A stretch of 64,000 bases of DNA from Anaerococcus sp. Marseille-Q5996 (GTDB lineage: Bacteria > Bacillota > Clostridia > Tissierellales > Peptoniphilaceae): positions 62,001-126,000 of the forward strand of contig NZ_CAMPPE010000004.1 of the NCBI RefSeq assembly GCF_946893725.1, given 5' to 3'. The position numbers and the translations under genes were made by a program. Below, piece after piece: positions 1 to 64,000 of this stretch; position 1 is the first letter of the stretch; each line of letters opens with the position of its first letter. The notes beneath the pieces were generated by a model. The model was not told the origin of the DNA. It saw only the letters and a list, made by a program, of their open reading frames with translations, and ran no database searches.

Positions 1-1
1 T

Positions 2-292
2 ATTTTCGCATTTGGAATCTTGCTTCATTTTTTGCTTTACCAAAGTCAGATAGTTTTTAAAAACACCATCCCCTTACTTATAATTCTTGGAGCAGGATAT
101 TATTATAATGATATACTAGAAATAAAGAAAAATGGTAAATTATTTTTGTTCCTGCTATTGGCTTTTTTATCAGGGTCAGTTATTTTTAGAGATAGTCATA
201 ATCTATCCTACCTTACAGCAAGTCCAGTAGTAGATGGTATAATATTATCTCTCGTAACTTTTATATTTTACAATTACTTAATATATGAATAA
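2..292 (+). CDS. Membrane protein, C-terminal part (cut by window edge)
   Basis: The reading frame is open from the first bases, so the gene starts before the window and about 96 C-terminal residues are visible. They are strongly hydrophobic and form about three membrane segments, ending in an aromatic tail (FYNYLIYE). No catalytic or binding motif can be seen and I do not recognise the family. The internal TTG at 20 could act as a start, but hydrophobic coding sequence continues upstream of it. The gene converges on tyrS and shares a bidirectional terminator with it. Confidence 0.6.
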   Translation: MFAFGILLHFLLYQSQIVFKNTIPLLIILGAGYYYNDILEIKKNGKLFLFLLLAFLSGSVIFRDSHNLSYLTASPVVDGIILSLVTFIFYNYLIYE

Positions 293-305
293 ATTTGCAA
301 TAAAA

Positions 306-330
306 AAGGGGCAAATTCGCCCCTTATATT
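306..330. terminator. Bidirectional terminator between membrane protein and tyrS
   Basis: The stem AAGGGGC/GCCCCTT (306-312 and 319-325) has a 6-base loop, with A-rich sequence on the left and a T-rich run on the right. It can therefore stop transcription from both converging genes. Confidence 0.85.
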
Positions 331-331
331 T

Positions 332-1582
332 TTATCCTAAAAGTACTCTGTGGAAGTTTTTCTTTCCTTTTTTGATTATTATTTTATCATCTGTAAACAA
401 ATCTTCTGTAACTTCAAGGCTTGGGTCAGATACTTTTTCATCATCAATTGAAACTCCACCTTGTTTGATAAGTCTTCTTGCTTCACCATTTGACTGAGTA
501 AGTCCAACATCTGTCATTAGTTGTAATAAACCAATTGGTAAATCTGCTTTTGAAATTTCTGTTGTTGGCATAGCATCTTCATTACCAGCACCTGCAAATA
601 GTGCTTTTGCTGCATCTAGGGCTTCCTTGGCTTTTTCTTCACCGTGGATTAGTTTTGTAACTTCAAAGGCTAATACTTCTTTAGCATGGTTTATATCTGC
701 TGCATCAGTTGCAGAACCTAGTTTCCTACATTCTTCTGTTGGTAAGAAAGTAAGTTGGAGTAAGAATTTTTCTACATCCCTATCATCAACATTTCTCATA
801 TATTGGAAAAGTTCATATGGGCTAGTTTTTTCTTCATCAAGCCATACTGCACCTTTTTGAGATTTACCCATTTTTACTCCATCAGCTGTTGTAAGTAGGG
901 AAAAGGTCATCCCGTAGGCTTTGTCATTTTCTTTTTTGCGAACTAAGTCTACTCCACCGATGATATTTGACCATTGGTCAGATCCACCGATTTCTAAGGT
1001 ACAATCATGGCGGCGGTAAAGTTCTAAGAAGTCGTAGGATTGTAAAAGCATGTAAGAAAATTCAAAGAATGTTAAGCCACCAGCTGTCATACGGTTTTTG
1101 TAGGCATCTTTTTTTAGCATTTCGCCTACTAAAAATTCGTTACCCACATCACGTAAAAATTCTAAGAATTTTAATTCTGTAAGCCAGTCTTTATTATTTA
1201 CAACAGTTGCAGCATCATCGCCAAATTCTAAAAATCTTTGAAATTGAGAGTAAAATCTTTCTGCGTTATTATCTATTGTTTCTTCTGTCATGACCTTTCT
1301 CATGTCAGAACGACCAGATGGATCACCAATTAGAGTTGTACCACCACCTAAAAGAGCAATAGGCTTGTGGCCATAATTTTGCATACGCATCATAACCATG
1401 ATTTGGATAAGATGGCCTACTGTTAATGAATCAGCAGTCGCATCAAAACCACAATAGAAAGTTAGTTTTTCATTTTTTAATTTTTCTTTAAGCTCAGCTT
1501 CGTCAGTAGCTTGCTCGTAGTAACCACGTTCTACCAGTTCGTCAAACACATTATCGTATTCTTTATCATAAGTAAATTTCAT
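332..1582 (-). CDS. tyrS: Tyrosyl-tRNA synthetase
   Basis: Class I aminoacyl-tRNA synthetase charging tRNA-Tyr in the cytosol. The protein has 416 residues, the usual TyrS length. The N-terminal catalytic domain shows the Rossmann motif CGFDATADSLTVGHL (HIGH equivalent VGHL), an ALLGGGTTLIGDPSG block and the KMSKS equivalent KMGKS. A C-terminal S4-like RNA-binding domain follows (LTQSNGEARRLIKQGGV). I chose the ATG at 1582 because AGGAGG lies at 1587-1592; a longer frame to 1642 would run through the T-box terminator and is not credible. It is monocistronic, with a T-box leader and its own promoter upstream. Confidence 0.97.
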   Translation of the reverse strand: MKFTYDKEYDNVFDELVERGYYEQATDEAELKEKLKNEKLTFYCGFDATADSLTVGHLIQIMVMMRMQNYGHKPIALLGGGTTLIGDPSGRSDMRKVMTEETIDNNAERFYSQFQRFLEFGDDAATVVNNKDWLTELKFLEFLRDVGNEFLVGEMLKKDAYKNRMTAGGLTFFEFSYMLLQSYDFLELYRRHDCTLEIGGSDQWSNIIGGVDLVRKKENDKAYGMTFSLLTTADGVKMGKSQKGAVWLDEEKTSPYELFQYMRNVDDRDVEKFLLQLTFLPTEECRKLGSATDAADINHAKEVLAFEVTKLIHGEEKAKEALDAAKALFAGAGNEDAMPTTEISKADLPIGLLQLMTDVGLTQSNGEARRLIKQGGVSIDDEKVSDPSLEVTEDLFTDDKIIIKKGKKNFHRVLLG

Positions 1583-1594
1583 ATATCCTCCTAA

Positions 1595-1750
1595 AAATTG
1601 GCACAAAAAAAGAGTATAGAGGGCAGAAATCTGCGGTACCACCTCTTTTTATACTCGCTTTCTTTTACACAAAGAATAGTGTTAAACTCAATGAAAGTGT
1701 AATTCGGGAAAATCTCCTTACTGGGTTTTCATTATCAAGTTATATTTAAT
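1595..1750 (-). promoter_or_regulatory. T-box leader of tyrS (tyrosine-specific, short stem I)
   Basis: Read on the minus strand, the T-box core TGGTACCGC (1633-1641) lies inside a terminator whose arms are at 1642-1656 and 1612-1622, followed by seven T. The same core would form the alternative antiterminator that binds the tRNA 3' end. Upstream is an ACAC/GTGT hairpin (stem III position). A 44-nt hairpin closed by AATGAAA/TTTCATT (1727-1733 with 1690-1696) is the stem I candidate. Its 3' side carries TAC followed by A (TAC at 1699-1701), a plausible tyrosine specifier. Uncharged tRNA-Tyr would permit readthrough into tyrS. The stem I is much shorter than the usual roughly 100 nt. Confidence 0.85.
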
Positions 1751-1757
1751 TATTTAT

Positions 1758-1786
1758 AATATACCCTTTATCTAATAAATCTTCAA
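1758..1786 (-). promoter_or_regulatory. Candidate sigma-A promoter of tyrS T-box transcript
   Basis: On the minus strand TTGAAG (1781-1786) and TATATT (1758-1763) are separated by 17 bases. The predicted start near 1750 is just before the T-box structures. Confidence 0.6.
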
Positions 1787-1791
1787 TTAGC

Positions 1792-2040
1792 CTATCCACT
1801 TATAAAAGAGCCTACTTCTCCTATTAGCATTAGGCTAGAGCTTATAATAAATAAAATGGTTAATTTTTTGCTAAATAAATTCCCGGAATAGATACTATAA
1901 ATAATTAATATATAGGCAATTATTTGCGAAATGAAGTAGCTAGTGCCTGTTAAAAACTTATCTCCAAGCGCTACGATGAGACAAGAGATGAAAAATAATA
2001 TGCTCATTCGATTTTTATGCTGGTCTACTTCTTTTTTCAT
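1792..2040 (-). CDS. Small integral membrane protein of unknown function
   Basis: An 82-residue protein with about three hydrophobic segments and a short charged N-terminus (MKKEVDQHKNRM). The start is supported by AGGAGG nine bases upstream. I do not recognise a family and see no conserved polar motif. Its end lies next to the tyrS promoter and there is no obvious terminator between them, so some readthrough into the T-box leader is possible. It is probably a genuine small protein, because the ribosome binding site and hydrophobic pattern are both clear. Confidence 0.6.
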   Translation of the reverse strand: MKKEVDQHKNRMSILFFISCLIVALGDKFLTGTSYFISQIIAYILIIYSIYSGNLFSKKLTILFIISSSLMLIGEVGSFISG

Positions 2041-2146
2041 ATCCTATGGCCTCCTTTTTAGTTTCATTATATATAAATATAAAAGTTAATCAATAAAATA
2101 ATTAAATAAGCTAGCAAGTATATTTACTTTACTAGCTTATATTTTA

Positions 2147-3913
2147 TTAATTGTAGTATTTGGCCTGGGATTTATATAATTTTGAATATATATTGTCATA
2201 GGCCATCAAATTATCATGGCTATCAAAGGCTTTTACCTTGCCTTCATCTAAGACTAGGATTTTATCAGTAAATCTTGTTGAACTCATCCTATGAGAAATA
2301 AAGATAGCAGTTTTATCTTTGGTAATTTGATTAAAATTTTCGTATATTTTTGCTTCTGCAAGAGGATCTAGGCTTGCTGTAGGTTCATCTAAAATAATTA
2401 AATCTGGATTTTGGTATAGACATCTAGCAATAGCAAGTTTTTGCTTTTGGCCTAGGGATAGGTCTGTGCCAGCTTCATAAATATCCTTATTTAGATAGGT
2501 ATCTATGCCATTATCAAGGGTTTCAAATCTTTCTTTTAGGTCAAGGTCATTTAATATTTTATCCATTTTTTTATAATCAAAGTCCTTATTTGCTATGATA
2601 TTTTCTTTGATGGTAAAGGGCATAATGGCAAAGTCTTGGAGAACGGCTGAGATTTTTTTATAAAGTGATTCTTTTTTATATGCTTTTATATTTACTCCAT
2701 TATATAAAATATCTCCCTTAGCTATTTCAAAAAATCTAGAAATCAGCTTTACTAAAGTAGTTTTGCCTGCGTTATTTATTCCAACAATTGATATCTTTTC
2801 TCCTTTATTTATCTTAAAAGAAATGTCATCTAAGATTAGTCTTTCAGATCCTGGATAAGAAAACGAAACATTTTTAAATTCTAAACTTTCAAAATCGCTA
2901 GCTTCTTTTAGCATTTCTTCTGGATCTACATCTAGGTTCATAAACTCGTATATGGGTTCTAGATTTTTAAGATTTATTAGGAAATCAGCTGTTTCAGCAA
3001 ACATTGTTTGGAAAGATTTCATAAAGTTTTCATTTGCCCCTATTATCACTGAAAATTCACTAAATGATATTTGAGGACCAAAAGAATTTGATAGAGTTCT
3101 CATTGCTACATAAGAATAGGATACTAGTCTTATGACAGATTCTAAAAATATTTTAACTGCATTGGCGTTTGCTTCATAAGAAAATTTATCATTAAACCTT
3201 GCCATCATATGGTCTAAGTAAACACCGGTTTTTTCTTGAATCAAATCGCCCATGTCATAAACTCTAATCTCTTTTTGAAAAGCTGGTCCACCCATTAGAG
3301 AGAAATAATAAGAAAATCGCCTGTTGACATCAACAATTGATTGGTCAAATTCTTGGGTATATCTAGAAAGTTTGTTGTCTATCATTATTATTAGAATGGA
3401 TATTAATAAAGAAAATCCAACAAGGTATGGTGAGAAATTTATTATGATAATGGCTGTTCCGACCATAGTTGATAGGCCTTGGATTATATCCTTTAGGCAA
3501 AACAATAATGTATGCAGGCTTCCAAAAGAAAGGGCAGCTCCGGCCTTTTCTTTTAAATCTAGGACATGGGGATCTTCTATATTATAGTAGCTTAGATCCA
3601 TGGATTTTTTTGATATTTCAAATGACACGTATTCGTTGATAGCGCTTCTTCTTACAAACTCTCTTCTGTTGGCTATGCGTGATAAACTTGTTAGGGCAAA
3701 TTTTACTATTATTAGCATTATGATTTGATAAATAAAGTCAGCTATTGGTCTAGGATTTGTTAGTTGGCCTATAAAAATCATTGGAACATAGATATTTACA
3801 ATACTATCTAGGGCCGGCAGGATAGACTTAGCAAAGAGGGCTAGCAAATATAAGGGGTCATTTTTTCCTATGATTTGAGTAAGCATTGCTAGGGCTTTGT
3901 ATTTATTTTTCAT
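2147..3913 (-). CDS. ABC transporter permease/ATPase, subunit 2 of heterodimer
   Basis: A 588-residue exporter half with an N-terminal membrane domain (about six helices, residues 20-330) fused to an ATPase domain. Walker A near residue 377 reads GINNAGKTT, with N where the family has G. The signature reads LSLGQ instead of LSGGQ. Walker B with the catalytic glutamate (LIILDEPTASLD) and the H-loop (ISHR) are intact. The start at 3913 follows GAGGAGG and overlaps the upstream partner by 11 bases; the longer frame to 3970 is rejected. With its partner it should form a heterodimeric exporter of the peptide/drug/lipid type. Substrate unknown. Confidence 0.9.
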   Translation of the reverse strand: MKNKYKALAMLTQIIGKNDPLYLLALFAKSILPALDSIVNIYVPMIFIGQLTNPRPIADFIYQIIMLIIVKFALTSLSRIANRREFVRRSAINEYVSFEISKKSMDLSYYNIEDPHVLDLKEKAGAALSFGSLHTLLFCLKDIIQGLSTMVGTAIIIINFSPYLVGFSLLISILIIMIDNKLSRYTQEFDQSIVDVNRRFSYYFSLMGGPAFQKEIRVYDMGDLIQEKTGVYLDHMMARFNDKFSYEANANAVKIFLESVIRLVSYSYVAMRTLSNSFGPQISFSEFSVIIGANENFMKSFQTMFAETADFLINLKNLEPIYEFMNLDVDPEEMLKEASDFESLEFKNVSFSYPGSERLILDDISFKINKGEKISIVGINNAGKTTLVKLISRFFEIAKGDILYNGVNIKAYKKESLYKKISAVLQDFAIMPFTIKENIIANKDFDYKKMDKILNDLDLKERFETLDNGIDTYLNKDIYEAGTDLSLGQKQKLAIARCLYQNPDLIILDEPTASLDPLAEAKIYENFNQITKDKTAIFISHRMSSTRFTDKILVLDEGKVKAFDSHDNLMAYDNIYSKLYKSQAKYYN

Positions 3914-5762
3914 TTTTTGCCTCCTCATAATATTTCTTTTGGCTTTCATACATTTCTTTGTAGAGACCATCTTGTTTTAATAATTCATGGTGGCTACCAA
4001 ATTCTTTTATCTTACCGCCATCAAGGAGCAAAATCTTATCACAAAATCTTGTAGATGCTAGTCTGTGGGATATAAAAATTAGAGTTTTATCTGATGAAAT
4101 ATTTTCTATTTGCCTATATATTTCTTCTTCAGCAAGTGCGTCTAAAGAGGCGGTTGGTTCATCCATGATTATAGCCTTGGCATCTTTCTTATATAAGGCG
4201 CGGGCAATGGCGAGTTTTTGGTTTTCTCCACCCGAGAAAAGTGTACCATCCTCGTGGATATTTTTTGTCATAGGAGTATCTATGCCTTTTTCTACTTGGT
4301 CTAATTTATAGGCTAGGCCAGCAGCTTCTAGCGATTCTACCACCCTGTCTCTATTGATATTATCTGAGCTTGCTGCAACATTTTCTGCAATACTAACAGC
4401 TAGGGGCTCTACATTTTGAAGGACTGTTGCAAAGGCCTTAAATCTATCCTTAAGGTCAATTTGGTCACTATTAATTCCATTTATGTAAATTTTCCCAGAG
4501 CTAGGCTTGTAAAGGCCAAGGATTAGAGATACTATGGTAGATTTTCCAGCACCATTTACACCAACTATGGCTATCTTTTGGCCGGAGTTAATCCTAAAAG
4601 ATAAGTTGTCCAAAACTTTTTTATCCGATAGGGGATAGGCAAATGATACATCTTCAAATTCTATAGAAATTGGACCAAATATTTTCTTATCACCCCTAGT
4701 TGAATTAAGGTCTGCACGAATCATATCAAAACCATCTGATACATACCTTAGATTTGATTTTGTTTTAGAAATGTTCATAACAAGAGAAGATATAATGCTT
4801 ACATACAAAGTAGTTGATGTTATGGCAAGGGTTAGATTTTGTAAGCTAATTGTCTTATTTGTCATTTTTCCAAATAAAAAGTAATAAGCAATAGCTTCTA
4901 TTCCTACAATAAGTATTGCAAGGACTGGAGATAGGTAGATTTCAGGCTTAATAAATTTATTGGAAATTTTATAAACATTATCTACTAGGGGCTTAAAACC
5001 TTCTATAAAAATTTCTTTAAAGGCAAATAATCTAATGTCTTTGGCATAGGAAAAATCACTAGCTTCCTTATAGTATCTTTCAGTTTTTCTAGAAACTTTT
5101 TGAAGCTCTGTCATGTGCTTGTGCCTATAGGCATCAGTAAAATTTCTTATAATAAGCTGGATAATAATTGACCCTAGAGCAAAGACAAAAATTAAGGGTG
5201 AAAGTTTTGCCATAATAATGCTAATCAGTATAAAGGATACTAGATTTGAAAGCAGAGGATACATATCGTGGTATATGCCTTCAAGGCCTTCTACATTGTT
5301 TGAAAAAGGATAGAATCCTTTGGTAAATTCTGCCATAAAGTCAGCGTTTTCACCAAGTCCATAGTCCATTTCCATTATCCTAGCAGCTGATTTTCTGAAA
5401 AAATCTAACCTAGTTGCCATATATTTTGCATAGGTCTTGTACTCTATTTGGTTGGAAATTATAGAGCAGATAAAAATTATCAGGCTGTAGAGGGCTATTG
5501 TTAAAATTAAGGTGTTTAGCCTAGTATTATTTTCAATAAGCCCCACCAGATAGTACATAATAAAGGCTTGTAATACCGGCATGATGCCATTTACTATGGG
5601 GTAAATAATTAAACTTGCTATTATTTTTCTATTCTCCTTAAATGGAGCATAGGCATATTTTAAAATTTCTACATTTGTTAGTTTGTTACTTCTTAAATAT
5701 GATCTAATATTTTCATCAGTGGTTAAAAACCTGCTTAAATCTTTTTTAATAGTTTCATTCAT
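3903..5762 (-). CDS. ABC transporter permease/ATPase, subunit 1 of heterodimer
   Basis: A 619-residue exporter half with the same architecture as its downstream partner: a cytoplasmic N-terminal stretch, about six membrane helices, then an ATPase domain. Walker A near residue 400 is canonical (GVNGAGKST), the signature is FSGGENQKLAIARAL, Walker B is IIMDEPTASLDA with the catalytic glutamate, and the H-loop is ISHR. It overlaps the regulator gene upstream by 8 bases and its partner downstream by 11, so the three are translationally coupled. The regulator-exporter pairing suggests induction by the exported compound or by a stress it relieves. That role is inferred. Confidence 0.92.
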   Translation of the reverse strand: MNETIKKDLSRFLTTDENIRSYLRSNKLTNVEILKYAYAPFKENRKIIASLIIYPIVNGIMPVLQAFIMYYLVGLIENNTRLNTLILTIALYSLIIFICSIISNQIEYKTYAKYMATRLDFFRKSAARIMEMDYGLGENADFMAEFTKGFYPFSNNVEGLEGIYHDMYPLLSNLVSFILISIIMAKLSPLIFVFALGSIIIQLIIRNFTDAYRHKHMTELQKVSRKTERYYKEASDFSYAKDIRLFAFKEIFIEGFKPLVDNVYKISNKFIKPEIYLSPVLAILIVGIEAIAYYFLFGKMTNKTISLQNLTLAITSTTLYVSIISSLVMNISKTKSNLRYVSDGFDMIRADLNSTRGDKKIFGPISIEFEDVSFAYPLSDKKVLDNLSFRINSGQKIAIVGVNGAGKSTIVSLILGLYKPSSGKIYINGINSDQIDLKDRFKAFATVLQNVEPLAVSIAENVAASSDNINRDRVVESLEAAGLAYKLDQVEKGIDTPMTKNIHEDGTLFSGGENQKLAIARALYKKDAKAIIMDEPTASLDALAEEEIYRQIENISSDKTLIFISHRLASTRFCDKILLLDGGKIKEFGSHHELLKQDGLYKEMYESQKKYYEEAKNEK

Positions 5763-6942
5763 TGTGGGTCTCCTTAATATCTTGATTAAATTTTGATAAA
5801 TTATCTATCAAATATTCAAAGCCATTTTTTCTAAGATAATAATAGTATCTGCGGCCTTCCTTTCTAAGCCCTACAAAGCCACTAATTAATAATTTGTTTA
5901 AATGATAAGATAGGGTTGCTGGAGTGATATAAAGTTTTTCTGAAAGCTCCTTGGCATAGTAATCAGCTTCCTTTAGATAGTCTAGGATTTGAATCCTAGT
6001 TGGATCTGCTAAAGCTATTAAATCCTGGCTAATACTTGAAAGTTTATAAGGGCTTTCTTTTGTCTGTTTCTTATCAACTAAAATTCCTAATTTTATTGCT
6101 TTGCTGAAATTATAAAAATCCATAAATCTAAACATCTGAGTAAATGGCAAAAAAAGTAGAATAGAAATGGTGATTTCTTCGCTCTCTTTGCTGGCCATCT
6201 CATCCATACCAACCTGTTTAGTAAAATTATAGGCTATTTTATAATTGCTTTTTTCTAAATTTTCAAAACTTTCATAAAGTAAGTCATCTAGTATATGGAC
6301 TTTATTTTCTATAATTACTGATAATTTTTCTATAAAGGGCTTTAACCTATCGTAGATGTCTTTTGTATTTTGGTAGGCCCTTAATAAGGTCATGGTATCC
6401 TCATCGGAAAATGGGGATGAGGCTAGATATTCCATAATTCTAGGCCCATTCATATATTCATTAAGGTCTTTATAAGTGTATACGCCATCTTCAGCTAGGT
6501 TTATATAATCTAATCCCATATATTGAAAGAAAAATATATCATATAGCTCTTTAAATGATTGGTAGCTAAGAGTGTTTTCATCTTTTATATCTAGATTTTG
6601 AAATATGGATAGGATAAATGGTAAAAAATTCTCATCACCCTTTTCATAAATATAAAAAAGAGTCCTTATATCATCGTTTTTATGTTCAAAAAAATCTTCG
6701 ATTAAGTAAAAAGATTCGCTTCTTACTTCCCTTAAAAAATTCATATATGCAGGGTGGGCCTTAAAATTTTCTTCCATTCTGATAACTTTTTTGTCGTTAT
6801 TTTTATAATCTATATAGGAATCTTTCCAATCAATCTTATTTGGGTTGGGATGGGATTTGTAGTCTGTATAGTTAAAAATAAGAAGTCCTGCTTCATTTTC
6901 AAAGTTTATTTTGCGATTTAGTTTAAATGTTAGCTTTGTCAT
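5755..6942 (-). CDS. ArsR-type winged-helix regulator with long N-terminal domain
   Basis: A 395-residue protein whose last 90 residues form an ArsR-like winged helix (ADPTRIQILDYL, then AKELSEKLYITPATLSYHLNKL and a wing with RRYYYYL). The preceding 300 residues have no motif I recognise and may be a ligand-sensing domain; no cysteine metal site stands out. It is the first gene of an operon with the two ABC exporter genes and most likely controls them. The upstream gap holds several palindromes that match an autoregulatory operator. Repressor action is inferred from the family and site placement. Confidence 0.85.
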   Translation of the reverse strand: MTKLTFKLNRKINFENEAGLLIFNYTDYKSHPNPNKIDWKDSYIDYKNNDKKVIRMEENFKAHPAYMNFLREVRSESFYLIEDFFEHKNDDIRTLFYIYEKGDENFLPFILSIFQNLDIKDENTLSYQSFKELYDIFFFQYMGLDYINLAEDGVYTYKDLNEYMNGPRIMEYLASSPFSDEDTMTLLRAYQNTKDIYDRLKPFIEKLSVIIENKVHILDDLLYESFENLEKSNYKIAYNFTKQVGMDEMASKESEEITISILLFLPFTQMFRFMDFYNFSKAIKLGILVDKKQTKESPYKLSSISQDLIALADPTRIQILDYLKEADYYAKELSEKLYITPATLSYHLNKLLISGFVGLRKEGRRYYYYLRKNGFEYLIDNLSKFNQDIKETHNE

Positions 6943-6960
6943 TTCTAATCCTTTCTTAGA

Positions 6961-6997
6961 TACATATCTAATATTATATAAATTAGTTAGATATGTA
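6961..6997. promoter_or_regulatory. Palindromic operator candidate of the ABC exporter operon
   Basis: A perfect 11-bp inverted repeat, TACATATCTAA (6961-6971) and TTAGATATGTA (6987-6997), with a 15-bp spacer. It lies between the -10 box and the regulator start codon, where a bound protein would block the operon. A second palindrome of the same half-site is at 7051-7066 (TTTGATAT/ATATCTAA, one mismatch), and a weaker one is at 7137-7150. Confidence 0.65.
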
Positions 6998-7011
6998 CTG
7001 TTGTTAATTCT

Positions 7012-7040
7012 ATTATAGATAGAAAATAATCTAATTACAA
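7012..7040 (-). promoter_or_regulatory. Candidate promoter of regulator-ABC operon
   Basis: On the minus strand TTGTAA (7035-7040) is followed after 17 bases by TATAAT (7012-7017). Transcription would begin near 7005, upstream of the 6961-6997 palindrome. Confidence 0.6.
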
Positions 7041-7101
7041 GCTCATATAGTTTGATATATATCTAATGATTTTATTTTCTAAAATAATAAGATTTAATAA
7101 A

Positions 7102-7130
7102 TTTACAATTAGTTAGGTAGATGATAAGAT
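7102..7130 (+). promoter_or_regulatory. Candidate promoter of metG operon
   Basis: TTTACA (7102-7107), 17-base spacer, TAAGAT (7125-7130). It lies between the palindrome cluster and the metG start, in a divergent intergenic region. Confidence 0.45.
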
Positions 7131-7176
7131 TTGAAGTATGATATATCTATATATTTTCTAAAAGAAAGGATAGCTT

Positions 7177-9126
7177 ATGACAGAAAAAAAACCTTATTAT
7201 ATAACAACTCCAATATACTATCCTAATAGTAACCTACATATTGGAAATACTTACACATCAATAATTGCTGATGTTTTAAAAAGATATAAAAATTTAAATG
7301 GCTATGATGCATATCTAGTAACTGGAACTGATGAACACGGACAAAAAATAATGAGATCTGCTATTGCCCATGGCACCAGCCCTCAAAAATTTGTTGATAT
7401 TATAGCTGATGAGACAAAAGTACTTTGGAAAAAACTCCAAATTGACTATGATAGTTTTATCAGATCAACAGATTCTCAACATGAGGAAGATGTAAAAAAT
7501 ATCTTCAAAAAACTTTATGACCAAGGTGATATTTATAAGGGCGAATATAAGGGATACTACTGTACTCCTTGTGAAACTTTCTGGTCTGAAGGTCAACTAG
7601 AAGATGGTAAATGCCCAGACTGTGGCCGCGATGTTGAATACCAAGAAGAAGAATCCTATTTCTTTAGACTATCAAAATATGAAGATAGATTAAAAGAATT
7701 ATTTAAAGACCATCCAGATTTTCTTGAGCCACAATTCCGCCAAAAAGAAATGTTAAACAACTTCATTGATAAGGGACTTTCTGACCTTTCTGTAACCCGT
7801 AATACCTTCGACTGGGGAGTAGATGTTCCTTTTGATAATGAGCATGTGGTTTATGTTTGGATAGATGCCCTTTCTTGCTACTTATCTGCAATTGGCTATG
7901 GGGATAATCCAAAGAAATTTGAAAAATACTGGCCTGCAAGTGTCCATTTGATAGGAAAGGACATTGTAAGATTCCATACTATTATTTGGCCTGCCCTTTT
8001 AATGGCTCTTGATTTACCAATTCCAGAAAAAGTTTTTGCCCATGGTTGGATTCTTTTTGACAATGATAAGATGAGTAAGTCCAAGGGAAATATCATGTAT
8101 CCAGAACCACTTGTAGAACTTTACGGTGTGGATGCATTAAAATATTTTGTTCTTCGTGAGTTCCACTTTGGATCAGATGGAAACTTCTCTAGCCAAAAAT
8201 ACATGGAAAGATATAATTCTGACCTAGTAAATGACCTTGGAAACCTAGTTTCAAGAACTACATCAATGATTGATAAATACAATGGTGGTCTAGTTGCTAA
8301 GGGAAGTGAAACTGATACTTACGATGAAGAATTAAAGGCCCTTGCAAAAACAACCTACACTGACTTTGTAAGCCAAATGGATGATTTTAAATTTAATGAC
8401 GCCCTACAATCAGTTTGGACATTTATAAGACGAGCTAATAAATATGTAGATGAAACTGAACCATGGATTTTGGGTCGTGATGAAAGCAAAAAAGATAGGC
8501 TAAACTCAGTTTTATATAATTTAGCAGAATCATTAAGAATAGTTGCCCAATTAATCGAGCCAGTGATGAAAAATACTAGCAAGGAAATTCTTAAAAAACT
8601 TGGGGCAGACAACAAAGGTTTTGCATCTGCAGGAGAATTTGGTCTTTTAGAAGAAGGAGCAAAAGTTACAAAGGGGGATAACCTATTTGATAGGCTAGAT
8701 ATCGAAGTGGAACTTAAAAAACTTCACGACCGCAACAACGAACTTATTGCTCAAAGACTTAGAAAGGGCGCTGAGGTCAAAGAAGAAGAAGAGAGCCTGC
8801 CAGAAATCACTTTTGAAGACTTCACAAAGGTAGAAATGGTTGTAGGAAAAATCCTTGAAGCCAAAGAGCATCCAGATGCTGACAAGCTTTTAGTATTTAC
8901 TGTTGATGTGGGAGAAGAAAACCCTCGCACAATTATTTCTGGTATCAAAAAATGGTATGAGCCAAGTGATTTAGTTAATAAAAATGTAATAGTTGTTAAA
9001 AACCTTGCTCCAAGAAAAATGCGAGGCATCGAGTCCCAAGGCATGATCCTAGCAAGTGATTTTGATGATGAACTATCACTTTTAACAACCCTAAAAGATA
9101 TGAAACCAGGAAGTAAGGTTTCTTAA
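7177..9126 (+). CDS. metG: Methionyl-tRNA synthetase
   Basis: Class I synthetase charging tRNA-Met. The 649 residues carry HIGN (residues 21-24, HIGH motif), a zinc knuckle with CxxC pairs near residues 129-132 and 145-148, and KMSKS near residue 300. A C-terminal EMAP-type tRNA-binding domain begins near residue 541 (VGKILEAKEHPDADKLLVF) and helps dimerisation. AAAGGA precedes the ATG. The stop overlaps the tatD start by one base (TAATG). It heads the metG-tatD-rnmV-rsmA run, a gene order common in Firmicutes. Confidence 0.97.
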   Translation: MTEKKPYYITTPIYYPNSNLHIGNTYTSIIADVLKRYKNLNGYDAYLVTGTDEHGQKIMRSAIAHGTSPQKFVDIIADETKVLWKKLQIDYDSFIRSTDSQHEEDVKNIFKKLYDQGDIYKGEYKGYYCTPCETFWSEGQLEDGKCPDCGRDVEYQEEESYFFRLSKYEDRLKELFKDHPDFLEPQFRQKEMLNNFIDKGLSDLSVTRNTFDWGVDVPFDNEHVVYVWIDALSCYLSAIGYGDNPKKFEKYWPASVHLIGKDIVRFHTIIWPALLMALDLPIPEKVFAHGWILFDNDKMSKSKGNIMYPEPLVELYGVDALKYFVLREFHFGSDGNFSSQKYMERYNSDLVNDLGNLVSRTTSMIDKYNGGLVAKGSETDTYDEELKALAKTTYTDFVSQMDDFKFNDALQSVWTFIRRANKYVDETEPWILGRDESKKDRLNSVLYNLAESLRIVAQLIEPVMKNTSKEILKKLGADNKGFASAGEFGLLEEGAKVTKGDNLFDRLDIEVELKKLHDRNNELIAQRLRKGAEVKEEEESLPEITFEDFTKVEMVVGKILEAKEHPDADKLLVFTVDVGEENPRTIISGIKKWYEPSDLVNKNVIVVKNLAPRKMRGIESQGMILASDFDDELSLLTTLKDMKPGSKVS

Positions 9127-9887
9127 TGAGATTAATAGATTCACACTGCCACCTTACCGATGAGGCATTTGATGATGACAGGTTATTTATTTTAAATGAC
9201 CTGTCTAATTTTGGTCTAAAGGCAATCATAAATCCTGCTACAAATATAGCTGATAGCAAAATGGCAATAGAACTTGCTGAAAAATACGACAATTTTTATG
9301 CAATGGCAGGCATCCATCCAGAAGAAGTTGATGATATTACTGATAAAGATTTGGAAGAATTGGAAAGTCTTGCCACAAATGAAAAAGTAATAGCAATTGG
9401 CGAGATAGGCCTAGATTATTATTGGAAAGATGATAATAAGAAAAAACAAAAAGAAATATTTATCCACCAATTAGAGCTAGCCAGAAAACTAGAAAAGCCA
9501 GCAGTAATCCATGTAAGAGACTCCAAGGATGATGTGATTGAAATCTTAAAGGACTACCAAGACTTAAAAATTCAAATCCATTGCTTTTCAGATGACCTAG
9601 AAACTTTAGAAAAATATATGCAAATGGAATTTTTTATTTCAATAGGTGGAGTAGTTACCTTTGATAATGGTATAAATGAACAAAATGCAGCAAGAAATGT
9701 GCCGATCGAAAGACTAATGCTAGAAACAGATAGTCCATACCTAACTCCAGACCCATATCGTGGCCTTCGAAACGATCCTAGACGAGTGGTTGAAGTTGCA
9801 AGAAAAGTAGCTGATCTTCGCGATATGAAAATGGACAAGCTTGCCAAAAGGACCTACAACAATACCAAGGAGTTTTTTAATTTATGA
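9126..9887 (+). CDS. tatD: TatD-family metal-dependent hydrolase/DNase
   Basis: A 253-residue amidohydrolase-fold protein. It shows the metal-binding HxH near the N-terminus (DSHCHL), GIHPEE, the glutamate motif AIGEIGLDYYW, a second histidine set (VIHVRD, IQIHCFS) and the final aspartate motif LETDSPYL. The family hydrolyses DNA or related substrates with two metal ions; the exact substrate here is not shown. It overlaps metG by 1 base and rnmV by 4, so it is co-transcribed with them. Confidence 0.93.
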   Translation: MRLIDSHCHLTDEAFDDDRLFILNDLSNFGLKAIINPATNIADSKMAIELAEKYDNFYAMAGIHPEEVDDITDKDLEELESLATNEKVIAIGEIGLDYYWKDDNKKKQKEIFIHQLELARKLEKPAVIHVRDSKDDVIEILKDYQDLKIQIHCFSDDLETLEKYMQMEFFISIGGVVTFDNGINEQNAARNVPIERLMLETDSPYLTPDPYRGLRNDPRRVVEVARKVADLRDMKMDKLAKRTYNNTKEFFNL

Positions 9888-10414
9888 TAAAAGAAACCAT
9901 AGTTGTTGAAGGAAAAGATGATATAGCCAATGTAAAACGAGCTGTTGATTGTGAAATAATTGCTACAAATGGTCTTGCCTTTGGCAAAGAATTGATAGAC
10001 CGTTTAGAAAAAATAAATGAACGCACTGGCATAATAATCCTCACAGACCCAGACCATGCTGGCAAAAAAATTAGAGAAAAAATTGCAAGGCACATCCCAG
10101 ATGCCAAACACGCCTATATCGATAGAAAGCTAGCCATAAAGAAAAACGACTTGGGTGTAGAAAATGCAGAGCCACAAGTAATTATAGATGCCTTAAACAA
10201 TGCCAAGGCAGAAACAGTTGAAAAAAGAAATGAATTTGTAATGGCAGATTTGGTAAATAATGGACTTTCCATTGGCAAGGGTGCCAAAGAAAATAGGGAA
10301 AAACTTGGAGATATCTTAGGCATTGGTTATTATAATTCTAAGCAGCTTTTAAGCAAGCTAAATTCTTTTGCTATCAGCCGTGAGGAATTTGAAAGGGCGG
10401 TAGAAGCTTTATGA
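9884..10414 (+). CDS. rnmV: Ribonuclease M5
   Basis: A 176-residue Toprim-domain nuclease that matures 5S rRNA. It has the Toprim glutamate (VVEGKDDI, residues 7-14) and the DxD motif (ILTDPDHAGKKIR). The C-terminal half matches the RNA-binding region of RNase M5. Length and position between tatD and rsmA are standard. It overlaps both neighbours by 4 bases (ATGA). Confidence 0.93.
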   Translation: MIKETIVVEGKDDIANVKRAVDCEIIATNGLAFGKELIDRLEKINERTGIIILTDPDHAGKKIREKIARHIPDAKHAYIDRKLAIKKNDLGVENAEPQVIIDALNNAKAETVEKRNEFVMADLVNNGLSIGKGAKENREKLGDILGIGYYNSKQLLSKLNSFAISREEFERAVEAL

Positions 10415-11247
10415 AAAAACTATATTCACCGAAGGTAGTTCGAGAGATTATCGACCTATATGATTTTAAATTCAAAAAATCCCTTGGCCAAAACTTTTTG
10501 ATAGATAAAAATTTTGTAGATAAGATTGTCGATGCGGCAGAGATTGAAAATCAAAATGTCCTAGAAATAGGTCCTGGTATAGGAACTATCACCTATGAGA
10601 TGGCAAAGCTTGCTAAAAAAGTTGTGGCCATAGAGATTGACCAAACGTTGATACCTATTTTAGAAGAAAACCTAGGGGAATTTGAAAATGCAAAAGTCAT
10701 CAATGAGGATATTTTAAAGGTTGACCTTAAAAAATTAGTAGAAGAAGAATTTAATGGAGAAAGCTTTAAGGTGGTTTCAAATCTTCCTTACTATATCACA
10801 ACCCCAATCATTGAAATGCTAATAACAACAGGAATTGCTTGTGAAGATATGACAATCATGGTTCAAAAGGAAGTAGCCGAGCGCATGGTTGCAAGTGAAT
10901 CTGATAAAGAGTATAGTTCTCTTTCGGTATTTATAAAATTTTACACTGATGCAAAAGTAGTCATAAACCTACCAAAATCAGTATTTATGCCCCAACCGAA
11001 GATTGATTCAACTATATTAAATCTAAAATTGAGGCTTTATGATGATAAGGTTAATCAGGATATGCTCTTTAAGCTAGTAAGAGCAGGCTTTAACAAAAGA
11101 CGAAAGACTATCCTAAATTCCTTATCTGATGTAGTGGCTAAGGATGATTTGAAATTAGCCTTTGAGAAGCTAAATTTAGCAGAAAATCTAAGGGCAGAAA
11201 ATTTATCCTTAGATGATTATATAAGTTTAGCCAATGAATTGTCTTAA
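10411..11247 (+). CDS. rsmA: 16S rRNA dimethyladenosine transferase (KsgA)
   Basis: A 278-residue SAM-dependent enzyme that dimethylates two adjacent adenosines near the 3' end of 16S rRNA during 30S assembly. It has the entry motif KSLGQNFLID, the SAM motif VLEIGPGIGTIT, the acidic EID that follows it, and the catalytic NLPYYITTPI motif. A C-terminal helical domain with FNKRRKTILNSL follows. It is the last gene of the overlapping metG-tatD-rnmV-rsmA set. No terminator is obvious before the glutaredoxin-like gene 42 bases downstream. Confidence 0.96.
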   Translation: MKKLYSPKVVREIIDLYDFKFKKSLGQNFLIDKNFVDKIVDAAEIENQNVLEIGPGIGTITYEMAKLAKKVVAIEIDQTLIPILEENLGEFENAKVINEDILKVDLKKLVEEEFNGESFKVVSNLPYYITTPIIEMLITTGIACEDMTIMVQKEVAERMVASESDKEYSSLSVFIKFYTDAKVVINLPKSVFMPQPKIDSTILNLKLRLYDDKVNQDMLFKLVRAGFNKRRKTILNSLSDVVAKDDLKLAFEKLNLAENLRAENLSLDDYISLANELS

Positions 11248-11289
11248 TTGGGTATAAGTAATTAAGTAAATGAAAGTAAGGAGATACAA

Positions 11290-11520
11290 ATGGCAGATAT
11301 TAAAGTTTATACATCAAATACTTGTGTTTTTTGTAAAGCAGCGAAACAATATTTCAATGACAATAATATTGACTTTACAGAATTAAACATAGACGAAAAT
11401 CCAGATGCAGTAGAATACCTAGTATCAAAAGGATACAGAGGAGTTCCTGTAATTAACATCGATGGCGAAGACATCATAGGATTTGATAAACCAGCTATTG
11501 AAGCAAAACTTGGTTTATAA
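11290..11520 (+). CDS. Glutaredoxin-like redox protein
   Basis: A 76-residue thioredoxin-fold protein with a redox-active CVFC (residues 12-15) and the cis-proline region GVPVINIDGEDIIGFD. Length and motif match the small glutaredoxin/NrdH/YruB group, which takes electrons from thioredoxin reductase or low-molecular thiols. Partner unknown: no ribonucleotide reductase gene is nearby. AAGGAG precedes the ATG. A bidirectional terminator follows. Confidence 0.9.
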   Translation: MADIKVYTSNTCVFCKAAKQYFNDNNIDFTELNIDENPDAVEYLVSKGYRGVPVINIDGEDIIGFDKPAIEAKLGL

Positions 11521-11530
11521 GAAAAATAAG

Positions 11531-11554
11531 AGAGGGCATAAAGCCCTCTTTTTA
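11531..11554. terminator. Bidirectional terminator, glutaredoxin-like gene and lipoprotein gene
   Basis: Stem AGAGGGC (11531-11537) and GCCCTCT (11543-11549), followed by a T run on the right and preceded by an A-rich run on the left. It serves both converging genes. Confidence 0.85.
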
Positions 11555-11568
11555 AATGCAAATTATTT

Positions 11569-12201
11569 TTATTCATAAGTAGATAAACTTTCATTTGGTA
11601 TTATCTCGACTCCAGCAATTTTTCCCTGGTACATAGTAAAAATCGCCACATATTTGCCGTTTAAATACATATAGTATTGGTCGTTTTGGGCATCTTTGGT
11701 ATTTTGCCTTAGTTCTATGATTTCCTTATCTGGAACTTTTGCTTCTATATCATAAAGAGCATCACCAAATTTTATCTCACCTAAGGCAAAGTCCATATTT
11801 GCTAGTTCAATGTTTGAAATTTCAATATAATTTATGGGAGCATCCAGGATATCTATGTCAGACCCGCTATTATTTGTCGCTTTTACAAAGATTTGATTGT
11901 CATCTTTTTTTAGGAAAATATCGGCGGTTTTGCCAGCAGGTATTGTTTCTAAATTTTCCTTTTGGGCCTCTCCGTCTATGGCAGCGCTGTAATCAAAGCC
12001 ATTTTGAACAAATCGTCCCACATTTGGTGGAAATGTGTAGCCAAAGCCATCTAATTTAAAATCGCCTTCTATATTTTTTCTGCTATTTTCATCGGCAATA
12101 TCTATATTTTTTTGCAAAGAAAAATTCTCATACATAAAGTCCTGGGCTTCTTGGCAGGAACTAAGAGATAGGGCCATCAGTATTATCAAAAGTATTTTCA
12201 T
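11569..12201 (-). CDS. Secreted lipoprotein of unknown function
   Basis: A 210-residue protein with a short signal peptide and lipobox LSSC (residues 13-16), so it should be lipid-anchored outside the membrane. The mature part looks like a small beta-rich domain repeated in outline: a TIPAGKTADIFLKKDDNQ segment, then ISNIELANMDFALGEIKFGD. No enzyme motif is seen. It is transcribed divergently from ilvA and is monocistronic. Confidence 0.75.
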   Translation of the reverse strand: MKILLIILMALSLSSCQEAQDFMYENFSLQKNIDIADENSRKNIEGDFKLDGFGYTFPPNVGRFVQNGFDYSAAIDGEAQKENLETIPAGKTADIFLKKDDNQIFVKATNNSGSDIDILDAPINYIEISNIELANMDFALGEIKFGDALYDIEAKVPDKEIIELRQNTKDAQNDQYYMYLNGKYVAIFTMYQGKIAGVEIIPNESLSTYE

Positions 12202-12253
12202 ATTCTCTCCTTATTGCTTTAATTATATCAAGATTTTTGGAATTATAAAACTG

Positions 12254-12282
12254 TTTAATATTTGTGAAAAAATTGTTATAAT
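12254..12282 (+). promoter_or_regulatory. Candidate promoter of ilvA-murE operon
   Basis: TTTAAT (12254-12259), 17-base spacer, TATAAT (12277-12282), followed by a 23-base leader and the ribosome binding site AAAGGAAG before the ilvA ATG. Confidence 0.55.
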
Positions 12283-12305
12283 CAACTATAGAAAGGAAGT
12301 GTGCT

Positions 12306-13490
12306 ATGTTTGATTTTACAAGTGCTAAAAAGAGACTAGATGAGGTCGTTAGACCAACTCATTTGATTTATTCAGAATACTTTTCCGACCTTGCTTCTAA
12401 TAACGTTTACATAAAGCCTGAAAATATGCAAAAAACTGGGTCTTTTAAGATTCGCGGAGCCTATAATAAACTATCAAAACTAGATGAGAATTCCAAAGAA
12501 GTAGGCATTATCACAGCATCTGCCGGCAATCACGCCCAAGGAGTGGCTTATTCTGCAAACAAACTAGGCATCAATGCTACAATCTGTATGCCAGAACAAA
12601 CTCCCATGATAAAGGTAGATGGTACTTTAAAATACGGGGCAAATGTAGTTTTATACGGAGAGAACTTCGATGCCTGCAAAGACCATGCTATAAAACTTGC
12701 TGAGGAAAACGGATATACTTTTATACCTCCCTTTGATGATTTGGATGTTATCGAGGGTCAAGGAACTATTGGCCTTGAAATAATAGATGAACTTGAATAT
12801 GTAGATTATGTCATCGTTCCAGTTGGTGGGGGCGGACTTATCGCAGGAGTTGCAAAGTGTATTAAACAAATCAGCCCACTTATCAAAGTCATTGGAGTTG
12901 AGCCATATTCAGCCCGTTCTATGCAAGAGTCTGTCAAAAAAGGTAAGATAATTAAGTTAGAAGGTGTTGATACAATTGCAGATGGTACAGCCGTTGCAGA
13001 AGTGGGATCATACACATACGACATTGCCAAAGACTATGTAGATGACTGGATAACAGTAACTGATGAAGAAATTCTCATGGCCTTTATAAGCCTAATGGAA
13101 AAACATAAGTTAGTTGCAGAGCCATCTGGCGCCCTAAGTCTGGCTGCCCTTAATAAACTTAATTTTTATAACAAAAATGTAGTTTCTATTATAAGTGGGG
13201 GCAATATCGATATGAGTTTTATCTCCCAACTTATCAATCGTGGACTATACGAAACTGGCCTCATTACCCGTATTAACGTGGAAGTGCCAAATATACCAGG
13301 CAAACTCCAATCCTTATTGGCAGATATTGCCTATACCAAGGCAAATGTCATATCAATAGACCATGACAGCCTAAAAGAAGCCAGCAGATTTAAAAATATA
13401 AATGTTGAAATCACCTTAGAAACAAACGGCCCAGACCATGTCAAAAAAATCCACGATGTCATAGCTAAGAAAGGATACATAATACATTGA
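12306..13490 (+). CDS. ilvA: Threonine ammonia-lyase
   Basis: PLP enzyme converting threonine to 2-oxobutanoate and ammonia. The 394 residues have the PLP lysine at K48 (KTGSFKIRGAYNK), the phosphate-binding glycine loop VPVGGGGLIAG and a C-terminal ACT-like domain from about residue 320. The length fits the medium form, intermediate between catabolic TdcB and long biosynthetic IlvA. In a fermenting anaerobe a catabolic role is likely; no isoleucine genes are next to it. It overlaps murE by 4 bases. Confidence 0.93.
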   Translation: MFDFTSAKKRLDEVVRPTHLIYSEYFSDLASNNVYIKPENMQKTGSFKIRGAYNKLSKLDENSKEVGIITASAGNHAQGVAYSANKLGINATICMPEQTPMIKVDGTLKYGANVVLYGENFDACKDHAIKLAEENGYTFIPPFDDLDVIEGQGTIGLEIIDELEYVDYVIVPVGGGGLIAGVAKCIKQISPLIKVIGVEPYSARSMQESVKKGKIIKLEGVDTIADGTAVAEVGSYTYDIAKDYVDDWITVTDEEILMAFISLMEKHKLVAEPSGALSLAALNKLNFYNKNVVSIISGGNIDMSFISQLINRGLYETGLITRINVEVPNIPGKLQSLLADIAYTKANVISIDHDSLKEASRFKNINVEITLETNGPDHVKKIHDVIAKKGYIIH

Positions 13491-14914
13491 CCTTTGATAG
13501 TTTAGTAAAACAAATTGACTATATAGATATAAAAAAACAAAATGATGAAGAAATAAAAAATATAACAAACAACTCAAATTTAGTAGAGCAAGGTGATATA
13601 TTTGTAGCGGTTGCAGGCACTCTAAATGATGGCCACCAATATATCGACCATGCCATAGAAAATGGTGCAAAAACCATAGTTTATCAAAATGACATAGACT
13701 TTAAAGATGGGATAAACTATATAAAAGTAGCTGACAGTAGATATGCCCTATCTGATATTTCAAATATCCTAGAAGATTTCCCATCTAAGAAGATGACAGT
13801 TGTTGGAGTGACAGGTACAAATGGCAAGACTACTACTGCCACTACCATTTATTATTTGATGAGAGAAATCTATGGCAATGCTACAAATATCGGTACAGAC
13901 GGCACTTTCATTGGAAATGAACGCTCTGATACATCCAACACTACACCAGATATTTATATTCTAAATAAGATTTTTAATCAGAGTTTAGAAAAAAATATAG
14001 ATCATGTAGTACTTGAAGCATCAAGCCATGGCCTAGTTCAAAACCGCCTAAATGGAATTGACTTTGACTATGGGATATTTACAAATCTTTCTACAGAACA
14101 CTTAGACTACCACAAAACGATGGATGAGTATTTTGTAGCGAAGATGATACTTTTAGATCATGCAAAGAATAAAATTGTAAATCTAGATGATTCTTACGGC
14201 AAAAAAGCCAAAGAAAAATTCCCGGATGCCATTAGCTTTGGAAAAGAAAGTGGGTCTGATTATAGGGCTACTGATATAGTAAAAAATGAAAAAACTACTG
14301 TTTTTAAAGTAAATGGAGTAGATTTTACTATAAATTCCATTGCAGATTATGAGATTTATAATAAACTTGCAGCAATTGCAACTTTAAATAATATGGGAGC
14401 TAGCCTTAAAGAAATTTCTGAAAAATTAAAAGTATTTAAGGGATTGCCATCTAGATTTCAATATGTAGAAAATGATTTAGATAAAAATATAATCATAGAC
14501 TTTGCCCACACACCAAGGGCCTTTGAGGCTATTTTTGAATCCATACCAAAAGATGTAAAAACCTATGCAGTTTTTGGCATAAATGGTGACAGAAATACAG
14601 AATTTAGAAGACTTATAGGCAATGCCTGTGCAAAAAATAATGTTTTTGCAGTAATTACTACAGATGATCCAAAATTTGACAATTATGAGCACATCACAGA
14701 TGAGATTGCAGCTGGCATTGATGAACTTGGTGGAGACTACGAGAGAATAGAAGACCGCTTAGAAGCTATGACCTTTGCTATAAAAAAAGCAAATCCGGGA
14801 GACTATATCCTTATGCTTGGCAAGGGCGAAGAGCATTTTATGAAATATCACGGCAATGAAAAAACTCCATATAACGAGATGGAAACAGTCCAAAAGGCTA
14901 TAAAAAACCAATGA
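13487..14914 (+). CDS. murE: UDP-MurNAc-tripeptide synthetase (MurE)
   Basis: ATP-dependent ligase adding the third amino acid to UDP-MurNAc-L-Ala-D-Glu in the cytosol. The 475 residues contain the Mur ligase P-loop VTGTNGKTTT, the central-domain motif LEASSHGL, TNLSTEHLDYH, and the C-terminal domain with FGINGDR and DDPK. Diaminopimelate enzymes carry DNPR at this place, so this one more likely adds lysine or ornithine. The start is a TTG overlapping the ilvA stop (TTGA), with AAAGGA upstream. It is odd to find it in an operon with threonine lyase rather than a mur cluster. Confidence 0.93.
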   Translation: MTFDSLVKQIDYIDIKKQNDEEIKNITNNSNLVEQGDIFVAVAGTLNDGHQYIDHAIENGAKTIVYQNDIDFKDGINYIKVADSRYALSDISNILEDFPSKKMTVVGVTGTNGKTTTATTIYYLMREIYGNATNIGTDGTFIGNERSDTSNTTPDIYILNKIFNQSLEKNIDHVVLEASSHGLVQNRLNGIDFDYGIFTNLSTEHLDYHKTMDEYFVAKMILLDHAKNKIVNLDDSYGKKAKEKFPDAISFGKESGSDYRATDIVKNEKTTVFKVNGVDFTINSIADYEIYNKLAAIATLNNMGASLKEISEKLKVFKGLPSRFQYVENDLDKNIIIDFAHTPRAFEAIFESIPKDVKTYAVFGINGDRNTEFRRLIGNACAKNNVFAVITTDDPKFDNYEHITDEIAAGIDELGGDYERIEDRLEAMTFAIKKANPGDYILMLGKGEEHFMKYHGNEKTPYNEMETVQKAIKNQ

Positions 14915-16119
14915 AAATTTTAGTGATTGGGGCAGGAGTAGCTGGTCTATTTTTTGCTTCCTTTATGGACAAACACGATGTCGCAGTTATAGAAAAAAAT
15001 GAATTTGCAGGTAGAAAACTTCTAGCTACTGGCAATGGACGTTGCAATTTTACCAACCTTAACTTTTCATCAGACAATTTTAAGGCAAACAATGATCAAC
15101 TTATAAACCATACTATTAAGTATTTTACCAACCAAGATTTGATAGAATATTTTAAGGAAATTGGAATTGCAACTACAAATCTACCATCAGGCAGGTGCTA
15201 TCCCAAGACTATGAGTGCTAAAACTGTCAGAGATTCTCTATTTTTGGCAGCAGAGGATAAGGCAAAATTTATATTTAATGAAGAAGTCACAAAAATTGAC
15301 TTTAAAAATAAAAAAGTAAAAACCAATACAAAAACATATTCATATGACAAATTAGTAATAGCAAGTGGGGGCATAACTTTAAAAAATTCGGGATCAGACG
15401 GTAAGATTTTTGATTTGATAAAAAATCAAATTCCTCTTACAGATATGACCTATGCCATAACAAATTATGAGACCCGTCAGAAACTTTCAAAAAAAGCCAA
15501 GGGAACAAAGGTTACTGCAAAAGCAAGTTTATATGTAGATGATAAATTTATTAAAGCATCTACTGATGATGTGATTTTTCAAGACTACGGGCTAACAGGA
15601 ACAGCAATTTTAGATATTTCAATTGACCTATCAGAAAGTTTATCTTATAAAAAGTCCTCTCATATATATATAGACTTTTTCCCAGAATATTCCCGAGAAG
15701 ACTTTATAGATTATCTGGCAAGCCTTATAAATAAATTTGCTAAAAGGCCTATAAAAGATATACTAATTGGTGTGATCAATGAAAAATTAATCGATGATAT
15801 TCTAAGAATTTCAAAGATTAAGCCTTTCAAAAAGGGTTTTGAAATCGATAATAGGGACTTTGATAAGCTAGTAAATACTCTAAAGTCGCTAAGATTTGAA
15901 GTAATAGACATACATGATAGACAAAATGCCCAAGTCACTCTTGGTGGAGTGGATAGCAATTTTATAAATCCTAAAACTATGGAATCTACAAAGATTAGGG
16001 ATGTGTTTTTTATAGGAGAATGCCAAGATGTAGCTGGTGATTGCGGAGGATATAATATTTCCTGGGCAGCCTCCACAGCAAAAGTGGCCAGCGATTATTT
16101 AAGGAGCTTAGATGTTTAA
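14911..16119 (+). CDS. HI0933-family flavoprotein (NAD(P)/FAD oxidoreductase)
   Basis: A 402-residue flavoprotein. The N-terminal dinucleotide fold GAGVAGLFFASF is followed by the family block GRKLLATGNGRCNFTN, and the C-terminal FAD motif FIGECQDVAGDCGGYNISWA closes the fold. This is the widespread HI0933/YhiN family (also called BaiN-like), whose substrate is mostly unknown. It overlaps murE by 4 bases and the next gene by 8. Confidence 0.9.
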   Translation: MKILVIGAGVAGLFFASFMDKHDVAVIEKNEFAGRKLLATGNGRCNFTNLNFSSDNFKANNDQLINHTIKYFTNQDLIEYFKEIGIATTNLPSGRCYPKTMSAKTVRDSLFLAAEDKAKFIFNEEVTKIDFKNKKVKTNTKTYSYDKLVIASGGITLKNSGSDGKIFDLIKNQIPLTDMTYAITNYETRQKLSKKAKGTKVTAKASLYVDDKFIKASTDDVIFQDYGLTGTAILDISIDLSESLSYKKSSHIYIDFFPEYSREDFIDYLASLINKFAKRPIKDILIGVINEKLIDDILRISKIKPFKKGFEIDNRDFDKLVNTLKSLRFEVIDIHDRQNAQVTLGGVDSNFINPKTMESTKIRDVFFIGECQDVAGDCGGYNISWAASTAKVASDYLRSLDV

Positions 16120-17404
16120 AATAAGTAGAGAATTAAATGAAATGAAATATAATGGCGAGTCAATCAAACTTGCCATCATGGGTGCTGGCAAAATGGGAAC
16201 AAGCCTTATTTCCCAACTTGCAAATATAGATGCTATGGAAGTAAAGCTTGTTATTGACCGTACTCCACAAAAGGCAATCGAAGCTTTGAAAAAAGCTGGT
16301 GTTGCTGAGGATAAAATCATATACACGGATGACTATAACGAGGGTTATGAAATCTTAGAAAAAGGCTATGTTTGTGTTTCTACAAACTATAGACTATGCT
16401 ACAAGCTTTTACAAATAAATGCTGTCCTAGATTGTTCAGGCAATCCATCTTTTGGTGCAGTTATTGCCAGAAAAACTATCCAATACCACAAACACATGAT
16501 TTCCTTTAATGTGGAGTGCGAAGCTACAGTTGGCCCGGTTTTACACGATATGGCTAAAAAAGCAGGAGTAGTTTATACAGGAATTCTAGGTGATGAACCG
16601 GGTGCGATAATTGATCTTTGCGAAAATGCCTTTGGTATGGGTCTTGATGTCCTAGTAGCTGGAAAGGGTAAAAACAACAGACTTGATGAGTACGCAACAC
16701 CAGAAAGCTTAAAAGAAGAAGCAAAAGAGAAAAAACTCTCAGCAAAAATGCTAACAAGCTTTGTAGATGGTACAAACACCATGATTGAGCTTACTAGCGT
16801 ATGCAATGCCCTAGGATTTTTGCCAGACACATTTGGCTGCCATGGCATAGCTTCAAGTCCTGAGACAGCAGTAGAAGATTTTAAACTAAAACAAGATGGC
16901 GGAAACCTTGATAATTATAAGGTTGTTGAGTTTTCAACAGGCATGGCGCCAGGAGTATTTATCATAGTAACAAGTGATAAAGAAGATGTACGTGACCTTA
17001 TGAAATTTTTAGGATTTGGAGATGGTCCAAACTATCTAATGTATAGACCATATCACCTAACAAGTCTTGAAGCGCCAATTACAATATTTAAGGCAGTTGT
17101 AGAGAATGAAGCAACAATAGCCCCAATCCAAGGCCAAGTAGCAGATACAGTTACAATTGCAAAAAGGGACATCAAAAAAGGCGAGACCCTAGATGGTATA
17201 GGCAGCGAAAAAGTATACGGAAAGATAACCAGCCATACTAGGTCTATAAAAGAAGACCTACTACCAATAGGGATGATAACAGAAAAAACAGTTGCAACAG
17301 TTGACATTCCAAAAGATACATTAATTGATATGACAATGGTAGAAGTAGATGATAGGGCAACTGTAACAAGACTTAGAAGAAGACAAAATTCAATGAAATT
17401 GTAA
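16112..17404 (+). CDS. Homoserine-dehydrogenase-like oxidoreductase with SAF domain
   Basis: A 430-residue protein. An N-terminal Rossmann fold (IKLAIMGAGKMGTSLI, residues 19-34) with the DCSGNPSFGA block binds NAD(P). The middle resembles homoserine-dehydrogenase-like enzymes (GDEPGAIIDLCENAF). The C-terminal 90 residues (from about residue 345) look like an SAF domain, the type seen in sugar-acid dehydratases and antifreeze-like proteins. The substrate is unknown, and genuine homoserine dehydrogenase activity is doubtful because the usual C-terminal ACT domain is absent. It ends the ilvA operon and is followed by a strong terminator. Confidence 0.8.
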   Translation: MFKISRELNEMKYNGESIKLAIMGAGKMGTSLISQLANIDAMEVKLVIDRTPQKAIEALKKAGVAEDKIIYTDDYNEGYEILEKGYVCVSTNYRLCYKLLQINAVLDCSGNPSFGAVIARKTIQYHKHMISFNVECEATVGPVLHDMAKKAGVVYTGILGDEPGAIIDLCENAFGMGLDVLVAGKGKNNRLDEYATPESLKEEAKEKKLSAKMLTSFVDGTNTMIELTSVCNALGFLPDTFGCHGIASSPETAVEDFKLKQDGGNLDNYKVVEFSTGMAPGVFIIVTSDKEDVRDLMKFLGFGDGPNYLMYRPYHLTSLEAPITIFKAVVENEATIAPIQGQVADTVTIAKRDIKKGETLDGIGSEKVYGKITSHTRSIKEDLLPIGMITEKTVATVDIPKDTLIDMTMVEVDDRATVTRLRRRQNSMKL

Positions 17405-17407
17405 TAA

Positions 17408-17439
17408 AAAACGAAATGGATTTCCCATTTCGTTTTTTT
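17408..17439. terminator. Bidirectional terminator
   Basis: Stem ACGAAATGG (17411-17419) and CCATTTCGT (17425-17433), flanked by A-rich and T-rich runs that can extend the stem. It separates the ilvA operon from the converging FAD oxidoreductase gene. Confidence 0.88.
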
Positions 17440-17476
17440 ATTAGTTTATTTTGATAATAATTAAGTAAAAATTTAA

Positions 17477-18652
17477 CTAGGCAAAAATCTCCCCAAGTTT
17501 TGTTTCTTTAAGATCTTTTCCGTTAAAAACGATATCTTTCACATCGTTTTGATATTTAATATCACCCCAAAGGATACCACCTACATATTTGTCATCTTTT
17601 TTAAATAACTTGTAGATATTTCCGTCATTTTCTTTTCTTTCCTCTTCAATACCTTCACCAGAGCTTAGGCCAGCTGAGAATATTTTTATATTACCTATTG
17701 TAAGAGTTGAAAATGGTTTTGGTTTTTCATACATTTGGCTATCTCCTGCCATATTGTTGCCGGCAATTTTTCCCATTTCTTGGCTGCTTGTCCAAAGACC
17801 TATTGTAAAATCACCAATTTGTGCACAATCTCCAGCTGCATAGACATTGTCATATTTTGTTTTTAGACCATCATCTACTAAAACACCACGGTCTACATCA
17901 AGGCCAGAATTTTTGGCAAGGTCTATATTTGAACGGATACCAGCTTGAACCATAATGGCATCTGCTGGAATTTCTGTACCATCTGATAGTCTTATTCCTT
18001 TTGCTATGCCATCTTCTTCAATGATTTCTTCAGTAAATTTGCCAGTATAGGTCTTAATACCCATATCATTTAAAGATTTCTCAAGTTTTTCTGATAAGTC
18101 CTTGTCTAGCTGGCGAGATAGTAAGTAGTCAAAGCTTTCGATTACAGTTACTTCTTTTTCTAGAAGTAGGGCAGAATGAGCAGCTTCAAGGCCTAGGATA
18201 CCACCACCGATAACTACAACCTTGCTTTTATCTGCCACATATTCTTTAAAATTCATCAAATCATCAATGGTTCTTATTGCGAAAACACCCTTGCTTTCAA
18301 TATTTTTTATTGGAGGAATAAATGGCCTTGCACCTGTCGCTATAAGGACTTTGCCATATTCAATTTCTTCTCCATCACAAAGTATGGCAACGTTTTTCTC
18401 AAGGTCAATTTTTTCTATAGGGCAATCTAATCTCTCATCTATTTTTCTTTCGTCATACCAAGGCTGTTTTTTAACTGAAAGATCATCAATTTCAAAATCT
18501 TGGCTGATTAGATGAGATAGCCTAGTCCTCCAATAAGTACTTTTTTTCTCGTTTGATACTATCAAAATTGTAGCATCTGCATCTTTTTTTCTAATTTCTT
18601 CTGTAGCTGAAAGGCCGGCTATGCCGTTACCTATAACTAAATAATCATACAT
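17477..18652 (-). CDS. FAD-dependent NAD(P)H oxidoreductase (rubredoxin-reductase-like)
   Basis: A 391-residue protein with a FAD-binding GNGIAGLSATEEIRK at the N-terminus, the ATGARPFIPP turn, a second NAD-binding motif VIGGGILGLEAA in the middle, and the FAD ribityl motif VYAAGDCA. This is the NirB/rubredoxin-NAD reductase/NADH oxidase fold. No redox cysteine pair is visible, and rubredoxin reductase is a reasonable guess because a rubredoxin gene occurs at 50782-50940. The start at 18652 follows AAGGAAG; a longer frame to 18682 lacks a ribosome site. Confidence 0.82.
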   Translation of the reverse strand: MYDYLVIGNGIAGLSATEEIRKKDADATILIVSNEKKSTYWRTRLSHLISQDFEIDDLSVKKQPWYDERKIDERLDCPIEKIDLEKNVAILCDGEEIEYGKVLIATGARPFIPPIKNIESKGVFAIRTIDDLMNFKEYVADKSKVVVIGGGILGLEAAHSALLLEKEVTVIESFDYLLSRQLDKDLSEKLEKSLNDMGIKTYTGKFTEEIIEEDGIAKGIRLSDGTEIPADAIMVQAGIRSNIDLAKNSGLDVDRGVLVDDGLKTKYDNVYAAGDCAQIGDFTIGLWTSSQEMGKIAGNNMAGDSQMYEKPKPFSTLTIGNIKIFSAGLSSGEGIEEERKENDGNIYKLFKKDDKYVGGILWGDIKYQNDVKDIVFNGKDLKETKLGEIFA

Positions 18653-18734
18653 AAATATTCTTCCTTTACATATTATAATCAATATATTTATTACATACCC
18701 GATTTTGATAAAAATATATATGCAAATTTAAAGG

Positions 18735-18740
18735 TATAAT
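18735..18740 (+). promoter_or_regulatory. -10 box six bases before the acetyltransferase start
   Basis: TATAAT lies only six bases before the ATG at 18747, and no -35 box is clear. If used, transcription would start at or beside the A of the ATG. Confidence 0.4.
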
Positions 18741-18746
18741 ATTCCT

Positions 18747-19247
18747 ATGAGAAAAGCAAACTTAAGTGATTTAAAAAATGTAAATAAGATAGTAGATGAT
18801 GCAAAAATTGCCCTAAAAAACGATGGTATAGACCAATGGCAAAATGGTAGCCCCGACATAATGCTTTTGGGCAGGCAAATATCAAGTGAAAATGCCTTTG
18901 TTTATGATAATGATGATAAAATTTTGGCCTATGCCTATTTGTCAGAAGACTATGAGCCAACATATGCAGCAGTTATGAATATTGTAAAGGGAGTAAATGC
19001 AAATACAATTCATACTTTTTGTGTAGATTCAAATGAAATAGGCAAGGGTATAGCTAGCAAATTTTTTGATCAAATAATTGCTTATGCAAAAGAAAATAAT
19101 AAAGATTCACTCCGCATAGATACCCATGAGGACAATTTTAAGATGCGTGGCCTTATTTTAAAGATGGGTTTTGAAGAACTTGGGAAAATTTATATCAAAG
19201 ATGCTGGCGTGACTAAACTACGCATAGCCTATGAACTGATACTATGA
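18747..19247 (+). CDS. GNAT-family N-acetyltransferase
   Basis: A 166-residue GNAT fold with the acetyl-CoA loop region VDSNEIGKGIASKFFDQII and the terminal beta bulge MRGLILKMGFEELGKI. Family members transfer an acetyl group from acetyl-CoA to an amine; the substrate is unknown. The ribosome binding site is poor: AAAGG is about 12 bases from the ATG, and a -10-like TATAAT lies between. It overlaps the helicase gene by 4 bases. Confidence 0.85.
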   Translation: MRKANLSDLKNVNKIVDDAKIALKNDGIDQWQNGSPDIMLLGRQISSENAFVYDNDDKILAYAYLSEDYEPTYAAVMNIVKGVNANTIHTFCVDSNEIGKGIASKFFDQIIAYAKENNKDSLRIDTHEDNFKMRGLILKMGFEELGKIYIKDAGVTKLRIAYELIL

Positions 19248-21820
19248 TAAATGAAGGACAAAGATTAATTATAGAAGATGGCCAAACACCAGCTGCTGTT
19301 ATTGCAGGGCCTGGCACTGGCAAAACCTTTACCATTGTAAAAAAAGTTGTCGATTTAGTAAAAAATCATGGAATTCCTGCCAATAAAATTTTGCTTACAA
19401 CCTTTACCAAAAAGGCTGCAGCTGAGCTAAATTCAAGAATAATTACAGAATTTAAAAAAGAAGGAATCAATTCTGATTTAAACGACCTTAAAATAGGTAA
19501 TTTTCATAGCTTGGCATCTAGTTTTTTATCAGATTACAAAAAACTAGATGATAGTTTTTTTGACAATAAGGTCATAGAGCCTCAAATGGAAGGATATTTA
19601 ATTCAGCGTTATCTTGATAGATTTTATAAAATCGATGGTTTTAAGGAAAATATCAATGGCTATGAAGTTTACACAATACAGGATATTTTTGCTAAAATTA
19701 CCAATAATCTCATCGACCCTCAAGTATTAAAAAATTCAAAAAATCCTAGAGATAGGATAAGTTTTGAGATTTTTAATACTCATCTAAATATTTTAAAGGA
19801 AAATCATCTTTTAAACTTCCAGATGATCTTAAAAAATTTTTATGACCTATTGGCTGATTCTATTATCGGCCCACAAATACGTGAGGGTATTGACTTTGTA
19901 ATCATAGATGAGTACCAAGATACAAACTTTATTCAGCAGGAAATCGCCTTTGGCCTTTTAAAAAACAAAAATATTATGGTTTTTGGAGACGATGACCAGT
20001 CCCTTTACAGCTTTAGAGGAGCAGATCCTAAAAATTTATTAGAATTTAATGAGGTTTGCAAGGAAAAATTAAATGCTCCAGCAAATTTTTATAAGCTAGA
20101 TATAAATTATAGGTCAAACCAAGCCATAATTGATGTTGCCCAAGACTTTATAAAGGCAAATGAAAAATCAGACTTGTTTGCTAAAAACCTAAAATCTATC
20201 GATAGCAAGGTCAATCAAAATACGGTTGTTAAGGCTCGTGCTGAGAACATGGAAAATTTGGTAAAAATAATTAATATCTTAAAAAAAGATTTAAATCTGA
20301 ACCAAATAGCTTTTTTATTTCCAACCCTAAACAATACCTATGCCAAAAATTTACAAAAGTATTTAGAAAATAATTCTTTACCAGTTTTAAATAAGGCAAG
20401 CACAAACTTTTTTGAATCCTACGAGATTAAAATTTTAATGTATATTTTTGCCAAAACTTTCACAACATATCCATCAAATATTGGCTACCAGGAAAATCTT
20501 TCAAAAGAAGAACTGGACAAACTTTATTTTAGAAGATATATAGCGTCTTTATTTGATGACCAGTCCTTTAAATCCAATCAAATGGATGGATTTATAAGAG
20601 GATTTCAAAATACAAAAAACATTTCCTTAAGCGAAGTTTTATATAAGTCTTTTAATCTACCAATTTTAAAGGAAATTTTAGGCCAAAAACTTGATAAGCT
20701 GGAAAGTCAAAAGGCCCAAAATAATATTGCAATCTTTAGCCAAAAACTTAGCGAATATGAGGAGATTTTTGATAGAGAAAATCCAAATTATTATATAGAA
20801 TTTATCTACGGCTATCTTTTCTACCATTACAAAACCAAGGCTATAAAAGAGTTTGAAAATCTACCAGAAGAATATGATGCCATAAATTTTATGACCATCC
20901 ACAATGCCAAGGGATTAGAATTTGATGTGGTTTTTGTATCTGGACTTAATGACTATCCAAGAGAAGAAAGAAAAACTTTTTTGTCAGCCTATGAAAAAAC
21001 AAATACTAATTCTGATGGAGGAGTCCGTGATTTTTATAGAAAATATTACACAGCCTTTACCCGTGCCAAAAAACTTTTGGTTGTTTTGGACAATTCTAGG
21101 GACAATATTATCCAAAATTTTGCAAATACCCTGCCAGATAGTTCGATTTTAAGGACTATTGATTTTAAAAAAGCAGAGGCAAAAAAAGAAAAAGCTATCT
21201 TAGCCTACACAACAGATATCGCAATTTACAATTCTTGCCCATTAAAATACAAGTTTTTAAGAAAGTTAAATTTTAAATTGCCTTTAACAAATTCCTTGGA
21301 ATTTGGGACCAATGTCCATAATCTAAGCGAATATTTGGCCAAAAATCCTAATACTAATTTAAATAATAACTTTTTTGATAAGTTATATGCCAAAGACCCA
21401 GCCTACAAAATCCCATTAGAAAATTTTGAAAATAGAAAATTTGACGTAAAATCTACTGAGATAAACTTTAAGGCAGACAGAGATTTTTATATACTCCAGG
21501 GTAATATAGATATATTACTAGCTGATAATTCGATTTTGGATATCAAAACAGGATTTTACGATAAAAAAGTCCTGGAAAAATATCAAAACCAGCTGATAAC
21601 ATACAAATATATAATGGAGTATAATAAGCAAAAAGTAAATCAAATGTATCTTTATTTTGTAAACAATGATGAATTGTTGCCAGTAAATGAAAGGGATTTT
21701 GATATTGATTTGATAGATGATATTGCAAAAAATATCGTAAATGACCACATCTACCAAAAAACAGATGATATAAATGAATGTAAGTACTGTCCTATGAAAT
21801 ACTATTGTGACAGATATTGA
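19244..21820 (+). CDS. UvrD-type helicase fused to Fe-S PD-(D/E)XK nuclease
   Basis: An 858-residue DNA-processing enzyme. The N-terminal superfamily 1 helicase has Walker A AGPGTGKTFT (residues 20-29), motif Ia TTFTKKAAAEL, Walker B FVIIDEYQDTN near residue 220, QSLYSFRGA, and motif VI with YTAFTRAKK. From about residue 650 comes an exonuclease domain: GNIDIL, then DIKTG as the D-x-K site. C665, C846, C849 and C855 are spaced like the Fe-S cluster cysteines of AddB/Cas4/Dna2 nucleases. It is much shorter than AddA (about 1200 residues). It likely acts in recombination or repair. Confidence 0.88.
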   Translation: MINEGQRLIIEDGQTPAAVIAGPGTGKTFTIVKKVVDLVKNHGIPANKILLTTFTKKAAAELNSRIITEFKKEGINSDLNDLKIGNFHSLASSFLSDYKKLDDSFFDNKVIEPQMEGYLIQRYLDRFYKIDGFKENINGYEVYTIQDIFAKITNNLIDPQVLKNSKNPRDRISFEIFNTHLNILKENHLLNFQMILKNFYDLLADSIIGPQIREGIDFVIIDEYQDTNFIQQEIAFGLLKNKNIMVFGDDDQSLYSFRGADPKNLLEFNEVCKEKLNAPANFYKLDINYRSNQAIIDVAQDFIKANEKSDLFAKNLKSIDSKVNQNTVVKARAENMENLVKIINILKKDLNLNQIAFLFPTLNNTYAKNLQKYLENNSLPVLNKASTNFFESYEIKILMYIFAKTFTTYPSNIGYQENLSKEELDKLYFRRYIASLFDDQSFKSNQMDGFIRGFQNTKNISLSEVLYKSFNLPILKEILGQKLDKLESQKAQNNIAIFSQKLSEYEEIFDRENPNYYIEFIYGYLFYHYKTKAIKEFENLPEEYDAINFMTIHNAKGLEFDVVFVSGLNDYPREERKTFLSAYEKTNTNSDGGVRDFYRKYYTAFTRAKKLLVVLDNSRDNIIQNFANTLPDSSILRTIDFKKAEAKKEKAILAYTTDIAIYNSCPLKYKFLRKLNFKLPLTNSLEFGTNVHNLSEYLAKNPNTNLNNNFFDKLYAKDPAYKIPLENFENRKFDVKSTEINFKADRDFYILQGNIDILLADNSILDIKTGFYDKKVLEKYQNQLITYKYIMEYNKQKVNQMYLYFVNNDELLPVNERDFDIDLIDDIAKNIVNDHIYQKTDDINECKYCPMKYYCDRY

Positions 21821-21844
21821 TTAAACTCTACTATGTAATACAAT
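21817..21844 (+). promoter_or_regulatory. Candidate promoter of padR-rsuA pair
   Basis: TTGATT (21817-21822), 16-base spacer, TACAAT (21839-21844), overlapping the stop of the helicase gene. Confidence 0.4.
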
Positions 21845-21860
21845 ATAGCTAGGTGATATT

Positions 21861-22187
21861 ATGATAGAATCTCAAATGTTAAAGGGCGTAATAGAAGGAG
21901 TAATCCTCCATATAATAAAAAATAACGAAACCTATGGCTACGAAATAGTAGAAGAACTCAAACGTAGCGGGTTTTACACTATGACAGAGGGGACAGTCTA
22001 CCCAATTTTAAGCAGACTTACAAAAAAGGGTTATATACTAGGTGGCTACAAAAAATCAGAAATCGGTCCTAAAAGAAAATATTATTATATTACAGCTAAG
22101 GGTAGAGAATATTTGACAAATTTTTATGTAAACTACGAGGAGCTAAACCAAGCTGTTTACAAGGTGATAGAAAAGGGGAACAAATGA
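21861..22187 (+). CDS. PadR-family transcriptional regulator
   Basis: A 108-residue winged helix with the PadR signature: LKGVIEGVILHIIKNNETYGYEI, then TEGTVYPILSRLTKKGYI and the wing GPKRKYYYITAKGREYL. The short C-terminal helix puts it in the small PadR class. PadR proteins are usually repressors of an adjacent transporter or detoxification gene, but here the next gene is an rRNA-modification enzyme overlapping by 4 bases. The target is therefore not evident. Confidence 0.9.
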   Translation: MIESQMLKGVIEGVILHIIKNNETYGYEIVEELKRSGFYTMTEGTVYPILSRLTKKGYILGGYKKSEIGPKRKYYYITAKGREYLTNFYVNYEELNQAVYKVIEKGNK

Positions 22188-22882
22188 GAGTAGATAAGAT
22201 GATAGGCAATGCAAAACTAGACACTCGTCGCAATATCAAAAGAAATGCAAAAAAAGGTGCCCTAATTATCAATGGCGAAATTGTAAAAGATTCATCTACT
22301 CAAGTTGATCCAAATGTAGATGAAGTTTTCTATATGGGAGAGTTTGTAGAATATTTTGACAATATTTATATAATTATGAATAAACCAGCAGGAGTTTTAT
22401 CAGCAACAGTTGATGAAGATGAAACCGTAATTGACTTGCTGGATGATTTTTATCAAATGCTTGACCTATCAATTGCAGGCAGGCTTGATAAGGATACAAC
22501 TGGACTTTTGCTATTATCAACTGATGGCAAATTTATCCACAAGATTACCAGCCCAAATTCAAATATAGAAAAAACTTATGAAGTAGAAACTAGAGACACA
22601 ATTGATGAGTCTTTGATAGAAGAATTTAAAAATGGTGTTGAAATCAAAGAAGAAGGTTACATAGCAAGGCCTGCAAAACTTGAAATAATAGATGAGAAAA
22701 AAGCCATTGTAAAAGTAACCGAGGGCAAATTTCACTTAGTTAAAAGATTATTTTCAAATCTAGGCAATGAAGTTGTAGGACTTAAACGCATTGCTATTGG
22801 AGATTTAAAACTAGATCCATTTTTAAATGAGGGAGCATATAGGGAGCTAAATGAGGATGAGTTAGAGCTTTTCCTTGACTAA
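22184..22882 (+). CDS. RsuA-family rRNA pseudouridine synthase
   Basis: A 232-residue enzyme. An N-terminal S4-like RNA-binding segment (RVDKMIGNAKLDTRRNIKRNAKKG) precedes the synthase domain, with the catalytic aspartate in AGRLDKDTTGLLLLS and a C-terminal HLVKRLFSNLGNEVVGLKR motif. This family isomerises a specific uridine in 16S or 23S rRNA; the exact position cannot be read from sequence. The ATG overlaps the padR stop. Confidence 0.92.
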   Translation: MRVDKMIGNAKLDTRRNIKRNAKKGALIINGEIVKDSSTQVDPNVDEVFYMGEFVEYFDNIYIIMNKPAGVLSATVDEDETVIDLLDDFYQMLDLSIAGRLDKDTTGLLLLSTDGKFIHKITSPNSNIEKTYEVETRDTIDESLIEEFKNGVEIKEEGYIARPAKLEIIDEKKAIVKVTEGKFHLVKRLFSNLGNEVVGLKRIAIGDLKLDPFLNEGAYRELNEDELELFLD

Positions 22883-22904
22883 AGATACATAAAAGGAGGG
22901 TTAT

Positions 22905-23501
22905 ATGTATCAAAAATATATAAAAAACATATTAGATTTTTTATTTGCCTTAATACTACTAATCCTTCTTAGTCCTGTATTTTTAATTATAGCAACAATT
23001 TCAAAGATAGAAGAACCAGACGGAACAGTTTATTTTAAGCAAGAAAGGGCGGGAGTTTTTAATGAGCCTTTCTTATGCTACAAATTTAGGTCTATGAAAA
23101 TGTCAGCACCAAAAAATGCTTCCACATGGGAATTAGAACATCCAGAAGATTATATAACTCCGCTTGGCAAATTTTTAAGAAAAACATCCTTAGATGAACT
23201 TCCACAATTAATAAATATCCTAAGGGGCGAGATGAGCTTTATAGGACCAAGGCCAGTTATTTTAAAAGAAAAAGAACTTTTAGATTTAAGAGCAGTAAAT
23301 GGAGCATATATTGCAAAACCAGGTATAACAGGACTTTCACAAATATCTGGTAGGGATAATCTATCTCCAAAATTAAAAGCAGAGACAGATGGTATATATG
23401 CATCTGATATTACATTTATCAAGGATTTAAAAATATTTTTAAAGACCATTCCAAAAGTTTTATCAAGCGACGGGGTAACCGAAGGCAAACAAAACTTCTA
23501 G
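22905..23501 (+). CDS. Undecaprenyl-phosphate sugar phosphotransferase
   Basis: A 198-residue monotopic membrane enzyme. One N-terminal hydrophobic segment (FLFALILLILLSPVFLII) is followed by the family catalytic blocks: FKQERAG, CYKFRSMK, KTSLDELPQLINIL and GEMSFIGPRP, then PGITGLSQISGRD. These enzymes move a sugar 1-phosphate from a nucleotide sugar to the lipid carrier to start surface polysaccharide or glycoprotein glycan assembly. It stands alone: no glycosyltransferases or flippase are adjacent. GGAGG precedes the ATG. Confidence 0.9.
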   Translation: MYQKYIKNILDFLFALILLILLSPVFLIIATISKIEEPDGTVYFKQERAGVFNEPFLCYKFRSMKMSAPKNASTWELEHPEDYITPLGKFLRKTSLDELPQLINILRGEMSFIGPRPVILKEKELLDLRAVNGAYIAKPGITGLSQISGRDNLSPKLKAETDGIYASDITFIKDLKIFLKTIPKVLSSDGVTEGKQNF

Positions 23502-23523
23502 GCTAAAGTTTTAAGGAAAATAT

Positions 23524-23552
23524 TTGCAATCAATAAAGGATTATGATAAAGT
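23524..23552 (+). promoter_or_regulatory. Candidate promoter of glpP-glpK
   Basis: TTGCAA (23524-23529), 17-base spacer, TAAAGT (23547-23552). A TATAAT at 23558-23563 without a good -35 is an alternative. Either starts transcription just before the leader terminator. Confidence 0.45.
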
Positions 23553-23580
23553 AATATTATAATAATATGAGTGATGAGAG

Positions 23581-23613
23581 CGAGCCGATGGATGTTTTAT
23601 GGGCTCGTTTTGT
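23581..23613 (+). terminator. Leader terminator in front of glpP
   Basis: CGAGCC (23581-23586) pairs with GGCTCG (23602-23607) and is followed by TTTTGT. It sits after the promoter and 14 bases before the glpP AGGAGG. It is a candidate site of GlpP-controlled readthrough; the bases just before the stem (GAGAGCGAG) also occur before the glpF leader terminator. Confidence 0.7.
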
Positions 23614-23631
23614 CTATTATTAGGAGGATTT

Positions 23632-24201
23632 ATGACAAGCCAAAGCATTTTAGAAGAGCTTTATGCAAATCCTGTCATCATGGCTATAAAAAATAATAAG
23701 GACTTTAAAAAATCTTTGGAAAGCGATAACAAAATTGTATTTGTTTTGTATGGAAACCTTGAAACGCTACCAACTGTTGTTAAAAAACTTAAGGCTAGTG
23801 GCAAGATTGTAATAGTTCATGAAGATCTTATCGAGGGTCTTTCAAGCTCTACTTATGCAGGAAGTTTTATAAAAAGATATACAGAAGCAGATGGTATCAT
23901 TTCCACCAAGCCTGCAAACGTTATATATGCAAGAAAACTTGGTCTTTTTGCTGTATTAAGATTTTTCGTATTTGATAGTATGAGCTATGAAAATATGAAG
24001 CAGACCATAAAAGATATAAATTGTGATGTCATAGAAATCCTACCGGGCATAATGCCAAATACCATAAAAGATATTAAAAAACGAACCAATATTCCAATAG
24101 TTGCAGGAGGGATGATTACCTCAAAAGAAGAGGTAATGGCTGCAATAAATTCAGGAGCACTTGCAATCTCATCATCAAATTATAATGTATGGCAAATGTA
24201 G
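23632..24201 (+). CDS. glpP: Glycerol uptake operon antiterminator GlpP
   Basis: A 189-residue TIM-barrel protein of the GlpP family, which in Bacillus binds leader mRNA and, with glycerol 3-phosphate, allows readthrough of terminators before glp genes. Recognisable blocks are NPVIMAIKN, IVHEDLIEGLSS, DGIISTKPANV, EILPGIMPNTI and PIVAGGMITSKEEV. The ATG at 23632 follows AGGAGG; a longer frame to 23599 runs into the leader terminator. glpK follows 18 bases later in the same transcript. Confidence 0.92.
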   Translation: MTSQSILEELYANPVIMAIKNNKDFKKSLESDNKIVFVLYGNLETLPTVVKKLKASGKIVIVHEDLIEGLSSSTYAGSFIKRYTEADGIISTKPANVIYARKLGLFAVLRFFVFDSMSYENMKQTIKDINCDVIEILPGIMPNTIKDIKKRTNIPIVAGGMITSKEEVMAAINSGALAISSSNYNVWQM

Positions 24202-24210
24202 CAAATCTAG

Positions 24211-25722
<1,512 letters not shown>

Positions 25723-25755
25723 AATAACGATATACAGCAAAATATTTTAGAGAAA

Positions 25756-25821
25756 AGAGTTACTTTGATAGATATAGGCGTACTTTACCCAAAAGTACCA
25801 TAGCAAAGTAGCTCTTTTTTA
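25756..25821 (+). terminator. Two-part terminator between glpK and the oxidoreductase trio
   Basis: The outer stem AGAGTTACTTTG (25756-25767) pairs with CAAAGTAGCTCT (25804-25815) and is followed by six T. An inner hairpin GTACTTT/AAAGTAC (25780-25786, 25792-25798) fills the loop. No promoter is visible between it and the ATG at 25845, so downstream expression must come from readthrough. Confidence 0.8.
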
Positions 25822-25844
25822 TTTAATACATAAAGGAGTAAATA

Positions 25845-27272
25845 ATGAAAGATGTTGTAATAATTGGTGCAGGTGTCACAGGTGCATCTGTAGCCTACAA
25901 TTTATCCAAATACGATGGAGATTTCCTAGTGGTAGAAAAACATTCAGATGTTTGTGAAGAAACCAGCAAGGCAAACTCTGGTATCTGCCACGGTGGCTAT
26001 GATGCCACACCTGGGTCTATGAAAGCAAAAATGAATGTAGAAGGAAATCACATGATGAGTGAGCTTTCCAAAGAGCTTTCATTCCCATACCAACAAATTG
26101 GCACCTTGGTTTTATGCCACAAGGAAGAAGATTTTCCAAAACTTCAAGAACTTTACGATCAAGGAATAGAAAATGGCGTAGGCGGTATGAAAATCATTTA
26201 TAATGAAGAAATCCTAGACCTTGAGCCAAATGTAGAAAAAGATGTATATGCAGCCCTACTTTGTGAAGAAGCAGGCATTGTCGATCCGTTTATGATGAAT
26301 ATTGCCTACGCAGAAGGCTCAAACCTAAATGGAGTAGAATATAAGTTCGATACAGAAATTACAAGTATAGAAAAAATAGATGACCATTATGTTTTAACTA
26401 GCCAAGATGGCGAAAAAATCGAAACTCGTGCAGTTGTAAATGCAGCAGGCCTATACTCAGATGCTATCCACAACCAATTATTAAATGACAACAAATTTGA
26501 TGTGAGAGCCCGTCGTGGAGAATACTTACTTTTAGATAAGGCAACTCGTGGCTTTGTAAACCACGTTTTATTTAATCTGCCAACAGAAAAAGGAAAGGGA
26601 ATCCTAGTTACTCCTACAATCGATGGCAATACCCTAATAGGCCCAACATCTGATTTTGTAGATGACAAAGCAGATACTGTGACAACCCAAGAAAGAATTG
26701 AAGAAGTAATAGAAAAAGTAGAAGACACAGTAGAAAATGTCCCAGTTCGTCAAGTCATCACTTCATTTTCTGGGAACAGAGCCCACGAATCAGCTGGAGA
26801 CTTTATCCTAGAAGAAAGTCAAAAAGGATTTTTTGATTGTGTAGGTATAGAATCCCCAGGACTTACTTCAGCACCAGCTATCGGAAAATATATGGCAAAT
26901 CTAGTAAAAGAATCCCTAGACTTAGCAGACAATAAAGAATTTAAACCAGGCAGAAAGCCTATCCCAAAAACAAGTGAGATGAGTACAGAAGACCACAATG
27001 AGCTTATAAAAGAAAATCCACTTTACGGCAAAATTATTTGTAGATGTGAAAAAGTAACTGAGGGCGAAATTGTAGATGCAATCAATGGACCACTTGGTGC
27101 TAGAACAGTAGATGGAATCAAAAGACGTGTTCGTGCAACAGCGGGCAGATGCCAAGGTGGATTCTGCTTACCATCAATAATAGAAATTATGGCACGTGAA
27201 CTAGGCGTAGATGGGGAAGAAATTACCAAAAAAGGTAATAATTCTTACTACATCGAAAAAAGAGCTAAGTAA
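25845..27272 (+). CDS. GlpA-like FAD glycerol-3-phosphate oxidoreductase with BFD domain
   Basis: A 475-residue flavoprotein. The N-terminal FAD fold (VIIGAGVTGASVAYNLS) is followed by the DAO-family block TSKANSGICHGGYDA and, after residue 390, a BFD-type domain with cysteines in CRCEKVTEGEI and GRCQGGFCLPS, which would bind [2Fe-2S]. This is the architecture of anaerobic GlpA/LhgO-like proteins. With the two genes that follow it forms a three-gene set that replaces classical GlpABC in many Firmicutes, oxidising glycerol 3-phosphate to dihydroxyacetone phosphate. The substrate is inferred from context. Confidence 0.88.
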   Translation: MKDVVIIGAGVTGASVAYNLSKYDGDFLVVEKHSDVCEETSKANSGICHGGYDATPGSMKAKMNVEGNHMMSELSKELSFPYQQIGTLVLCHKEEDFPKLQELYDQGIENGVGGMKIIYNEEILDLEPNVEKDVYAALLCEEAGIVDPFMMNIAYAEGSNLNGVEYKFDTEITSIEKIDDHYVLTSQDGEKIETRAVVNAAGLYSDAIHNQLLNDNKFDVRARRGEYLLLDKATRGFVNHVLFNLPTEKGKGILVTPTIDGNTLIGPTSDFVDDKADTVTTQERIEEVIEKVEDTVENVPVRQVITSFSGNRAHESAGDFILEESQKGFFDCVGIESPGLTSAPAIGKYMANLVKESLDLADNKEFKPGRKPIPKTSEMSTEDHNELIKENPLYGKIICRCEKVTEGEIVDAINGPLGARTVDGIKRRVRATAGRCQGGFCLPSIIEIMARELGVDGEEITKKGNNSYYIEKRAK

Positions 27273-27282
27273 GGAGAGATAA

Positions 27283-28542
27283 ATGCGCGAATATGATTTA
27301 GTAATAATAGGTGGTGGCCCAGCAGGACTTTCTGCAGCAGTAAAAGCCTATGATGAAGGAGTAGAAAATATCCTAGTAGTAGAACGTGATGACAAACTAG
27401 GTGGGATATTAAACCAATGTATCCACAATGGATTTGGCCTACAAAGATTTAAAGAAGAACTAGCAGGCCCAGAATATGCCCAAAGATTTATAAAAGAAGC
27501 CATGGCTCGTGACATCGACATCATGATGAATACCATAGTTTTAGAGCTAAGAGAAGACAAATCAGTTCTACTAATGAATGAAGAAAACGGTATGTTTGAA
27601 ATAAAACCAAAGGCTGTTATCCTTGCTATGGGTTGCCGCGAAAGACCAAGAGGAGCCTTAAACACTCCAGGCAGTCGTCCAGCAGGAGTATATAGTGCAG
27701 GAACAGCCCAAAAACTTGTAAACATAGACGGATATCTGCCAGGCAAAAAAGTAGTCATCCTAGGATCAGGTGATATAGGACTAATTATGGCCCGTCGTAT
27801 GACCCTAGAGGGAGCAAAAGTAGAATGTGTAGCAGAAATAATGCCATTTTCAGGAGGGCTAAAAAGAAATATAGTCCAATGCCTTCACGATTACGACATA
27901 CCACTTCACTACTCAACAACCATTTCTGGTATCAAGGGAACAGATAGGGTAGAGGGAGTTTACCTATCAAAAGTAGATGAAAATATGAAAGTCATAGAGG
28001 GCACAGAAAAATTTGTAGAATGCGATACGGTTTTACTTTCTGTAGGCCTATTGCCAGAAAATGAGCTGACTCAAGAAGCAAATATAAAAATAGATAGAAA
28101 AACAAAGGGAGCATATGTTTCTGATAAGCTAATGACAAGTGTAGATGGTGTATTTGCAGCAGGCAATGTTCTTCACGTTCACGACTTGGTAGACTTTGTA
28201 TCAGAAGAAAGTGAACAAGCAGCAGTAAGTGCAGCAAAATACATCAAAGGCGAATTTAAAACAACTGGAGAAAATAAAATAGATGTCACAGCAGGAGATG
28301 GCGTATCTTACACCATGCCTCAATACCTTGACTATGAAAATATGGATGATTCAATCATAGTTAAATTTAGAGTAAACAATGTCTACCCATCCAGAAAACT
28401 TGCTATCTATGCAGATGATAAATGCATAGTAGAAAGAAAGAAAAGAGTCCTAGCTCCAGGAGAAATGGAACTACTAAGACTTAAGAAAGAAGACATAGAT
28501 CCAGATACCAAACAAATCACAGTAAAATTGGAGGAAATATGA
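27283..28542 (+). CDS. NAD(P)/FAD oxidoreductase, GlpB-like partner
   Basis: A 419-residue protein with FAD motif IGGGPAGLSAAVKA near the N-terminus, a second nucleotide motif VVILGSGDIGLIMARRM in the middle, and the closing VFAAGNVLHVHD. A GCRERPRG block typical of the family is present. It likely passes electrons from the GlpA-like flavoprotein to NAD(P) or a carrier. It is 10 bases after the first oxidoreductase gene and overlaps the DUF1667 gene by 4 bases. Confidence 0.88.
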   Translation: MREYDLVIIGGGPAGLSAAVKAYDEGVENILVVERDDKLGGILNQCIHNGFGLQRFKEELAGPEYAQRFIKEAMARDIDIMMNTIVLELREDKSVLLMNEENGMFEIKPKAVILAMGCRERPRGALNTPGSRPAGVYSAGTAQKLVNIDGYLPGKKVVILGSGDIGLIMARRMTLEGAKVECVAEIMPFSGGLKRNIVQCLHDYDIPLHYSTTISGIKGTDRVEGVYLSKVDENMKVIEGTEKFVECDTVLLSVGLLPENELTQEANIKIDRKTKGAYVSDKLMTSVDGVFAAGNVLHVHDLVDFVSEESEQAAVSAAKYIKGEFKTTGENKIDVTAGDGVSYTMPQYLDYENMDDSIIVKFRVNNVYPSRKLAIYADDKCIVERKKRVLAPGEMELLRLKKEDIDPDTKQITVKLEEI

Positions 28543-28895
28543 AAAAACAATTTACCTGTATAAACTGCCCCATGGGCTGCCAAGTAGTAGTAACCATGGA
28601 CGGCGAAGAAATAACAAATATAGAAGGCAATAACTGCAAACGTGGTGAAAACTACGTAAGAGATGAAGTAAAAGACCCAAAAAGAATGGTAACTTCAACA
28701 GTAAAAGTAATAGATTCAAAAACTTACAGTGTCCCAGTAAAAACAGAAACAGCCATCCCAAAAGGATTAATATTTGACTGTATGAAAGAAATAAACAAGA
28801 CAGAAATAAAAGCCCCAGTCCATATTGGGGATATAGTTATAGAAAATGTCCTTGACACAGGAGTCAACGTAGTTGCTACTGATGAGAGAGGGTGA
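28539..28895 (+). CDS. DUF1667 cysteine-rich protein
   Basis: A 118-residue protein beginning with CINCPMGCQVVV and a further cysteine in NNCKRGENYV, a four-cysteine arrangement that would bind metal or an Fe-S cluster. DUF1667 proteins regularly follow the GlpA-like/FAD-NAD pair, as here, and are probably a third subunit or electron carrier. It overlaps the preceding gene by 4 bases and is followed by a terminator. Confidence 0.88.
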   Translation: MKKQFTCINCPMGCQVVVTMDGEEITNIEGNNCKRGENYVRDEVKDPKRMVTSTVKVIDSKTYSVPVKTETAIPKGLIFDCMKEINKTEIKAPVHIGDIVIENVLDTGVNVVATDERG

Positions 28896-28902
28896 GAAAT
28901 TA

Positions 28903-28931
28903 AGGCTATTACGTGAGTAATAGTCTTTTTC
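28903..28931 (+). terminator. Terminator after the glp oxidoreductase trio
   Basis: A ten-base-pair stem (28903-28912 with 28917-28926, one wobble pair) with a GTGA loop, followed by TTTT. Confidence 0.85.
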
Positions 28932-28959
28932 TATAATTAAAAATCAAACTAAAAATATA

Positions 28960-28988
28960 TTGAAAAGAATAAAAAAAATATATATAAT
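28960..28988 (+). promoter_or_regulatory. Promoter of the surface protein gene
   Basis: TTGAAA (28960-28965), 17-base spacer, TATAAT (28983-28988). This is close to consensus and independent of the glp operon upstream. Confidence 0.75.
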
Positions 28989-29027
28989 TGTTTTATAAAA
29001 GATTCAAATTTTAAAAGAGGAAATTTA

Positions 29028-32000
29028 ATGAAAAATAAGATACAATATTATACCGTACCATTAGCATTAGGCTTGGGATTAATTTTAGTTCCAAACGCAT
29101 CTTATGGTCAAGAAGATATTTCTAATAATTTAGTAGTGACAACAAATCAACCAATAGACTTAAGCAACAATATTATTGATGAATCTATCCAAGAAGTTAA
29201 TAATGAAACTTTAAGAGAAGAGAAGGATAATGATGTAGTAGAAACAAAACAGAATTCAACCGATGATGTTTTAAATATTAATAACGATGTGGCTTCTTCT
29301 AATTCAAATCAAGAAATTGAAAAATCTGTTTTACCAGAATCCTCCGTCCAATCCGAAAATAATTTTAATCCAACACCTAAATCTAATAATGTAAATTCGA
29401 CCAATAACATAGATGAAACACCTATAAGCCCATTAAATGTTAGGGTATTTGCTGCAGCACCAGAATCTTTAGAGTCAACAAATTCTGAGATAAATCAAAC
29501 AATAAATACAGATTTAAAAGATTATAATGAACTTGAAAAAAGAGAAAAAGTTTATGATAGTCCAAATGAAGGATTAAAATATGGAAATATCCAATACAAG
29601 TCATACGATGCAGAAAATAAAGAACTAGATTTACAAACTGTTATTTATGCTTCAAGACGCCCTGGAGATTGGAGCACTGATTCAAATGACAATGATGCAG
29701 GTTCAATCAATCTTACTTTTAGAAATCCTGATTTTGCAAATAAAATTGAAAAAATAATAATAACAGATTCAAATGGCAATGACCATGAATTTGATCCGAA
29801 AGAAGCTAATAATGCCAATTGGCAATTTAGTATTAATGATCTAGGTACTTTTGATGCTAACAAAGACTACTCATACCCTGTAAAAATAAAACTAAAAGAA
29901 GAAATAAATGACACTGATAAGAATACTCTAATGGAGATGGTTTGGATAAATAAAGATTCAAAATATGATCCATATTCTGTTTCAACAACTACTTTTGATG
30001 AAAGCGGATTTGATTTAAATAAGGAAAGTCAAGATTTAGAAACATGGGTGGATAAACAAAGCCCAGTGGTAGGAAAAGTCGTTTATGATAAAGGTGATAA
30101 TAAGTTTAAAACAGTTCATGCACTAACACCTAATAATGATCTTTCTGACCCAGTTTTTGAAAATTCTACCATTTTTGTAACGGATTACTTACCAAAAGAA
30201 TTAGTCCCATATCTAGACAAAAATGTTAAAGCCTATAGGTCAGTTTATGATGGTAATATTGAACCTAGTAACAATACTAAAGTTTATAATATCACTTTAA
30301 ATGATGATGGATCAGCATCCAGCAAATCATCTTCTGCTATTGGAGAAAATTCAGATATAAATAAGTCTAGGCAAGAGCTTGATTCAAAAGAAGGAAATGA
30401 TTTAGGACTACTTCATGCCGATACAATTGGAGAAAAAACATATCCAATTGAATACACTTTTGAATATACAATTAAAGAAGAGAACCTAGCTGCTTTTAAT
30501 AATGAACTAAGAAAACTCACAAAATCTGGTAAAGCAAATGTTTATAGTGAACATGAGTTATACACTGAGGATATGAAAATTAAAGGAAATGATCCTAAAG
30601 TAATAAATGAATCAAGACATTTTATGGCTTTTCCAATCATTAAGAGAAAAGAAATTTTAGAAAGTGGTTTTGTAAAATATAGTGACAATGGCAAAACTTT
30701 AAAAACTATTTACCAAATTACTAATGATAGAACAGGAGAAAGCCACATAATAGCAACTGATGAAAATGGTAAATATGTATTTAAAAACAATGAAGGTGTT
30801 AATAGCAATAAAATAAATCAAAACGACCAATTTAAAAACAGTCATGATTTACTTTATTATGATGCTTTCATACCAAACAATACAATTGAGTTTAACGATA
30901 TGGAAGATAATGATACTTTTACTATAAAAGAGCTTAGAAGTGAAACAAATCTTAATCATAATCTAGAAACATTTAAATATAAACTTGAAAACCCAGATGA
31001 CACTGACTATCTACTAAGAAAGTTTACTGATTTAGATGGTAATGAATTAAATTTGGTAAACCAAGATGAAATTGACGCTATAGATAAACAGATTAATGAT
31101 TTAAAAGAAAAACAAGCTCAAGTTCAAAGATTAAGAGACCTATATAATCTTTTAAATCTTGATGTTGTAAAAGAAGGTATGATGCCAATTAAGCCAGAGG
31201 ACTTTGAGAACAAATGGCTTAGTACAATTTATGAACAAAATGTTTCTACTGATAGACTTAAAATGTATAAAGGTGAGGTTGGAAAAGAAGTAGAAGAAAT
31301 CAATCTTAAGGAAGAGCCTGAATATAATTATTATGATGATGTAAAATATTCTCCTTATTCCAAATTTATAGATGAAACTTATCCAGACTTTCAAAATTAT
31401 TTAAGTAACGAAAAAGATAGCTACGGGATATTTCAATTAACCACTACAGATAGTGAAGGAGAAAAAGAAGTTGTAGAATTTATCGTATACTACCAAAATC
31501 AGTCATTTTATAACGAAGAAACAGGCAACTGGCAAGACTATACAAATCAAGTACCAAAAAACCTTCAAAATTTAGATGGGGTTTACGAAGGTGAAAATAA
31601 AACTATTTCTTTGCTACTGCCTTTGGAACAATATCAAAACTTTTCTCCAAATTATAATGCTATAATGCTAAATATGCTTGGTAGACCTGATGATGACGCA
31701 TTCAATTATGATCGCACTGAACTTCTTAAAGAACTAGGCGCAAATGATATTACACAAGATCAATTAAATAAATTTGTAAGGAAAAATACCCTTGAAGGAC
31801 TTTCAAATGATTATTTATTGAATGTTGCCAATAATTTCACTAATGTAGTAAAAGAAAACTTTAAGTCAATTACAGATTTGGCCACAAAAGAAACTGATAG
31901 GGTAGTTGACCAACCGGATAAGGCCTTATTTTTACAAGCTATTAATTTTATGAAAAATGATTTTGATAATAATTATGATAATTTTGTAAATGAATATGGT

Positions 32001-33197
32001 AGATTTGGTGGCGCTTATAAATATTTTGATAGCTTAGAACAAAGAATAAATGAAGCCTTAGAACAACCTATCGAAGAAGCTACAGGCATGAATATAGACC
32101 AATATAAACAATATATTAAAAAATATATGCACAAGTTACTTGAAGAAAATACTGATACTGCTGCATATTCTAATGCCTTAGATGATAATTATGATTGGTG
32201 GGCTGATTACTATAGCCCTTATGAAAGCAGCCAAACATCCGATATAGTTTTTGGACTTTATACAAAATATCACAGAGAAATATCCCAGCTCTTATTTAAA
32301 GATCCATATCAAAAAGAAATTGAAGAATTAGAAAAATCTAAAGTGAAATTATATAAAGTTATTAACGAAAAAATGATTTTTGTAACCGATACTTATGATA
32401 AGGCTGATAATGATAAAGAAATTTATATTGATAAAGCTTCTGAAATTTACGATAAAGTAATTTTTGATAAATTCAACCTTGGTTCTAATTATGAATTTAA
32501 AGCATATATTGTAAATAAACAAACGGGAGCCATTGTAAAAGAGTTTGAGCCGGTTTCTCACAAATTTACTCAAGAAGAAAAAAGAAATGGTGAGATTACT
32601 TTAAAATTTGTCTTTGATTCTAGTAAGTACCAAGATGGAGATGAATTTGTAATATTCTATGAAATTTATGAAGATGGAAAACTTGTTGCAGTAGAAGAAG
32701 ATATAAATAATGCAAAACAAAGCTTTAAATTAAGGAATAAAGTTAATACATCAAATCCATTGCCAGCACCTAAGCCAGATGGGTCTTATGTACCAATGGT
32801 AGAAATTATTCCTATAGAAGAAGCTAAAGTGAGCATTCCTCTAATTGATCTTGTGCCATCACAAGAAAATAAGAGAATTATTCCTATTACTAAATTGATT
32901 CCTGCAGAAAATACTAAGAAAACACTGCCACTTATCCCATTGCTTCCAGCTGAAGAAATCAAACAAAGCATTCCTTTAAGTGATTTAATACCAGCAGAAA
33001 AAATTGATAACAGTGAAGATATTACCCCAGAACCAATAAACATTAGACCAGTAAGTGATGAAAATGTTCCTGTGATTAATAATAGAATTTTAAGTGAAAA
33101 TTCTAACCCTAAAACTGGAATAAATGGGCTAGGCTCAGTAATTGCTATTATGGCAGCATCAATTAGTGGACTGTTTAAGACAAGAAAAAATGACTAA
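29028..33197 (+). CDS. Large wall-anchored surface protein, NPKTG sorting signal
   Basis: A 1389-residue secreted protein of unknown function. It has an N-terminal signal peptide (about residues 1-27), an Asn/Ser/Asp-rich low-complexity stretch to about residue 150, and a long acidic middle with no family I recognise. Five tandem 15-residue repeats (residues 1254-1328, pattern xIPLxxLIPAExxKx) follow, then the C-terminal anchor NPKTG, a hydrophobic stretch and KTRKND. The anchor is a sortase-type signal with N in place of the usual L. It has its own promoter and terminator and sits inside the glycerol locus. Adhesin or matrix-binding roles are possible but unproven. Confidence 0.85.
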   Translation: MKNKIQYYTVPLALGLGLILVPNASYGQEDISNNLVVTTNQPIDLSNNIIDESIQEVNNETLREEKDNDVVETKQNSTDDVLNINNDVASSNSNQEIEKSVLPESSVQSENNFNPTPKSNNVNSTNNIDETPISPLNVRVFAAAPESLESTNSEINQTINTDLKDYNELEKREKVYDSPNEGLKYGNIQYKSYDAENKELDLQTVIYASRRPGDWSTDSNDNDAGSINLTFRNPDFANKIEKIIITDSNGNDHEFDPKEANNANWQFSINDLGTFDANKDYSYPVKIKLKEEINDTDKNTLMEMVWINKDSKYDPYSVSTTTFDESGFDLNKESQDLETWVDKQSPVVGKVVYDKGDNKFKTVHALTPNNDLSDPVFENSTIFVTDYLPKELVPYLDKNVKAYRSVYDGNIEPSNNTKVYNITLNDDGSASSKSSSAIGENSDINKSRQELDSKEGNDLGLLHADTIGEKTYPIEYTFEYTIKEENLAAFNNELRKLTKSGKANVYSEHELYTEDMKIKGNDPKVINESRHFMAFPIIKRKEILESGFVKYSDNGKTLKTIYQITNDRTGESHIIATDENGKYVFKNNEGVNSNKINQNDQFKNSHDLLYYDAFIPNNTIEFNDMEDNDTFTIKELRSETNLNHNLETFKYKLENPDDTDYLLRKFTDLDGNELNLVNQDEIDAIDKQINDLKEKQAQVQRLRDLYNLLNLDVVKEGMMPIKPEDFENKWLSTIYEQNVSTDRLKMYKGEVGKEVEEINLKEEPEYNYYDDVKYSPYSKFIDETYPDFQNYLSNEKDSYGIFQLTTTDSEGEKEVVEFIVYYQNQSFYNEETGNWQDYTNQVPKNLQNLDGVYEGENKTISLLLPLEQYQNFSPNYNAIMLNMLGRPDDDAFNYDRTELLKELGANDITQDQLNKFVRKNTLEGLSNDYLLNVANNFTNVVKENFKSITDLATKETDRVVDQPDKALFLQAINFMKNDFDNNYDNFVNEYGRFGGAYKYFDSLEQRINEALEQPIEEATGMNIDQYKQYIKKYMHKLLEENTDTAAYSNALDDNYDWWADYYSPYESSQTSDIVFGLYTKYHREISQLLFKDPYQKEIEELEKSKVKLYKVINEKMIFVTDTYDKADNDKEIYIDKASEIYDKVIFDKFNLGSNYEFKAYIVNKQTGAIVKEFEPVSHKFTQEEKRNGEITLKFVFDSSKYQDGDEFVIFYEIYEDGKLVAVEEDINNAKQSFKLRNKVNTSNPLPAPKPDGSYVPMVEIIPIEEAKVSIPLIDLVPSQENKRIIPITKLIPAENTKKTLPLIPLLPAEEIKQSIPLSDLIPAEKIDNSEDITPEPINIRPVSDENVPVINNRILSENSNPKTGINGLGSVIAIMAASISGLFKTRKND
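32787..33011 (+). repeat. Five tandem 45-bp units (15-residue repeats)
   Basis: Five contiguous 45-bp units encode 15-residue repeats beginning YVPMVEII, SIPLIDLV, IIPITKLI, TLPLIPLL and SIPLSDLI. DNA identity is moderate while the protein pattern is regular, which indicates selection on the peptide rather than a recent duplication. They lie between the folded part and the wall anchor. Confidence 0.85.
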
Positions 33198-33208
33198 TTA
33201 AAATAAAA

Positions 33209-33240
33209 GCCTCTCTAATAAATTGTAGAGAGGTTTTTTT
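33209..33240. terminator. Terminator of surface protein gene
   Basis: CCTCTCT (33210-33216) pairs with AGAGAGG (33227-33233), followed by seven T. The A-rich left side lets it also act for the converging gene. Confidence 0.88.
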
Positions 33241-33242
33241 AA

Positions 33243-34751
33243 TTATTCTTCTTCTTTTTCTTCAATCTCTTTACGAGATGTTTCTTGGATTTCTTTTATT
33301 AATTCATTAACCCTTTTTTTATTTAGTCTTGATAGCTCGTTTCTTTCAAAGTCGTAGAGGTCATCGATTGGTTTTTTGCCTAGTTCATCTTCCATTACTT
33401 CTAGGACTCTAGGTTTGCAAAACTGTCCTTGGCAAAAGCCCATGCCTGCTCTAGTTCTGCGTTTTACTGCATCTAGAGTTTCTACTGGTATGCCACGATT
33501 CATTGCATCTCTGATTGTTTTTTCTGTGACTTGTTCACACCTACAAACAATCCTATCTGGATCACCAAGTGGAAGTTCGAGTTTATCTTTGATTTTATTC
33601 ATATCTTCTAGTTCTTTGTACTCGATGATTGGCTCTCTATTTGGATTGTAGTCTGGGTCTTCTTCTAAACCTAATCCAGATTCTTTTAGGATATTTTCTA
33701 CAATTTTTGCAATTTCTGGACTTGCAGTGATACCTGGAGATTGGATGCCTACTACATTTATAAAGCCATCTACATTTGATTCTTCTATGATAAAATCATG
33801 GGTTGAGCTTGCTGGACGCAATCCTGTAAATGATCTGATAAATTCTCTTAAGTTTATAACATCATCTTTTACAGATTTTTGGGCTTCTTCGTAGATATAC
33901 ATTAGCCTATCTTCATGTGTTGATAGGTCGATTTCTTCTTCGTCTATGGCATCTGGTCCTAAGAGTAGGTTGTTGTGAAAGGTCCTTGTGGCAAGGATTC
34001 CCTTGGATTTTTCTGTTGGTACTTGGAACAAGACGTTATTTAGTCTCTTACCAGTTCCTTTTTGAAAGATTAGGTATTCACCAGATCTTGGGTGGATGTC
34101 AAAATCTGTTTGAGCAATCATTTCTGAAACCACTGCACCTTCTAGGCCAGATGCATTTATTACATATTTTGCTTTAAGCTCTTTGCCATCTTCTGTTTTT
34201 ACTATAAAGTAATCGTCATCTTTTGAAATATCTGACACTCTTGAGTTTAAAAATAATTCTGCACCATTGGCTACAGCATTTTCTGTTAGAGCTATCACAT
34301 ATTCATATGGTGAACATACTCCAGCTCCCTTACACCATAAAGCTGAAATGGCATTATCTGATACATTTGGCTCAATTTCTCTTAGTTTTTCTTGGTCGAT
34401 AATTTCCATATCTGGTAAACCATTTTCTATACCCATGTCATAGAGTTTTTCTAAAGTTTTGATTTCATCTTCTTCAAAGGCTAGGACTAAGGATCCATTA
34501 GCTACAAAACCAAAGTGCAATTCATTTTCTAATTCTTCAAACTGGGTACGTCCTGGATAGCAAATCCTACCGCGCAATTCATCATGAGGCTCTGCATATC
34601 CTCCATGGATAATTGCAGAATTTGCCTTGCTTGCTCCCATGCTGACATCATTTGCTTTTTCTACTATGCCAATATCTAATTTATATCTTGATAGGCGGCG
34701 GGCAATGGATGCTCCAGATACTCCTGCACCTATGACTAATACATCATACAT
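33243..34751 (-). CDS. Second GlpA-like FAD oxidoreductase with BFD domain
   Basis: A 502-residue paralogue of the 25845-27272 protein: FAD motif VIGAGVSGASIARR, block SKANSAIIHGGYAEP, and a C-terminal [2Fe-2S]-type domain with CRCEQVTEKTI and GFCQGQFCKP. It has about 40 extra charged residues at the C-terminus. The ATG at 34751 has AAGGAA upstream; the longer frame to 34814 crosses a leader terminator and is rejected. It has its own promoter and lies just downstream of glpF on the same strand. Glycerol 3-phosphate or a related hydroxy acid is the likely substrate. Confidence 0.88.
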   Translation of the reverse strand: MYDVLVIGAGVSGASIARRLSRYKLDIGIVEKANDVSMGASKANSAIIHGGYAEPHDELRGRICYPGRTQFEELENELHFGFVANGSLVLAFEEDEIKTLEKLYDMGIENGLPDMEIIDQEKLREIEPNVSDNAISALWCKGAGVCSPYEYVIALTENAVANGAELFLNSRVSDISKDDDYFIVKTEDGKELKAKYVINASGLEGAVVSEMIAQTDFDIHPRSGEYLIFQKGTGKRLNNVLFQVPTEKSKGILATRTFHNNLLLGPDAIDEEEIDLSTHEDRLMYIYEEAQKSVKDDVINLREFIRSFTGLRPASSTHDFIIEESNVDGFINVVGIQSPGITASPEIAKIVENILKESGLGLEEDPDYNPNREPIIEYKELEDMNKIKDKLELPLGDPDRIVCRCEQVTEKTIRDAMNRGIPVETLDAVKRRTRAGMGFCQGQFCKPRVLEVMEDELGKKPIDDLYDFERNELSRLNKKRVNELIKEIQETSRKEIEEKEEE

Positions 34752-34774
34752 AAATTCCTTCTTTCTTAAAAAAC

Positions 34775-34805
34775 ACAAAAGGCAAGTATAAAATCTATAC
34801 TTGCC
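34775..34805 (-). terminator. Leader terminator in front of the second GlpA-like gene
   Basis: A perfect ten-base-pair stem GGCAAGTATA/TATACTTGCC (34781-34790 with 34796-34805), followed on the minus strand by TTTTGTGTTT. It lies between the promoter at 34835-34863 and the ribosome binding site near 34756-34763. It might also end glpF transcription, but its position in front of the gene matches the other glp leaders. Confidence 0.75.
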
Positions 34806-34834
34806 CAAACTCATTCTTATTTATTTATATAAAT

Positions 34835-34863
34835 ATTATATCGTAAATGAGTTTATTTATCAA
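34835..34863 (-). promoter_or_regulatory. Promoter of the second GlpA-like gene
   Basis: TTGATA (34858-34863), 17-base spacer, TATAAT (34835-34840) on the minus strand, just after the glpF stop. Confidence 0.7.
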
Positions 34864-34867
34864 TTAA

Positions 34868-35590
34868 TTATATAAATACAATATTAAATAAAACTACTGC
34901 CAAAAGTCCGCCTATGATAGGACCTACAACTGGTATCCATGAGTAGTCCCACATAACATCTGCCTTATTCCTAAAAGGTAGGATTTGATACATGATTCTT
35001 GGTCCAAGGTCTCTGGCAGGGTTTATTGCATAGCCTGTAAGTCCGCCTAGAGACATACCGATTGATACGATTAGACCAAATATATAAATGTAGTTCATTC
35101 CTACATCAGCAGCACCTGAAACATTTCCAAATCCAAGGATAGCAAATACTAGAACAAAGGTTCCTATAAGTTCAGCTAGGAAGTTTCTCCAAGTATTTTT
35201 AATAGATGGAGCTGTACAAAAGCATCCACGAACGATGCTAGGATCTTCATCAGATGTATCATCAAAATGGTCTTTAAATAATAAGTAAACTAAAAGTGCC
35301 CCAAGCATGGCTCCAAGCATTTGTCCAAGGATATAATATCCTACTGTATTCCATCCTATATCACCCTTAAAAGCCAATGCTATTGTCAAAGCTGGATTAA
35401 AGTGGGCACCACTCATAGCTCCAAATATAACTGCAGGAATCATAACTGCAAGTCCCCAAGCGATGGTAATTTGTACAGGACCACCACCATGCATACCAGA
35501 TTTACGGGTCAAAACATTTGCTACAACACCATCACCCAATAAAATTAGCAGGAAAGTACCGACTAATTCTGCCACGAAAATATCTCTCAT
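34868..35590 (-). CDS. glpF: Glycerol facilitator (aquaporin family)
   Basis: A 240-residue MIP-family channel with six membrane helices and two half-helices. The two NPA motifs are HFNPALTIAL and AINPARDLGPR; the aspartate after the second NPA is the mark of glycerol facilitators rather than water channels. A CFCT segment in the loop after helix 3 is unusual. It carries glycerol into the cell for GlpK. It is preceded by a promoter and a leader terminator. Confidence 0.93.
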   Translation of the reverse strand: MRDIFVAELVGTFLLILLGDGVVANVLTRKSGMHGGGPVQITIAWGLAVMIPAVIFGAMSGAHFNPALTIALAFKGDIGWNTVGYYILGQMLGAMLGALLVYLLFKDHFDDTSDEDPSIVRGCFCTAPSIKNTWRNFLAELIGTFVLVFAILGFGNVSGAADVGMNYIYIFGLIVSIGMSLGGLTGYAINPARDLGPRIMYQILPFRNKADVMWDYSWIPVVGPIIGGLLAVVLFNIVFI

Positions 35591-35606
35591 ATAAACCTCC
35601 TGATTT

Positions 35607-35645
35607 TAAAGACAAAAAGCGAGTGAAATAAAAAAACAACTCGCT
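35607..35645 (-). terminator. Leader terminator in front of glpF
   Basis: AGCGAGT (35618-35624) pairs with ACTCGCT (35639-35645); on the minus strand the stem is followed by TTTTTGTC. It lies after the promoter and directly before the AGGAGG of glpF. The GAGAGCGAG before the stem matches the glpP leader. Confidence 0.8.
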
Positions 35646-35688
35646 CTCTTCTTTTAAATTAAATTTTGTGGAAACCTTTTCTGTAATA

Positions 35689-35717
35689 AGTATAACATCT
35701 ATGACAAAAAATGGCAA
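35689..35717 (-). promoter_or_regulatory. Promoter of glpF
   Basis: TTGCCA (35712-35717), 17-base spacer, TATACT (35689-35694) on the minus strand. Predicted leader is about 90 bases. The rest of the gap to 35886 is AT-rich and holds a small TGCCT/AGGCA hairpin before the next gene; I see no riboswitch there. Confidence 0.65.
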
Positions 35718-35886
35718 TAGATTTATGTATATATATTTAAAGTTTATTTTACAAAAATTTAATGTCTATTTTACAATATAAGTTTTCTATAAATTAGAGA
35801 AATAAGTTAAAAAATTATTATTTATAGACAAAAGTGCCTCAATGTATTAAAATTAAGGCATAAAGTAAAATTTTTGGGAGGAAGAG

Positions 35887-37071
35887 ATGAAAATTAAAAA
35901 CTTTATGTCAATCGCTACAGCACTATCATTATCACTAGTATTAGCTTCTTGTGGTGCAAATACAGGAGAAAACACAAACGAAGCAGCTGATAATGAAACA
36001 AAAGTAGAAGAACAAGCAGATCAAACTGCTGATCAAGAAAAAGAAGCTGAAAGTCCTGAAGAAGGTGCAGCAGAAGCTCCAGAAGAAGATAAAGAAGAAG
36101 CAGCAGAAGCAGAACCAACAGGTGAAGAAGTTAGCCTAACAATGGTAACAGACTTTGGTGGAGTAAATGACAAATCATTTAACCAATCTGCTTACGAAGG
36201 ATTACAACAAGCTGAAGAAGAAGGAAAAGCAACTTTTGACTACATCGAAAGCCACAAAGAAGCTGACTATGTTCCAAACCTAGAAAGTGCTCTAGACTCA
36301 GAATCAGACCTTATCCTTACAGTAGGATTTGCATTATTCCCAGCTACAGATGAAGCTGCAGAAGAAAACCCAGAACGAAACTATGTAATTATCGATAACA
36401 CAAACGAAAATAACAGAGAAAACCTACTTGGTGTAACATTTGCTGACCACCAAAACTCATTTTTAGTAGGATACATTGCAGGTATGCAAACAGAAACTAA
36501 CAAAGTAGGATTTGTTGGTGGTATCACAGGTGTTATCATTGATAGATTTGAATATGGTTTTAGAGCAGGTGTTGAACAAGCAGCTCGTGACAAAGGCGAA
36601 GATATAGAAGTTGAAGTACAATACGCAAACAGCTTCTCTGATCAAGCAGCAGGTAAAAACATTGCAGATAGAATGTACCAAGAAGGTGCAGATGTAATCT
36701 TCCATGCTGCAGGTGGTGTTGGAATCGGTGTTATCGAAGCAGCAAAAGAAAACGACAAATGGGTAATCGGTGTAGACCGTGACCAACAAGACGAAGCTCC
36801 AGATAATATGCTAGTATCAACTGTAAAAGGTGTAGGTGATGCTGTAAGACTAATCATTGACGAATACGCTCAAGGCAAATTCGAAGCTGGAGACCAAAGA
36901 TTTACTCTTGCTGATGGTGATGCAGTAACAATCGCATACGCAGACAATGGTATAGTTAGCCAAGAAATCAAAGACAAAGTAGAAGAATTAAAACAACAAA
37001 TCATAGATGGCAAAATTGAAGTTCCAGAAAATAAAGAACAAGCAATTGACCAAGAATGGATTAAAGAATAA
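35887..37071 (+). CDS. BMP-family nucleoside-binding lipoprotein
   Basis: A 394-residue extracellular solute-binding lipoprotein with lipobox LASC (residues 19-22). An acidic Glu/Ala-rich linker (about residues 25-83) precedes the binding domain of the PnrA/BMP family: VTDFGGVNDKSFNQSAYEGL, then LLGVTFADHQNSFLVGYIAG, VGFVGGITGVIIDRFEYGF and VIFHAAGGVGIGVIEAA. Such proteins deliver nucleosides to the ABC importer encoded just downstream. The linker is longer and more acidic than usual. GGGAGGAAGAG precedes the ATG. A terminator follows. Confidence 0.92.
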   Translation: MKIKNFMSIATALSLSLVLASCGANTGENTNEAADNETKVEEQADQTADQEKEAESPEEGAAEAPEEDKEEAAEAEPTGEEVSLTMVTDFGGVNDKSFNQSAYEGLQQAEEEGKATFDYIESHKEADYVPNLESALDSESDLILTVGFALFPATDEAAEENPERNYVIIDNTNENNRENLLGVTFADHQNSFLVGYIAGMQTETNKVGFVGGITGVIIDRFEYGFRAGVEQAARDKGEDIEVEVQYANSFSDQAAGKNIADRMYQEGADVIFHAAGGVGIGVIEAAKENDKWVIGVDRDQQDEAPDNMLVSTVKGVGDAVRLIIDEYAQGKFEAGDQRFTLADGDAVTIAYADNGIVSQEIKDKVEELKQQIIDGKIEVPENKEQAIDQEWIKE

Positions 37072-37084
37072 ATTCATAATTAAT

Positions 37085-37107
37085 AGACCTCTTTATCGAG
37101 GTCTTTT
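37085..37107 (+). terminator. Intra-cluster terminator after BMP lipoprotein gene
   Basis: AGACCTC (37085-37091) and GAGGTCT (37098-37104), followed by TTT and AT-rich sequence. It may lower expression of the ATPase and permeases relative to the binding protein. Confidence 0.75.
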
Positions 37108-37187
37108 AATTTGCAAAAAAATCCTACTATAAAAGCATGATTTATGATATTATTAAGTAGATATATAAATAAAGAAGCGAGGGTATT

Positions 37188-38711
37188 ATGGATAAGCATT
37201 TAAATGAAAATCCTGTGGTATCTATGAAAAATATTAGCAAGTCTTTTGGAGATAATAAAGTTTTATCTAATGTCAATTTTGACTTGCATAAATCCGAAGT
37301 ACACGCTCTTTTAGGGGAAAATGGTGCTGGTAAAACAACACTTATGAATATTTTGTATGGTATGTTCCCACCAAGTGATGGAACAATAACTATAAATGGC
37401 AAAACTTTTACAAATATGACTCCTAAAATGGCCATAGATGCAGGTATTGGTATGGTTCACCAACATTTCATGTTAATAGAACCTCTTACTGTTACAGAAA
37501 ATATTATCTTAGGTTATGAAGAAGATACAGGTCTATTTTTAGATAGAAAGATAGCCAGAGAAAAAATATCAAAATTGTCCGAAGAATACGGGCTTATGAT
37601 TGATCCAGATGCAAGAGTTGAGGATATTACAGTTGGCCAACAACAAAGAGTAGAAATTTTAAAGGCTCTTTATAGGGGAGCGGATATTTTGATTTTTGAT
37701 GAGCCGACAGCAGTTTTAACTCCACAAGAAATCAATGAATTTATAGAAATTATAAACAAACTTACAAAAATGGATAAGTCAATCATAATCATTACCCACA
37801 AGCTTGCTGAAATCAAGGCCATGGCTGACAATTGTACTATTATCAGGCGTGGAGAGTTCATCGATAAGCTAAATGTAAAAGAAGTTGATGAAAATATTTT
37901 GGCAGAAAAAATGGTTGGACGTAATGTTAGCTTTAATGTAGACAAAAAGGCCCAAGAAACAGGTGGAGTAGTCCTAAAAGTAGAAGACCTTTGGGCAAAA
38001 GACCGCCGTGGTGTAGATATTTTAAAGGGCCTTGATTTAGAACTCCGTGCTGGAGAAATTTTGGGTATTGCTGGGGTTGATGGCAATGGTCAAACAGAGT
38101 TGATTGATTGTCTAACAGGTATGGCAAAGTCAAATAGAGGGATTATTACCCTAAATGGTAAGGATATTACAAATACAAATCCTAGAAATATCCTAGATAC
38201 TGGCATGAATTCTATCCCAGAAGACAGGCAAAAACGTGGTCTGATCTTAGAGTATCCTATAAAAGACAATTTGATTTTGGAAAATGTCCAAAAAGAGCCA
38301 TTTTCTAGCAAGGGAAGACTCAATTTTAAAAACATCGACGAAAATGCTAGGAATTTGGTAGAAAAATTTGACGTTAGACCAAATGATATTAACGAAAAAG
38401 CAGTTTCTCTTTCAGGTGGTAACCAGCAAAAAGTAATTATTGCCCGTGAAATTTCAAATAATCCTGATGTCCTAATAGCTGCCCAACCAACAAGAGGACT
38501 TGATGTTGGAGCAATCGAGTTTATCCACCAATACCTGGTAGAGCTTAGAAATGCAAACAAGGCTGTTTTATTAATCAGCTTTGAGCTTGATGAGGTTATG
38601 GACTTATCAGATAGGATTCTTGTAATTTACGATGGTAAAATAGTTGGTGAAAAAAATCCTAAAGAAACTGACGAATTTGAACTAGGTAGATTAATGGCAG
38701 GTGGAAAATGA
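37188..38711 (+). CDS. Nucleoside ABC importer, double ATPase subunit
   Basis: A 507-residue protein with two ABC domains. The first has Walker A GENGAGKTTL, signature VGQQQRVEIL and Walker B ILIFDEPTAVLTP. The second has a degenerate P-loop region (GVDGNGQTEL), signature SGGNQQKVIIARE and a QPTRGLDVG Walker B. This arrangement is typical of sugar/nucleoside importers of the RbsA/NupA type, where only one site is fully active. The TTG/ATG choice is clear: ATG at 37188. It overlaps the first permease by 4 bases. Confidence 0.93.
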   Translation: MDKHLNENPVVSMKNISKSFGDNKVLSNVNFDLHKSEVHALLGENGAGKTTLMNILYGMFPPSDGTITINGKTFTNMTPKMAIDAGIGMVHQHFMLIEPLTVTENIILGYEEDTGLFLDRKIAREKISKLSEEYGLMIDPDARVEDITVGQQQRVEILKALYRGADILIFDEPTAVLTPQEINEFIEIINKLTKMDKSIIIITHKLAEIKAMADNCTIIRRGEFIDKLNVKEVDENILAEKMVGRNVSFNVDKKAQETGGVVLKVEDLWAKDRRGVDILKGLDLELRAGEILGIAGVDGNGQTELIDCLTGMAKSNRGIITLNGKDITNTNPRNILDTGMNSIPEDRQKRGLILEYPIKDNLILENVQKEPFSSKGRLNFKNIDENARNLVEKFDVRPNDINEKAVSLSGGNQQKVIIAREISNNPDVLIAAQPTRGLDVGAIEFIHQYLVELRNANKAVLLISFELDEVMDLSDRILVIYDGKIVGEKNPKETDEFELGRLMAGGK

Positions 38712-40033
38712 CAGAAAATACACAACAAGTTAAGGCTAATAAGAAACTTGCACGCGGCAATTCCAAGTTAATATTTACCTTGATTTCGATATTATTAGGA
38801 TTTTTAGTAGGTGCAATTGTACTTAGCATATCAGGATATGACCCAATTGAGGGTTACCAAGCCTTATTTCAAGGGATTTTTAAGACTCCAAGAAATCTGG
38901 GATGGGCAATTGTAAGCTCAACTCCAATTATTTTGACAGGTCTTGGCGTTTGCTTTGCTTTTCAAACAGGACTTTTCAATATGGGGGCTGAGGGACAATT
39001 TATAATTGGTACTGTTGTAGGATTTTTGGTTGGATATAGATTGCCGCTTCCTCCAATCCTTCATCCAATTGTTGCCATAATTTTGGCAATGATTGCCGGT
39101 GCTCTTTATGGAGCTATAGCAGGCTATATCAAAGCACGTTTTGGTATCCATGAGGTAATTTCAACTATCATGTTAAACTGGATTGCCTTTTATTTCCAAA
39201 ACTTTATTGGCTATGCTTATCAGCAACCTAACTCTATGGGAACTTTTGATGTCCTTGATAGTGCAAAAATAACCATGTTTGATAGGGCAACTGTTAAAAA
39301 TTTTGGACCATTTTTTAGCAAATTTTTTAAAGCGCCAATTCACTTTGGTACTATCCTTGCTATTATTGCAGTCATTTTAGTTTGGTATATCCTAAATAAG
39401 ACTGTTTTAGGTTATGAATTAAAGGCTGTTGGCTTAAATCGTGAGGCCAGTGAGTATGGTGGGATTGATTCTGGCAAAAAAATTGTCCAATCAATGTCAA
39501 TTTCTGGGGCAATTTGTGCCCTTGCTGGTGTTACACAGGTTTTAGGATTTACCTATGCTATTTCTATAATTTCTGCCATGGATAATTATGGATTTGACGG
39601 ATTAGCCGTTTCACTTTTAGCAGGCAATAATCCAATAGGAGTTATATTTTCAGGCTTATTCTTTGGTTCACTAAAATATGCGGGAAGCAATATCCAAAGA
39701 GTTATGGGAGTGCCAACAGAATTGATCAATATCATAATTGGTACAATCATCCTATTTACAGCCGTACCATTGGTATTTAGAATTATTCGTGCAAAATTTA
39801 GGAACAGAAAAAATGCCAAAAATCAACTAGCAAATGCAGAAAAAATTGAAAAACCAATTAAAGAAGTAAAAGAAAAAGAAGTTTTAGAAGACAAAACTAT
39901 TGATAAAGAAGAAACAGAAATTCTTGAAAAAGATGAAGTAAAAGAAGAGATCAAATCTGATTCTAATCCAAGAGTAATAAACGAAACTGGAGAAGAAATT
40001 ATTATAAGAACTGTAGATAAGGAGGAGGAGTAA
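38708..40033 (+). CDS. Nucleoside ABC importer, permease 1
   Basis: A 441-residue permease of the BPD_transp_2 family with about eight to ten membrane helices, including the conserved LFNMGAEGQFIIG and KARFGIHEVISTIMLNWIA blocks. After about residue 375 a highly charged tail of some 65 residues rich in Glu and Lys extends into the cytoplasm; this is not usual for the family. It overlaps the ATPase gene by 4 bases, and the second permease starts one base after its stop. Confidence 0.92.
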   Translation: MTENTQQVKANKKLARGNSKLIFTLISILLGFLVGAIVLSISGYDPIEGYQALFQGIFKTPRNLGWAIVSSTPIILTGLGVCFAFQTGLFNMGAEGQFIIGTVVGFLVGYRLPLPPILHPIVAIILAMIAGALYGAIAGYIKARFGIHEVISTIMLNWIAFYFQNFIGYAYQQPNSMGTFDVLDSAKITMFDRATVKNFGPFFSKFFKAPIHFGTILAIIAVILVWYILNKTVLGYELKAVGLNREASEYGGIDSGKKIVQSMSISGAICALAGVTQVLGFTYAISIISAMDNYGFDGLAVSLLAGNNPIGVIFSGLFFGSLKYAGSNIQRVMGVPTELINIIIGTIILFTAVPLVFRIIRAKFRNRKNAKNQLANAEKIEKPIKEVKEKEVLEDKTIDKEETEILEKDEVKEEIKSDSNPRVINETGEEIIIRTVDKEEE

Positions 40034-40034
40034 T

Positions 40035-40967
40035 ATGAATTTAGTAATGCTCGCTTTAATAATCGGAAATACATTTTCAAACGCTGCTCCAGTACTTTTT
40101 GCAGGACTTGGCGGCATGATGAGCGAAAAATCTGGTGTTGTAAATATTGGACTTGAAGGAATGATGACAATTGGTGCCCTAGTTGGAGCCACTGTTGGAT
40201 ACAAAGTTGGCAATCCTTGGTTGGCATTTTTAGCTGGAGGACTGGCTGGTGCTGGTTTTGGTTTAATTCACGCCTTTATATCAGTTTCCCTAGGTGGTGA
40301 CCAAACTATTTCTGGTATAGCCATAAATACACTAGGACCTGGTTTGGCCCTATTTTTAGCAAGATTATTTTTTGATGGAGCAAGCCAAACTCCTTCTATC
40401 CCTCTTGAAAACAAAATCCCAAGGTTATTTAGAGGGTCAGATAATCAAATAATTTTAAATATTTTTGGTCAATACGCCACAGTTTATATTGCCCTAATAA
40501 TGGTAGTAGTTTTATACCTTTTCCTTTACAAAACAAAATGGGGGCTTAGGGTAATAGCAGTTGGAGAACATCCAAAAGCTGCTGAAACCTTAAATATTTC
40601 TGTAACAATGACTAGATACTTATCAGTAATATTTTCTGGCTTTATGGCAGGGCTTGGTGGGGCAAGCATGGCTCTAGCGGTTGTAAGTTCATTTTCACCA
40701 TCTCTTATTGCAGGGCAAGGATATATTGCTTTGGTTACAGTAATTTTTGGTAATTGGAAACCACAAGGTGTACTCCTAGGATCATTATTCTTTGGTCTTG
40801 CCCAATCAATTGCAACCTACCTAGGTGGGTCAGGATTAAATGTGCCAATAGAATTTATTTCAATGATTCCTTATGTAGCAACATTACTAATCCTAATTAT
40901 CTTCCAAAGAAGGTCAAAGGCACCAAAAGCATCTGGTAAGCCATATTTAACTATAGATAATATATAA
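40035..40967 (+). CDS. Nucleoside ABC importer, permease 2
   Basis: A 310-residue permease of the same family with about eight helices and the motifs SEKSGVVNIGLEGMM and GGDQTISGIAINTLGPG. With permease 1 it forms the membrane channel of the BMP-type nucleoside importer. AAGGAGGAGTAAT precedes the ATG, so the site lies within the end of permease 1. A terminator follows. Confidence 0.93.
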   Translation: MNLVMLALIIGNTFSNAAPVLFAGLGGMMSEKSGVVNIGLEGMMTIGALVGATVGYKVGNPWLAFLAGGLAGAGFGLIHAFISVSLGGDQTISGIAINTLGPGLALFLARLFFDGASQTPSIPLENKIPRLFRGSDNQIILNIFGQYATVYIALIMVVVLYLFLYKTKWGLRVIAVGEHPKAAETLNISVTMTRYLSVIFSGFMAGLGGASMALAVVSSFSPSLIAGQGYIALVTVIFGNWKPQGVLLGSLFFGLAQSIATYLGGSGLNVPIEFISMIPYVATLLILIIFQRRSKAPKASGKPYLTIDNI

Positions 40968-40976
40968 TTTTTCACA

Positions 40977-41008
40977 ATATAAGCCCTTTTTAGGGTTTAT
41001 ATTTTTGT
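40977..41008 (+). terminator. Terminator of the nucleoside importer operon
   Basis: ATATAAGCCCT (40977-40987) pairs with AGGGTTTATAT (40992-41002), with a TTTT loop and a following T run. Confidence 0.85.
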
Positions 41009-41052
41009 CAAAAAGTTGTATATTATAATATATAGCTATAAAAGGAGCAAGC

Positions 41053-43482
41053 ATGAATTGTACTAACTGCGGTGCAAGGGTAGATGATAGTGCGAGATTT
41101 TGTCCAGTTTGTGGCCACAAACTAAAAAGTGACAATCCGCCAATAACACAGGAATCCCCACAAGAAGAGGCTTTGCCAAGGGAAAAATCTACCTATGAAT
41201 CGATAAAAAATAATGAAAACTTAATAGAAAATCAAAAAGCACAAGATCAGCCAAAGGAAAAAGAAAGTAGGATTAAAAGATTTGTAAGTTCTTTCTCCAG
41301 CAAGAAAACTCAAGATAAGCAATCTAAAAAAGAAGCAAATGAGCAAATTGCTGATGAAATTTTTGAAAACGACAATAATTATAGCCATTTAAATCAAAAA
41401 ATTGAACCTGAAAAAGCAAATGAAAATGAGATTCCACCTTCATATTATGGTTACAATCCAGTTGAAGATAGGCAAAGGAAAGATTTAAGAAATCCTTCTA
41501 CTAATCATAATAGCAACAACCCAACTGATTATGTGCAAAATAAGGTCTTACATAGGCAAAGTGAAAATAATTTTGAAAGCAAAGGCCAAAATCAAAATCA
41601 AGATTATCAGCCAAATCAATTTGCAAATGAAACAAGCCTTTCAAGTCAGATGCGTGTTGCACAAAATCTGGGTAAGGCAGCTGGATATTATAAAAATTCA
41701 GATGAGCCTAGCAAAGAAGAAGTAAGATATGACGACATACCAAATGAATTTGTAGAAGCAAGAATAGCTAGACAAATCAATGGTGGTGGGCCAAAAATAT
41801 CCTTTAGTCAAAATGAATTTGAATCTTATAGACCAGATGATAGGACCCAGGCGGGAAATAGGCCTATTGCAGATGAAAAACAAGATGCAAGGACCTTTGA
41901 ACCTGCAAACACTTCAAATCCTGTAAATGATCAAACAAATACAGAACCAAATAAAGAAGAAAAAGAGCCTTTCAAATTCAAAGCAATTTATCTCTTACCA
42001 CTTCTAATCATAGCCCTTGCCCTTGCAGGAGTATATTTACTCAAAAACCGCACGGCTCCAGAAGTAGAAATTGACCTAAGTCAATATATAGATGTGACAT
42101 ATAGCGGTGATGATGGGGCAGCAAGTCCAAGTGCTACTTTAAACTCATCCAAATTATTGGCAGATTATGGCAATGATATAGCTTATGTTAATAAAGATAG
42201 AAAAGATGACCAATATTCATCACCTGCTAATCAATTGGTAGCTGACTTAGAAAAAAGCACAAACTTCCAATTTAGCAAGGATACTAACCTATCAAATGGT
42301 GAAGAAATCACAGTTGTAGCCAATGTTTCTGATAGTGCAATTGCAGATGATTACAATGTAATGTTTACAAATACTATAAAATCAGTAATTGTAGACGGGC
42401 TTATAACCCAAGAATATGTAGATCCATTTGAATATATGGATGTAAATTTTGAAGGCGAAAGTCCAAATATGACACTAACTGCAAACTTTAGAGAAGATGC
42501 ACCAGAATACTTAAAAAATATAGAAATTGCACCAAGCAAAACTAGTGAACTAGCTAGTGGTGAGGAAGTAAATATTTCCTTAAACTTTGATGAAGATGAG
42601 ATATTTAATTCTTATGGCATCAGATTAGATCCAATCGATAAGACATTTACAGCACCAGGTGAAGATGACCAAACTGAGGAAGAAAACTCTGATCAGGAGG
42701 CTAACACCGAAGCAAGTGGTGACTTAGGAGATGGATTTATATCAACAATTGATAATCTAGATGAAGAATTGCTAGGAACCCTAAAATATAATGCCGGTCA
42801 ATTAATAAGAGAAACATTTGGCGGCAGATCATTTACAGAGATAAATGAAATAAATTATCTAGGAGCTATCACAGGCTCAGATGCAAATGCAGATCTAAAA
42901 AACAGGGTAATGCTAATTTATGAAGTAAAGGCAAAGGAAGACTACGAAGGTCGTTACACAAATGACTTTACCTACTATACATTTGTTGAATATCAAAATG
43001 TAAAAGATAGCAAGGCTGATGATGGCAAATTCTACACAGAAGGGCCAATCACAACAGATAATGAAATCTTCCACAAATTCTTCGTAGAAGATGACTACAC
43101 TTATTATGAGATTCCATATTATGGATTTGCATTCTTAGAAGAAGTCATCACAAGAGCTAATAATGCCCTATCCGGACTAGATATAGAAGACTCAATATCA
43201 GTTGATGTTTCAAAATATTTTGAAAAATCTGACGGAGTTGCAGGTGAATACCAAGGCAACGGTACAAGATTATCATTAAAATCTGATGGAACACTAAGAT
43301 ATAAACTAGACCAAAGAGTTCATACAGGAACATGGAGCGAAAATGGTTCTGAAGTAAGCCTTACCATCCAAGGTGTCAATGTAGATACACCAATCAATGC
43401 AAAATTTGAAAACGGAGCACTAAACGTAGCAGAACAAGGCGAAATGACAGGACAAACATTTAATAAAATGGAAGCATTTTAA
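41053..43482 (+). CDS. Zinc-ribbon membrane protein (TcaA/YvbJ-like layout)
   Basis: An 809-residue protein. It starts with a zinc ribbon (CTNCG...CPVCG, residues 3-24), followed by a long charged, Gln/Asn-rich cytoplasmic stretch, one membrane helix (about 312-334), then an extracellular part with two repeated modules (EIDLSQYIDVTY and DPFEYMDVNF). A C-terminal lipocalin-like segment follows (GEYQGNGTRLSLKSDGTLRYKL). The zinc ribbon, helix and repeated outer modules resemble TcaA/YvbJ proteins that affect wall stress and glycopeptide response. That similarity is by layout only. GGAG precedes the ATG and a terminator follows. Confidence 0.75.
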   Translation: MNCTNCGARVDDSARFCPVCGHKLKSDNPPITQESPQEEALPREKSTYESIKNNENLIENQKAQDQPKEKESRIKRFVSSFSSKKTQDKQSKKEANEQIADEIFENDNNYSHLNQKIEPEKANENEIPPSYYGYNPVEDRQRKDLRNPSTNHNSNNPTDYVQNKVLHRQSENNFESKGQNQNQDYQPNQFANETSLSSQMRVAQNLGKAAGYYKNSDEPSKEEVRYDDIPNEFVEARIARQINGGGPKISFSQNEFESYRPDDRTQAGNRPIADEKQDARTFEPANTSNPVNDQTNTEPNKEEKEPFKFKAIYLLPLLIIALALAGVYLLKNRTAPEVEIDLSQYIDVTYSGDDGAASPSATLNSSKLLADYGNDIAYVNKDRKDDQYSSPANQLVADLEKSTNFQFSKDTNLSNGEEITVVANVSDSAIADDYNVMFTNTIKSVIVDGLITQEYVDPFEYMDVNFEGESPNMTLTANFREDAPEYLKNIEIAPSKTSELASGEEVNISLNFDEDEIFNSYGIRLDPIDKTFTAPGEDDQTEEENSDQEANTEASGDLGDGFISTIDNLDEELLGTLKYNAGQLIRETFGGRSFTEINEINYLGAITGSDANADLKNRVMLIYEVKAKEDYEGRYTNDFTYYTFVEYQNVKDSKADDGKFYTEGPITTDNEIFHKFFVEDDYTYYEIPYYGFAFLEEVITRANNALSGLDIEDSISVDVSKYFEKSDGVAGEYQGNGTRLSLKSDGTLRYKLDQRVHTGTWSENGSEVSLTIQGVNVDTPINAKFENGALNVAEQGEMTGQTFNKMEAF

Positions 43483-43486
43483 AAAG

Positions 43487-43519
43487 AAACCCGATAAGAA
43501 AACTTATCGGGTTTTTGTT
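43487..43519 (+). terminator. Terminator of zinc-ribbon protein gene
   Basis: Perfect twelve-base stem AAACCCGATAAG (43487-43498) and CTTATCGGGTTT (43503-43514), AAAA loop, then T-rich sequence. Confidence 0.9.
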
Positions 43520-43689
43520 TACAAAATTTTAAAGAGAAATAGATACAATTAAAATTGAATTAATTAGAAAGACTTCAAGCCAACAATCCTAATCTTCTCA
43601 AAGCCAGTGCTAGCAACAATAAATCCTTATATTAAATAAAAAGTATAAAAATAAGTAAAAAAATAAGGACTTTATAGTCCTTTATTACA

Positions 43690-43749
43690 TGGTCGGGGTG
43701 AAAGGATTCGAAGCATCGAGCCTCATCTTCTCAAAGCCAGTGCTAGCAA
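43690..43749 (-). pseudogene. tRNA-Pro remnant, copy B
   Basis: Matches the intact tRNA-Pro over its CCA end and acceptor 3' strand, but the T-arm is altered (GAAGCATCGA where the gene has GAACCTTCGA) and the anticodon stem no longer pairs. The 5' half is absent. It has no promoter. Confidence 0.75.
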
Positions 43750-43821
43750 AATTTAACTATTATATTAAATAAAAATATAAAAATAAGTAAAAAAATAAGG
43801 ACTTTATAGTCCTTTATTACA

Positions 43822-43881
43822 TGGTCGGGGTGAAAGGATTCGAACCTTTGAGCCTCATCTTCTCAAAGCCAGTGTTGCCAA
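43822..43881 (-). pseudogene. tRNA-Pro remnant, copy C
   Basis: Keeps the CCA end, acceptor 3' strand and an intact T-arm, but the anticodon region is degenerate (loop TTTGAGA instead of TTTGGGA) and the D-arm and acceptor 5' strand are missing. It has no promoter of its own. Confidence 0.75.
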
Positions 43882-43921
43882 CAATAAATCCTTATATTAA
43901 ATAAAAAATATAAAAATAAGT

Positions 43922-43948
43922 AAAAAAAATAAGGACTTTATAGTCCTT
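43922..43948 (-). terminator. Terminator of tRNA-Pro
   Basis: On the minus strand the stem AAGGACT/AGTCCTT (43942-43948 with 43931-43937) is followed by ATTTTTTTT. It begins 8 bases after the tRNA CCA end. The same element is repeated in each tandem unit downstream. Confidence 0.85.
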
Positions 43949-43955
43949 TATTACA

Positions 43956-44032
43956 TGGTCGGGGTGAAAGGATTCGAACCTTCGACCTCATGTTCCCAAA
44001 ACACGCGCGCTACCAAGCTGCGCCACACCCCG
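43956..44032 (-). tRNA. tRNA-Pro (anticodon TGG)
   Basis: A 77-nt cloverleaf with encoded CCA. The acceptor stem is CGGGGTG/CACCCCG, the D-stem GCGC/GCGC, and the anticodon stem CGTGT/ACATG with loop TTTGGGA giving anticodon TGG. The T-arm GAAGG/CCTTT encloses TTCGAAT. The discriminator base is A. Confidence 0.97.
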
Positions 44033-44050
44033 TTAAGTGATTACTATGTA

Positions 44051-44079
44051 AGTATACACCCTATTTTACTTTATGTCAA
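44051..44079 (-). promoter_or_regulatory. Promoter of tRNA-Pro
   Basis: Consensus TTGACA (44074-44079), 17-base spacer, TATACT (44051-44056), with transcription starting about 12 bases before the tRNA. Directly upstream of the -35 is an AT-only inverted repeat (TTTTGTAAA 44082-44090, TTTACAAAA 44108-44116, with T7/A7 between), which could act as an UP element. Confidence 0.88.
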
Positions 44080-44200
44080 GTTTTTGTAAAAGTTTTTTTA
44101 AAAAAAGTTTACAAAAGCAAATTTTGACCCCAACTTTTGGGAAGTCTGTTATAATAATACCATAAGCAAAATTAAAAGTAAACACAAATTAAGGAAAATT

Positions 44201-44467
44201 ATGCTAGTTTTAGATGCAAAAGATTTTACCGACCAAAAGACCTTTTATAAGCTTTTGAATGAGCAAATTGATTTTTACTATTATGTATAAAACCTAGATG
44301 CCCTTTATGATTTTTTGGTGACTGCCGATTATCAGATAAGGATTATAAATTATAGGCATATGTTTATAAATCTTGGTGAGTATGGCCAAAGGCTTATGAC
44401 AGTTTTTATAGATGCGGTAAAGGATTATGATGCAAATGTAAGTTTGGAGCATGGCAATGGTTTATAA
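44201..44467 (+). pseudogene. Barstar-family protein, interrupted by an in-frame stop
   Basis: The frame from the ATG at 44201 reads MLVLDAKDFTDQKTFYKLL, then YYYV, a TAA at 44288-44290, and then continues as NLDALYDFLVTADYQIRI and GEYGQRLMTVFIDAVKDY to a stop at 44465-44467. NLDALYDFL is the barstar (RNase inhibitor) core, normally preceded by G-K/R, so a change turned that codon into a stop. AAGGAAAA precedes the ATG. The frame overlaps the GntR gene start by 17 bases. No barnase-like gene is nearby. It is probably inactive. Confidence 0.65.
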
Positions 44468-44807
44468 AAATAAACAAAGTGAAATAAGAGATTTTGTAGC
44501 AATGGAGCTAATTTCTGGTAGAAGAAAATATGGAGATCCATTTTTTGAAAAAAAATTTTTTACAAGTAAGTTTAAAGTAAATCCTTCTTATGTAAAAGAA
44601 GTTTTTGACTTACTAGAAAAAGAAGGAATCATCCAAAAACAAGGTCAATCATACATATTTTCTGCAGATGAAAATAAAATATTTTGGCTAAAAGAAGAAT
44701 TTTTACATTCTTATATCAATGATTTTGCTGAAAATTTAAGCAAAATCGGTGTTAGTTTGGATCAAGTTATTGAAATATTAAAACAAAGGGATATTGCAAA
44801 TGGATAA
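44451..44807 (+). CDS. GntR-family regulator (YtrA-like)
   Basis: A 118-residue protein with an N-terminal GntR winged helix: IRDFVAMELISGRRKYGDPFFE, then KFKVNPSYVKEVFDLLEKEGII. A short C-terminal helical tail replaces a ligand domain. This YtrA-type layout normally regulates an adjacent ABC transporter, and here the ABC ATPase gene follows with an 8-base overlap. The ATG at 44457 is an alternative start; TTGGAG supports 44451. It overlaps the end of the barstar remnant. Confidence 0.88.
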   Translation: MAMVYKNKQSEIRDFVAMELISGRRKYGDPFFEKKFFTSKFKVNPSYVKEVFDLLEKEGIIQKQGQSYIFSADENKIFWLKEEFLHSYINDFAENLSKIGVSLDQVIEILKQRDIANG

Positions 44808-45498
44808 GGCAATAGAAATTAAAAATTTTACAAAAAAATATGACCAGGTCAATGCTCTGGATGATATTTCCTTAAATATCGATTTGGGAAAGATAAGTGG
44901 AGTTCTTGGGCCAAATGGATCTGGTAAAACTACATTACTAAAGGCACTAGCAGGATTAATTCGCCAGGATATGGGAGAAATAATTCTTGAGGGGCAAAAA
45001 ATATCTAATATTGATAAAAACAAGATTGCATATTTGCCTGATGAAAAATTTTTATATGCCACTCAAAGTATAAAAGAATCTAGTCAAATGTATGGGGATT
45101 TTTATGATGGATTTGATAGAGATTTTTTTGATAAAATTTTAGAATATTTTTATTTAAATCCAAAAAGCAAAATTGAAGGTCTTTCAAAGGGAGATTATAA
45201 GAAACTAGGTCTTTGTTTAAATTTATCAAGAAATGCAGATATTTATATTTTTGACGAACCCCTTGATGGCATTGATCCGATTTCAGCTGCAAAAATTATT
45301 GATCTAATTATTGAAAAGGCAGAAGATGAAAAAACTTTTCTAATATCAACCCACCAAATAGTACAAATGGAAAATTTATTTGACCAAGTGATTTTCCTAG
45401 CAGGGGGAAGGATTCATGATTTTGGATCAGCAAGAGAAATTAGAAATCAAAATCAAATGGATATTAGCGATTATTATGATGAAATATTTTTAGGGTAA
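44800..45498 (+). CDS. ABC transporter ATPase
   Basis: A 232-residue ATPase: Walker A GPNGSGKTTL, Q-loop region, Walker B IYIFDEPLDGID and H-loop STHQ. The signature is degenerate (LSKGDYKKLGL in place of LSGGQ). The ATG at 44800 is preferred over the TTG at 44794 because AAAGGG lies the right distance upstream. It pairs with the permease gene two bases downstream and the GntR regulator upstream, a layout typical of YtrABC-like export or stress-response transporters. Confidence 0.9.
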   Translation: MDKAIEIKNFTKKYDQVNALDDISLNIDLGKISGVLGPNGSGKTTLLKALAGLIRQDMGEIILEGQKISNIDKNKIAYLPDEKFLYATQSIKESSQMYGDFYDGFDRDFFDKILEYFYLNPKSKIEGLSKGDYKKLGLCLNLSRNADIYIFDEPLDGIDPISAAKIIDLIIEKAEDEKTFLISTHQIVQMENLFDQVIFLAGGRIHDFGSAREIRNQNQMDISDYYDEIFLG

Positions 45499-45500
45499 GT

Positions 45501-46235
45501 ATGAATAAATTTATAAAATACGATTTAAAAGCAAATAGGGGATTTTTAGGAAAGCTTATAATCCTTCAAATAATTTTGACTGGCCTATCTTTTTTGGGCC
45601 ATGGATTTTTGTCGGCAAATTATCTGACCGATCCAGTATTTTCCAATGGAATATTTGCCTTAGCAACGGTATTTTTCATTGGAATTAATATTTTTTATAT
45701 GGTTTTAACCATAAATAAGGATTTTAATACAGAAAGGGCAATATTAAAATATTCTCTTCCAAAGGCTCAGATAAAAATTATTTGGGCAAAGGTATTTGAG
45801 TTAGCAATTATTTATATTATTAATTTGATATTTTTATTTATATTTTTGTGGGCCCTAAGATTTAGAATTACATCAGATATAGTTTATTTCTTTGCTTTGG
45901 GTCTAATATGGATATTGATTTTGACTAGCTTTGTTTTTTACTTTAAAAGTCTAAATAGATTTGGCCAAGGAAAGAGAAGTAGATTTTATGGCTACGGATT
46001 GATTTTACTTATAATAGTGCTTGGCTTTGTTGTTTGTAAGTATTTTTCATTTGCTATTGTAAATGGAGCTATCCAACACACTCGCCCAATAAATTATGGA
46101 TTTATATTTCCCTTTGCAGTTGGCAGCCTAAACATTTATAAAAATATTACACCTATTGTTTATTATTTTTTAGCACTTATCTTTGTGATTTTTGTTAATC
46201 AATTAAATATTAAGAATAATTTAGACCTATCCTAG
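45501..46235 (+). CDS. ABC transporter permease (ABC-2 type)
   Basis: A 244-residue membrane protein with about six helices and short loops. It has no recognisable motif beyond the hydrophobic pattern. It follows the ATPase gene by two bases and is very likely its membrane partner. Substrate unknown. Confidence 0.8.
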   Translation: MNKFIKYDLKANRGFLGKLIILQIILTGLSFLGHGFLSANYLTDPVFSNGIFALATVFFIGINIFYMVLTINKDFNTERAILKYSLPKAQIKIIWAKVFELAIIYIINLIFLFIFLWALRFRITSDIVYFFALGLIWILILTSFVFYFKSLNRFGQGKRSRFYGYGLILLIIVLGFVVCKYFSFAIVNGAIQHTRPINYGFIFPFAVGSLNIYKNITPIVYYFLALIFVIFVNQLNIKNNLDLS

Positions 46236-46240
46236 GAGGG

Positions 46241-46978
46241 ATGATGCAAGAAGTTAAAGAAATTATCAAAAATTCAAATAATATAGTATTTTTCGGTGGT
46301 GCTGGAGTATCTACTGCTTCTGGCCTGCCAGATTTTAGGTCAGCAACTGGCCTTTATAATAAGGAAAATAATTCAAATTACTCGCCAGAGTATATGTTAA
46401 GCCACGAGTTTTTTCAAAATCATCCGGATGAGTTTAGCACTTATATAAGAGAAAATCTCATGGTTGATGGAGTTTTGCCAAATGACTGCCATTACGCCCT
46501 TGCAAAACTAGAAAAAATGGGCAAACTTCAAGGAATAATTACTCAAAATATTGATGGCCTCCACCAAAAGTCTGGCAGTAAAAATGTAATTGAGCTACAC
46601 GGGACACTAAATGATTATTACTGCACAAATTGTGGCGAAAAATATGATTTTGCCTATGCAAATAAATTTACATCTACTCCAAGATGCCAAAAATGTGATG
46701 GCATTGTGCGACCAGACATAGTCCTATATGGTGAGGGCTTAAACCAAGATTACATTAGCCATGCTATAAATTTAATTTCCCATGCTGATGTTTTAATAAT
46801 CGGTGGAACTTCTCTAGCAGTATATCCTGCAGCAGGTCTAATTGATTTTTATAATGGAAATAAATTAATTTTAATAAATAAAGATGACACTGGCAAGGAA
46901 AGTGCGGCTGATTTTGTTCTAAAGGGCGATATTAGCAAGATTATGAAAGAATTAGTAGAGGACATTGATGAAAGATAA
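46241..46978 (+). CDS. Sir2-family NAD-dependent protein deacylase
   Basis: A 245-residue sirtuin. It has the NAD-binding GAGVSTASGLPDFRSATGLY, TQNIDGLHQKSG, the catalytic histidine in ELHGTLNDYYC, a zinc site with CTNCG and CQKCDG, and GTSLAVYPAAGLI. It removes acyl groups from lysines using NAD. GGAGGGATG precedes the start, with 46244 a possible alternative. It overlaps the next gene by 11 bases. Confidence 0.95.
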   Translation: MMQEVKEIIKNSNNIVFFGGAGVSTASGLPDFRSATGLYNKENNSNYSPEYMLSHEFFQNHPDEFSTYIRENLMVDGVLPNDCHYALAKLEKMGKLQGIITQNIDGLHQKSGSKNVIELHGTLNDYYCTNCGEKYDFAYANKFTSTPRCQKCDGIVRPDIVLYGEGLNQDYISHAINLISHADVLIIGGTSLAVYPAAGLIDFYNGNKLILINKDDTGKESAADFVLKGDISKIMKELVEDIDER

Positions 46979-47342
46979 ATTTAATATAGATGAATATGGG
47001 ATTTTTTTGATATGGTTGGGGATAATTTTTAGTCTGCTTGCATATTTTACCCATTCACAATTTTTGGATATTTTGGCCCTAGTAAATGTGATTTATGCAA
47101 TATTTAGATTTTTTTCAGCTAATAAGGAAAAAAGAATTGCCGAAAATAATCAATTTAAACAAGTTTTTCTAAATCCTATCAAAAAATCTTTCAAGGGTTT
47201 TAAAAACGAAACTGTGGGGGATAAAAATTATAAATATGTTTCTTGTCCACAATGCGGCCAAAAACTCCGTATTCCTAAGAAAAAAGGAAAAATAAAGGTA
47301 AGATGCCCAAAATGTGGGACTAAATTTGATGCTAGAAGTTGA
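46968..47342 (+). CDS. Small membrane protein with C-terminal zinc ribbon
   Basis: A 124-residue protein with two N-terminal membrane helices (about residues 10-28 and 31-48), a basic linker, and a zinc ribbon at the C-terminus (CPQCGQKLRIP...CPKCGTKFD). I do not know its function; zinc-ribbon/two-helix proteins of this kind are common and uncharacterised. The ATG at 46968 is preferred over the TTG three bases earlier. A terminator overlaps the end of the coding sequence. Confidence 0.75.
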   Translation: MKDKFNIDEYGIFLIWLGIIFSLLAYFTHSQFLDILALVNVIYAIFRFFSANKEKRIAENNQFKQVFLNPIKKSFKGFKNETVGDKNYKYVSCPQCGQKLRIPKKKGKIKVRCPKCGTKFDARS

Positions 47343-47356
47343 TTCTAGCATCTTTT
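47328..47356 (+). terminator. Terminator overlapping the end of the zinc-ribbon gene
   Basis: GATGCTAGAA (47328-47337) and TTCTAGCATC (47343-47352), followed by TTTT. The left arm lies within the last codons. Confidence 0.85.
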
Positions 47357-47404
47357 CAATTTTTATGATTAGATGTATAATTTTTTTAAAGAGAGGGGTT
47401 AATA

Positions 47405-48586
47405 ATGCAAAGAATTATTGGAACAAGATCATTGGGACTTCGCGCACCAATCATTGAAAAAGGCGACAATTTAGAAGAAATAGTTTTTGATACTGTAAAA
47501 AAAGCAAGTGAAAATCATAATCTTACTATAAATGATAGGGATGTGGTTTGTGTTACCGAGTCACTTGTAGCACGTGCACAAGGAAATTATGCAACAATAG
47601 AGCAAATTGCAAAAGATATTAATAACAAGTTTGAGGGAGATGAACTAGTAGTTTTATTCCCTATTCTTTCGAGAAATAGATTTTCAATTTTATTAAAGGC
47701 CATTGCACTTTCTGGCAAAAAATTACATATTTGCCTTTCATATCCACAAGATGAAGTAGGAAATTATTTGATGGATGAGATGGACTTATTTAATAGCAAG
47801 ATAAATCCTTACCAAGATGTCCTAAATATTGAAGAATTTAGACAAATAGCAGGAGATTACAAACACACATTTACAGGCATGGATTATCCTGCCCTTTACA
47901 CAGAACTTGCACCAAATTCTGAAATACATTTTCTAAATAATCCAGTAGATAGTTTAAGATTTTCTGACCAAGTCTTAGTTTGTTCAATCCACACCAGAAA
48001 TATTATCAAAAGACAATTAAAAGAAGCTGGTGGAAAAAATATCCTATCACTTGATCAAATCCTAACTGAATCTGTTGACGGATCCGGATTTAACAAAGAC
48101 TATGGACTTTTAGGCTCAAATTTATCAACAGAAGATGAAGTGAAACTTTTCCCAAGAGATGGAGAAATCTTTGTAAGAAACCTACAAAAAAAATTAACAG
48201 ACCATTTTGGAAAACAAATCGAAGTAATGATTTATGGAGACGGAGCCTTCAAAGATCCAGTTGGCAAAATCTGGGAGCTAGCAGATCCAATAGTTTCTCC
48301 TGCTTTTACAGAAGGTTTAACCGGTACTCCAAGCGAATTAAAAATAAAATACATTGCTGATAATGAGTTTTCTGACTTATCTATTGATGATAGAACTTCA
48401 GCTATGGTAGATAGGATTTCTAAAAAAGAAAAAGAATTAGTTGGCAAAAACGAAACCCTAGGGACAACTCCAAGGCAAATTACAGACCTGTTAGGATCTC
48501 TTGCAGACCTTACATCAGGCTCTGGAGATAAGGGAACACCTATTGTTTTAGTTCAAGGATATTTTGATAATTACTCAAATAATTAA
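47405..48586 (+). CDS. CofE-like (F420:glutamate ligase family) protein
   Basis: A 393-residue protein of the coenzyme F420:L-glutamate ligase fold. The motifs GTRSLGLRAPIIEKGDNL and DRDVVCVTESLVARAQGNYA fit the family, and the C-terminal part has MIYGDGAFKDP and DPIVSPAFTEGL. True CofE adds glutamates to F420, but this organism type is not known to make F420, so another acceptor is likely. It stands alone with a candidate promoter (TTTTCA-17-TATAAT near 47353-47381) and a GAGAGGGG ribosome site. Confidence 0.8.
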   Translation: MQRIIGTRSLGLRAPIIEKGDNLEEIVFDTVKKASENHNLTINDRDVVCVTESLVARAQGNYATIEQIAKDINNKFEGDELVVLFPILSRNRFSILLKAIALSGKKLHICLSYPQDEVGNYLMDEMDLFNSKINPYQDVLNIEEFRQIAGDYKHTFTGMDYPALYTELAPNSEIHFLNNPVDSLRFSDQVLVCSIHTRNIIKRQLKEAGGKNILSLDQILTESVDGSGFNKDYGLLGSNLSTEDEVKLFPRDGEIFVRNLQKKLTDHFGKQIEVMIYGDGAFKDPVGKIWELADPIVSPAFTEGLTGTPSELKIKYIADNEFSDLSIDDRTSAMVDRISKKEKELVGKNETLGTTPRQITDLLGSLADLTSGSGDKGTPIVLVQGYFDNYSNN

Positions 48587-48611
48587 ATTCTATTTTTAAG
48601 GAGAAATAGCT

Positions 48612-49577
48612 GTGGCAGGATCAGATCGCCAGGAGAAGAAAGATAATAGAGTTTTTGGAAATCATTTTGTAAATGATTACTTTGAAAAAAGGGCAGAAGC
48701 CAAACAAAACCACGACCCCATGGATGAATTGCAAAGATATTTAATGATGTCATTTGCAGCCATTTTGATGGCCTTTGGGACCCATTTTTTTAAATATCCA
48801 AACTCATTTGTAATAGGTGGGGTAGAAGGGATGAGTATTATTGCTTCAACCTTTGTGCCCTTTACCCGTCCTCAAATTACACTTTTTATAAATATAACAT
48901 TGCTTGTAATTGCTTATTTTGTTTTAGGCAAGCATTTTACCCTAAGGACAGGCTATGTAGCAATTTTAAATTCGCTTACAGCCCTAGGGCTTTCTTATAT
49001 TTTCCCAATAGCAGGGCCAATGACTGATAATAAGCTTTTGGAATTAATATTTACCCTATTAATTTCAGCCTTTGGATCTGCCATTTTGTTTAATCTGGCG
49101 GCAAGTTCTGGGGGGACGGACATAGTTGCGATGATTATCAAAAAATATTCATCCCTTGAAGTTGGAAGGGCTCTTTTATGTGTAGATAGTGCCTTTACCA
49201 TAGCTTCTCTTTGGATATTTAATGTGGAAATTGGTTTGCTATCTATTTTAGGGCTCTTACTTAAGGGAATATTTGTAGATGTAATTATCCAGTCGCTAAA
49301 CACCGACAAACTTTTTATAATCATAACTACAAAACCAGAAGAAGTTGGAGAATTTATCAGAGAAGACCTTAGACGTTCAGCTACAGTTTTAAATGGTGTG
49401 GGACTTTTTAAGGGCATCCACAGATTTGTATTTTTATCTGTGATTTCACCAAGAGAAGCACCACTTTTTAAAAGATATATCAAGGGAGTAGATCCATCAG
49501 CATTTATCACAATCGTAAATACATCAAAAATTATTGGTAAAGGATTTTATCTAACAAATGATGCTGACCAATATTAA
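48612..49577 (+). CDS. YitT-family membrane protein
   Basis: A 321-residue protein. About five to six N-terminal helices (DUF161) are followed by a C-terminal cytoplasmic domain, with IITTKPEEVGEFIREDLRRSATVLNGVGLFKG and FITIVNTSKIIGKGF. A glycine-rich FNLAASSGGTDIVAMII lies between helices. Function unknown in general; possibly transport. The start is GTG at 48612 with AAGGAG upstream. It is followed by a terminator. Confidence 0.88.
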   Translation: MAGSDRQEKKDNRVFGNHFVNDYFEKRAEAKQNHDPMDELQRYLMMSFAAILMAFGTHFFKYPNSFVIGGVEGMSIIASTFVPFTRPQITLFINITLLVIAYFVLGKHFTLRTGYVAILNSLTALGLSYIFPIAGPMTDNKLLELIFTLLISAFGSAILFNLAASSGGTDIVAMIIKKYSSLEVGRALLCVDSAFTIASLWIFNVEIGLLSILGLLLKGIFVDVIIQSLNTDKLFIIITTKPEEVGEFIREDLRRSATVLNGVGLFKGIHRFVFLSVISPREAPLFKRYIKGVDPSAFITIVNTSKIIGKGFYLTNDADQY

Positions 49578-49593
49578 ACAAACACTTAAATTA

Positions 49594-49622
49594 GGCGCCT
49601 ATGAGAAAAGGCGTCTTTTTGT
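49594..49622 (+). terminator. Terminator of yitT-like gene
   Basis: GGCGCCT (49594-49600) and AGGCGTC (49609-49615, one wobble), followed by TTTTTG. Confidence 0.8.
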
Positions 49623-49681
49623 TTGAAATGTGTAGAAAATAAGTGTAAAATAATAGTGAAGAACTATGGATGGAGAATGAT

Positions 49682-50704
49682 ATGAAGTCAAAAAACAAAG
49701 CTTTGATGTTTCTTTGTCTTTTAGTGACTTTATTTTCTATAAGGCCATCATTTGCTAATGCTGATGATCAAAATCAGCCAGCAAACCAGCAAACAGATAT
49801 AAAAAGTGGGGATGAAATTACAATTACAGAAGAACCACTTGAAATGCCCCAAGTGCAGATAGAAGAAAAAAAAGTCCAAAAGGCAGATGGAATAAAACTA
49901 GAGACAAATAAAACAGAAAATAAATCAAGCCCTACTATCGACCCAAGAGCATCAGAAGTAAATGAGAGGGTCAACAAAAAATATAGGGAAGAGCAAAAAG
50001 CAAAAGAAAACCAACAAACACAAACAAAACCTGAAAGTAAACCACAGACTACAGTCAATACACAAACAAATACGCCTGCCCCAAGCAAAATTGATCAAGA
50101 AAAAAAGGATGAAGTAGAGGCACTAATCAAGGAATTAAATCAAAATACCAAGGCAATCCAAGCTGGATTAGATAATTCAAATAGTCACAAAGGATCAAAA
50201 CAGTCAGAAGATTACAAAAAGGCAGTAGAATTAGTTGGCGAGGTTATGCTTTCAGATAAAATTACCAAGGCAGAAAGCGAAAAAATTGCAAATTCTACTA
50301 AAAAAATTGTTGCAGACTACAATAAAAAAATAGAAAAAGCAGCAACAAGTGAGGAAAAAGAAGCCTTGATGAAAGAAGCAAGCCAAAGGATAAATGATAA
50401 TTTAAAAAGCGCATCCAAAGAAGCTTACGAATCAGCCAAAAAAAACGAAGTATCTATTTACGATCAAAAAAATGAAACCCTGGTTTTAGAAATAGAGCCA
50501 AGTGAAAGAGAAGAATCTAGGAAAGAGAAGAAAAATATTAAGGTTACAAAAACTACTTCCTTAGAGAAATCTCCAAAACTTGCAAGTGAAGATAAGGAAA
50601 GACCATTTTTTAAAGTGGCTATTGGTGTTTTTGTAGTTTTAATAACTTCTTTAGCAATATCAATAAGCCTAGTACTCAAAAATCGAAAAAATATTCGCAA
50701 ATAA
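49682..50704 (+). CDS. Secreted membrane-anchored coiled-coil protein
   Basis: A 340-residue protein of unknown function. It has a signal peptide (about residues 1-26), a Pro/Gln/Thr-rich extracellular stretch and a charged helical middle (about 140-270, likely coiled coil). One C-terminal helix (FKVAIGVFVVLITSLAISISLVL) with a basic tail follows. It has no LPXTG-like motif. The ATG at 49682 follows TGGAGA; an earlier ATG at 49670 has no good site. The layout suggests a surface or wall-spanning structural protein. Confidence 0.7.
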   Translation: MKSKNKALMFLCLLVTLFSIRPSFANADDQNQPANQQTDIKSGDEITITEEPLEMPQVQIEEKKVQKADGIKLETNKTENKSSPTIDPRASEVNERVNKKYREEQKAKENQQTQTKPESKPQTTVNTQTNTPAPSKIDQEKKDEVEALIKELNQNTKAIQAGLDNSNSHKGSKQSEDYKKAVELVGEVMLSDKITKAESEKIANSTKKIVADYNKKIEKAATSEEKEALMKEASQRINDNLKSASKEAYESAKKNEVSIYDQKNETLVLEIEPSEREESRKEKKNIKVTKTTSLEKSPKLASEDKERPFFKVAIGVFVVLITSLAISISLVLKNRKNIRK

Positions 50705-50727
50705 GTCCAAGAGGGCTTATTTTTTTT
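50700..50727 (+). terminator. Terminator of coiled-coil protein gene
   Basis: AATAAGTCC (50700-50708) pairs with GGGCTTATT (50713-50721, one wobble), followed by a T run. Confidence 0.8.
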
Positions 50728-50741
50728 GCAATAATTTTGCA

Positions 50742-50770
50742 AAATAAAAAGAGGCTTAAATAAGCCTCTT
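50742..50770 (-). terminator. Terminator of rubredoxin gene
   Basis: AAGAGGCTT (50749-50757) and AAGCCTCTT (50762-50770); on the minus strand it is followed by TTTATTTT. Confidence 0.8.
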
Positions 50771-50781
50771 GCGTTTTTAAA

Positions 50782-50940
50782 TTATTCTTGTGGTTCGAAC
50801 ATATCTTTGCCTACTCCACAAATTGGGCAAACCCAATCTTCTGGAAGTTGGTCAAATTCTGTACCAGCTTCGATTCCGTTATCAACATCTCCTTCAGCTG
50901 GATCATAAATGTATCCACATGCTGTACATACGTATTTCAT
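50782..50940 (-). CDS. Rubredoxin
   Basis: A 52-residue iron protein with two CxxC pairs, CTACG (residues 5-9) and CPICG (residues 38-42), around an acidic core ([11 protein letters not shown]). This is the standard rubredoxin length and motif. It carries single electrons in anaerobes, often to oxygen or peroxide detoxification enzymes. The FAD oxidoreductase at 17477-18652 is a possible reductase. AGGAG precedes the ATG at 50940, with an extended -10 box upstream. Confidence 0.96.
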
Positions 50941-50973
50941 ACCAATGTCTCCTTTCATTGTTATTACATTTAT

Positions 50974-50982
50974 ATTATACCA
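50974..50982 (-). promoter_or_regulatory. Extended -10 promoter of rubredoxin gene
   Basis: TGGTATAAT on the minus strand, a TGn-extended -10 element. The -35 region is weak, which fits this promoter type. Confidence 0.6.
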
Positions 50983-51070
50983 CTTTTAGCTGATTTTAAT
51001 ACATTTTTCTTAAAGATTCTGTTTTTTTCTTAATCTTTGGGTATAAAACTATTGAATGAAGGAGAGAAGT

Positions 51071-51472
51071 ATGGAGATTATCAGAAATCTCATACATAGT
51101 GACCTAAGGCTTATAAAAGAATTTAGAGATGATATTATAAGTTTTTTGAAAAAAGAAAATTATGATGATGATATTATTTTTAAAATTAGACTTGTTTTAG
51201 ATGAACTTATAACAAATTCTTACAAGCATGGCAATGGAAAAAATTATGAAAAACTGATTGATATTATCATGCTGCTGGATAGGGACTATTGTATGATAAA
51301 AGTAAAAGATGAGGGTGAGGGTATAGATTACACCAAAGATCGTGATATGCTTGCAGATCATGGCAGGGGCATCCAATTAGTTTACAATCTTTGCGATAAT
51401 ATAATAGTAAAAGATAATACTATAGTGGCTTTTTTGCTTTTAGATGAGCAAAAAGTTAGTCAAAACATCTAG
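51071..51472 (+). CDS. RsbW/SpoIIAB-like ATP-binding protein (anti-sigma kinase type)
   Basis: A 133-residue HATPase domain protein. The N box is LDELITNSYKHGNG, the G1 box is DEGEGID and the G2 box is HGRGIQLV. Stand-alone domains of this size act as anti-sigma kinases or serine phosphorylation switches in Firmicutes. No sigma factor or anti-sigma antagonist is next to it, so the partner is unknown. The ATG at 51071 has AAGGAGAG upstream; an ATG at 51056 contains this site and is rejected. A terminator follows. Confidence 0.82.
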   Translation: MEIIRNLIHSDLRLIKEFRDDIISFLKKENYDDDIIFKIRLVLDELITNSYKHGNGKNYEKLIDIIMLLDRDYCMIKVKDEGEGIDYTKDRDMLADHGRGIQLVYNLCDNIIVKDNTIVAFLLLDEQKVSQNI

Positions 51473-51500
51473 ATAACTTTATTAGCTAGATGTTTTTTTA
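51464..51500 (+). terminator. Terminator overlapping the end of the RsbW-like gene
   Basis: AACATCTAG (51464-51472) pairs with CTAGATGTT (51486-51494), followed by a T run. Confidence 0.8.
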
Positions 51501-51509
51501 TTATATTTA

Positions 51510-51537
51510 TTGATAATTTATCCACAATCGATATAAT
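51510..51537 (+). promoter_or_regulatory. Promoter of typA operon, with DnaA box in spacer
   Basis: TTGATA (51510-51515), 16-base spacer, TATAAT (51532-51537). The spacer holds a perfect DnaA box, TTATCCACA (51518-51526). Confidence 0.65.
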
Positions 51538-51573
51538 ATATTGATAGAATTTACTAGTTTGAAAGAAGGAATT

Positions 51574-53394
51574 ATGAAAAGAGATGACGTTAGAAATGTA
51601 GCCATTATTGCCCACGTAGACCATGGTAAAACTACCCTAGTAGATGGACTTTTAAAAAGTTCTGGTACTTTTAGGGACAACCAAGAGGTTAACGAGAGAG
51701 TAATGGACTCAAACAGTATTGAAAAAGAAAGAGGAATTACAATTCTTTCTAAAAATACTGCTATTCATTATAAGGACAAAAAAATAAATATTATAGATAC
51801 ACCAGGCCACGCGGACTTTGGTGGTGAAGTAGAACGTGTTTTAAATATGGCTGAGTCTGTAGTTTTGGTTGTAGATAGCCACGAAGGACCTATGCCACAA
51901 ACAAAATTTGTATTAAGAAAGGCAATTGAACTTGGCTTGCCTGCTATCATTTGTATAAACAAAGTAGATAGGCCAGACCAAAGGATTGATGAAGTAGAAG
52001 ATGAGGTCCTAGATTTATTTATCTCACTTGATGCAGATGAATCTTACCTAGAAAGTCCTTTTGTCTATGCATCAGCTAAAAATGGCTGGGCATCTTTAGA
52101 AAAAGGCACTGTAAAAAATGATATGATAGACTTACTTGATACAATTATCGAACATACTCCAGCCTTTGAAGCAGATGAAGCTGCTCCATTTAAAGTTTTG
52201 GTATCAACTACTGACTACAACTCATTTTTAGGTTCTATTGCTATTGGTAAGGTAGAACAAGGTATCATTAAGAAAAACGCCAATGCAGTAATTACAAATT
52301 ATAATGAAGAAGACCGACACGAAAGATCAAAAATTGTAACAATTTACGAATTTGACGGCCTAGATAGGGTAGAAGTAGAAGAAGCAAAATTCGGATCAAT
52401 TGTTGCCCTATCAGGTATGGAAGACATTTCCATTGGAGATACTATCGGTACAGAAGAAGATAGCCAGCCAATAGAATTTACAAAAATATCTGAACCAACC
52501 CTTTCTATGACATTTTCAGTAAATGACTCACCATTTGCTGGCCGTGATGGTAAATTTGTAACCAGCCGCCATTTAAGAGAAAGATTATTTAAAGAAAAAG
52601 AGACAGATGTTTCGCTTAAAGTAGAAAATACTGACTCTACAGAAAGTTTTAAGGTCTCAGGACGTGGAGAACTTCACCTATCAGTTTTAATTGAAAACTT
52701 AAGACGTGAAGGCTACGAGTTCCAGGTTTCTAAACCAGAAGTAATGTTTAAAGAAATCGATGGAAAAAGAAATGAACCGATTGAAATTGCAACAATTGAC
52801 GTTGACCAAGAATACACTGGATCAGTTATAGAAAAACTTGGACGTAGAAAAGGTGAACTTATCGATATGACACCAACTTCTTCAGGCTATACAAGAATGA
52901 TTTTTAGAATCCCAGCACGTGGATTAATTGGTTATAGAACTGAGTTTTTAACAGATACAAAGGGGACAGGTATTCTAAACTCAGAATTTGAAGAATACGC
53001 TCCATATAAGGGTGATATAGAAACTCGTCAAGACGGATCACTTATTGCAAGTGAACAAGGAATTGCAAGAGCCTATGGGTTAAATTCTGCCCAATCACGT
53101 GGACTTTTATTTATCGAAGCAGGAGATGAAGTTTACGAAGGGGAAGTGGTTGGTATGAATGCAAAAGGCCTTGATATAGATGTAAATGTCTGCAAAACCA
53201 AAAAGCTAACCAACACTCGTGCATCAGGATCAGATGATGCCATTATCTTAACTCCACCAAAGAAAATGAGTGTTGAAGAGATGATGGAATTTGTAGAAGA
53301 TGATGAGCTAATCGAAGTTACCCCAAACAATCTAAGAATTAGAAAAAGAATCCTAGATAGCAATCTAAGATACAAATCAAAAAAGAATAAATAA
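51574..53394 (+). CDS. typA: GTPase TypA/BipA
   Basis: A 606-residue translational GTPase with EF-G-like domains. It has AHVDHGKTTLVDGL (G1), the RGITI switch region, DTPGHADFGGEVER (G3), NKVDRPDQR (G4), and a C-terminal domain with MTPTSSGYTRMIFRIPARGLIGY. It binds ribosomes and helps 50S assembly and stress adaptation. The ATG at 51574 follows GAAGGAA; the TTG at 51541 is rejected. Confidence 0.97.
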   Translation: MKRDDVRNVAIIAHVDHGKTTLVDGLLKSSGTFRDNQEVNERVMDSNSIEKERGITILSKNTAIHYKDKKINIIDTPGHADFGGEVERVLNMAESVVLVVDSHEGPMPQTKFVLRKAIELGLPAIICINKVDRPDQRIDEVEDEVLDLFISLDADESYLESPFVYASAKNGWASLEKGTVKNDMIDLLDTIIEHTPAFEADEAAPFKVLVSTTDYNSFLGSIAIGKVEQGIIKKNANAVITNYNEEDRHERSKIVTIYEFDGLDRVEVEEAKFGSIVALSGMEDISIGDTIGTEEDSQPIEFTKISEPTLSMTFSVNDSPFAGRDGKFVTSRHLRERLFKEKETDVSLKVENTDSTESFKVSGRGELHLSVLIENLRREGYEFQVSKPEVMFKEIDGKRNEPIEIATIDVDQEYTGSVIEKLGRRKGELIDMTPTSSGYTRMIFRIPARGLIGYRTEFLTDTKGTGILNSEFEEYAPYKGDIETRQDGSLIASEQGIARAYGLNSAQSRGLLFIEAGDEVYEGEVVGMNAKGLDIDVNVCKTKKLTNTRASGSDDAIILTPPKKMSVEEMMEFVEDDELIEVTPNNLRIRKRILDSNLRYKSKKNK

Positions 53395-53403
53395 GAGGTA
53401 AAT

Positions 53404-54057
53404 ATGGATAGAAGGTTTGAAAGAACACTCAGCCAAATTCTAAGTGTTGTGGTTTTGCTAGTGTTTTTAATAACTATTGTATCAGCAAATTTAAATATAT
53501 GGCTAGTTTCCTACATTTGGGCGGCAGGTTTTATTTTAGCCTGGGCCCTTATGCTTATTTTTGGACTTTATATTTTATTTCAAAAAGAATCATATGGCTG
53601 GTCAATATTAGTAGCCATAGTAACAGGCCTTGGATTTGCGATTTTAAGTGTGCCAGCAATCTTAGTCCTAGCAAGATTTATCCCAGGACTTCCAGTAGGA
53701 CTATCATTTAATAATCAATTTTTAAATGCCAACAGTCAATTGGTTTTATACACCATATTAATAATTGTATATTTTGCTCATGTTATCAATGCTTTAAAGT
53801 TAAAAAATAAAAATGAGGAGTACTTAGAATACTCCGAACCTGTTGTAGGTAATGATAAAGAAAATTTAGAAATTAACAAAAATTTGCATAATGACAGTGA
53901 AATTGAGTATAATATAACAAAAGACATTGATGAAAAAATAGTCTTTGAATCAGATATTAATGATGATTCTACATATAACACTGAAGAAGTAATTCTTGTG
54001 GAAGATTTAACAGATGAAGATATAGAATTTATGAAAGATGAGGAGAACAATGGCTAA
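53404..54057 (+). CDS. Membrane protein with acidic cytoplasmic tail
   Basis: A 217-residue protein with four N-terminal membrane helices (about residues 10-130) and an acidic tail of about 85 residues rich in Glu, Asp and Asn. I do not recognise a family. It lies between typA and rex, with 9 bases from typA and an 8-base overlap with rex, so it is in the same operon. Function unknown. Confidence 0.75.
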   Translation: MDRRFERTLSQILSVVVLLVFLITIVSANLNIWLVSYIWAAGFILAWALMLIFGLYILFQKESYGWSILVAIVTGLGFAILSVPAILVLARFIPGLPVGLSFNNQFLNANSQLVLYTILIIVYFAHVINALKLKNKNEEYLEYSEPVVGNDKENLEINKNLHNDSEIEYNITKDIDEKIVFESDINDDSTYNTEEVILVEDLTDEDIEFMKDEENNG

Positions 54058-54688
54058 AGACAATGGTGTATCATTATCGGTTATCAAAAGACTACCAAAA
54101 TATTATAGATACCTAGAAAGCATAAACGATCGTGGCATAGTAAGGGTTTCATCAAAAGAATTATCAGAAATTACAGGACTAACAGCAAGTCAAATCAGAC
54201 AAGACTTAAATCATTATGGATGTTTTGGCCAACAAGGCTATGGATACAATGTGCGTGAGCTAATGGATGAGCTTTCAAAAATAATTGGTGTCGATAAAAA
54301 GTACAAAATGGTCCTAGTTGGTTTTGGAAACATCGGCCATGCACTTTATAAATACAAATCTTTCCAAGATTTAGGTTATCATATCGATGCAGTATTTGAT
54401 CTAGAAGCAAGAGAAGCCAATGAAAATGATCCAGAAATTGTCAGTATAGAGAAACTTCCTGATTACCTAAAAAATAATAAAGTTGATATTGGTATAATTT
54501 CTACACCAAAAGATGCTAGCCAAGAAGTTTGTGATATACTTTGCGATGGAAATGTAGATGGGATTTGGAACTTTTCTCCAGTAGATATAAAGACAAAAAA
54601 TGATGTTGTCCTTGAAAATGTGCACCTTGATGAATCCTTATTTACATTAACCTACTTCATCAATTCTCCAGAGGACTTTAATTTTTAA
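54050..54688 (+). CDS. rex: Redox-sensing transcriptional repressor Rex
   Basis: A 212-residue regulator. The N-terminal winged helix has VIKRLPKYYRYL, RVSSKELSEITGLTASQIRQDL and FGQQGYGYNV. The C-terminal Rossmann domain has KMVLVGFGNIGHAL and IWNFSPVDIK. It senses the NADH/NAD ratio and represses fermentation and respiratory genes in Gram-positive bacteria. GAGGAGA precedes the ATG at 54050. It overlaps the membrane protein gene by 8 bases, and the ABC-F gene starts two bases after its stop. Confidence 0.96.
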   Translation: MAKDNGVSLSVIKRLPKYYRYLESINDRGIVRVSSKELSEITGLTASQIRQDLNHYGCFGQQGYGYNVRELMDELSKIIGVDKKYKMVLVGFGNIGHALYKYKSFQDLGYHIDAVFDLEAREANENDPEIVSIEKLPDYLKNNKVDIGIISTPKDASQEVCDILCDGNVDGIWNFSPVDIKTKNDVVLENVHLDESLFTLTYFINSPEDFNF

Positions 54689-54690
54689 AA

Positions 54691-56616
54691 ATGAATATAC
54701 TTACAGCAAGCAATTTGAGTAAATCATATCCGACCAAGGACATATTTACAAATGTAAGTTTTAAGATTGAAAAGGGTGATAAAGTTGGGCTCATTGGTAT
54801 AAATGGGGCTGGCAAATCCACCCTTTTTAAAATTCTAATGGGAGAAAACGAAAAAGACTCCGGTGAAGTTTACATACCAAATAATGTTAAAGTTGGATAT
54901 CTAGAACAAATACTTTCTATAGACTATCATATAAGTATCTATGATTATTGCATGAAAGTTTTTGATGATATTATCGATATAGAAGCAAATTTAAGAAAAA
55001 TTGAACAAAAATTAGCAAATCCTGACTTAAAACCAAACCAAATGGATAATCTTTTGGCAGAACATAGTAAATTATTTGAAAAGTTTGAGGAAAAAAACGG
55101 ATACGCCATCAAATCTGAGCTAGAAGGCACCCTAAAAGCCATGGGATTCAGCGAAGAAGACTTTGATAAGGATATTATAAACCTATCAGGTGGGCAAAAA
55201 GCAAGGGTAGAGCTGGCTTATTTACTTTTAGAAAAACCAGATTTAATACTCTTAGATGAGCCAACCAACCACCTAGATATTGGGGCTATCAGGTTTTTAG
55301 AAAACTTTATCAAAAATTATTCTGGATCAGTAATAGTAATTTCCCACGACAGGTATTTTTTGGATAATACTGTAAACAGAATATTTTTGCTAGAAAATGG
55401 CGGACTTACAACTTATAATGGGGATTACACTATGTTTGTAAAAAAACGTAAAAAAGACCTAGAAGTTCGTATGCATCAATATAAAAACCAGCAAAAAGAA
55501 ATCGACCGACAGGAAGAAATCATCGACCGCCTAAAAAACCAAGGTGGGTCAAAAAGAAAAAGAGGTATTTCCCAATCCAGATCACGCCAAAAACTTTTGG
55601 ATAAGATGGAAAGAATAGAAATGCCAGAAACTATCCAAAATTCCATGAAGCTAAAATTTACTCCTCGCATCCAAAGTGGGGAAGATGTTCTGAAGGTTGA
55701 GAGCTTAGAAAAATCTTTTGCAGATAAGAAAATTTTTGAAAATATTTCCTTTAACCTATATCGCAACGAGAGAACTGCAATAATAGGTGAAAATGGGGTT
55801 GGAAAAACAACTCTTTTTAGGATAATAATGGGCCAAGAAATGCCATCAGCCGGCAAAGTTAAAGTTGGCCAAAGCGTAAATATAGGTTATTTTGACCAAG
55901 AGCAAAAATCTTTAAAGCTATCAAATACAATTTTTGAAGAAATAAGTCAGACTTATCCAATGATGACAAATTTTGAAATCAGGTCCTATCTTGCCAAATT
56001 TATGTTTTATGAAGATGATGTTGATAGGGAAATTGCAGAACTTTCCGGAGGTGAGCGTGCTAGGATTTCTCTATTAAAGCTTATGATTTCAGATACAAAT
56101 TTCATTTTGATGGATGAGCCAACCAATCATTTGGATATTGATTCTAAAGAAATTTTAGAAGATGCCATACTTGATTACGAAGGGACTATGCTAATTATTA
56201 GCCACGACAGATATTTCCTAAATAAGATAGCAGGCAAAATTTTAGATATGAAATCTGATGGCATGGACGAATATTTGGGTAACTATTCTTATTATGAAAA
56301 TAAACTTAGGGAACAAAGTCAAAGTATAGAACAGAGTCAATCTATAAGCAAGACCCAACTAGTCAAAGAAAAGAAAAAACAAAATCTAAAGAAAAATGAA
56401 ATTAAGAAAATAAAAAATGATATTAGGGATGCTGAAAATGAGATGGAAGCAATTGAAAATGAAATTGCAAGCCTAACTGACCTAAGCCTGGCCCCAGATT
56501 TTTATGCTGACCAAGAAAAAGTAGTAGAAACTTTTGCAAAGATTAAGGAATTAGAAGAAAGAAAAAAAGTCCTTGATGAAAAATGGTTGGACCTTAGCAT
56601 GAGCCTTGAAGACTAA
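54691..56616 (+). CDS. ABC-F family ribosome-associated ATPase
   Basis: A 641-residue soluble protein with two ABC domains: Walker A GINGAGKSTL and GENGVGKTTL, signatures LSGGQKARVEL and LSGGERARISL, and Walker B LLDEPTNHLDI in each. It has a linker rich in basic residues (residues 255-300) and a C-terminal coiled coil (about 550-640). ABC-F proteins act on the ribosome exit site; some give antibiotic protection, others are housekeeping. The coiled-coil tail fits the Uup/YdiF/YfmR group. It follows rex directly. Confidence 0.92.
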   Translation: MNILTASNLSKSYPTKDIFTNVSFKIEKGDKVGLIGINGAGKSTLFKILMGENEKDSGEVYIPNNVKVGYLEQILSIDYHISIYDYCMKVFDDIIDIEANLRKIEQKLANPDLKPNQMDNLLAEHSKLFEKFEEKNGYAIKSELEGTLKAMGFSEEDFDKDIINLSGGQKARVELAYLLLEKPDLILLDEPTNHLDIGAIRFLENFIKNYSGSVIVISHDRYFLDNTVNRIFLLENGGLTTYNGDYTMFVKKRKKDLEVRMHQYKNQQKEIDRQEEIIDRLKNQGGSKRKRGISQSRSRQKLLDKMERIEMPETIQNSMKLKFTPRIQSGEDVLKVESLEKSFADKKIFENISFNLYRNERTAIIGENGVGKTTLFRIIMGQEMPSAGKVKVGQSVNIGYFDQEQKSLKLSNTIFEEISQTYPMMTNFEIRSYLAKFMFYEDDVDREIAELSGGERARISLLKLMISDTNFILMDEPTNHLDIDSKEILEDAILDYEGTMLIISHDRYFLNKIAGKILDMKSDGMDEYLGNYSYYENKLREQSQSIEQSQSISKTQLVKEKKKQNLKKNEIKKIKNDIRDAENEMEAIENEIASLTDLSLAPDFYADQEKVVETFAKIKELEERKKVLDEKWLDLSMSLED

Positions 56617-56636
56617 TATCATTTGAGAGGAAAAAA

Positions 56637-57869
56637 ATGAAAAAAGATGAAAAAAATGAATTAGACCAACAATCAAAAAATAATTTAAAAGTAGGCCTTA
56701 TCTTACTTTTAACATTTTTTGCAATCTGGTATATAGAGCCTATTGGCAAATTTTTAGTGGCTACCTATGCAGTTTTTAGACCGATATTACTAGGCTTTGC
56801 CATAGCCTTTGTGATTAATTTGCCTATGAATTTTTTCCAAGAAAAAGTTTTTGGTAAGGTAATCGATCCTTTAAAACACAAAAAATTGGTAGTTGCACTT
56901 TCGCTTATAGTCAGCTGGCTAATCTTTTTTGCTGGAGTAAGTATACTTTTAGTCGTTGTTATTCCAGAATTTATCAATGCCCTTCAAACAGGTATTACTA
57001 ACCTGCCAGTATTTATGGATTCACTTTTAGAATATACAGAAAAATTCCCAGCTATCCACAAGCAGGCAGTCCAATTTAAAGACTATTTCCAAGACCTAGA
57101 TGTGGTTAAAATTTCAGATGCAGTTACAGCCTATATTAGTGGAGACAGTTCGAATTTATTAAATAGGGCTCAAAATATCCTATCATCAGTAGGATCAGGA
57201 TTAATAGCTGTGGCCATGGGATTTGTATTTTCTATTTATGTAAGCGTAAATAAGAAAAACCTAAGACAAAATGCCAATAAAATTTTATATGCAAACTTCA
57301 GCGAAGAAAGAGCAGATAGAATAAATTATTTATTTAAACTAACCTATGATTCATTTTCCAAATTTTTGGACTCAAAGGTCTTATCTTGCATATCACTAGG
57401 TATATTTAATTATATTGGTATGAAAATATTAAGAATACCATATGCAGGTATGATTTCTGTTTTGGTTGGCGCTATGGATATAGTTCCATACTTTGGGCCA
57501 ATTATAGCAGGTGCCTTTGGTATGATTTTGATATTCATCCAATCACCAATCCAATCGCTGATTTATATAATATTTTTAGTAATTTTACAGCAAGTTCAAG
57601 AAAATATTATATACCCACTAGTAATCGGGAAAAATTCTGGTTTGCCAGCAATTTGGATTTTCCTTTCAGTATTTTTAGGAGGAAGATTGTTTGGTATTTT
57701 GGGTATGATTTTCTTTATGCCACTTGCAACGGTAATTTATACTCTGGTGGTCGATCGCACCAATATTAAACTTAAAGAAAAACATATGGATAGGATAACT
57801 GTAGCAGAAAAATCCAATCAGACAGTTGAAGAACTTAGACAAAAAGAATTAGATAGAAAAGTTAAATAA
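56637..57869 (+). CDS. AI-2E family permease
   Basis: A 410-residue membrane protein with about eight helices: an N-terminal pair, a long soluble loop, and the conserved C-terminal block GAMDIVPYFGPIIAGAFGMILIF and IIYPLVIGKNSGLPAIWIFLSVFLGG. The family includes TqsA and sodium/proton exchangers; substrate unknown. It follows the ABC-F gene by 20 bases and is the last gene of the operon before a terminator. Confidence 0.88.
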   Translation: MKKDEKNELDQQSKNNLKVGLILLLTFFAIWYIEPIGKFLVATYAVFRPILLGFAIAFVINLPMNFFQEKVFGKVIDPLKHKKLVVALSLIVSWLIFFAGVSILLVVVIPEFINALQTGITNLPVFMDSLLEYTEKFPAIHKQAVQFKDYFQDLDVVKISDAVTAYISGDSSNLLNRAQNILSSVGSGLIAVAMGFVFSIYVSVNKKNLRQNANKILYANFSEERADRINYLFKLTYDSFSKFLDSKVLSCISLGIFNYIGMKILRIPYAGMISVLVGAMDIVPYFGPIIAGAFGMILIFIQSPIQSLIYIIFLVILQQVQENIIYPLVIGKNSGLPAIWIFLSVFLGGRLFGILGMIFFMPLATVIYTLVVDRTNIKLKEKHMDRITVAEKSNQTVEELRQKELDRKVK

Positions 57870-57870
57870 A

Positions 57871-57895
57871 AAAGACCCCATAAGGGGTCTTTTTA
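57871..57895. terminator. Bidirectional terminator
   Basis: AAAGACCCC (57871-57879) and GGGGTCTTT (57884-57892), ATAA loop, flanked by A-rich and T-rich runs. It ends the typA-AI-2E operon and thiN. Confidence 0.88.
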
Positions 57896-58513
57896 AATTG
57901 ACTTATCTTCAAAAATTACCAGCAGGTAGCCACTTTCAACTTTTATTTTAAAATCCTTGCCACAAGTTTCATTTGATACTCCAAGGGCATTGTCATTTGT
58001 TAGATCAAAATTATTTAATTCGTAATATAAACCCTTAATATCAACTCCCTTTACAATATCAGAAAGGGCAAAGATTGAAACATAAAAATCTTCACTATCC
58101 TTAATTTTATAATCGAGCTTATCGTCTACAATATGAAAACTTTTATATTTTGATTTTAAAACAACATTTATACCTTTTTTCTTAAACTCCAAGGCATTTG
58201 TAATGTTTGCAAATGTGTGAGACTCACGTCCACCTAGGCCACCATAAATAATTATCTCATCATAGCCCCAATCTTCAGCTACCATTAGGGCAGCTTTTGT
58301 GTCTGTATAATCTTTTATAGGATTTAATTTTATAACCAAATCCCCCTCAGGTTGATTTGCCGAATCAAAATCACCAATAATCATTGTTGGAGTAATGCCT
58401 GCTTCTTTGGCATATAGATGCCCCTTATCAGCTGCAATTACCATATCTTCTTCATTAATCTGATCAAAAAAACCATCAAAATCGCCACCTGCGATTATAT
58501 AGCACGTTTTCAT
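57893..58513 (-). CDS. thiN: Thiamine pyrophosphokinase
   Basis: A 206-residue enzyme transferring pyrophosphate from ATP to thiamine. It has GGDFDGF, AADKGHLYAKEAGITP, the DFDS metal motif in MIIGDFDSAN and the second-domain motif IIIYGGLGGRESHTFANI. Salvaged thiamine is thereby converted to the cofactor; no thiamine biosynthesis genes are nearby. GGGAGA precedes the ATG, and a -10 TATAAT lies at 58543-58548 on the minus strand. Confidence 0.93.
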   Translation of the reverse strand: MKTCYIIAGGDFDGFFDQINEEDMVIAADKGHLYAKEAGITPTMIIGDFDSANQPEGDLVIKLNPIKDYTDTKAALMVAEDWGYDEIIIYGGLGGRESHTFANITNALEFKKKGINVVLKSKYKSFHIVDDKLDYKIKDSEDFYVSIFALSDIVKGVDIKGLYYELNNFDLTNDNALGVSNETCGKDFKIKVESGYLLVIFEDKSI

Positions 58514-58624
58514 AAACTCTCCCTTTTGTGTTTCTTAAATCAATTATAACAAATCTGCCATTAGAATAAAAAAATTTTCTAGGGTAAAGTTAAAATAAAA
58601 GATTAAAAAGAATTTAGGATAAAA

Positions 58625-59254
58625 ATGAAATTAAAAAATAGCAAAGTAGGAGAATTTGTTCCGGTAAGAGGCAAAAATGGTATCTATTATGGAGGCTATC
58701 AAAATGCCCTGGGAGAATTAGGTGTTTCAAAATTTTATAGGGATAGGTCTTGTGTGGTAACTGCATTTACTAATGCTTACCTATATATGTATCATCCTGA
58801 TGAAAAATTTACTTTAGAAGAGTACAACAACTACCATTATGATTTTTACAAGAAAATCCGTCCCCATATCAACGGTGTACCAACAGCAGAAGCCCTAAAC
58901 CGCAGAGTAAACCGTATAAGGAGAGATCGAGATTTAAATCTCTATGCTTATATTATGCAAGAATATATTATAAGACGACACAGTACAGAAGAAAAAATTG
59001 CCTTTATAAATGAAGGCCTTAGGAAAAATTGCCCAGTCATTTTTATAAACTGGATGAGTAAAAATGTTAAAGTCCTAGCCCACCACGGGGTAACAATCAC
59101 AGAGTGCAACGATATGGGCGACTACCATGAACTAGTTATTTCTAGTTGGGGGAGAGTTTATAAGGTAAATTTTGAAATTTTTGATAGGCAATTAAAATCA
59201 TATAGCGGACTAATTTATTTTGAAAGGAATGATTATGAAATATATCAAAGTTGA
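58625..59254 (+). CDS. C39-like papain-fold protein, uncharacterised
   Basis: A 209-residue protein. A cysteine in DRSCVVTAFTNA (near residue 41), a histidine in AHHGVTIT (near 155) and a following SSWG suggest a papain-like/C39-type fold, with the catalytic trio Cys-His-Asn/Ser in order. There is no signal peptide, so it would act in the cytosol. Function unknown. The ATG is preceded by only weak AGGAT. It overlaps the next gene by 20 bases. Confidence 0.65.
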   Translation: MKLKNSKVGEFVPVRGKNGIYYGGYQNALGELGVSKFYRDRSCVVTAFTNAYLYMYHPDEKFTLEEYNNYHYDFYKKIRPHINGVPTAEALNRRVNRIRRDRDLNLYAYIMQEYIIRRHSTEEKIAFINEGLRKNCPVIFINWMSKNVKVLAHHGVTITECNDMGDYHELVISSWGRVYKVNFEIFDRQLKSYSGLIYFERNDYEIYQS

Positions 59255-59546
59255 AGTTTTTGTACCAGCAGATGATAAGTGGCAAGTAATAGAAGGACTA
59301 AATGAAAAAGAAATTTTAAAGGATGATGGCTATGATTCTGTATTTGCAGAAAGTGTTGTAACAGGACATTTTATTCCCCTAGAAGGATCAAATCCTGATA
59401 TAGGAGAAGTTGGTAAGCCTTGTGAAGTAAATGAAGTGAAATTAGAATTTAGAATAAAAGCAGAAGAAAAGGATGAAGTCTTTGAAATTATAAAATCAAA
59501 TCACCCTTACGAAGTGCCAGTTATAAACTTTATAGAACTCTTATAG
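59235..59546 (+). CDS. NIF3/CutA-like small protein
   Basis: A 103-residue protein resembling the PII/CutA-like domain inserted in YqfO/NIF3 proteins: KVEVFVPADDKWQVIEGL at the start and the NHPYEVPVINFIEL motif at the end. A free-standing copy probably binds a metal or small ligand as a trimer. AAAGGA precedes the ATG at 59235. It is next to malQ (8-base gap), but no functional link is evident. Confidence 0.75.
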   Translation: MKYIKVEVFVPADDKWQVIEGLNEKEILKDDGYDSVFAESVVTGHFIPLEGSNPDIGEVGKPCEVNEVKLEFRIKAEEKDEVFEIIKSNHPYEVPVINFIELL

Positions 59547-59554
59547 GAAAAATT

Positions 59555-61060
59555 ATGCAAGAAAGACTTAAAAGATCAAACGGTGTCCTAATGCCAATTT
59601 TTTCTCTTCCTTCACCCTATGGGATAGGAACCTTTGGCAAGGCTGCCTATGAATTCGTAGATTTTTTATCAGAAGCTTCTATAAAATATTGGCAAATTTT
59701 GCCCCTAGGTCAAACTTCTTATGGAGATAGTCCCTACCAGGCCTTTTCATCTTTTGCAGGCAACCCATACTTTGTAGACCTTGATATATTGATTGAAGAT
59801 GGACTTTTAGAAAAAGATGACCTTGAAAATATAAATTTTGGAGATAATGAAAGATACATTGACTATGCCATCCAATACAATATACGCTATAGGATATTAA
59901 AAAAAGCCTTTGAAAACTCAAAGGGAAAATTGGATGAAAAAATATCTGAATTTAGAAAAAAAGAAAGTTTTTGGCTAGAAGATTACGCCCTTTTTATGGC
60001 AATCAAGCACGATAAACTTGATGTAAACTGGGTGGAATGGGATGAGGACTTAAGAGATAGAAATCCAGATGCCCTTAAAGAATTTAAAGAAAAACACAAA
60101 GAAGACATAGATTTTTATATCTTTATCCAATACCAATTTTTCAGCCAATGGCAAAAATTAAAAGCTTACACCAATAGACACAATATTGAAATTATCGGTG
60201 ATTTACCAATATATGTTGCCTATGATTCATGTGATGCTTGGGTAAATGCAGATATTTTAAAAATCAATCCAGAAACTAAAGAGCCAATTATAGTTGGAGG
60301 CGCACCACCCGATGCCTATTCTGAAGATGGACAACTTTGGGGCAATCCAGTTTATGATTGGGAGAAAATGAAAGAGGATTCCTATAGCTTTTGGCAAAAA
60401 AGGCTAGAAATGTCATTAAGAACTTATGACCTGCTTCGCCTTGATCACTTCAGGGGATTTGAAAAATATTATGCAATTCCTGCCACAGATGAAAATGCAA
60501 AATTTGGCAAATGGGAGCCGGGCGGGGGCTATGATTTTTTTGATTACTTGCTAAAAAAATTTCCTGATAAGCAATTTATAGCAGAGGATTTGGGGTATAT
60601 CACTAAGGAAGTCGATGCATTAAAAAATCATTACGGCTTTCCAGGCATGAATGTTATCCAATTTGCCTTTGATGGGACTTTCGATAGCAGTTATTTGCCA
60701 CATAAATATGAAAAAAATTCAGTTGTTTATTCATCAACCCATGATTCATCAACTCTTAAAGGTTGGTTAGAATCACTTGATGATGAAGAATTATCCCTTG
60801 TAGAAAAATATTTTGGACTGAAAAATTTAGAAAAAGAGGATTATGTTTGGGAAATCATTAGGTCTTTAATGGCATCAGTTTCTGACCTTGCTATTTTTCA
60901 AATCCAAGATTTTTTTGAAATGGGAGATCAAGCGAAAATAAATACTCCATCCACTTTAGGAAATAATTGGAAGTGGAGAGCGAAAAAAGAAGATTTTACA
61001 GATTCCTTGCCAATAAAAATCAAGGAAATGTCAAGATTATATGGGAGATATAATGGATAA
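59555..61060 (+). CDS. malQ: 4-alpha-glucanotransferase (amylomaltase)
   Basis: A 501-residue GH77 enzyme that disproportionates maltodextrins and releases glucose. It has SLPSPYGIGTFG, YWQILPLGQTSYGDSPYQ, GDLPIYVAYDSCDAW, the catalytic aspartate in LRLDHFRGFEKY, the catalytic glutamate in FIAEDLGY, and STHDSSTLKGW. It overlaps glgP by 8 bases, so the two act together in maltodextrin or glycogen breakdown. Confidence 0.96.
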   Translation: MQERLKRSNGVLMPIFSLPSPYGIGTFGKAAYEFVDFLSEASIKYWQILPLGQTSYGDSPYQAFSSFAGNPYFVDLDILIEDGLLEKDDLENINFGDNERYIDYAIQYNIRYRILKKAFENSKGKLDEKISEFRKKESFWLEDYALFMAIKHDKLDVNWVEWDEDLRDRNPDALKEFKEKHKEDIDFYIFIQYQFFSQWQKLKAYTNRHNIEIIGDLPIYVAYDSCDAWVNADILKINPETKEPIIVGGAPPDAYSEDGQLWGNPVYDWEKMKEDSYSFWQKRLEMSLRTYDLLRLDHFRGFEKYYAIPATDENAKFGKWEPGGGYDFFDYLLKKFPDKQFIAEDLGYITKEVDALKNHYGFPGMNVIQFAFDGTFDSSYLPHKYEKNSVVYSSTHDSSTLKGWLESLDDEELSLVEKYFGLKNLEKEDYVWEIIRSLMASVSDLAIFQIQDFFEMGDQAKINTPSTLGNNWKWRAKKEDFTDSLPIKIKEMSRLYGRYNG

Positions 61061-63440
61061 TTTAGCAAAGAATAAGTTTACAGAAGATTATGTAGAAAAC
61101 CTGCAGAGGATAACTCTTAAAAATTTTGATGAAACAAGCGAAAAAGATAAGTATGATGCCCTTTGTGATACAATTATGGAGCGTATCAACCAAGAATGGA
61201 GGGCCAGCAAGAATAAATCCAGATATGAAAGAACTGCTTATTATTTCTCAGCAGAATTTTTAATTGGTAGGTCTTTGGGAAATAATCTGATAAATCTTGG
61301 AATTTATGATGAAGTAAAAGAATTACTAGATGAACTAGGAATTGATTTTGAAGCAATCGAAGACTATGAGGATGATGCAGCCCTTGGTAATGGTGGACTA
61401 GGGCGTCTAGCTGCTTGTTTTATGGATTCTGCAGCCACCCAAGATATAAATATGTACGGCTATGGTGTTCGCTACCGTGAAGGCATTTTTAAGCAATCTT
61501 TTGAAAATGGATTTCAAAAAGAAGAAGGAGATAGCTGGATAAAAGATGGGGACGGTTGGTCAATTAGAGTGGATTCTGACTCTAGAATTGTAAACTTTAG
61601 AGATCAAGCTGTAAAGGCAGTCCCATTCGATATGCCAGTAGTGGGCCTTGAAAATGGAAAAGTAAATACCTTAAGATTGTGGCAGGCTGAACCCTTTGAA
61701 GAATTTGAATTTGATAAATTTAACAATTTTGAATACGATGCTGCGGTTGCAAAGAAAAATAGGGCTGAGGATATCACAAGAGTCCTATATCCAAATGATA
61801 TGCAAAGGGCAGGTAAGGTTTTAAGGCTAAAACAACAATATTTCTTTGTTTCTGCCTCTATCCAGGACTTAGTAGCAAAATATAAGAGATATTTTTCTGA
61901 TGACATGCGCTTTAAAAACTTCCATAACTACCATGTCATACAGCTAAATGACACCCACCCAAACATTGCAATCCCAGAATTAATTAGGGTTTTGGTGGAT
62001 GAAAATGGCCTGGAATTTGAAGAAGCTTTTGCAATCACTCAAAAAGTTTTTGCCTTTACAAATCACACGGTTTTACAAGAAGCCCTTGAAAAATGGCCAA
62101 TTGATATTGTTGAAGAGGTAAGTCCAAGGTGTCTAGAAATAATTTATCAAATTAATGATCTTTTGGTAAATAATTTTAAGGAAAAGGGACTTTCTGAAAC
62201 TGAAATCGACCCATATAGAATTGTAATTTATGACCAAGTTCATATGGCAAATCTTGCAATTTATGTTGGTTTTTCAGTAAATGGTGTAGCAGCCCTTCAT
62301 ACAGAAATCCTAAAAGATGATACTTTTAAACATTGGTATGAAATTTTCCCAGAGAAATTTAATAACAAAACCAATGGTATAACACCAAGAAGATGGTTAG
62401 TTTACTCAAACAGAGCCCTTTCAAAATTTATTACAGAAAAACTTGGTACAGAGGATTGGAAATACAATCTAGATGAGCTTAAAGGACTGGAAAAATTTGC
62501 TGATGATGAAGATGTTTTAAATGAGCTTTGGGATATAAAACAGGAAAATAAAAAACGCCTTGCTACTTATATCCTAGAAAATGAGGGGATAAAAATTGAC
62601 CCAGAATCAATCTTTGACATCCAGGTTAAAAGAATTCACGAATACAAACGTCAGCATTTAAATATCCTCCACATTATTTATTTATATCATGAACTTAAGA
62701 AAAATCCAGACATGGACTTTTATCCAACTACATTTATTTTTGGAGGAAAGGCAGCACCAGGATATTTTAGAGCAAAGGCCATCATCAAACTTGCAAATGA
62801 AGTAGCAAGGGTAGTTAATAATGACCCTGATGTAAATGAAAAATTAAAAGTAGTATTTGTAGAAAACTTCAGAGTATCATATGGGGAAAAAATCTATCCT
62901 GCAGCTGATGTTTCTGAGCAAATTTCAACAGCAGGTAAGGAAGCATCTGGTACTGGGAATATGAAATTTATGCTAAATGGCGGACTAACCCTAGGCACCT
63001 ATGATGGGGCAAATATAGAAATTTTTGACCACGCGGGAGAAGAAAATAATTATCGTTTTGGAGCTACAGTTGAACAGCTAAACGAAATTGACCAATCTTA
63101 TAATCCAAGAGGCATTTACCAAACTAATATGGATATTAAAGATGCGGTTGAGGCTTTGGTAAATGGAGAGTTAGATGACAATAATTCTTATATGTTCCTT
63201 GATATTTATAACGAATTAATAAATCCACAAGATGGATCTCGTGGAGATAGGTATTTTATTTTAAAAGACTTTGAAGATTACAAAAAAGCCCACGAAAAAA
63301 TAAATAAGGATTATAGGGATAAATTAGCTTGGTCTAGAAAATGTCTGATGAATATTGCAAATGCAGGATATTTCTCATCAGATAGGACAATTATTAATTA
63401 TGCAGATGAAATTTGGAAGATAGATTCACCAAATTATTAA
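61053..63440 (+). CDS. glgP: Glycogen/maltodextrin phosphorylase
   Basis: A 795-residue PLP enzyme that phosphorolyses alpha-1,4-glucan to glucose 1-phosphate. It has the start region TAYYFSAEFLIGRSLGNNL, GNGGLGRLAACFMDS, the glucan-binding QLNDTHPNIAIPELIR and FTNHTVLQEALEKW, KRIHEYKRQ, and the PLP-lysine region EASGTGNMKFMLNGGLTLGTYDGANIEI. The ATG at 61053 is preferred to 61041, which lies within the ribosome site GGGAGA. Confidence 0.97.
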   Translation: MDNLAKNKFTEDYVENLQRITLKNFDETSEKDKYDALCDTIMERINQEWRASKNKSRYERTAYYFSAEFLIGRSLGNNLINLGIYDEVKELLDELGIDFEAIEDYEDDAALGNGGLGRLAACFMDSAATQDINMYGYGVRYREGIFKQSFENGFQKEEGDSWIKDGDGWSIRVDSDSRIVNFRDQAVKAVPFDMPVVGLENGKVNTLRLWQAEPFEEFEFDKFNNFEYDAAVAKKNRAEDITRVLYPNDMQRAGKVLRLKQQYFFVSASIQDLVAKYKRYFSDDMRFKNFHNYHVIQLNDTHPNIAIPELIRVLVDENGLEFEEAFAITQKVFAFTNHTVLQEALEKWPIDIVEEVSPRCLEIIYQINDLLVNNFKEKGLSETEIDPYRIVIYDQVHMANLAIYVGFSVNGVAALHTEILKDDTFKHWYEIFPEKFNNKTNGITPRRWLVYSNRALSKFITEKLGTEDWKYNLDELKGLEKFADDEDVLNELWDIKQENKKRLATYILENEGIKIDPESIFDIQVKRIHEYKRQHLNILHIIYLYHELKKNPDMDFYPTTFIFGGKAAPGYFRAKAIIKLANEVARVVNNDPDVNEKLKVVFVENFRVSYGEKIYPAADVSEQISTAGKEASGTGNMKFMLNGGLTLGTYDGANIEIFDHAGEENNYRFGATVEQLNEIDQSYNPRGIYQTNMDIKDAVEALVNGELDDNNSYMFLDIYNELINPQDGSRGDRYFILKDFEDYKKAHEKINKDYRDKLAWSRKCLMNIANAGYFSSDRTIINYADEIWKIDSPNY

Positions 63441-63462
63441 ATTATTTAGAAAGATAGAAAAA

Positions 63463-64000
63463 ATGAATAAAGAAACTATACTTGGATTGCTCATTCCATT
63501 TTTAGGTACAACCCTAGGCTCTGCCATGGTTTTTGTCATGAAAGATGAGCTAAATCCAAAAGTACAAAAAGGTTTATCAGGCTTTGCTGCTGGCGTCATG
63601 GTGGCAGCAAGCATCTGGTCACTACTAATTCCTGCCATGGATATGGTGGAAGGAAATATGGGGAGGATGAGCTGGATTCCAGCTGTAATTGGTTTTATAA
63701 TAGGGATTTTGTTTTTATTATTCCTTGATAGTGCTATACCCCACCAACATATTGATTCTGAAGCGCCAGAAGGTCGAAATGTTGAAAACTTAAGAAGAAC
63801 TACCATGATGGTTTTAGCTGTGGTCATCCACAATATTCCAGAAGGAATGGCAGTTGGAGTTTCCTATGCTGGTGCACTTTTTGGCACAGGAAATGTGAGT
63901 TTAGCAGGAGCCCTTGTGCTTTCTATAGGAATTGCCATACAAAACTTCCCAGAAGGAGCAATTATTTCTATGCCACTTCGTCAAGCTGGAGTTGATAAAA
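63463..64000 (+). CDS. ZIP-family metal transporter (cut by window end)
   Basis: An open frame from ATG 63463 to the window end (179 residues visible). Helices alternate with ZIP motifs HNIPEGMAVGVSYAG and NFPEGAIISMPL, the metal-binding sites of ZupT/ZIP proteins; a short loop follows helix 3. It imports zinc, iron or manganese. It starts 22 bases after glgP and lacks a strong Shine-Dalgarno (AAAGATAGAAAAA). Confidence 0.9.
   Translation, partial: MNKETILGLLIPFLGTTLGSAMVFVMKDELNPKVQKGLSGFAAGVMVAASIWSLLIPAMDMVEGNMGRMSWIPAVIGFIIGILFLLFLDSAIPHQHIDSEAPEGRNVENLRRTTMMVLAVVIHNIPEGMAVGVSYAGALFGTGNVSLAGALVLSIGIAIQNFPEGAIISMPLRQAGVDK

Follow-up and report, generated by a model that had tools for sequence, protein, structure and literature searches.

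A tandem array of half-tRNA repeats behind tRNA-Pro in Anaerococcus, resembling tRNA-linked repeats in layout

Directly behind a tRNA-Pro(TGG) gene of Anaerococcus lies a tandem array of half-tRNA copies that share a 21-nt core foreign to the tRNA and conserved between species. Our best reading of this array, to which we assign a probability of about 0.5 from sequence comparison, is that an old tandem duplication has been vertically inherited as an array of tRNA-linked repeats.

The array and its distribution in the genus

The window, by which we mean the whole stretch of 64,000 nucleotides analyzed here, belongs to genome G000, with the array on contig C4. Its single intact tRNA gene is a tRNA-Pro with anticodon TGG and an encoded CCA end (43956..44032, minus strand), found by ARAGORN and Rfam (RF00005, 64.5 bits), which is the parent of the array. 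Promoter scoring places TTGACA/TATACT upstream of this gene (z 4.6), and an intrinsic terminator hairpin, AAGGACT ATAA AGTCCTT followed by a U-run, lies directly 3' of it (43931..43948, minus strand, -8.1 kcal/mol). The first-pass annotation had claimed tandem copies of the tRNA 3' half at this locus, and the array is real: the top tandem repeat of the window in Tandem Repeats Finder spans 43588-44000 (period 132, 3.1 copies, 90% matches, score 687), and a repeat search gives unit spacings of 132-134 bp, with two full units and one truncated unit downstream of the tRNA, i.e., toward lower coordinates.

Read on the tRNA strand, each unit runs from a D-loop-like TTGG... through the core, T-arm, acceptor 3' strand, and CCA to a terminator and an AT-rich spacer. 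The T-arm, CCA end, and terminator had thus been described correctly, but the copies begin at the D-loop and have a strongly altered anticodon-arm region. Half copy 1 (43822..43884, minus strand), comprising the D-loop part, core, T-arm, acceptor 3' strand, and CCA, is well preserved, with its T-arm and CCA intact; its core, GGCTTTGAGAAGATGAGGCTC, at 43850..43870 (minus strand; exact 18-mer at G000:C4:105853-105870), is not in the tRNA. Half copy 2 (43690..43752, minus strand) has an altered T-arm (GATGCTTCGAATCC) and retains CCA, with its core at 43718..43738 (minus strand; G000:C4:105721-105738). The last 20 nt of tRNA-Pro recur exactly in both halves, and, as behind the tRNA, each is followed by a hairpin and U-run (43797..43814 and 43665..43682, both minus strand). 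A third copy (about 43567..43619, minus strand) is truncated, its T-arm and CCA gone, and keeps the core with one mismatch (43588-43605, minus strand; G000:C4:105588-105605). The proposal of tandem duplication is supported, since spacers and terminators are alike within a genome and resemble the tRNA-proximal ones, and the outer copies of the window are more decayed. A genome-wide search for the unit elsewhere in G000 found the array at this one place.

Searching the genus, we found the array behind the same tRNA-Pro in 16 of 31 Anaerococcus genomes, and a broken remnant copy in one more (G010). All carriers fall in one clade of an rpoB tree built from 30 of the 31 genomes; this clade of 21 comprises the 16 genomes with the array, the one with the remnant, and 4 without, and the array is found in none of its sister clade of nine. 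Every array is on the same strand as tRNA-Pro and behind it, with one to five half copies per locus, even in G022, where a triple prophage now lies between the two. The simplest reading of this distribution is one old gain followed by several losses, and G011 has a clean empty site with only the tRNA and its terminator. The array is dispensable, given that four or five members of the carrier clade lack it.

A second locus, tRNA-Pro(CGG), has half copies in G024 and G026, with a CGG-type T-loop and a C in the core, showing that these copies follow their own parent. Their 70-bp units sit before the terminator and so would be co-transcribed in the tRNA precursor. A deletion between two CGGGG runs appears to have removed much of the tRNA-Pro(CGG) gene of G026 itself (G026:C10, L039:5518-5565) and destroyed it; the acceptor start and the 3' half remain, followed by one half copy. 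Other rearrangements were seen near these loci. In G007, an element whose gene resembles, by inspection, an IS110-family transposase is inserted at a terminator between two array units (L041:5651-7332). REP-like repeats (GTCATATTGAGCG...AGGATGACAG) cluster just 3' of tRNA-Pro loci in G024 and G015 (L005, L037, L038), and one of them truncates a half-copy core in G015. When the 94 tRNA genes of G000 and G009 were tested for similar duplication, only two degenerate tails besides those of tRNA-Pro appeared, both in G009 (L185, L191): tRNA-Asp(gtc) is followed by degenerate tandem tails, tRNA-Gln(ctg) by an almost complete pseudo-tRNA with a changed yet paired T-stem.

Conservation of the core and transcription of the half copies

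The core, GGCTTTGAGAAGRTGAGGCTC, occupies the anticodon-arm position of the half copies and is absent from the intact tRNA-Pro, which carries GTGTTTTGGGAACATGAGGTC there. Between species, mean identity is highest in this segment (0.934), followed by the acceptor strand (0.813), the T-arm (0.758), and the D-like part (0.535). Spacers are 0.51-0.77 identical within a genome and 0.36-0.37 between species, a value we take as close to background for AT-rich DNA. With up to one mismatch, the 18-mer core is nearly confined to tRNA-Pro loci in the genus, the sole exception being a single-mismatch match elsewhere in G007. Although the T-arm part decays, the conservation of the core and its near confinement to these loci indicate that the copies are not plain decaying debris; they look like a kept repeat family. 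The label "decayed" given to them earlier therefore fits the T-arm and not the unit as a whole, because the anticodon-arm region is its most conserved part between species.

A family-wide search for the core returned two matches outside the genus, neither in a tRNA context, and an exact 18-mer scan of viral contigs returned four, none in a tRNA-Pro context. The genome-wide 21-mer scan found 16 stretches, 8 of them in Anaerococcus; the other 8 are single matches in scattered lineages and were put down to chance, judged by taxonomy alone. No complementary target with up to three mismatches was common to six genomes outside the arrays. By inspection, we rejected the core as a Shine-Dalgarno mimic or tRNA minihelix, since its R position and the T-arm changes break the pairing, and as part of a peptide, since unit lengths are not all multiples of three and no start codon was seen.

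Whole units have fold z-scores from -0.35 to -3.4, and RNAalifold predicts just one weak stem, free of covariation. None of three candidate folds has covariation above shuffles: neither a rod of the core with the T-arm/acceptor strand, which reaches its best pairing, 87%, at slide 0, nor a T-arm fold, nor a hairpin of the imperfect inverted repeat CTTTGAG...CTCRAAG.

In a strict test against dinucleotide shuffles, 21 of the 36 distinct half copies have an intrinsic terminator behind them, compared to 0.36 expected; those that fail are in many cases end copies or have imperfect stems. Moreover, the stems of different units of one genome differ and yet pair (G012, G017, G025, and G030), suggesting that the terminators were kept rather than just recently copied. 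Promoters of the intact tRNA genes score z 3.6-5.2, and the DNA preceding 34 half copies from 15 genomes scores the same as shuffles (mean z -0.09), in agreement with the first-pass remark that the units lack a promoter; we rejected a promoter for each half copy on these scores. If the half copies are transcribed, this is probably by read-through from the tRNA, and read-through of the terminators probably turns them into short RNAs. Counting against this transcription model, nearly all halves of one subclade (G001, G006, and G009; L045, L046, and L040) have a second hairpin and U-run immediately before them, with a TATACA box ahead of it in most units; this extra hairpin would cut read-through further. 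The absence of covariation, the failure to find a complementary target outside the arrays, and the dispensability of the array also weigh against the favored reading.

A history consistent with these observations can be proposed. In the ancestor of one Anaerococcus clade, the segment of tRNA-Pro from the D-loop to past the terminator would have been duplicated in tandem, as the structure of the units suggests. The copies then appear to have expanded, contracted, and homogenized, presumably by unequal crossing-over, so that spacers are alike within a genome and not between species. Selection may have kept most terminators and the 21-nt core that replaced the anticodon arm, both of which are conserved. 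Read-through of the tRNA terminator would transcribe the half copies one after another, and each would be released by the next terminator as an RNA of about 90-100 nt with a tRNA-like tail, in which the core may be the active part, as a pairing or protein-binding segment. We tentatively consider it possible, though somewhat short of an even chance, that the half-tRNAs form a multi-copy tandem family of small RNAs made by read-through, whose dose would follow tRNA-Pro transcription and whose active part would be the 21-nt core, derived from the former anticodon arm.

Upkeep without function explains part of the same evidence. On this account, a functionless tandem duplication is regenerated by unequal crossing-over and by gene conversion from the tRNA, and the core is an early-fixed accident. 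The homogeneity of spacers within genomes fits this, conversion from the intact gene could renew the tRNA-like 3' part, the clean loss in G011 is in line with it, and the degenerate tails behind tRNA-Asp and tRNA-Gln in G009 indicate that such duplications happen. However, conversion cannot maintain a core that the intact tRNA does not have, yet this is the most conserved part clade-wide, and it persists even in last copies without a CCA end (G007 and G014). We therefore regard an array upheld without function as rather unlikely, while still the most serious competitor.

Phage integration at tRNA-Pro and other readings of the array

The locus in relatives does host mobile elements ending at the tRNA 3' end, as the first-pass annotation had supposed. 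In G022, three identical integrase genes lie 62,841 bp apart between tRNA-Pro and the array, marking three identical 62.8-kb tandem prophages at tRNA-Pro(TGG), and the array is displaced to their far side and still present. This triple prophage (G022:C1, about 140,700-329,200; L033, L034, L149, and L150) is either a genuine polylysogen in tandem or an artifact of assembly. The 16-bp tRNA tail CCTTTCACCCCGACCA is found at attL, at attR, and at both inner junctions. In G008, half copy 1 is immediately followed by DNA with 70% identity to the left arm of the G022 phage, which suggests that this half copy probably once served as attB.

These phages raise the possibility that the half copies are spare attachment sites, extra attB sequences at which phages insert instead of in the tRNA gene. 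All well-kept copies contain the 16-bp tail used by the G022 phage, and the phage-arm-like DNA of G008 begins right behind a half copy. However, the most conserved part of the unit, the core, is well upstream of the crossover region, the G022 phage occupies the intact tRNA though an array lies beside it, and integration restores the tRNA anyway, making the benefit doubtful. As an explanation of the array, protection of the tRNA is thus unlikely.

Still less probable is that a host protein binds the core as DNA and that the tRNA tail is incidental. In favor, the conservation of the core appears linear rather than structural, and an imperfect inverted repeat is present; this reading leaves the terminators behind each copy unexplained, however, and the core is nearly exclusive to DNA behind tRNA-Pro genes.

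Least probable of all is the origin first suggested for the array, in which each unit is an attachment-site remnant, the scar of one integration and imprecise excision: a phage group does integrate here, in three tandem copies in G022, but phage-host junctions have only the 16-bp tRNA tail beside phage arm DNA, whereas the units have about 60 bp of tRNA-derived sequence, the arm motif TGTAGTTA occurs in none of 15 arrays and three times in the G022 phage arms, the units are too short for an integrase gene, and their spacers derive from the terminator region of the tRNA itself. To judge from these sequences, the units do not look like attR sites. Moreover, neither integration scars nor simple decay predicts a clade-wide conserved core foreign to the tRNA. 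Integration occurs at tRNA-Pro, but none of our observations points to it as the origin of the array.

Relation to known tRNA-linked repeats

The closest parallel to an inherited array of this kind is found in E. coli, where 22 tRNA-linked repeat (TLR) units occur at ten loci, the 3' 18-19 bp of each unit being identical to the end of the tRNA or rRNA gene that precedes it (PMC8144298). They include the 178-bp repeats of tyrT with the rtT RNA as well as rrA, rrB, and rrF, which are transcribed by read-through and lie between two terminators, a precedent for the transcription proposed in Anaerococcus; known since 1978, TLRs long had no known function (PMC8144298). In both systems, one to several units (one to five per locus) sit directly 3' of a stable-RNA gene (in Anaerococcus on the same strand), repeat the 3' end of this gene, though some Anaerococcus end copies lost it, are separated by terminators (in E. 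coli, for rrA/rrB/rrF), and show conservation across a group of bacteria. The units are also similar in length, about 110-160 bp in Anaerococcus and 150-178 bp in E. coli. However, the phylum is a different one, the tRNA-like part is about 45-60 nt compared to 18-19 in TLRs, and the Anaerococcus units, characterized here from sequence alone, have the new 21-nt core. At gathering level, no Rfam RNA family besides tRNA matched, and matches up to E<=5 were sub-threshold and unrelated; thus, homology to the E. coli TLR/rtT sequence was not encountered. We file the Anaerococcus array as TLR-like by layout and not as a member by descent.

Other known arrangements resemble the array in single features. 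Like the putative RNAs of Anaerococcus, 3'ETS-leuZ of E. coli is a small RNA from a tRNA precursor (PMC8144298), made from sequence 3' of the tRNA in the same transcript, but it is a single external spacer with a known target, has no half-tRNA copies, and is not a repeat array. The attL/attR sites of tyrosine-integrase elements likewise duplicate the tRNA 3' end, so that an extra copy follows an intact tRNA, and a phage of relatives uses this same tRNA; in contrast, the window has no element between copies, the tRNA-like part is longer, the spacing is fairly uniform at 110-160 bp, and neither the tRNA nor any phage att sequence seen contains the conserved core. Truncated copies adjoining their parent are also typical of tRNA pseudogenes formed by tandem duplication, except that conservation between species in the array peaks in the very segment that departs furthest from the tRNA. 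Within an incomplete coverage of the literature, "tRNA-linked repeat" led only to E. coli work and one editorial, and no paper joined Anaerococcus, tRNA-Pro, and integrase; because of this coverage, the novelty of the array is provisional.

That a TLR-like array exists in a phylum unrelated to that of E. coli, with a core better conserved than the parts taken from the tRNA, suggests that such repeats can gain and keep a sequence of their own behind tRNA genes. Natural losses in sister species, such as G011 next to G000 and G023, make the function of the array testable.
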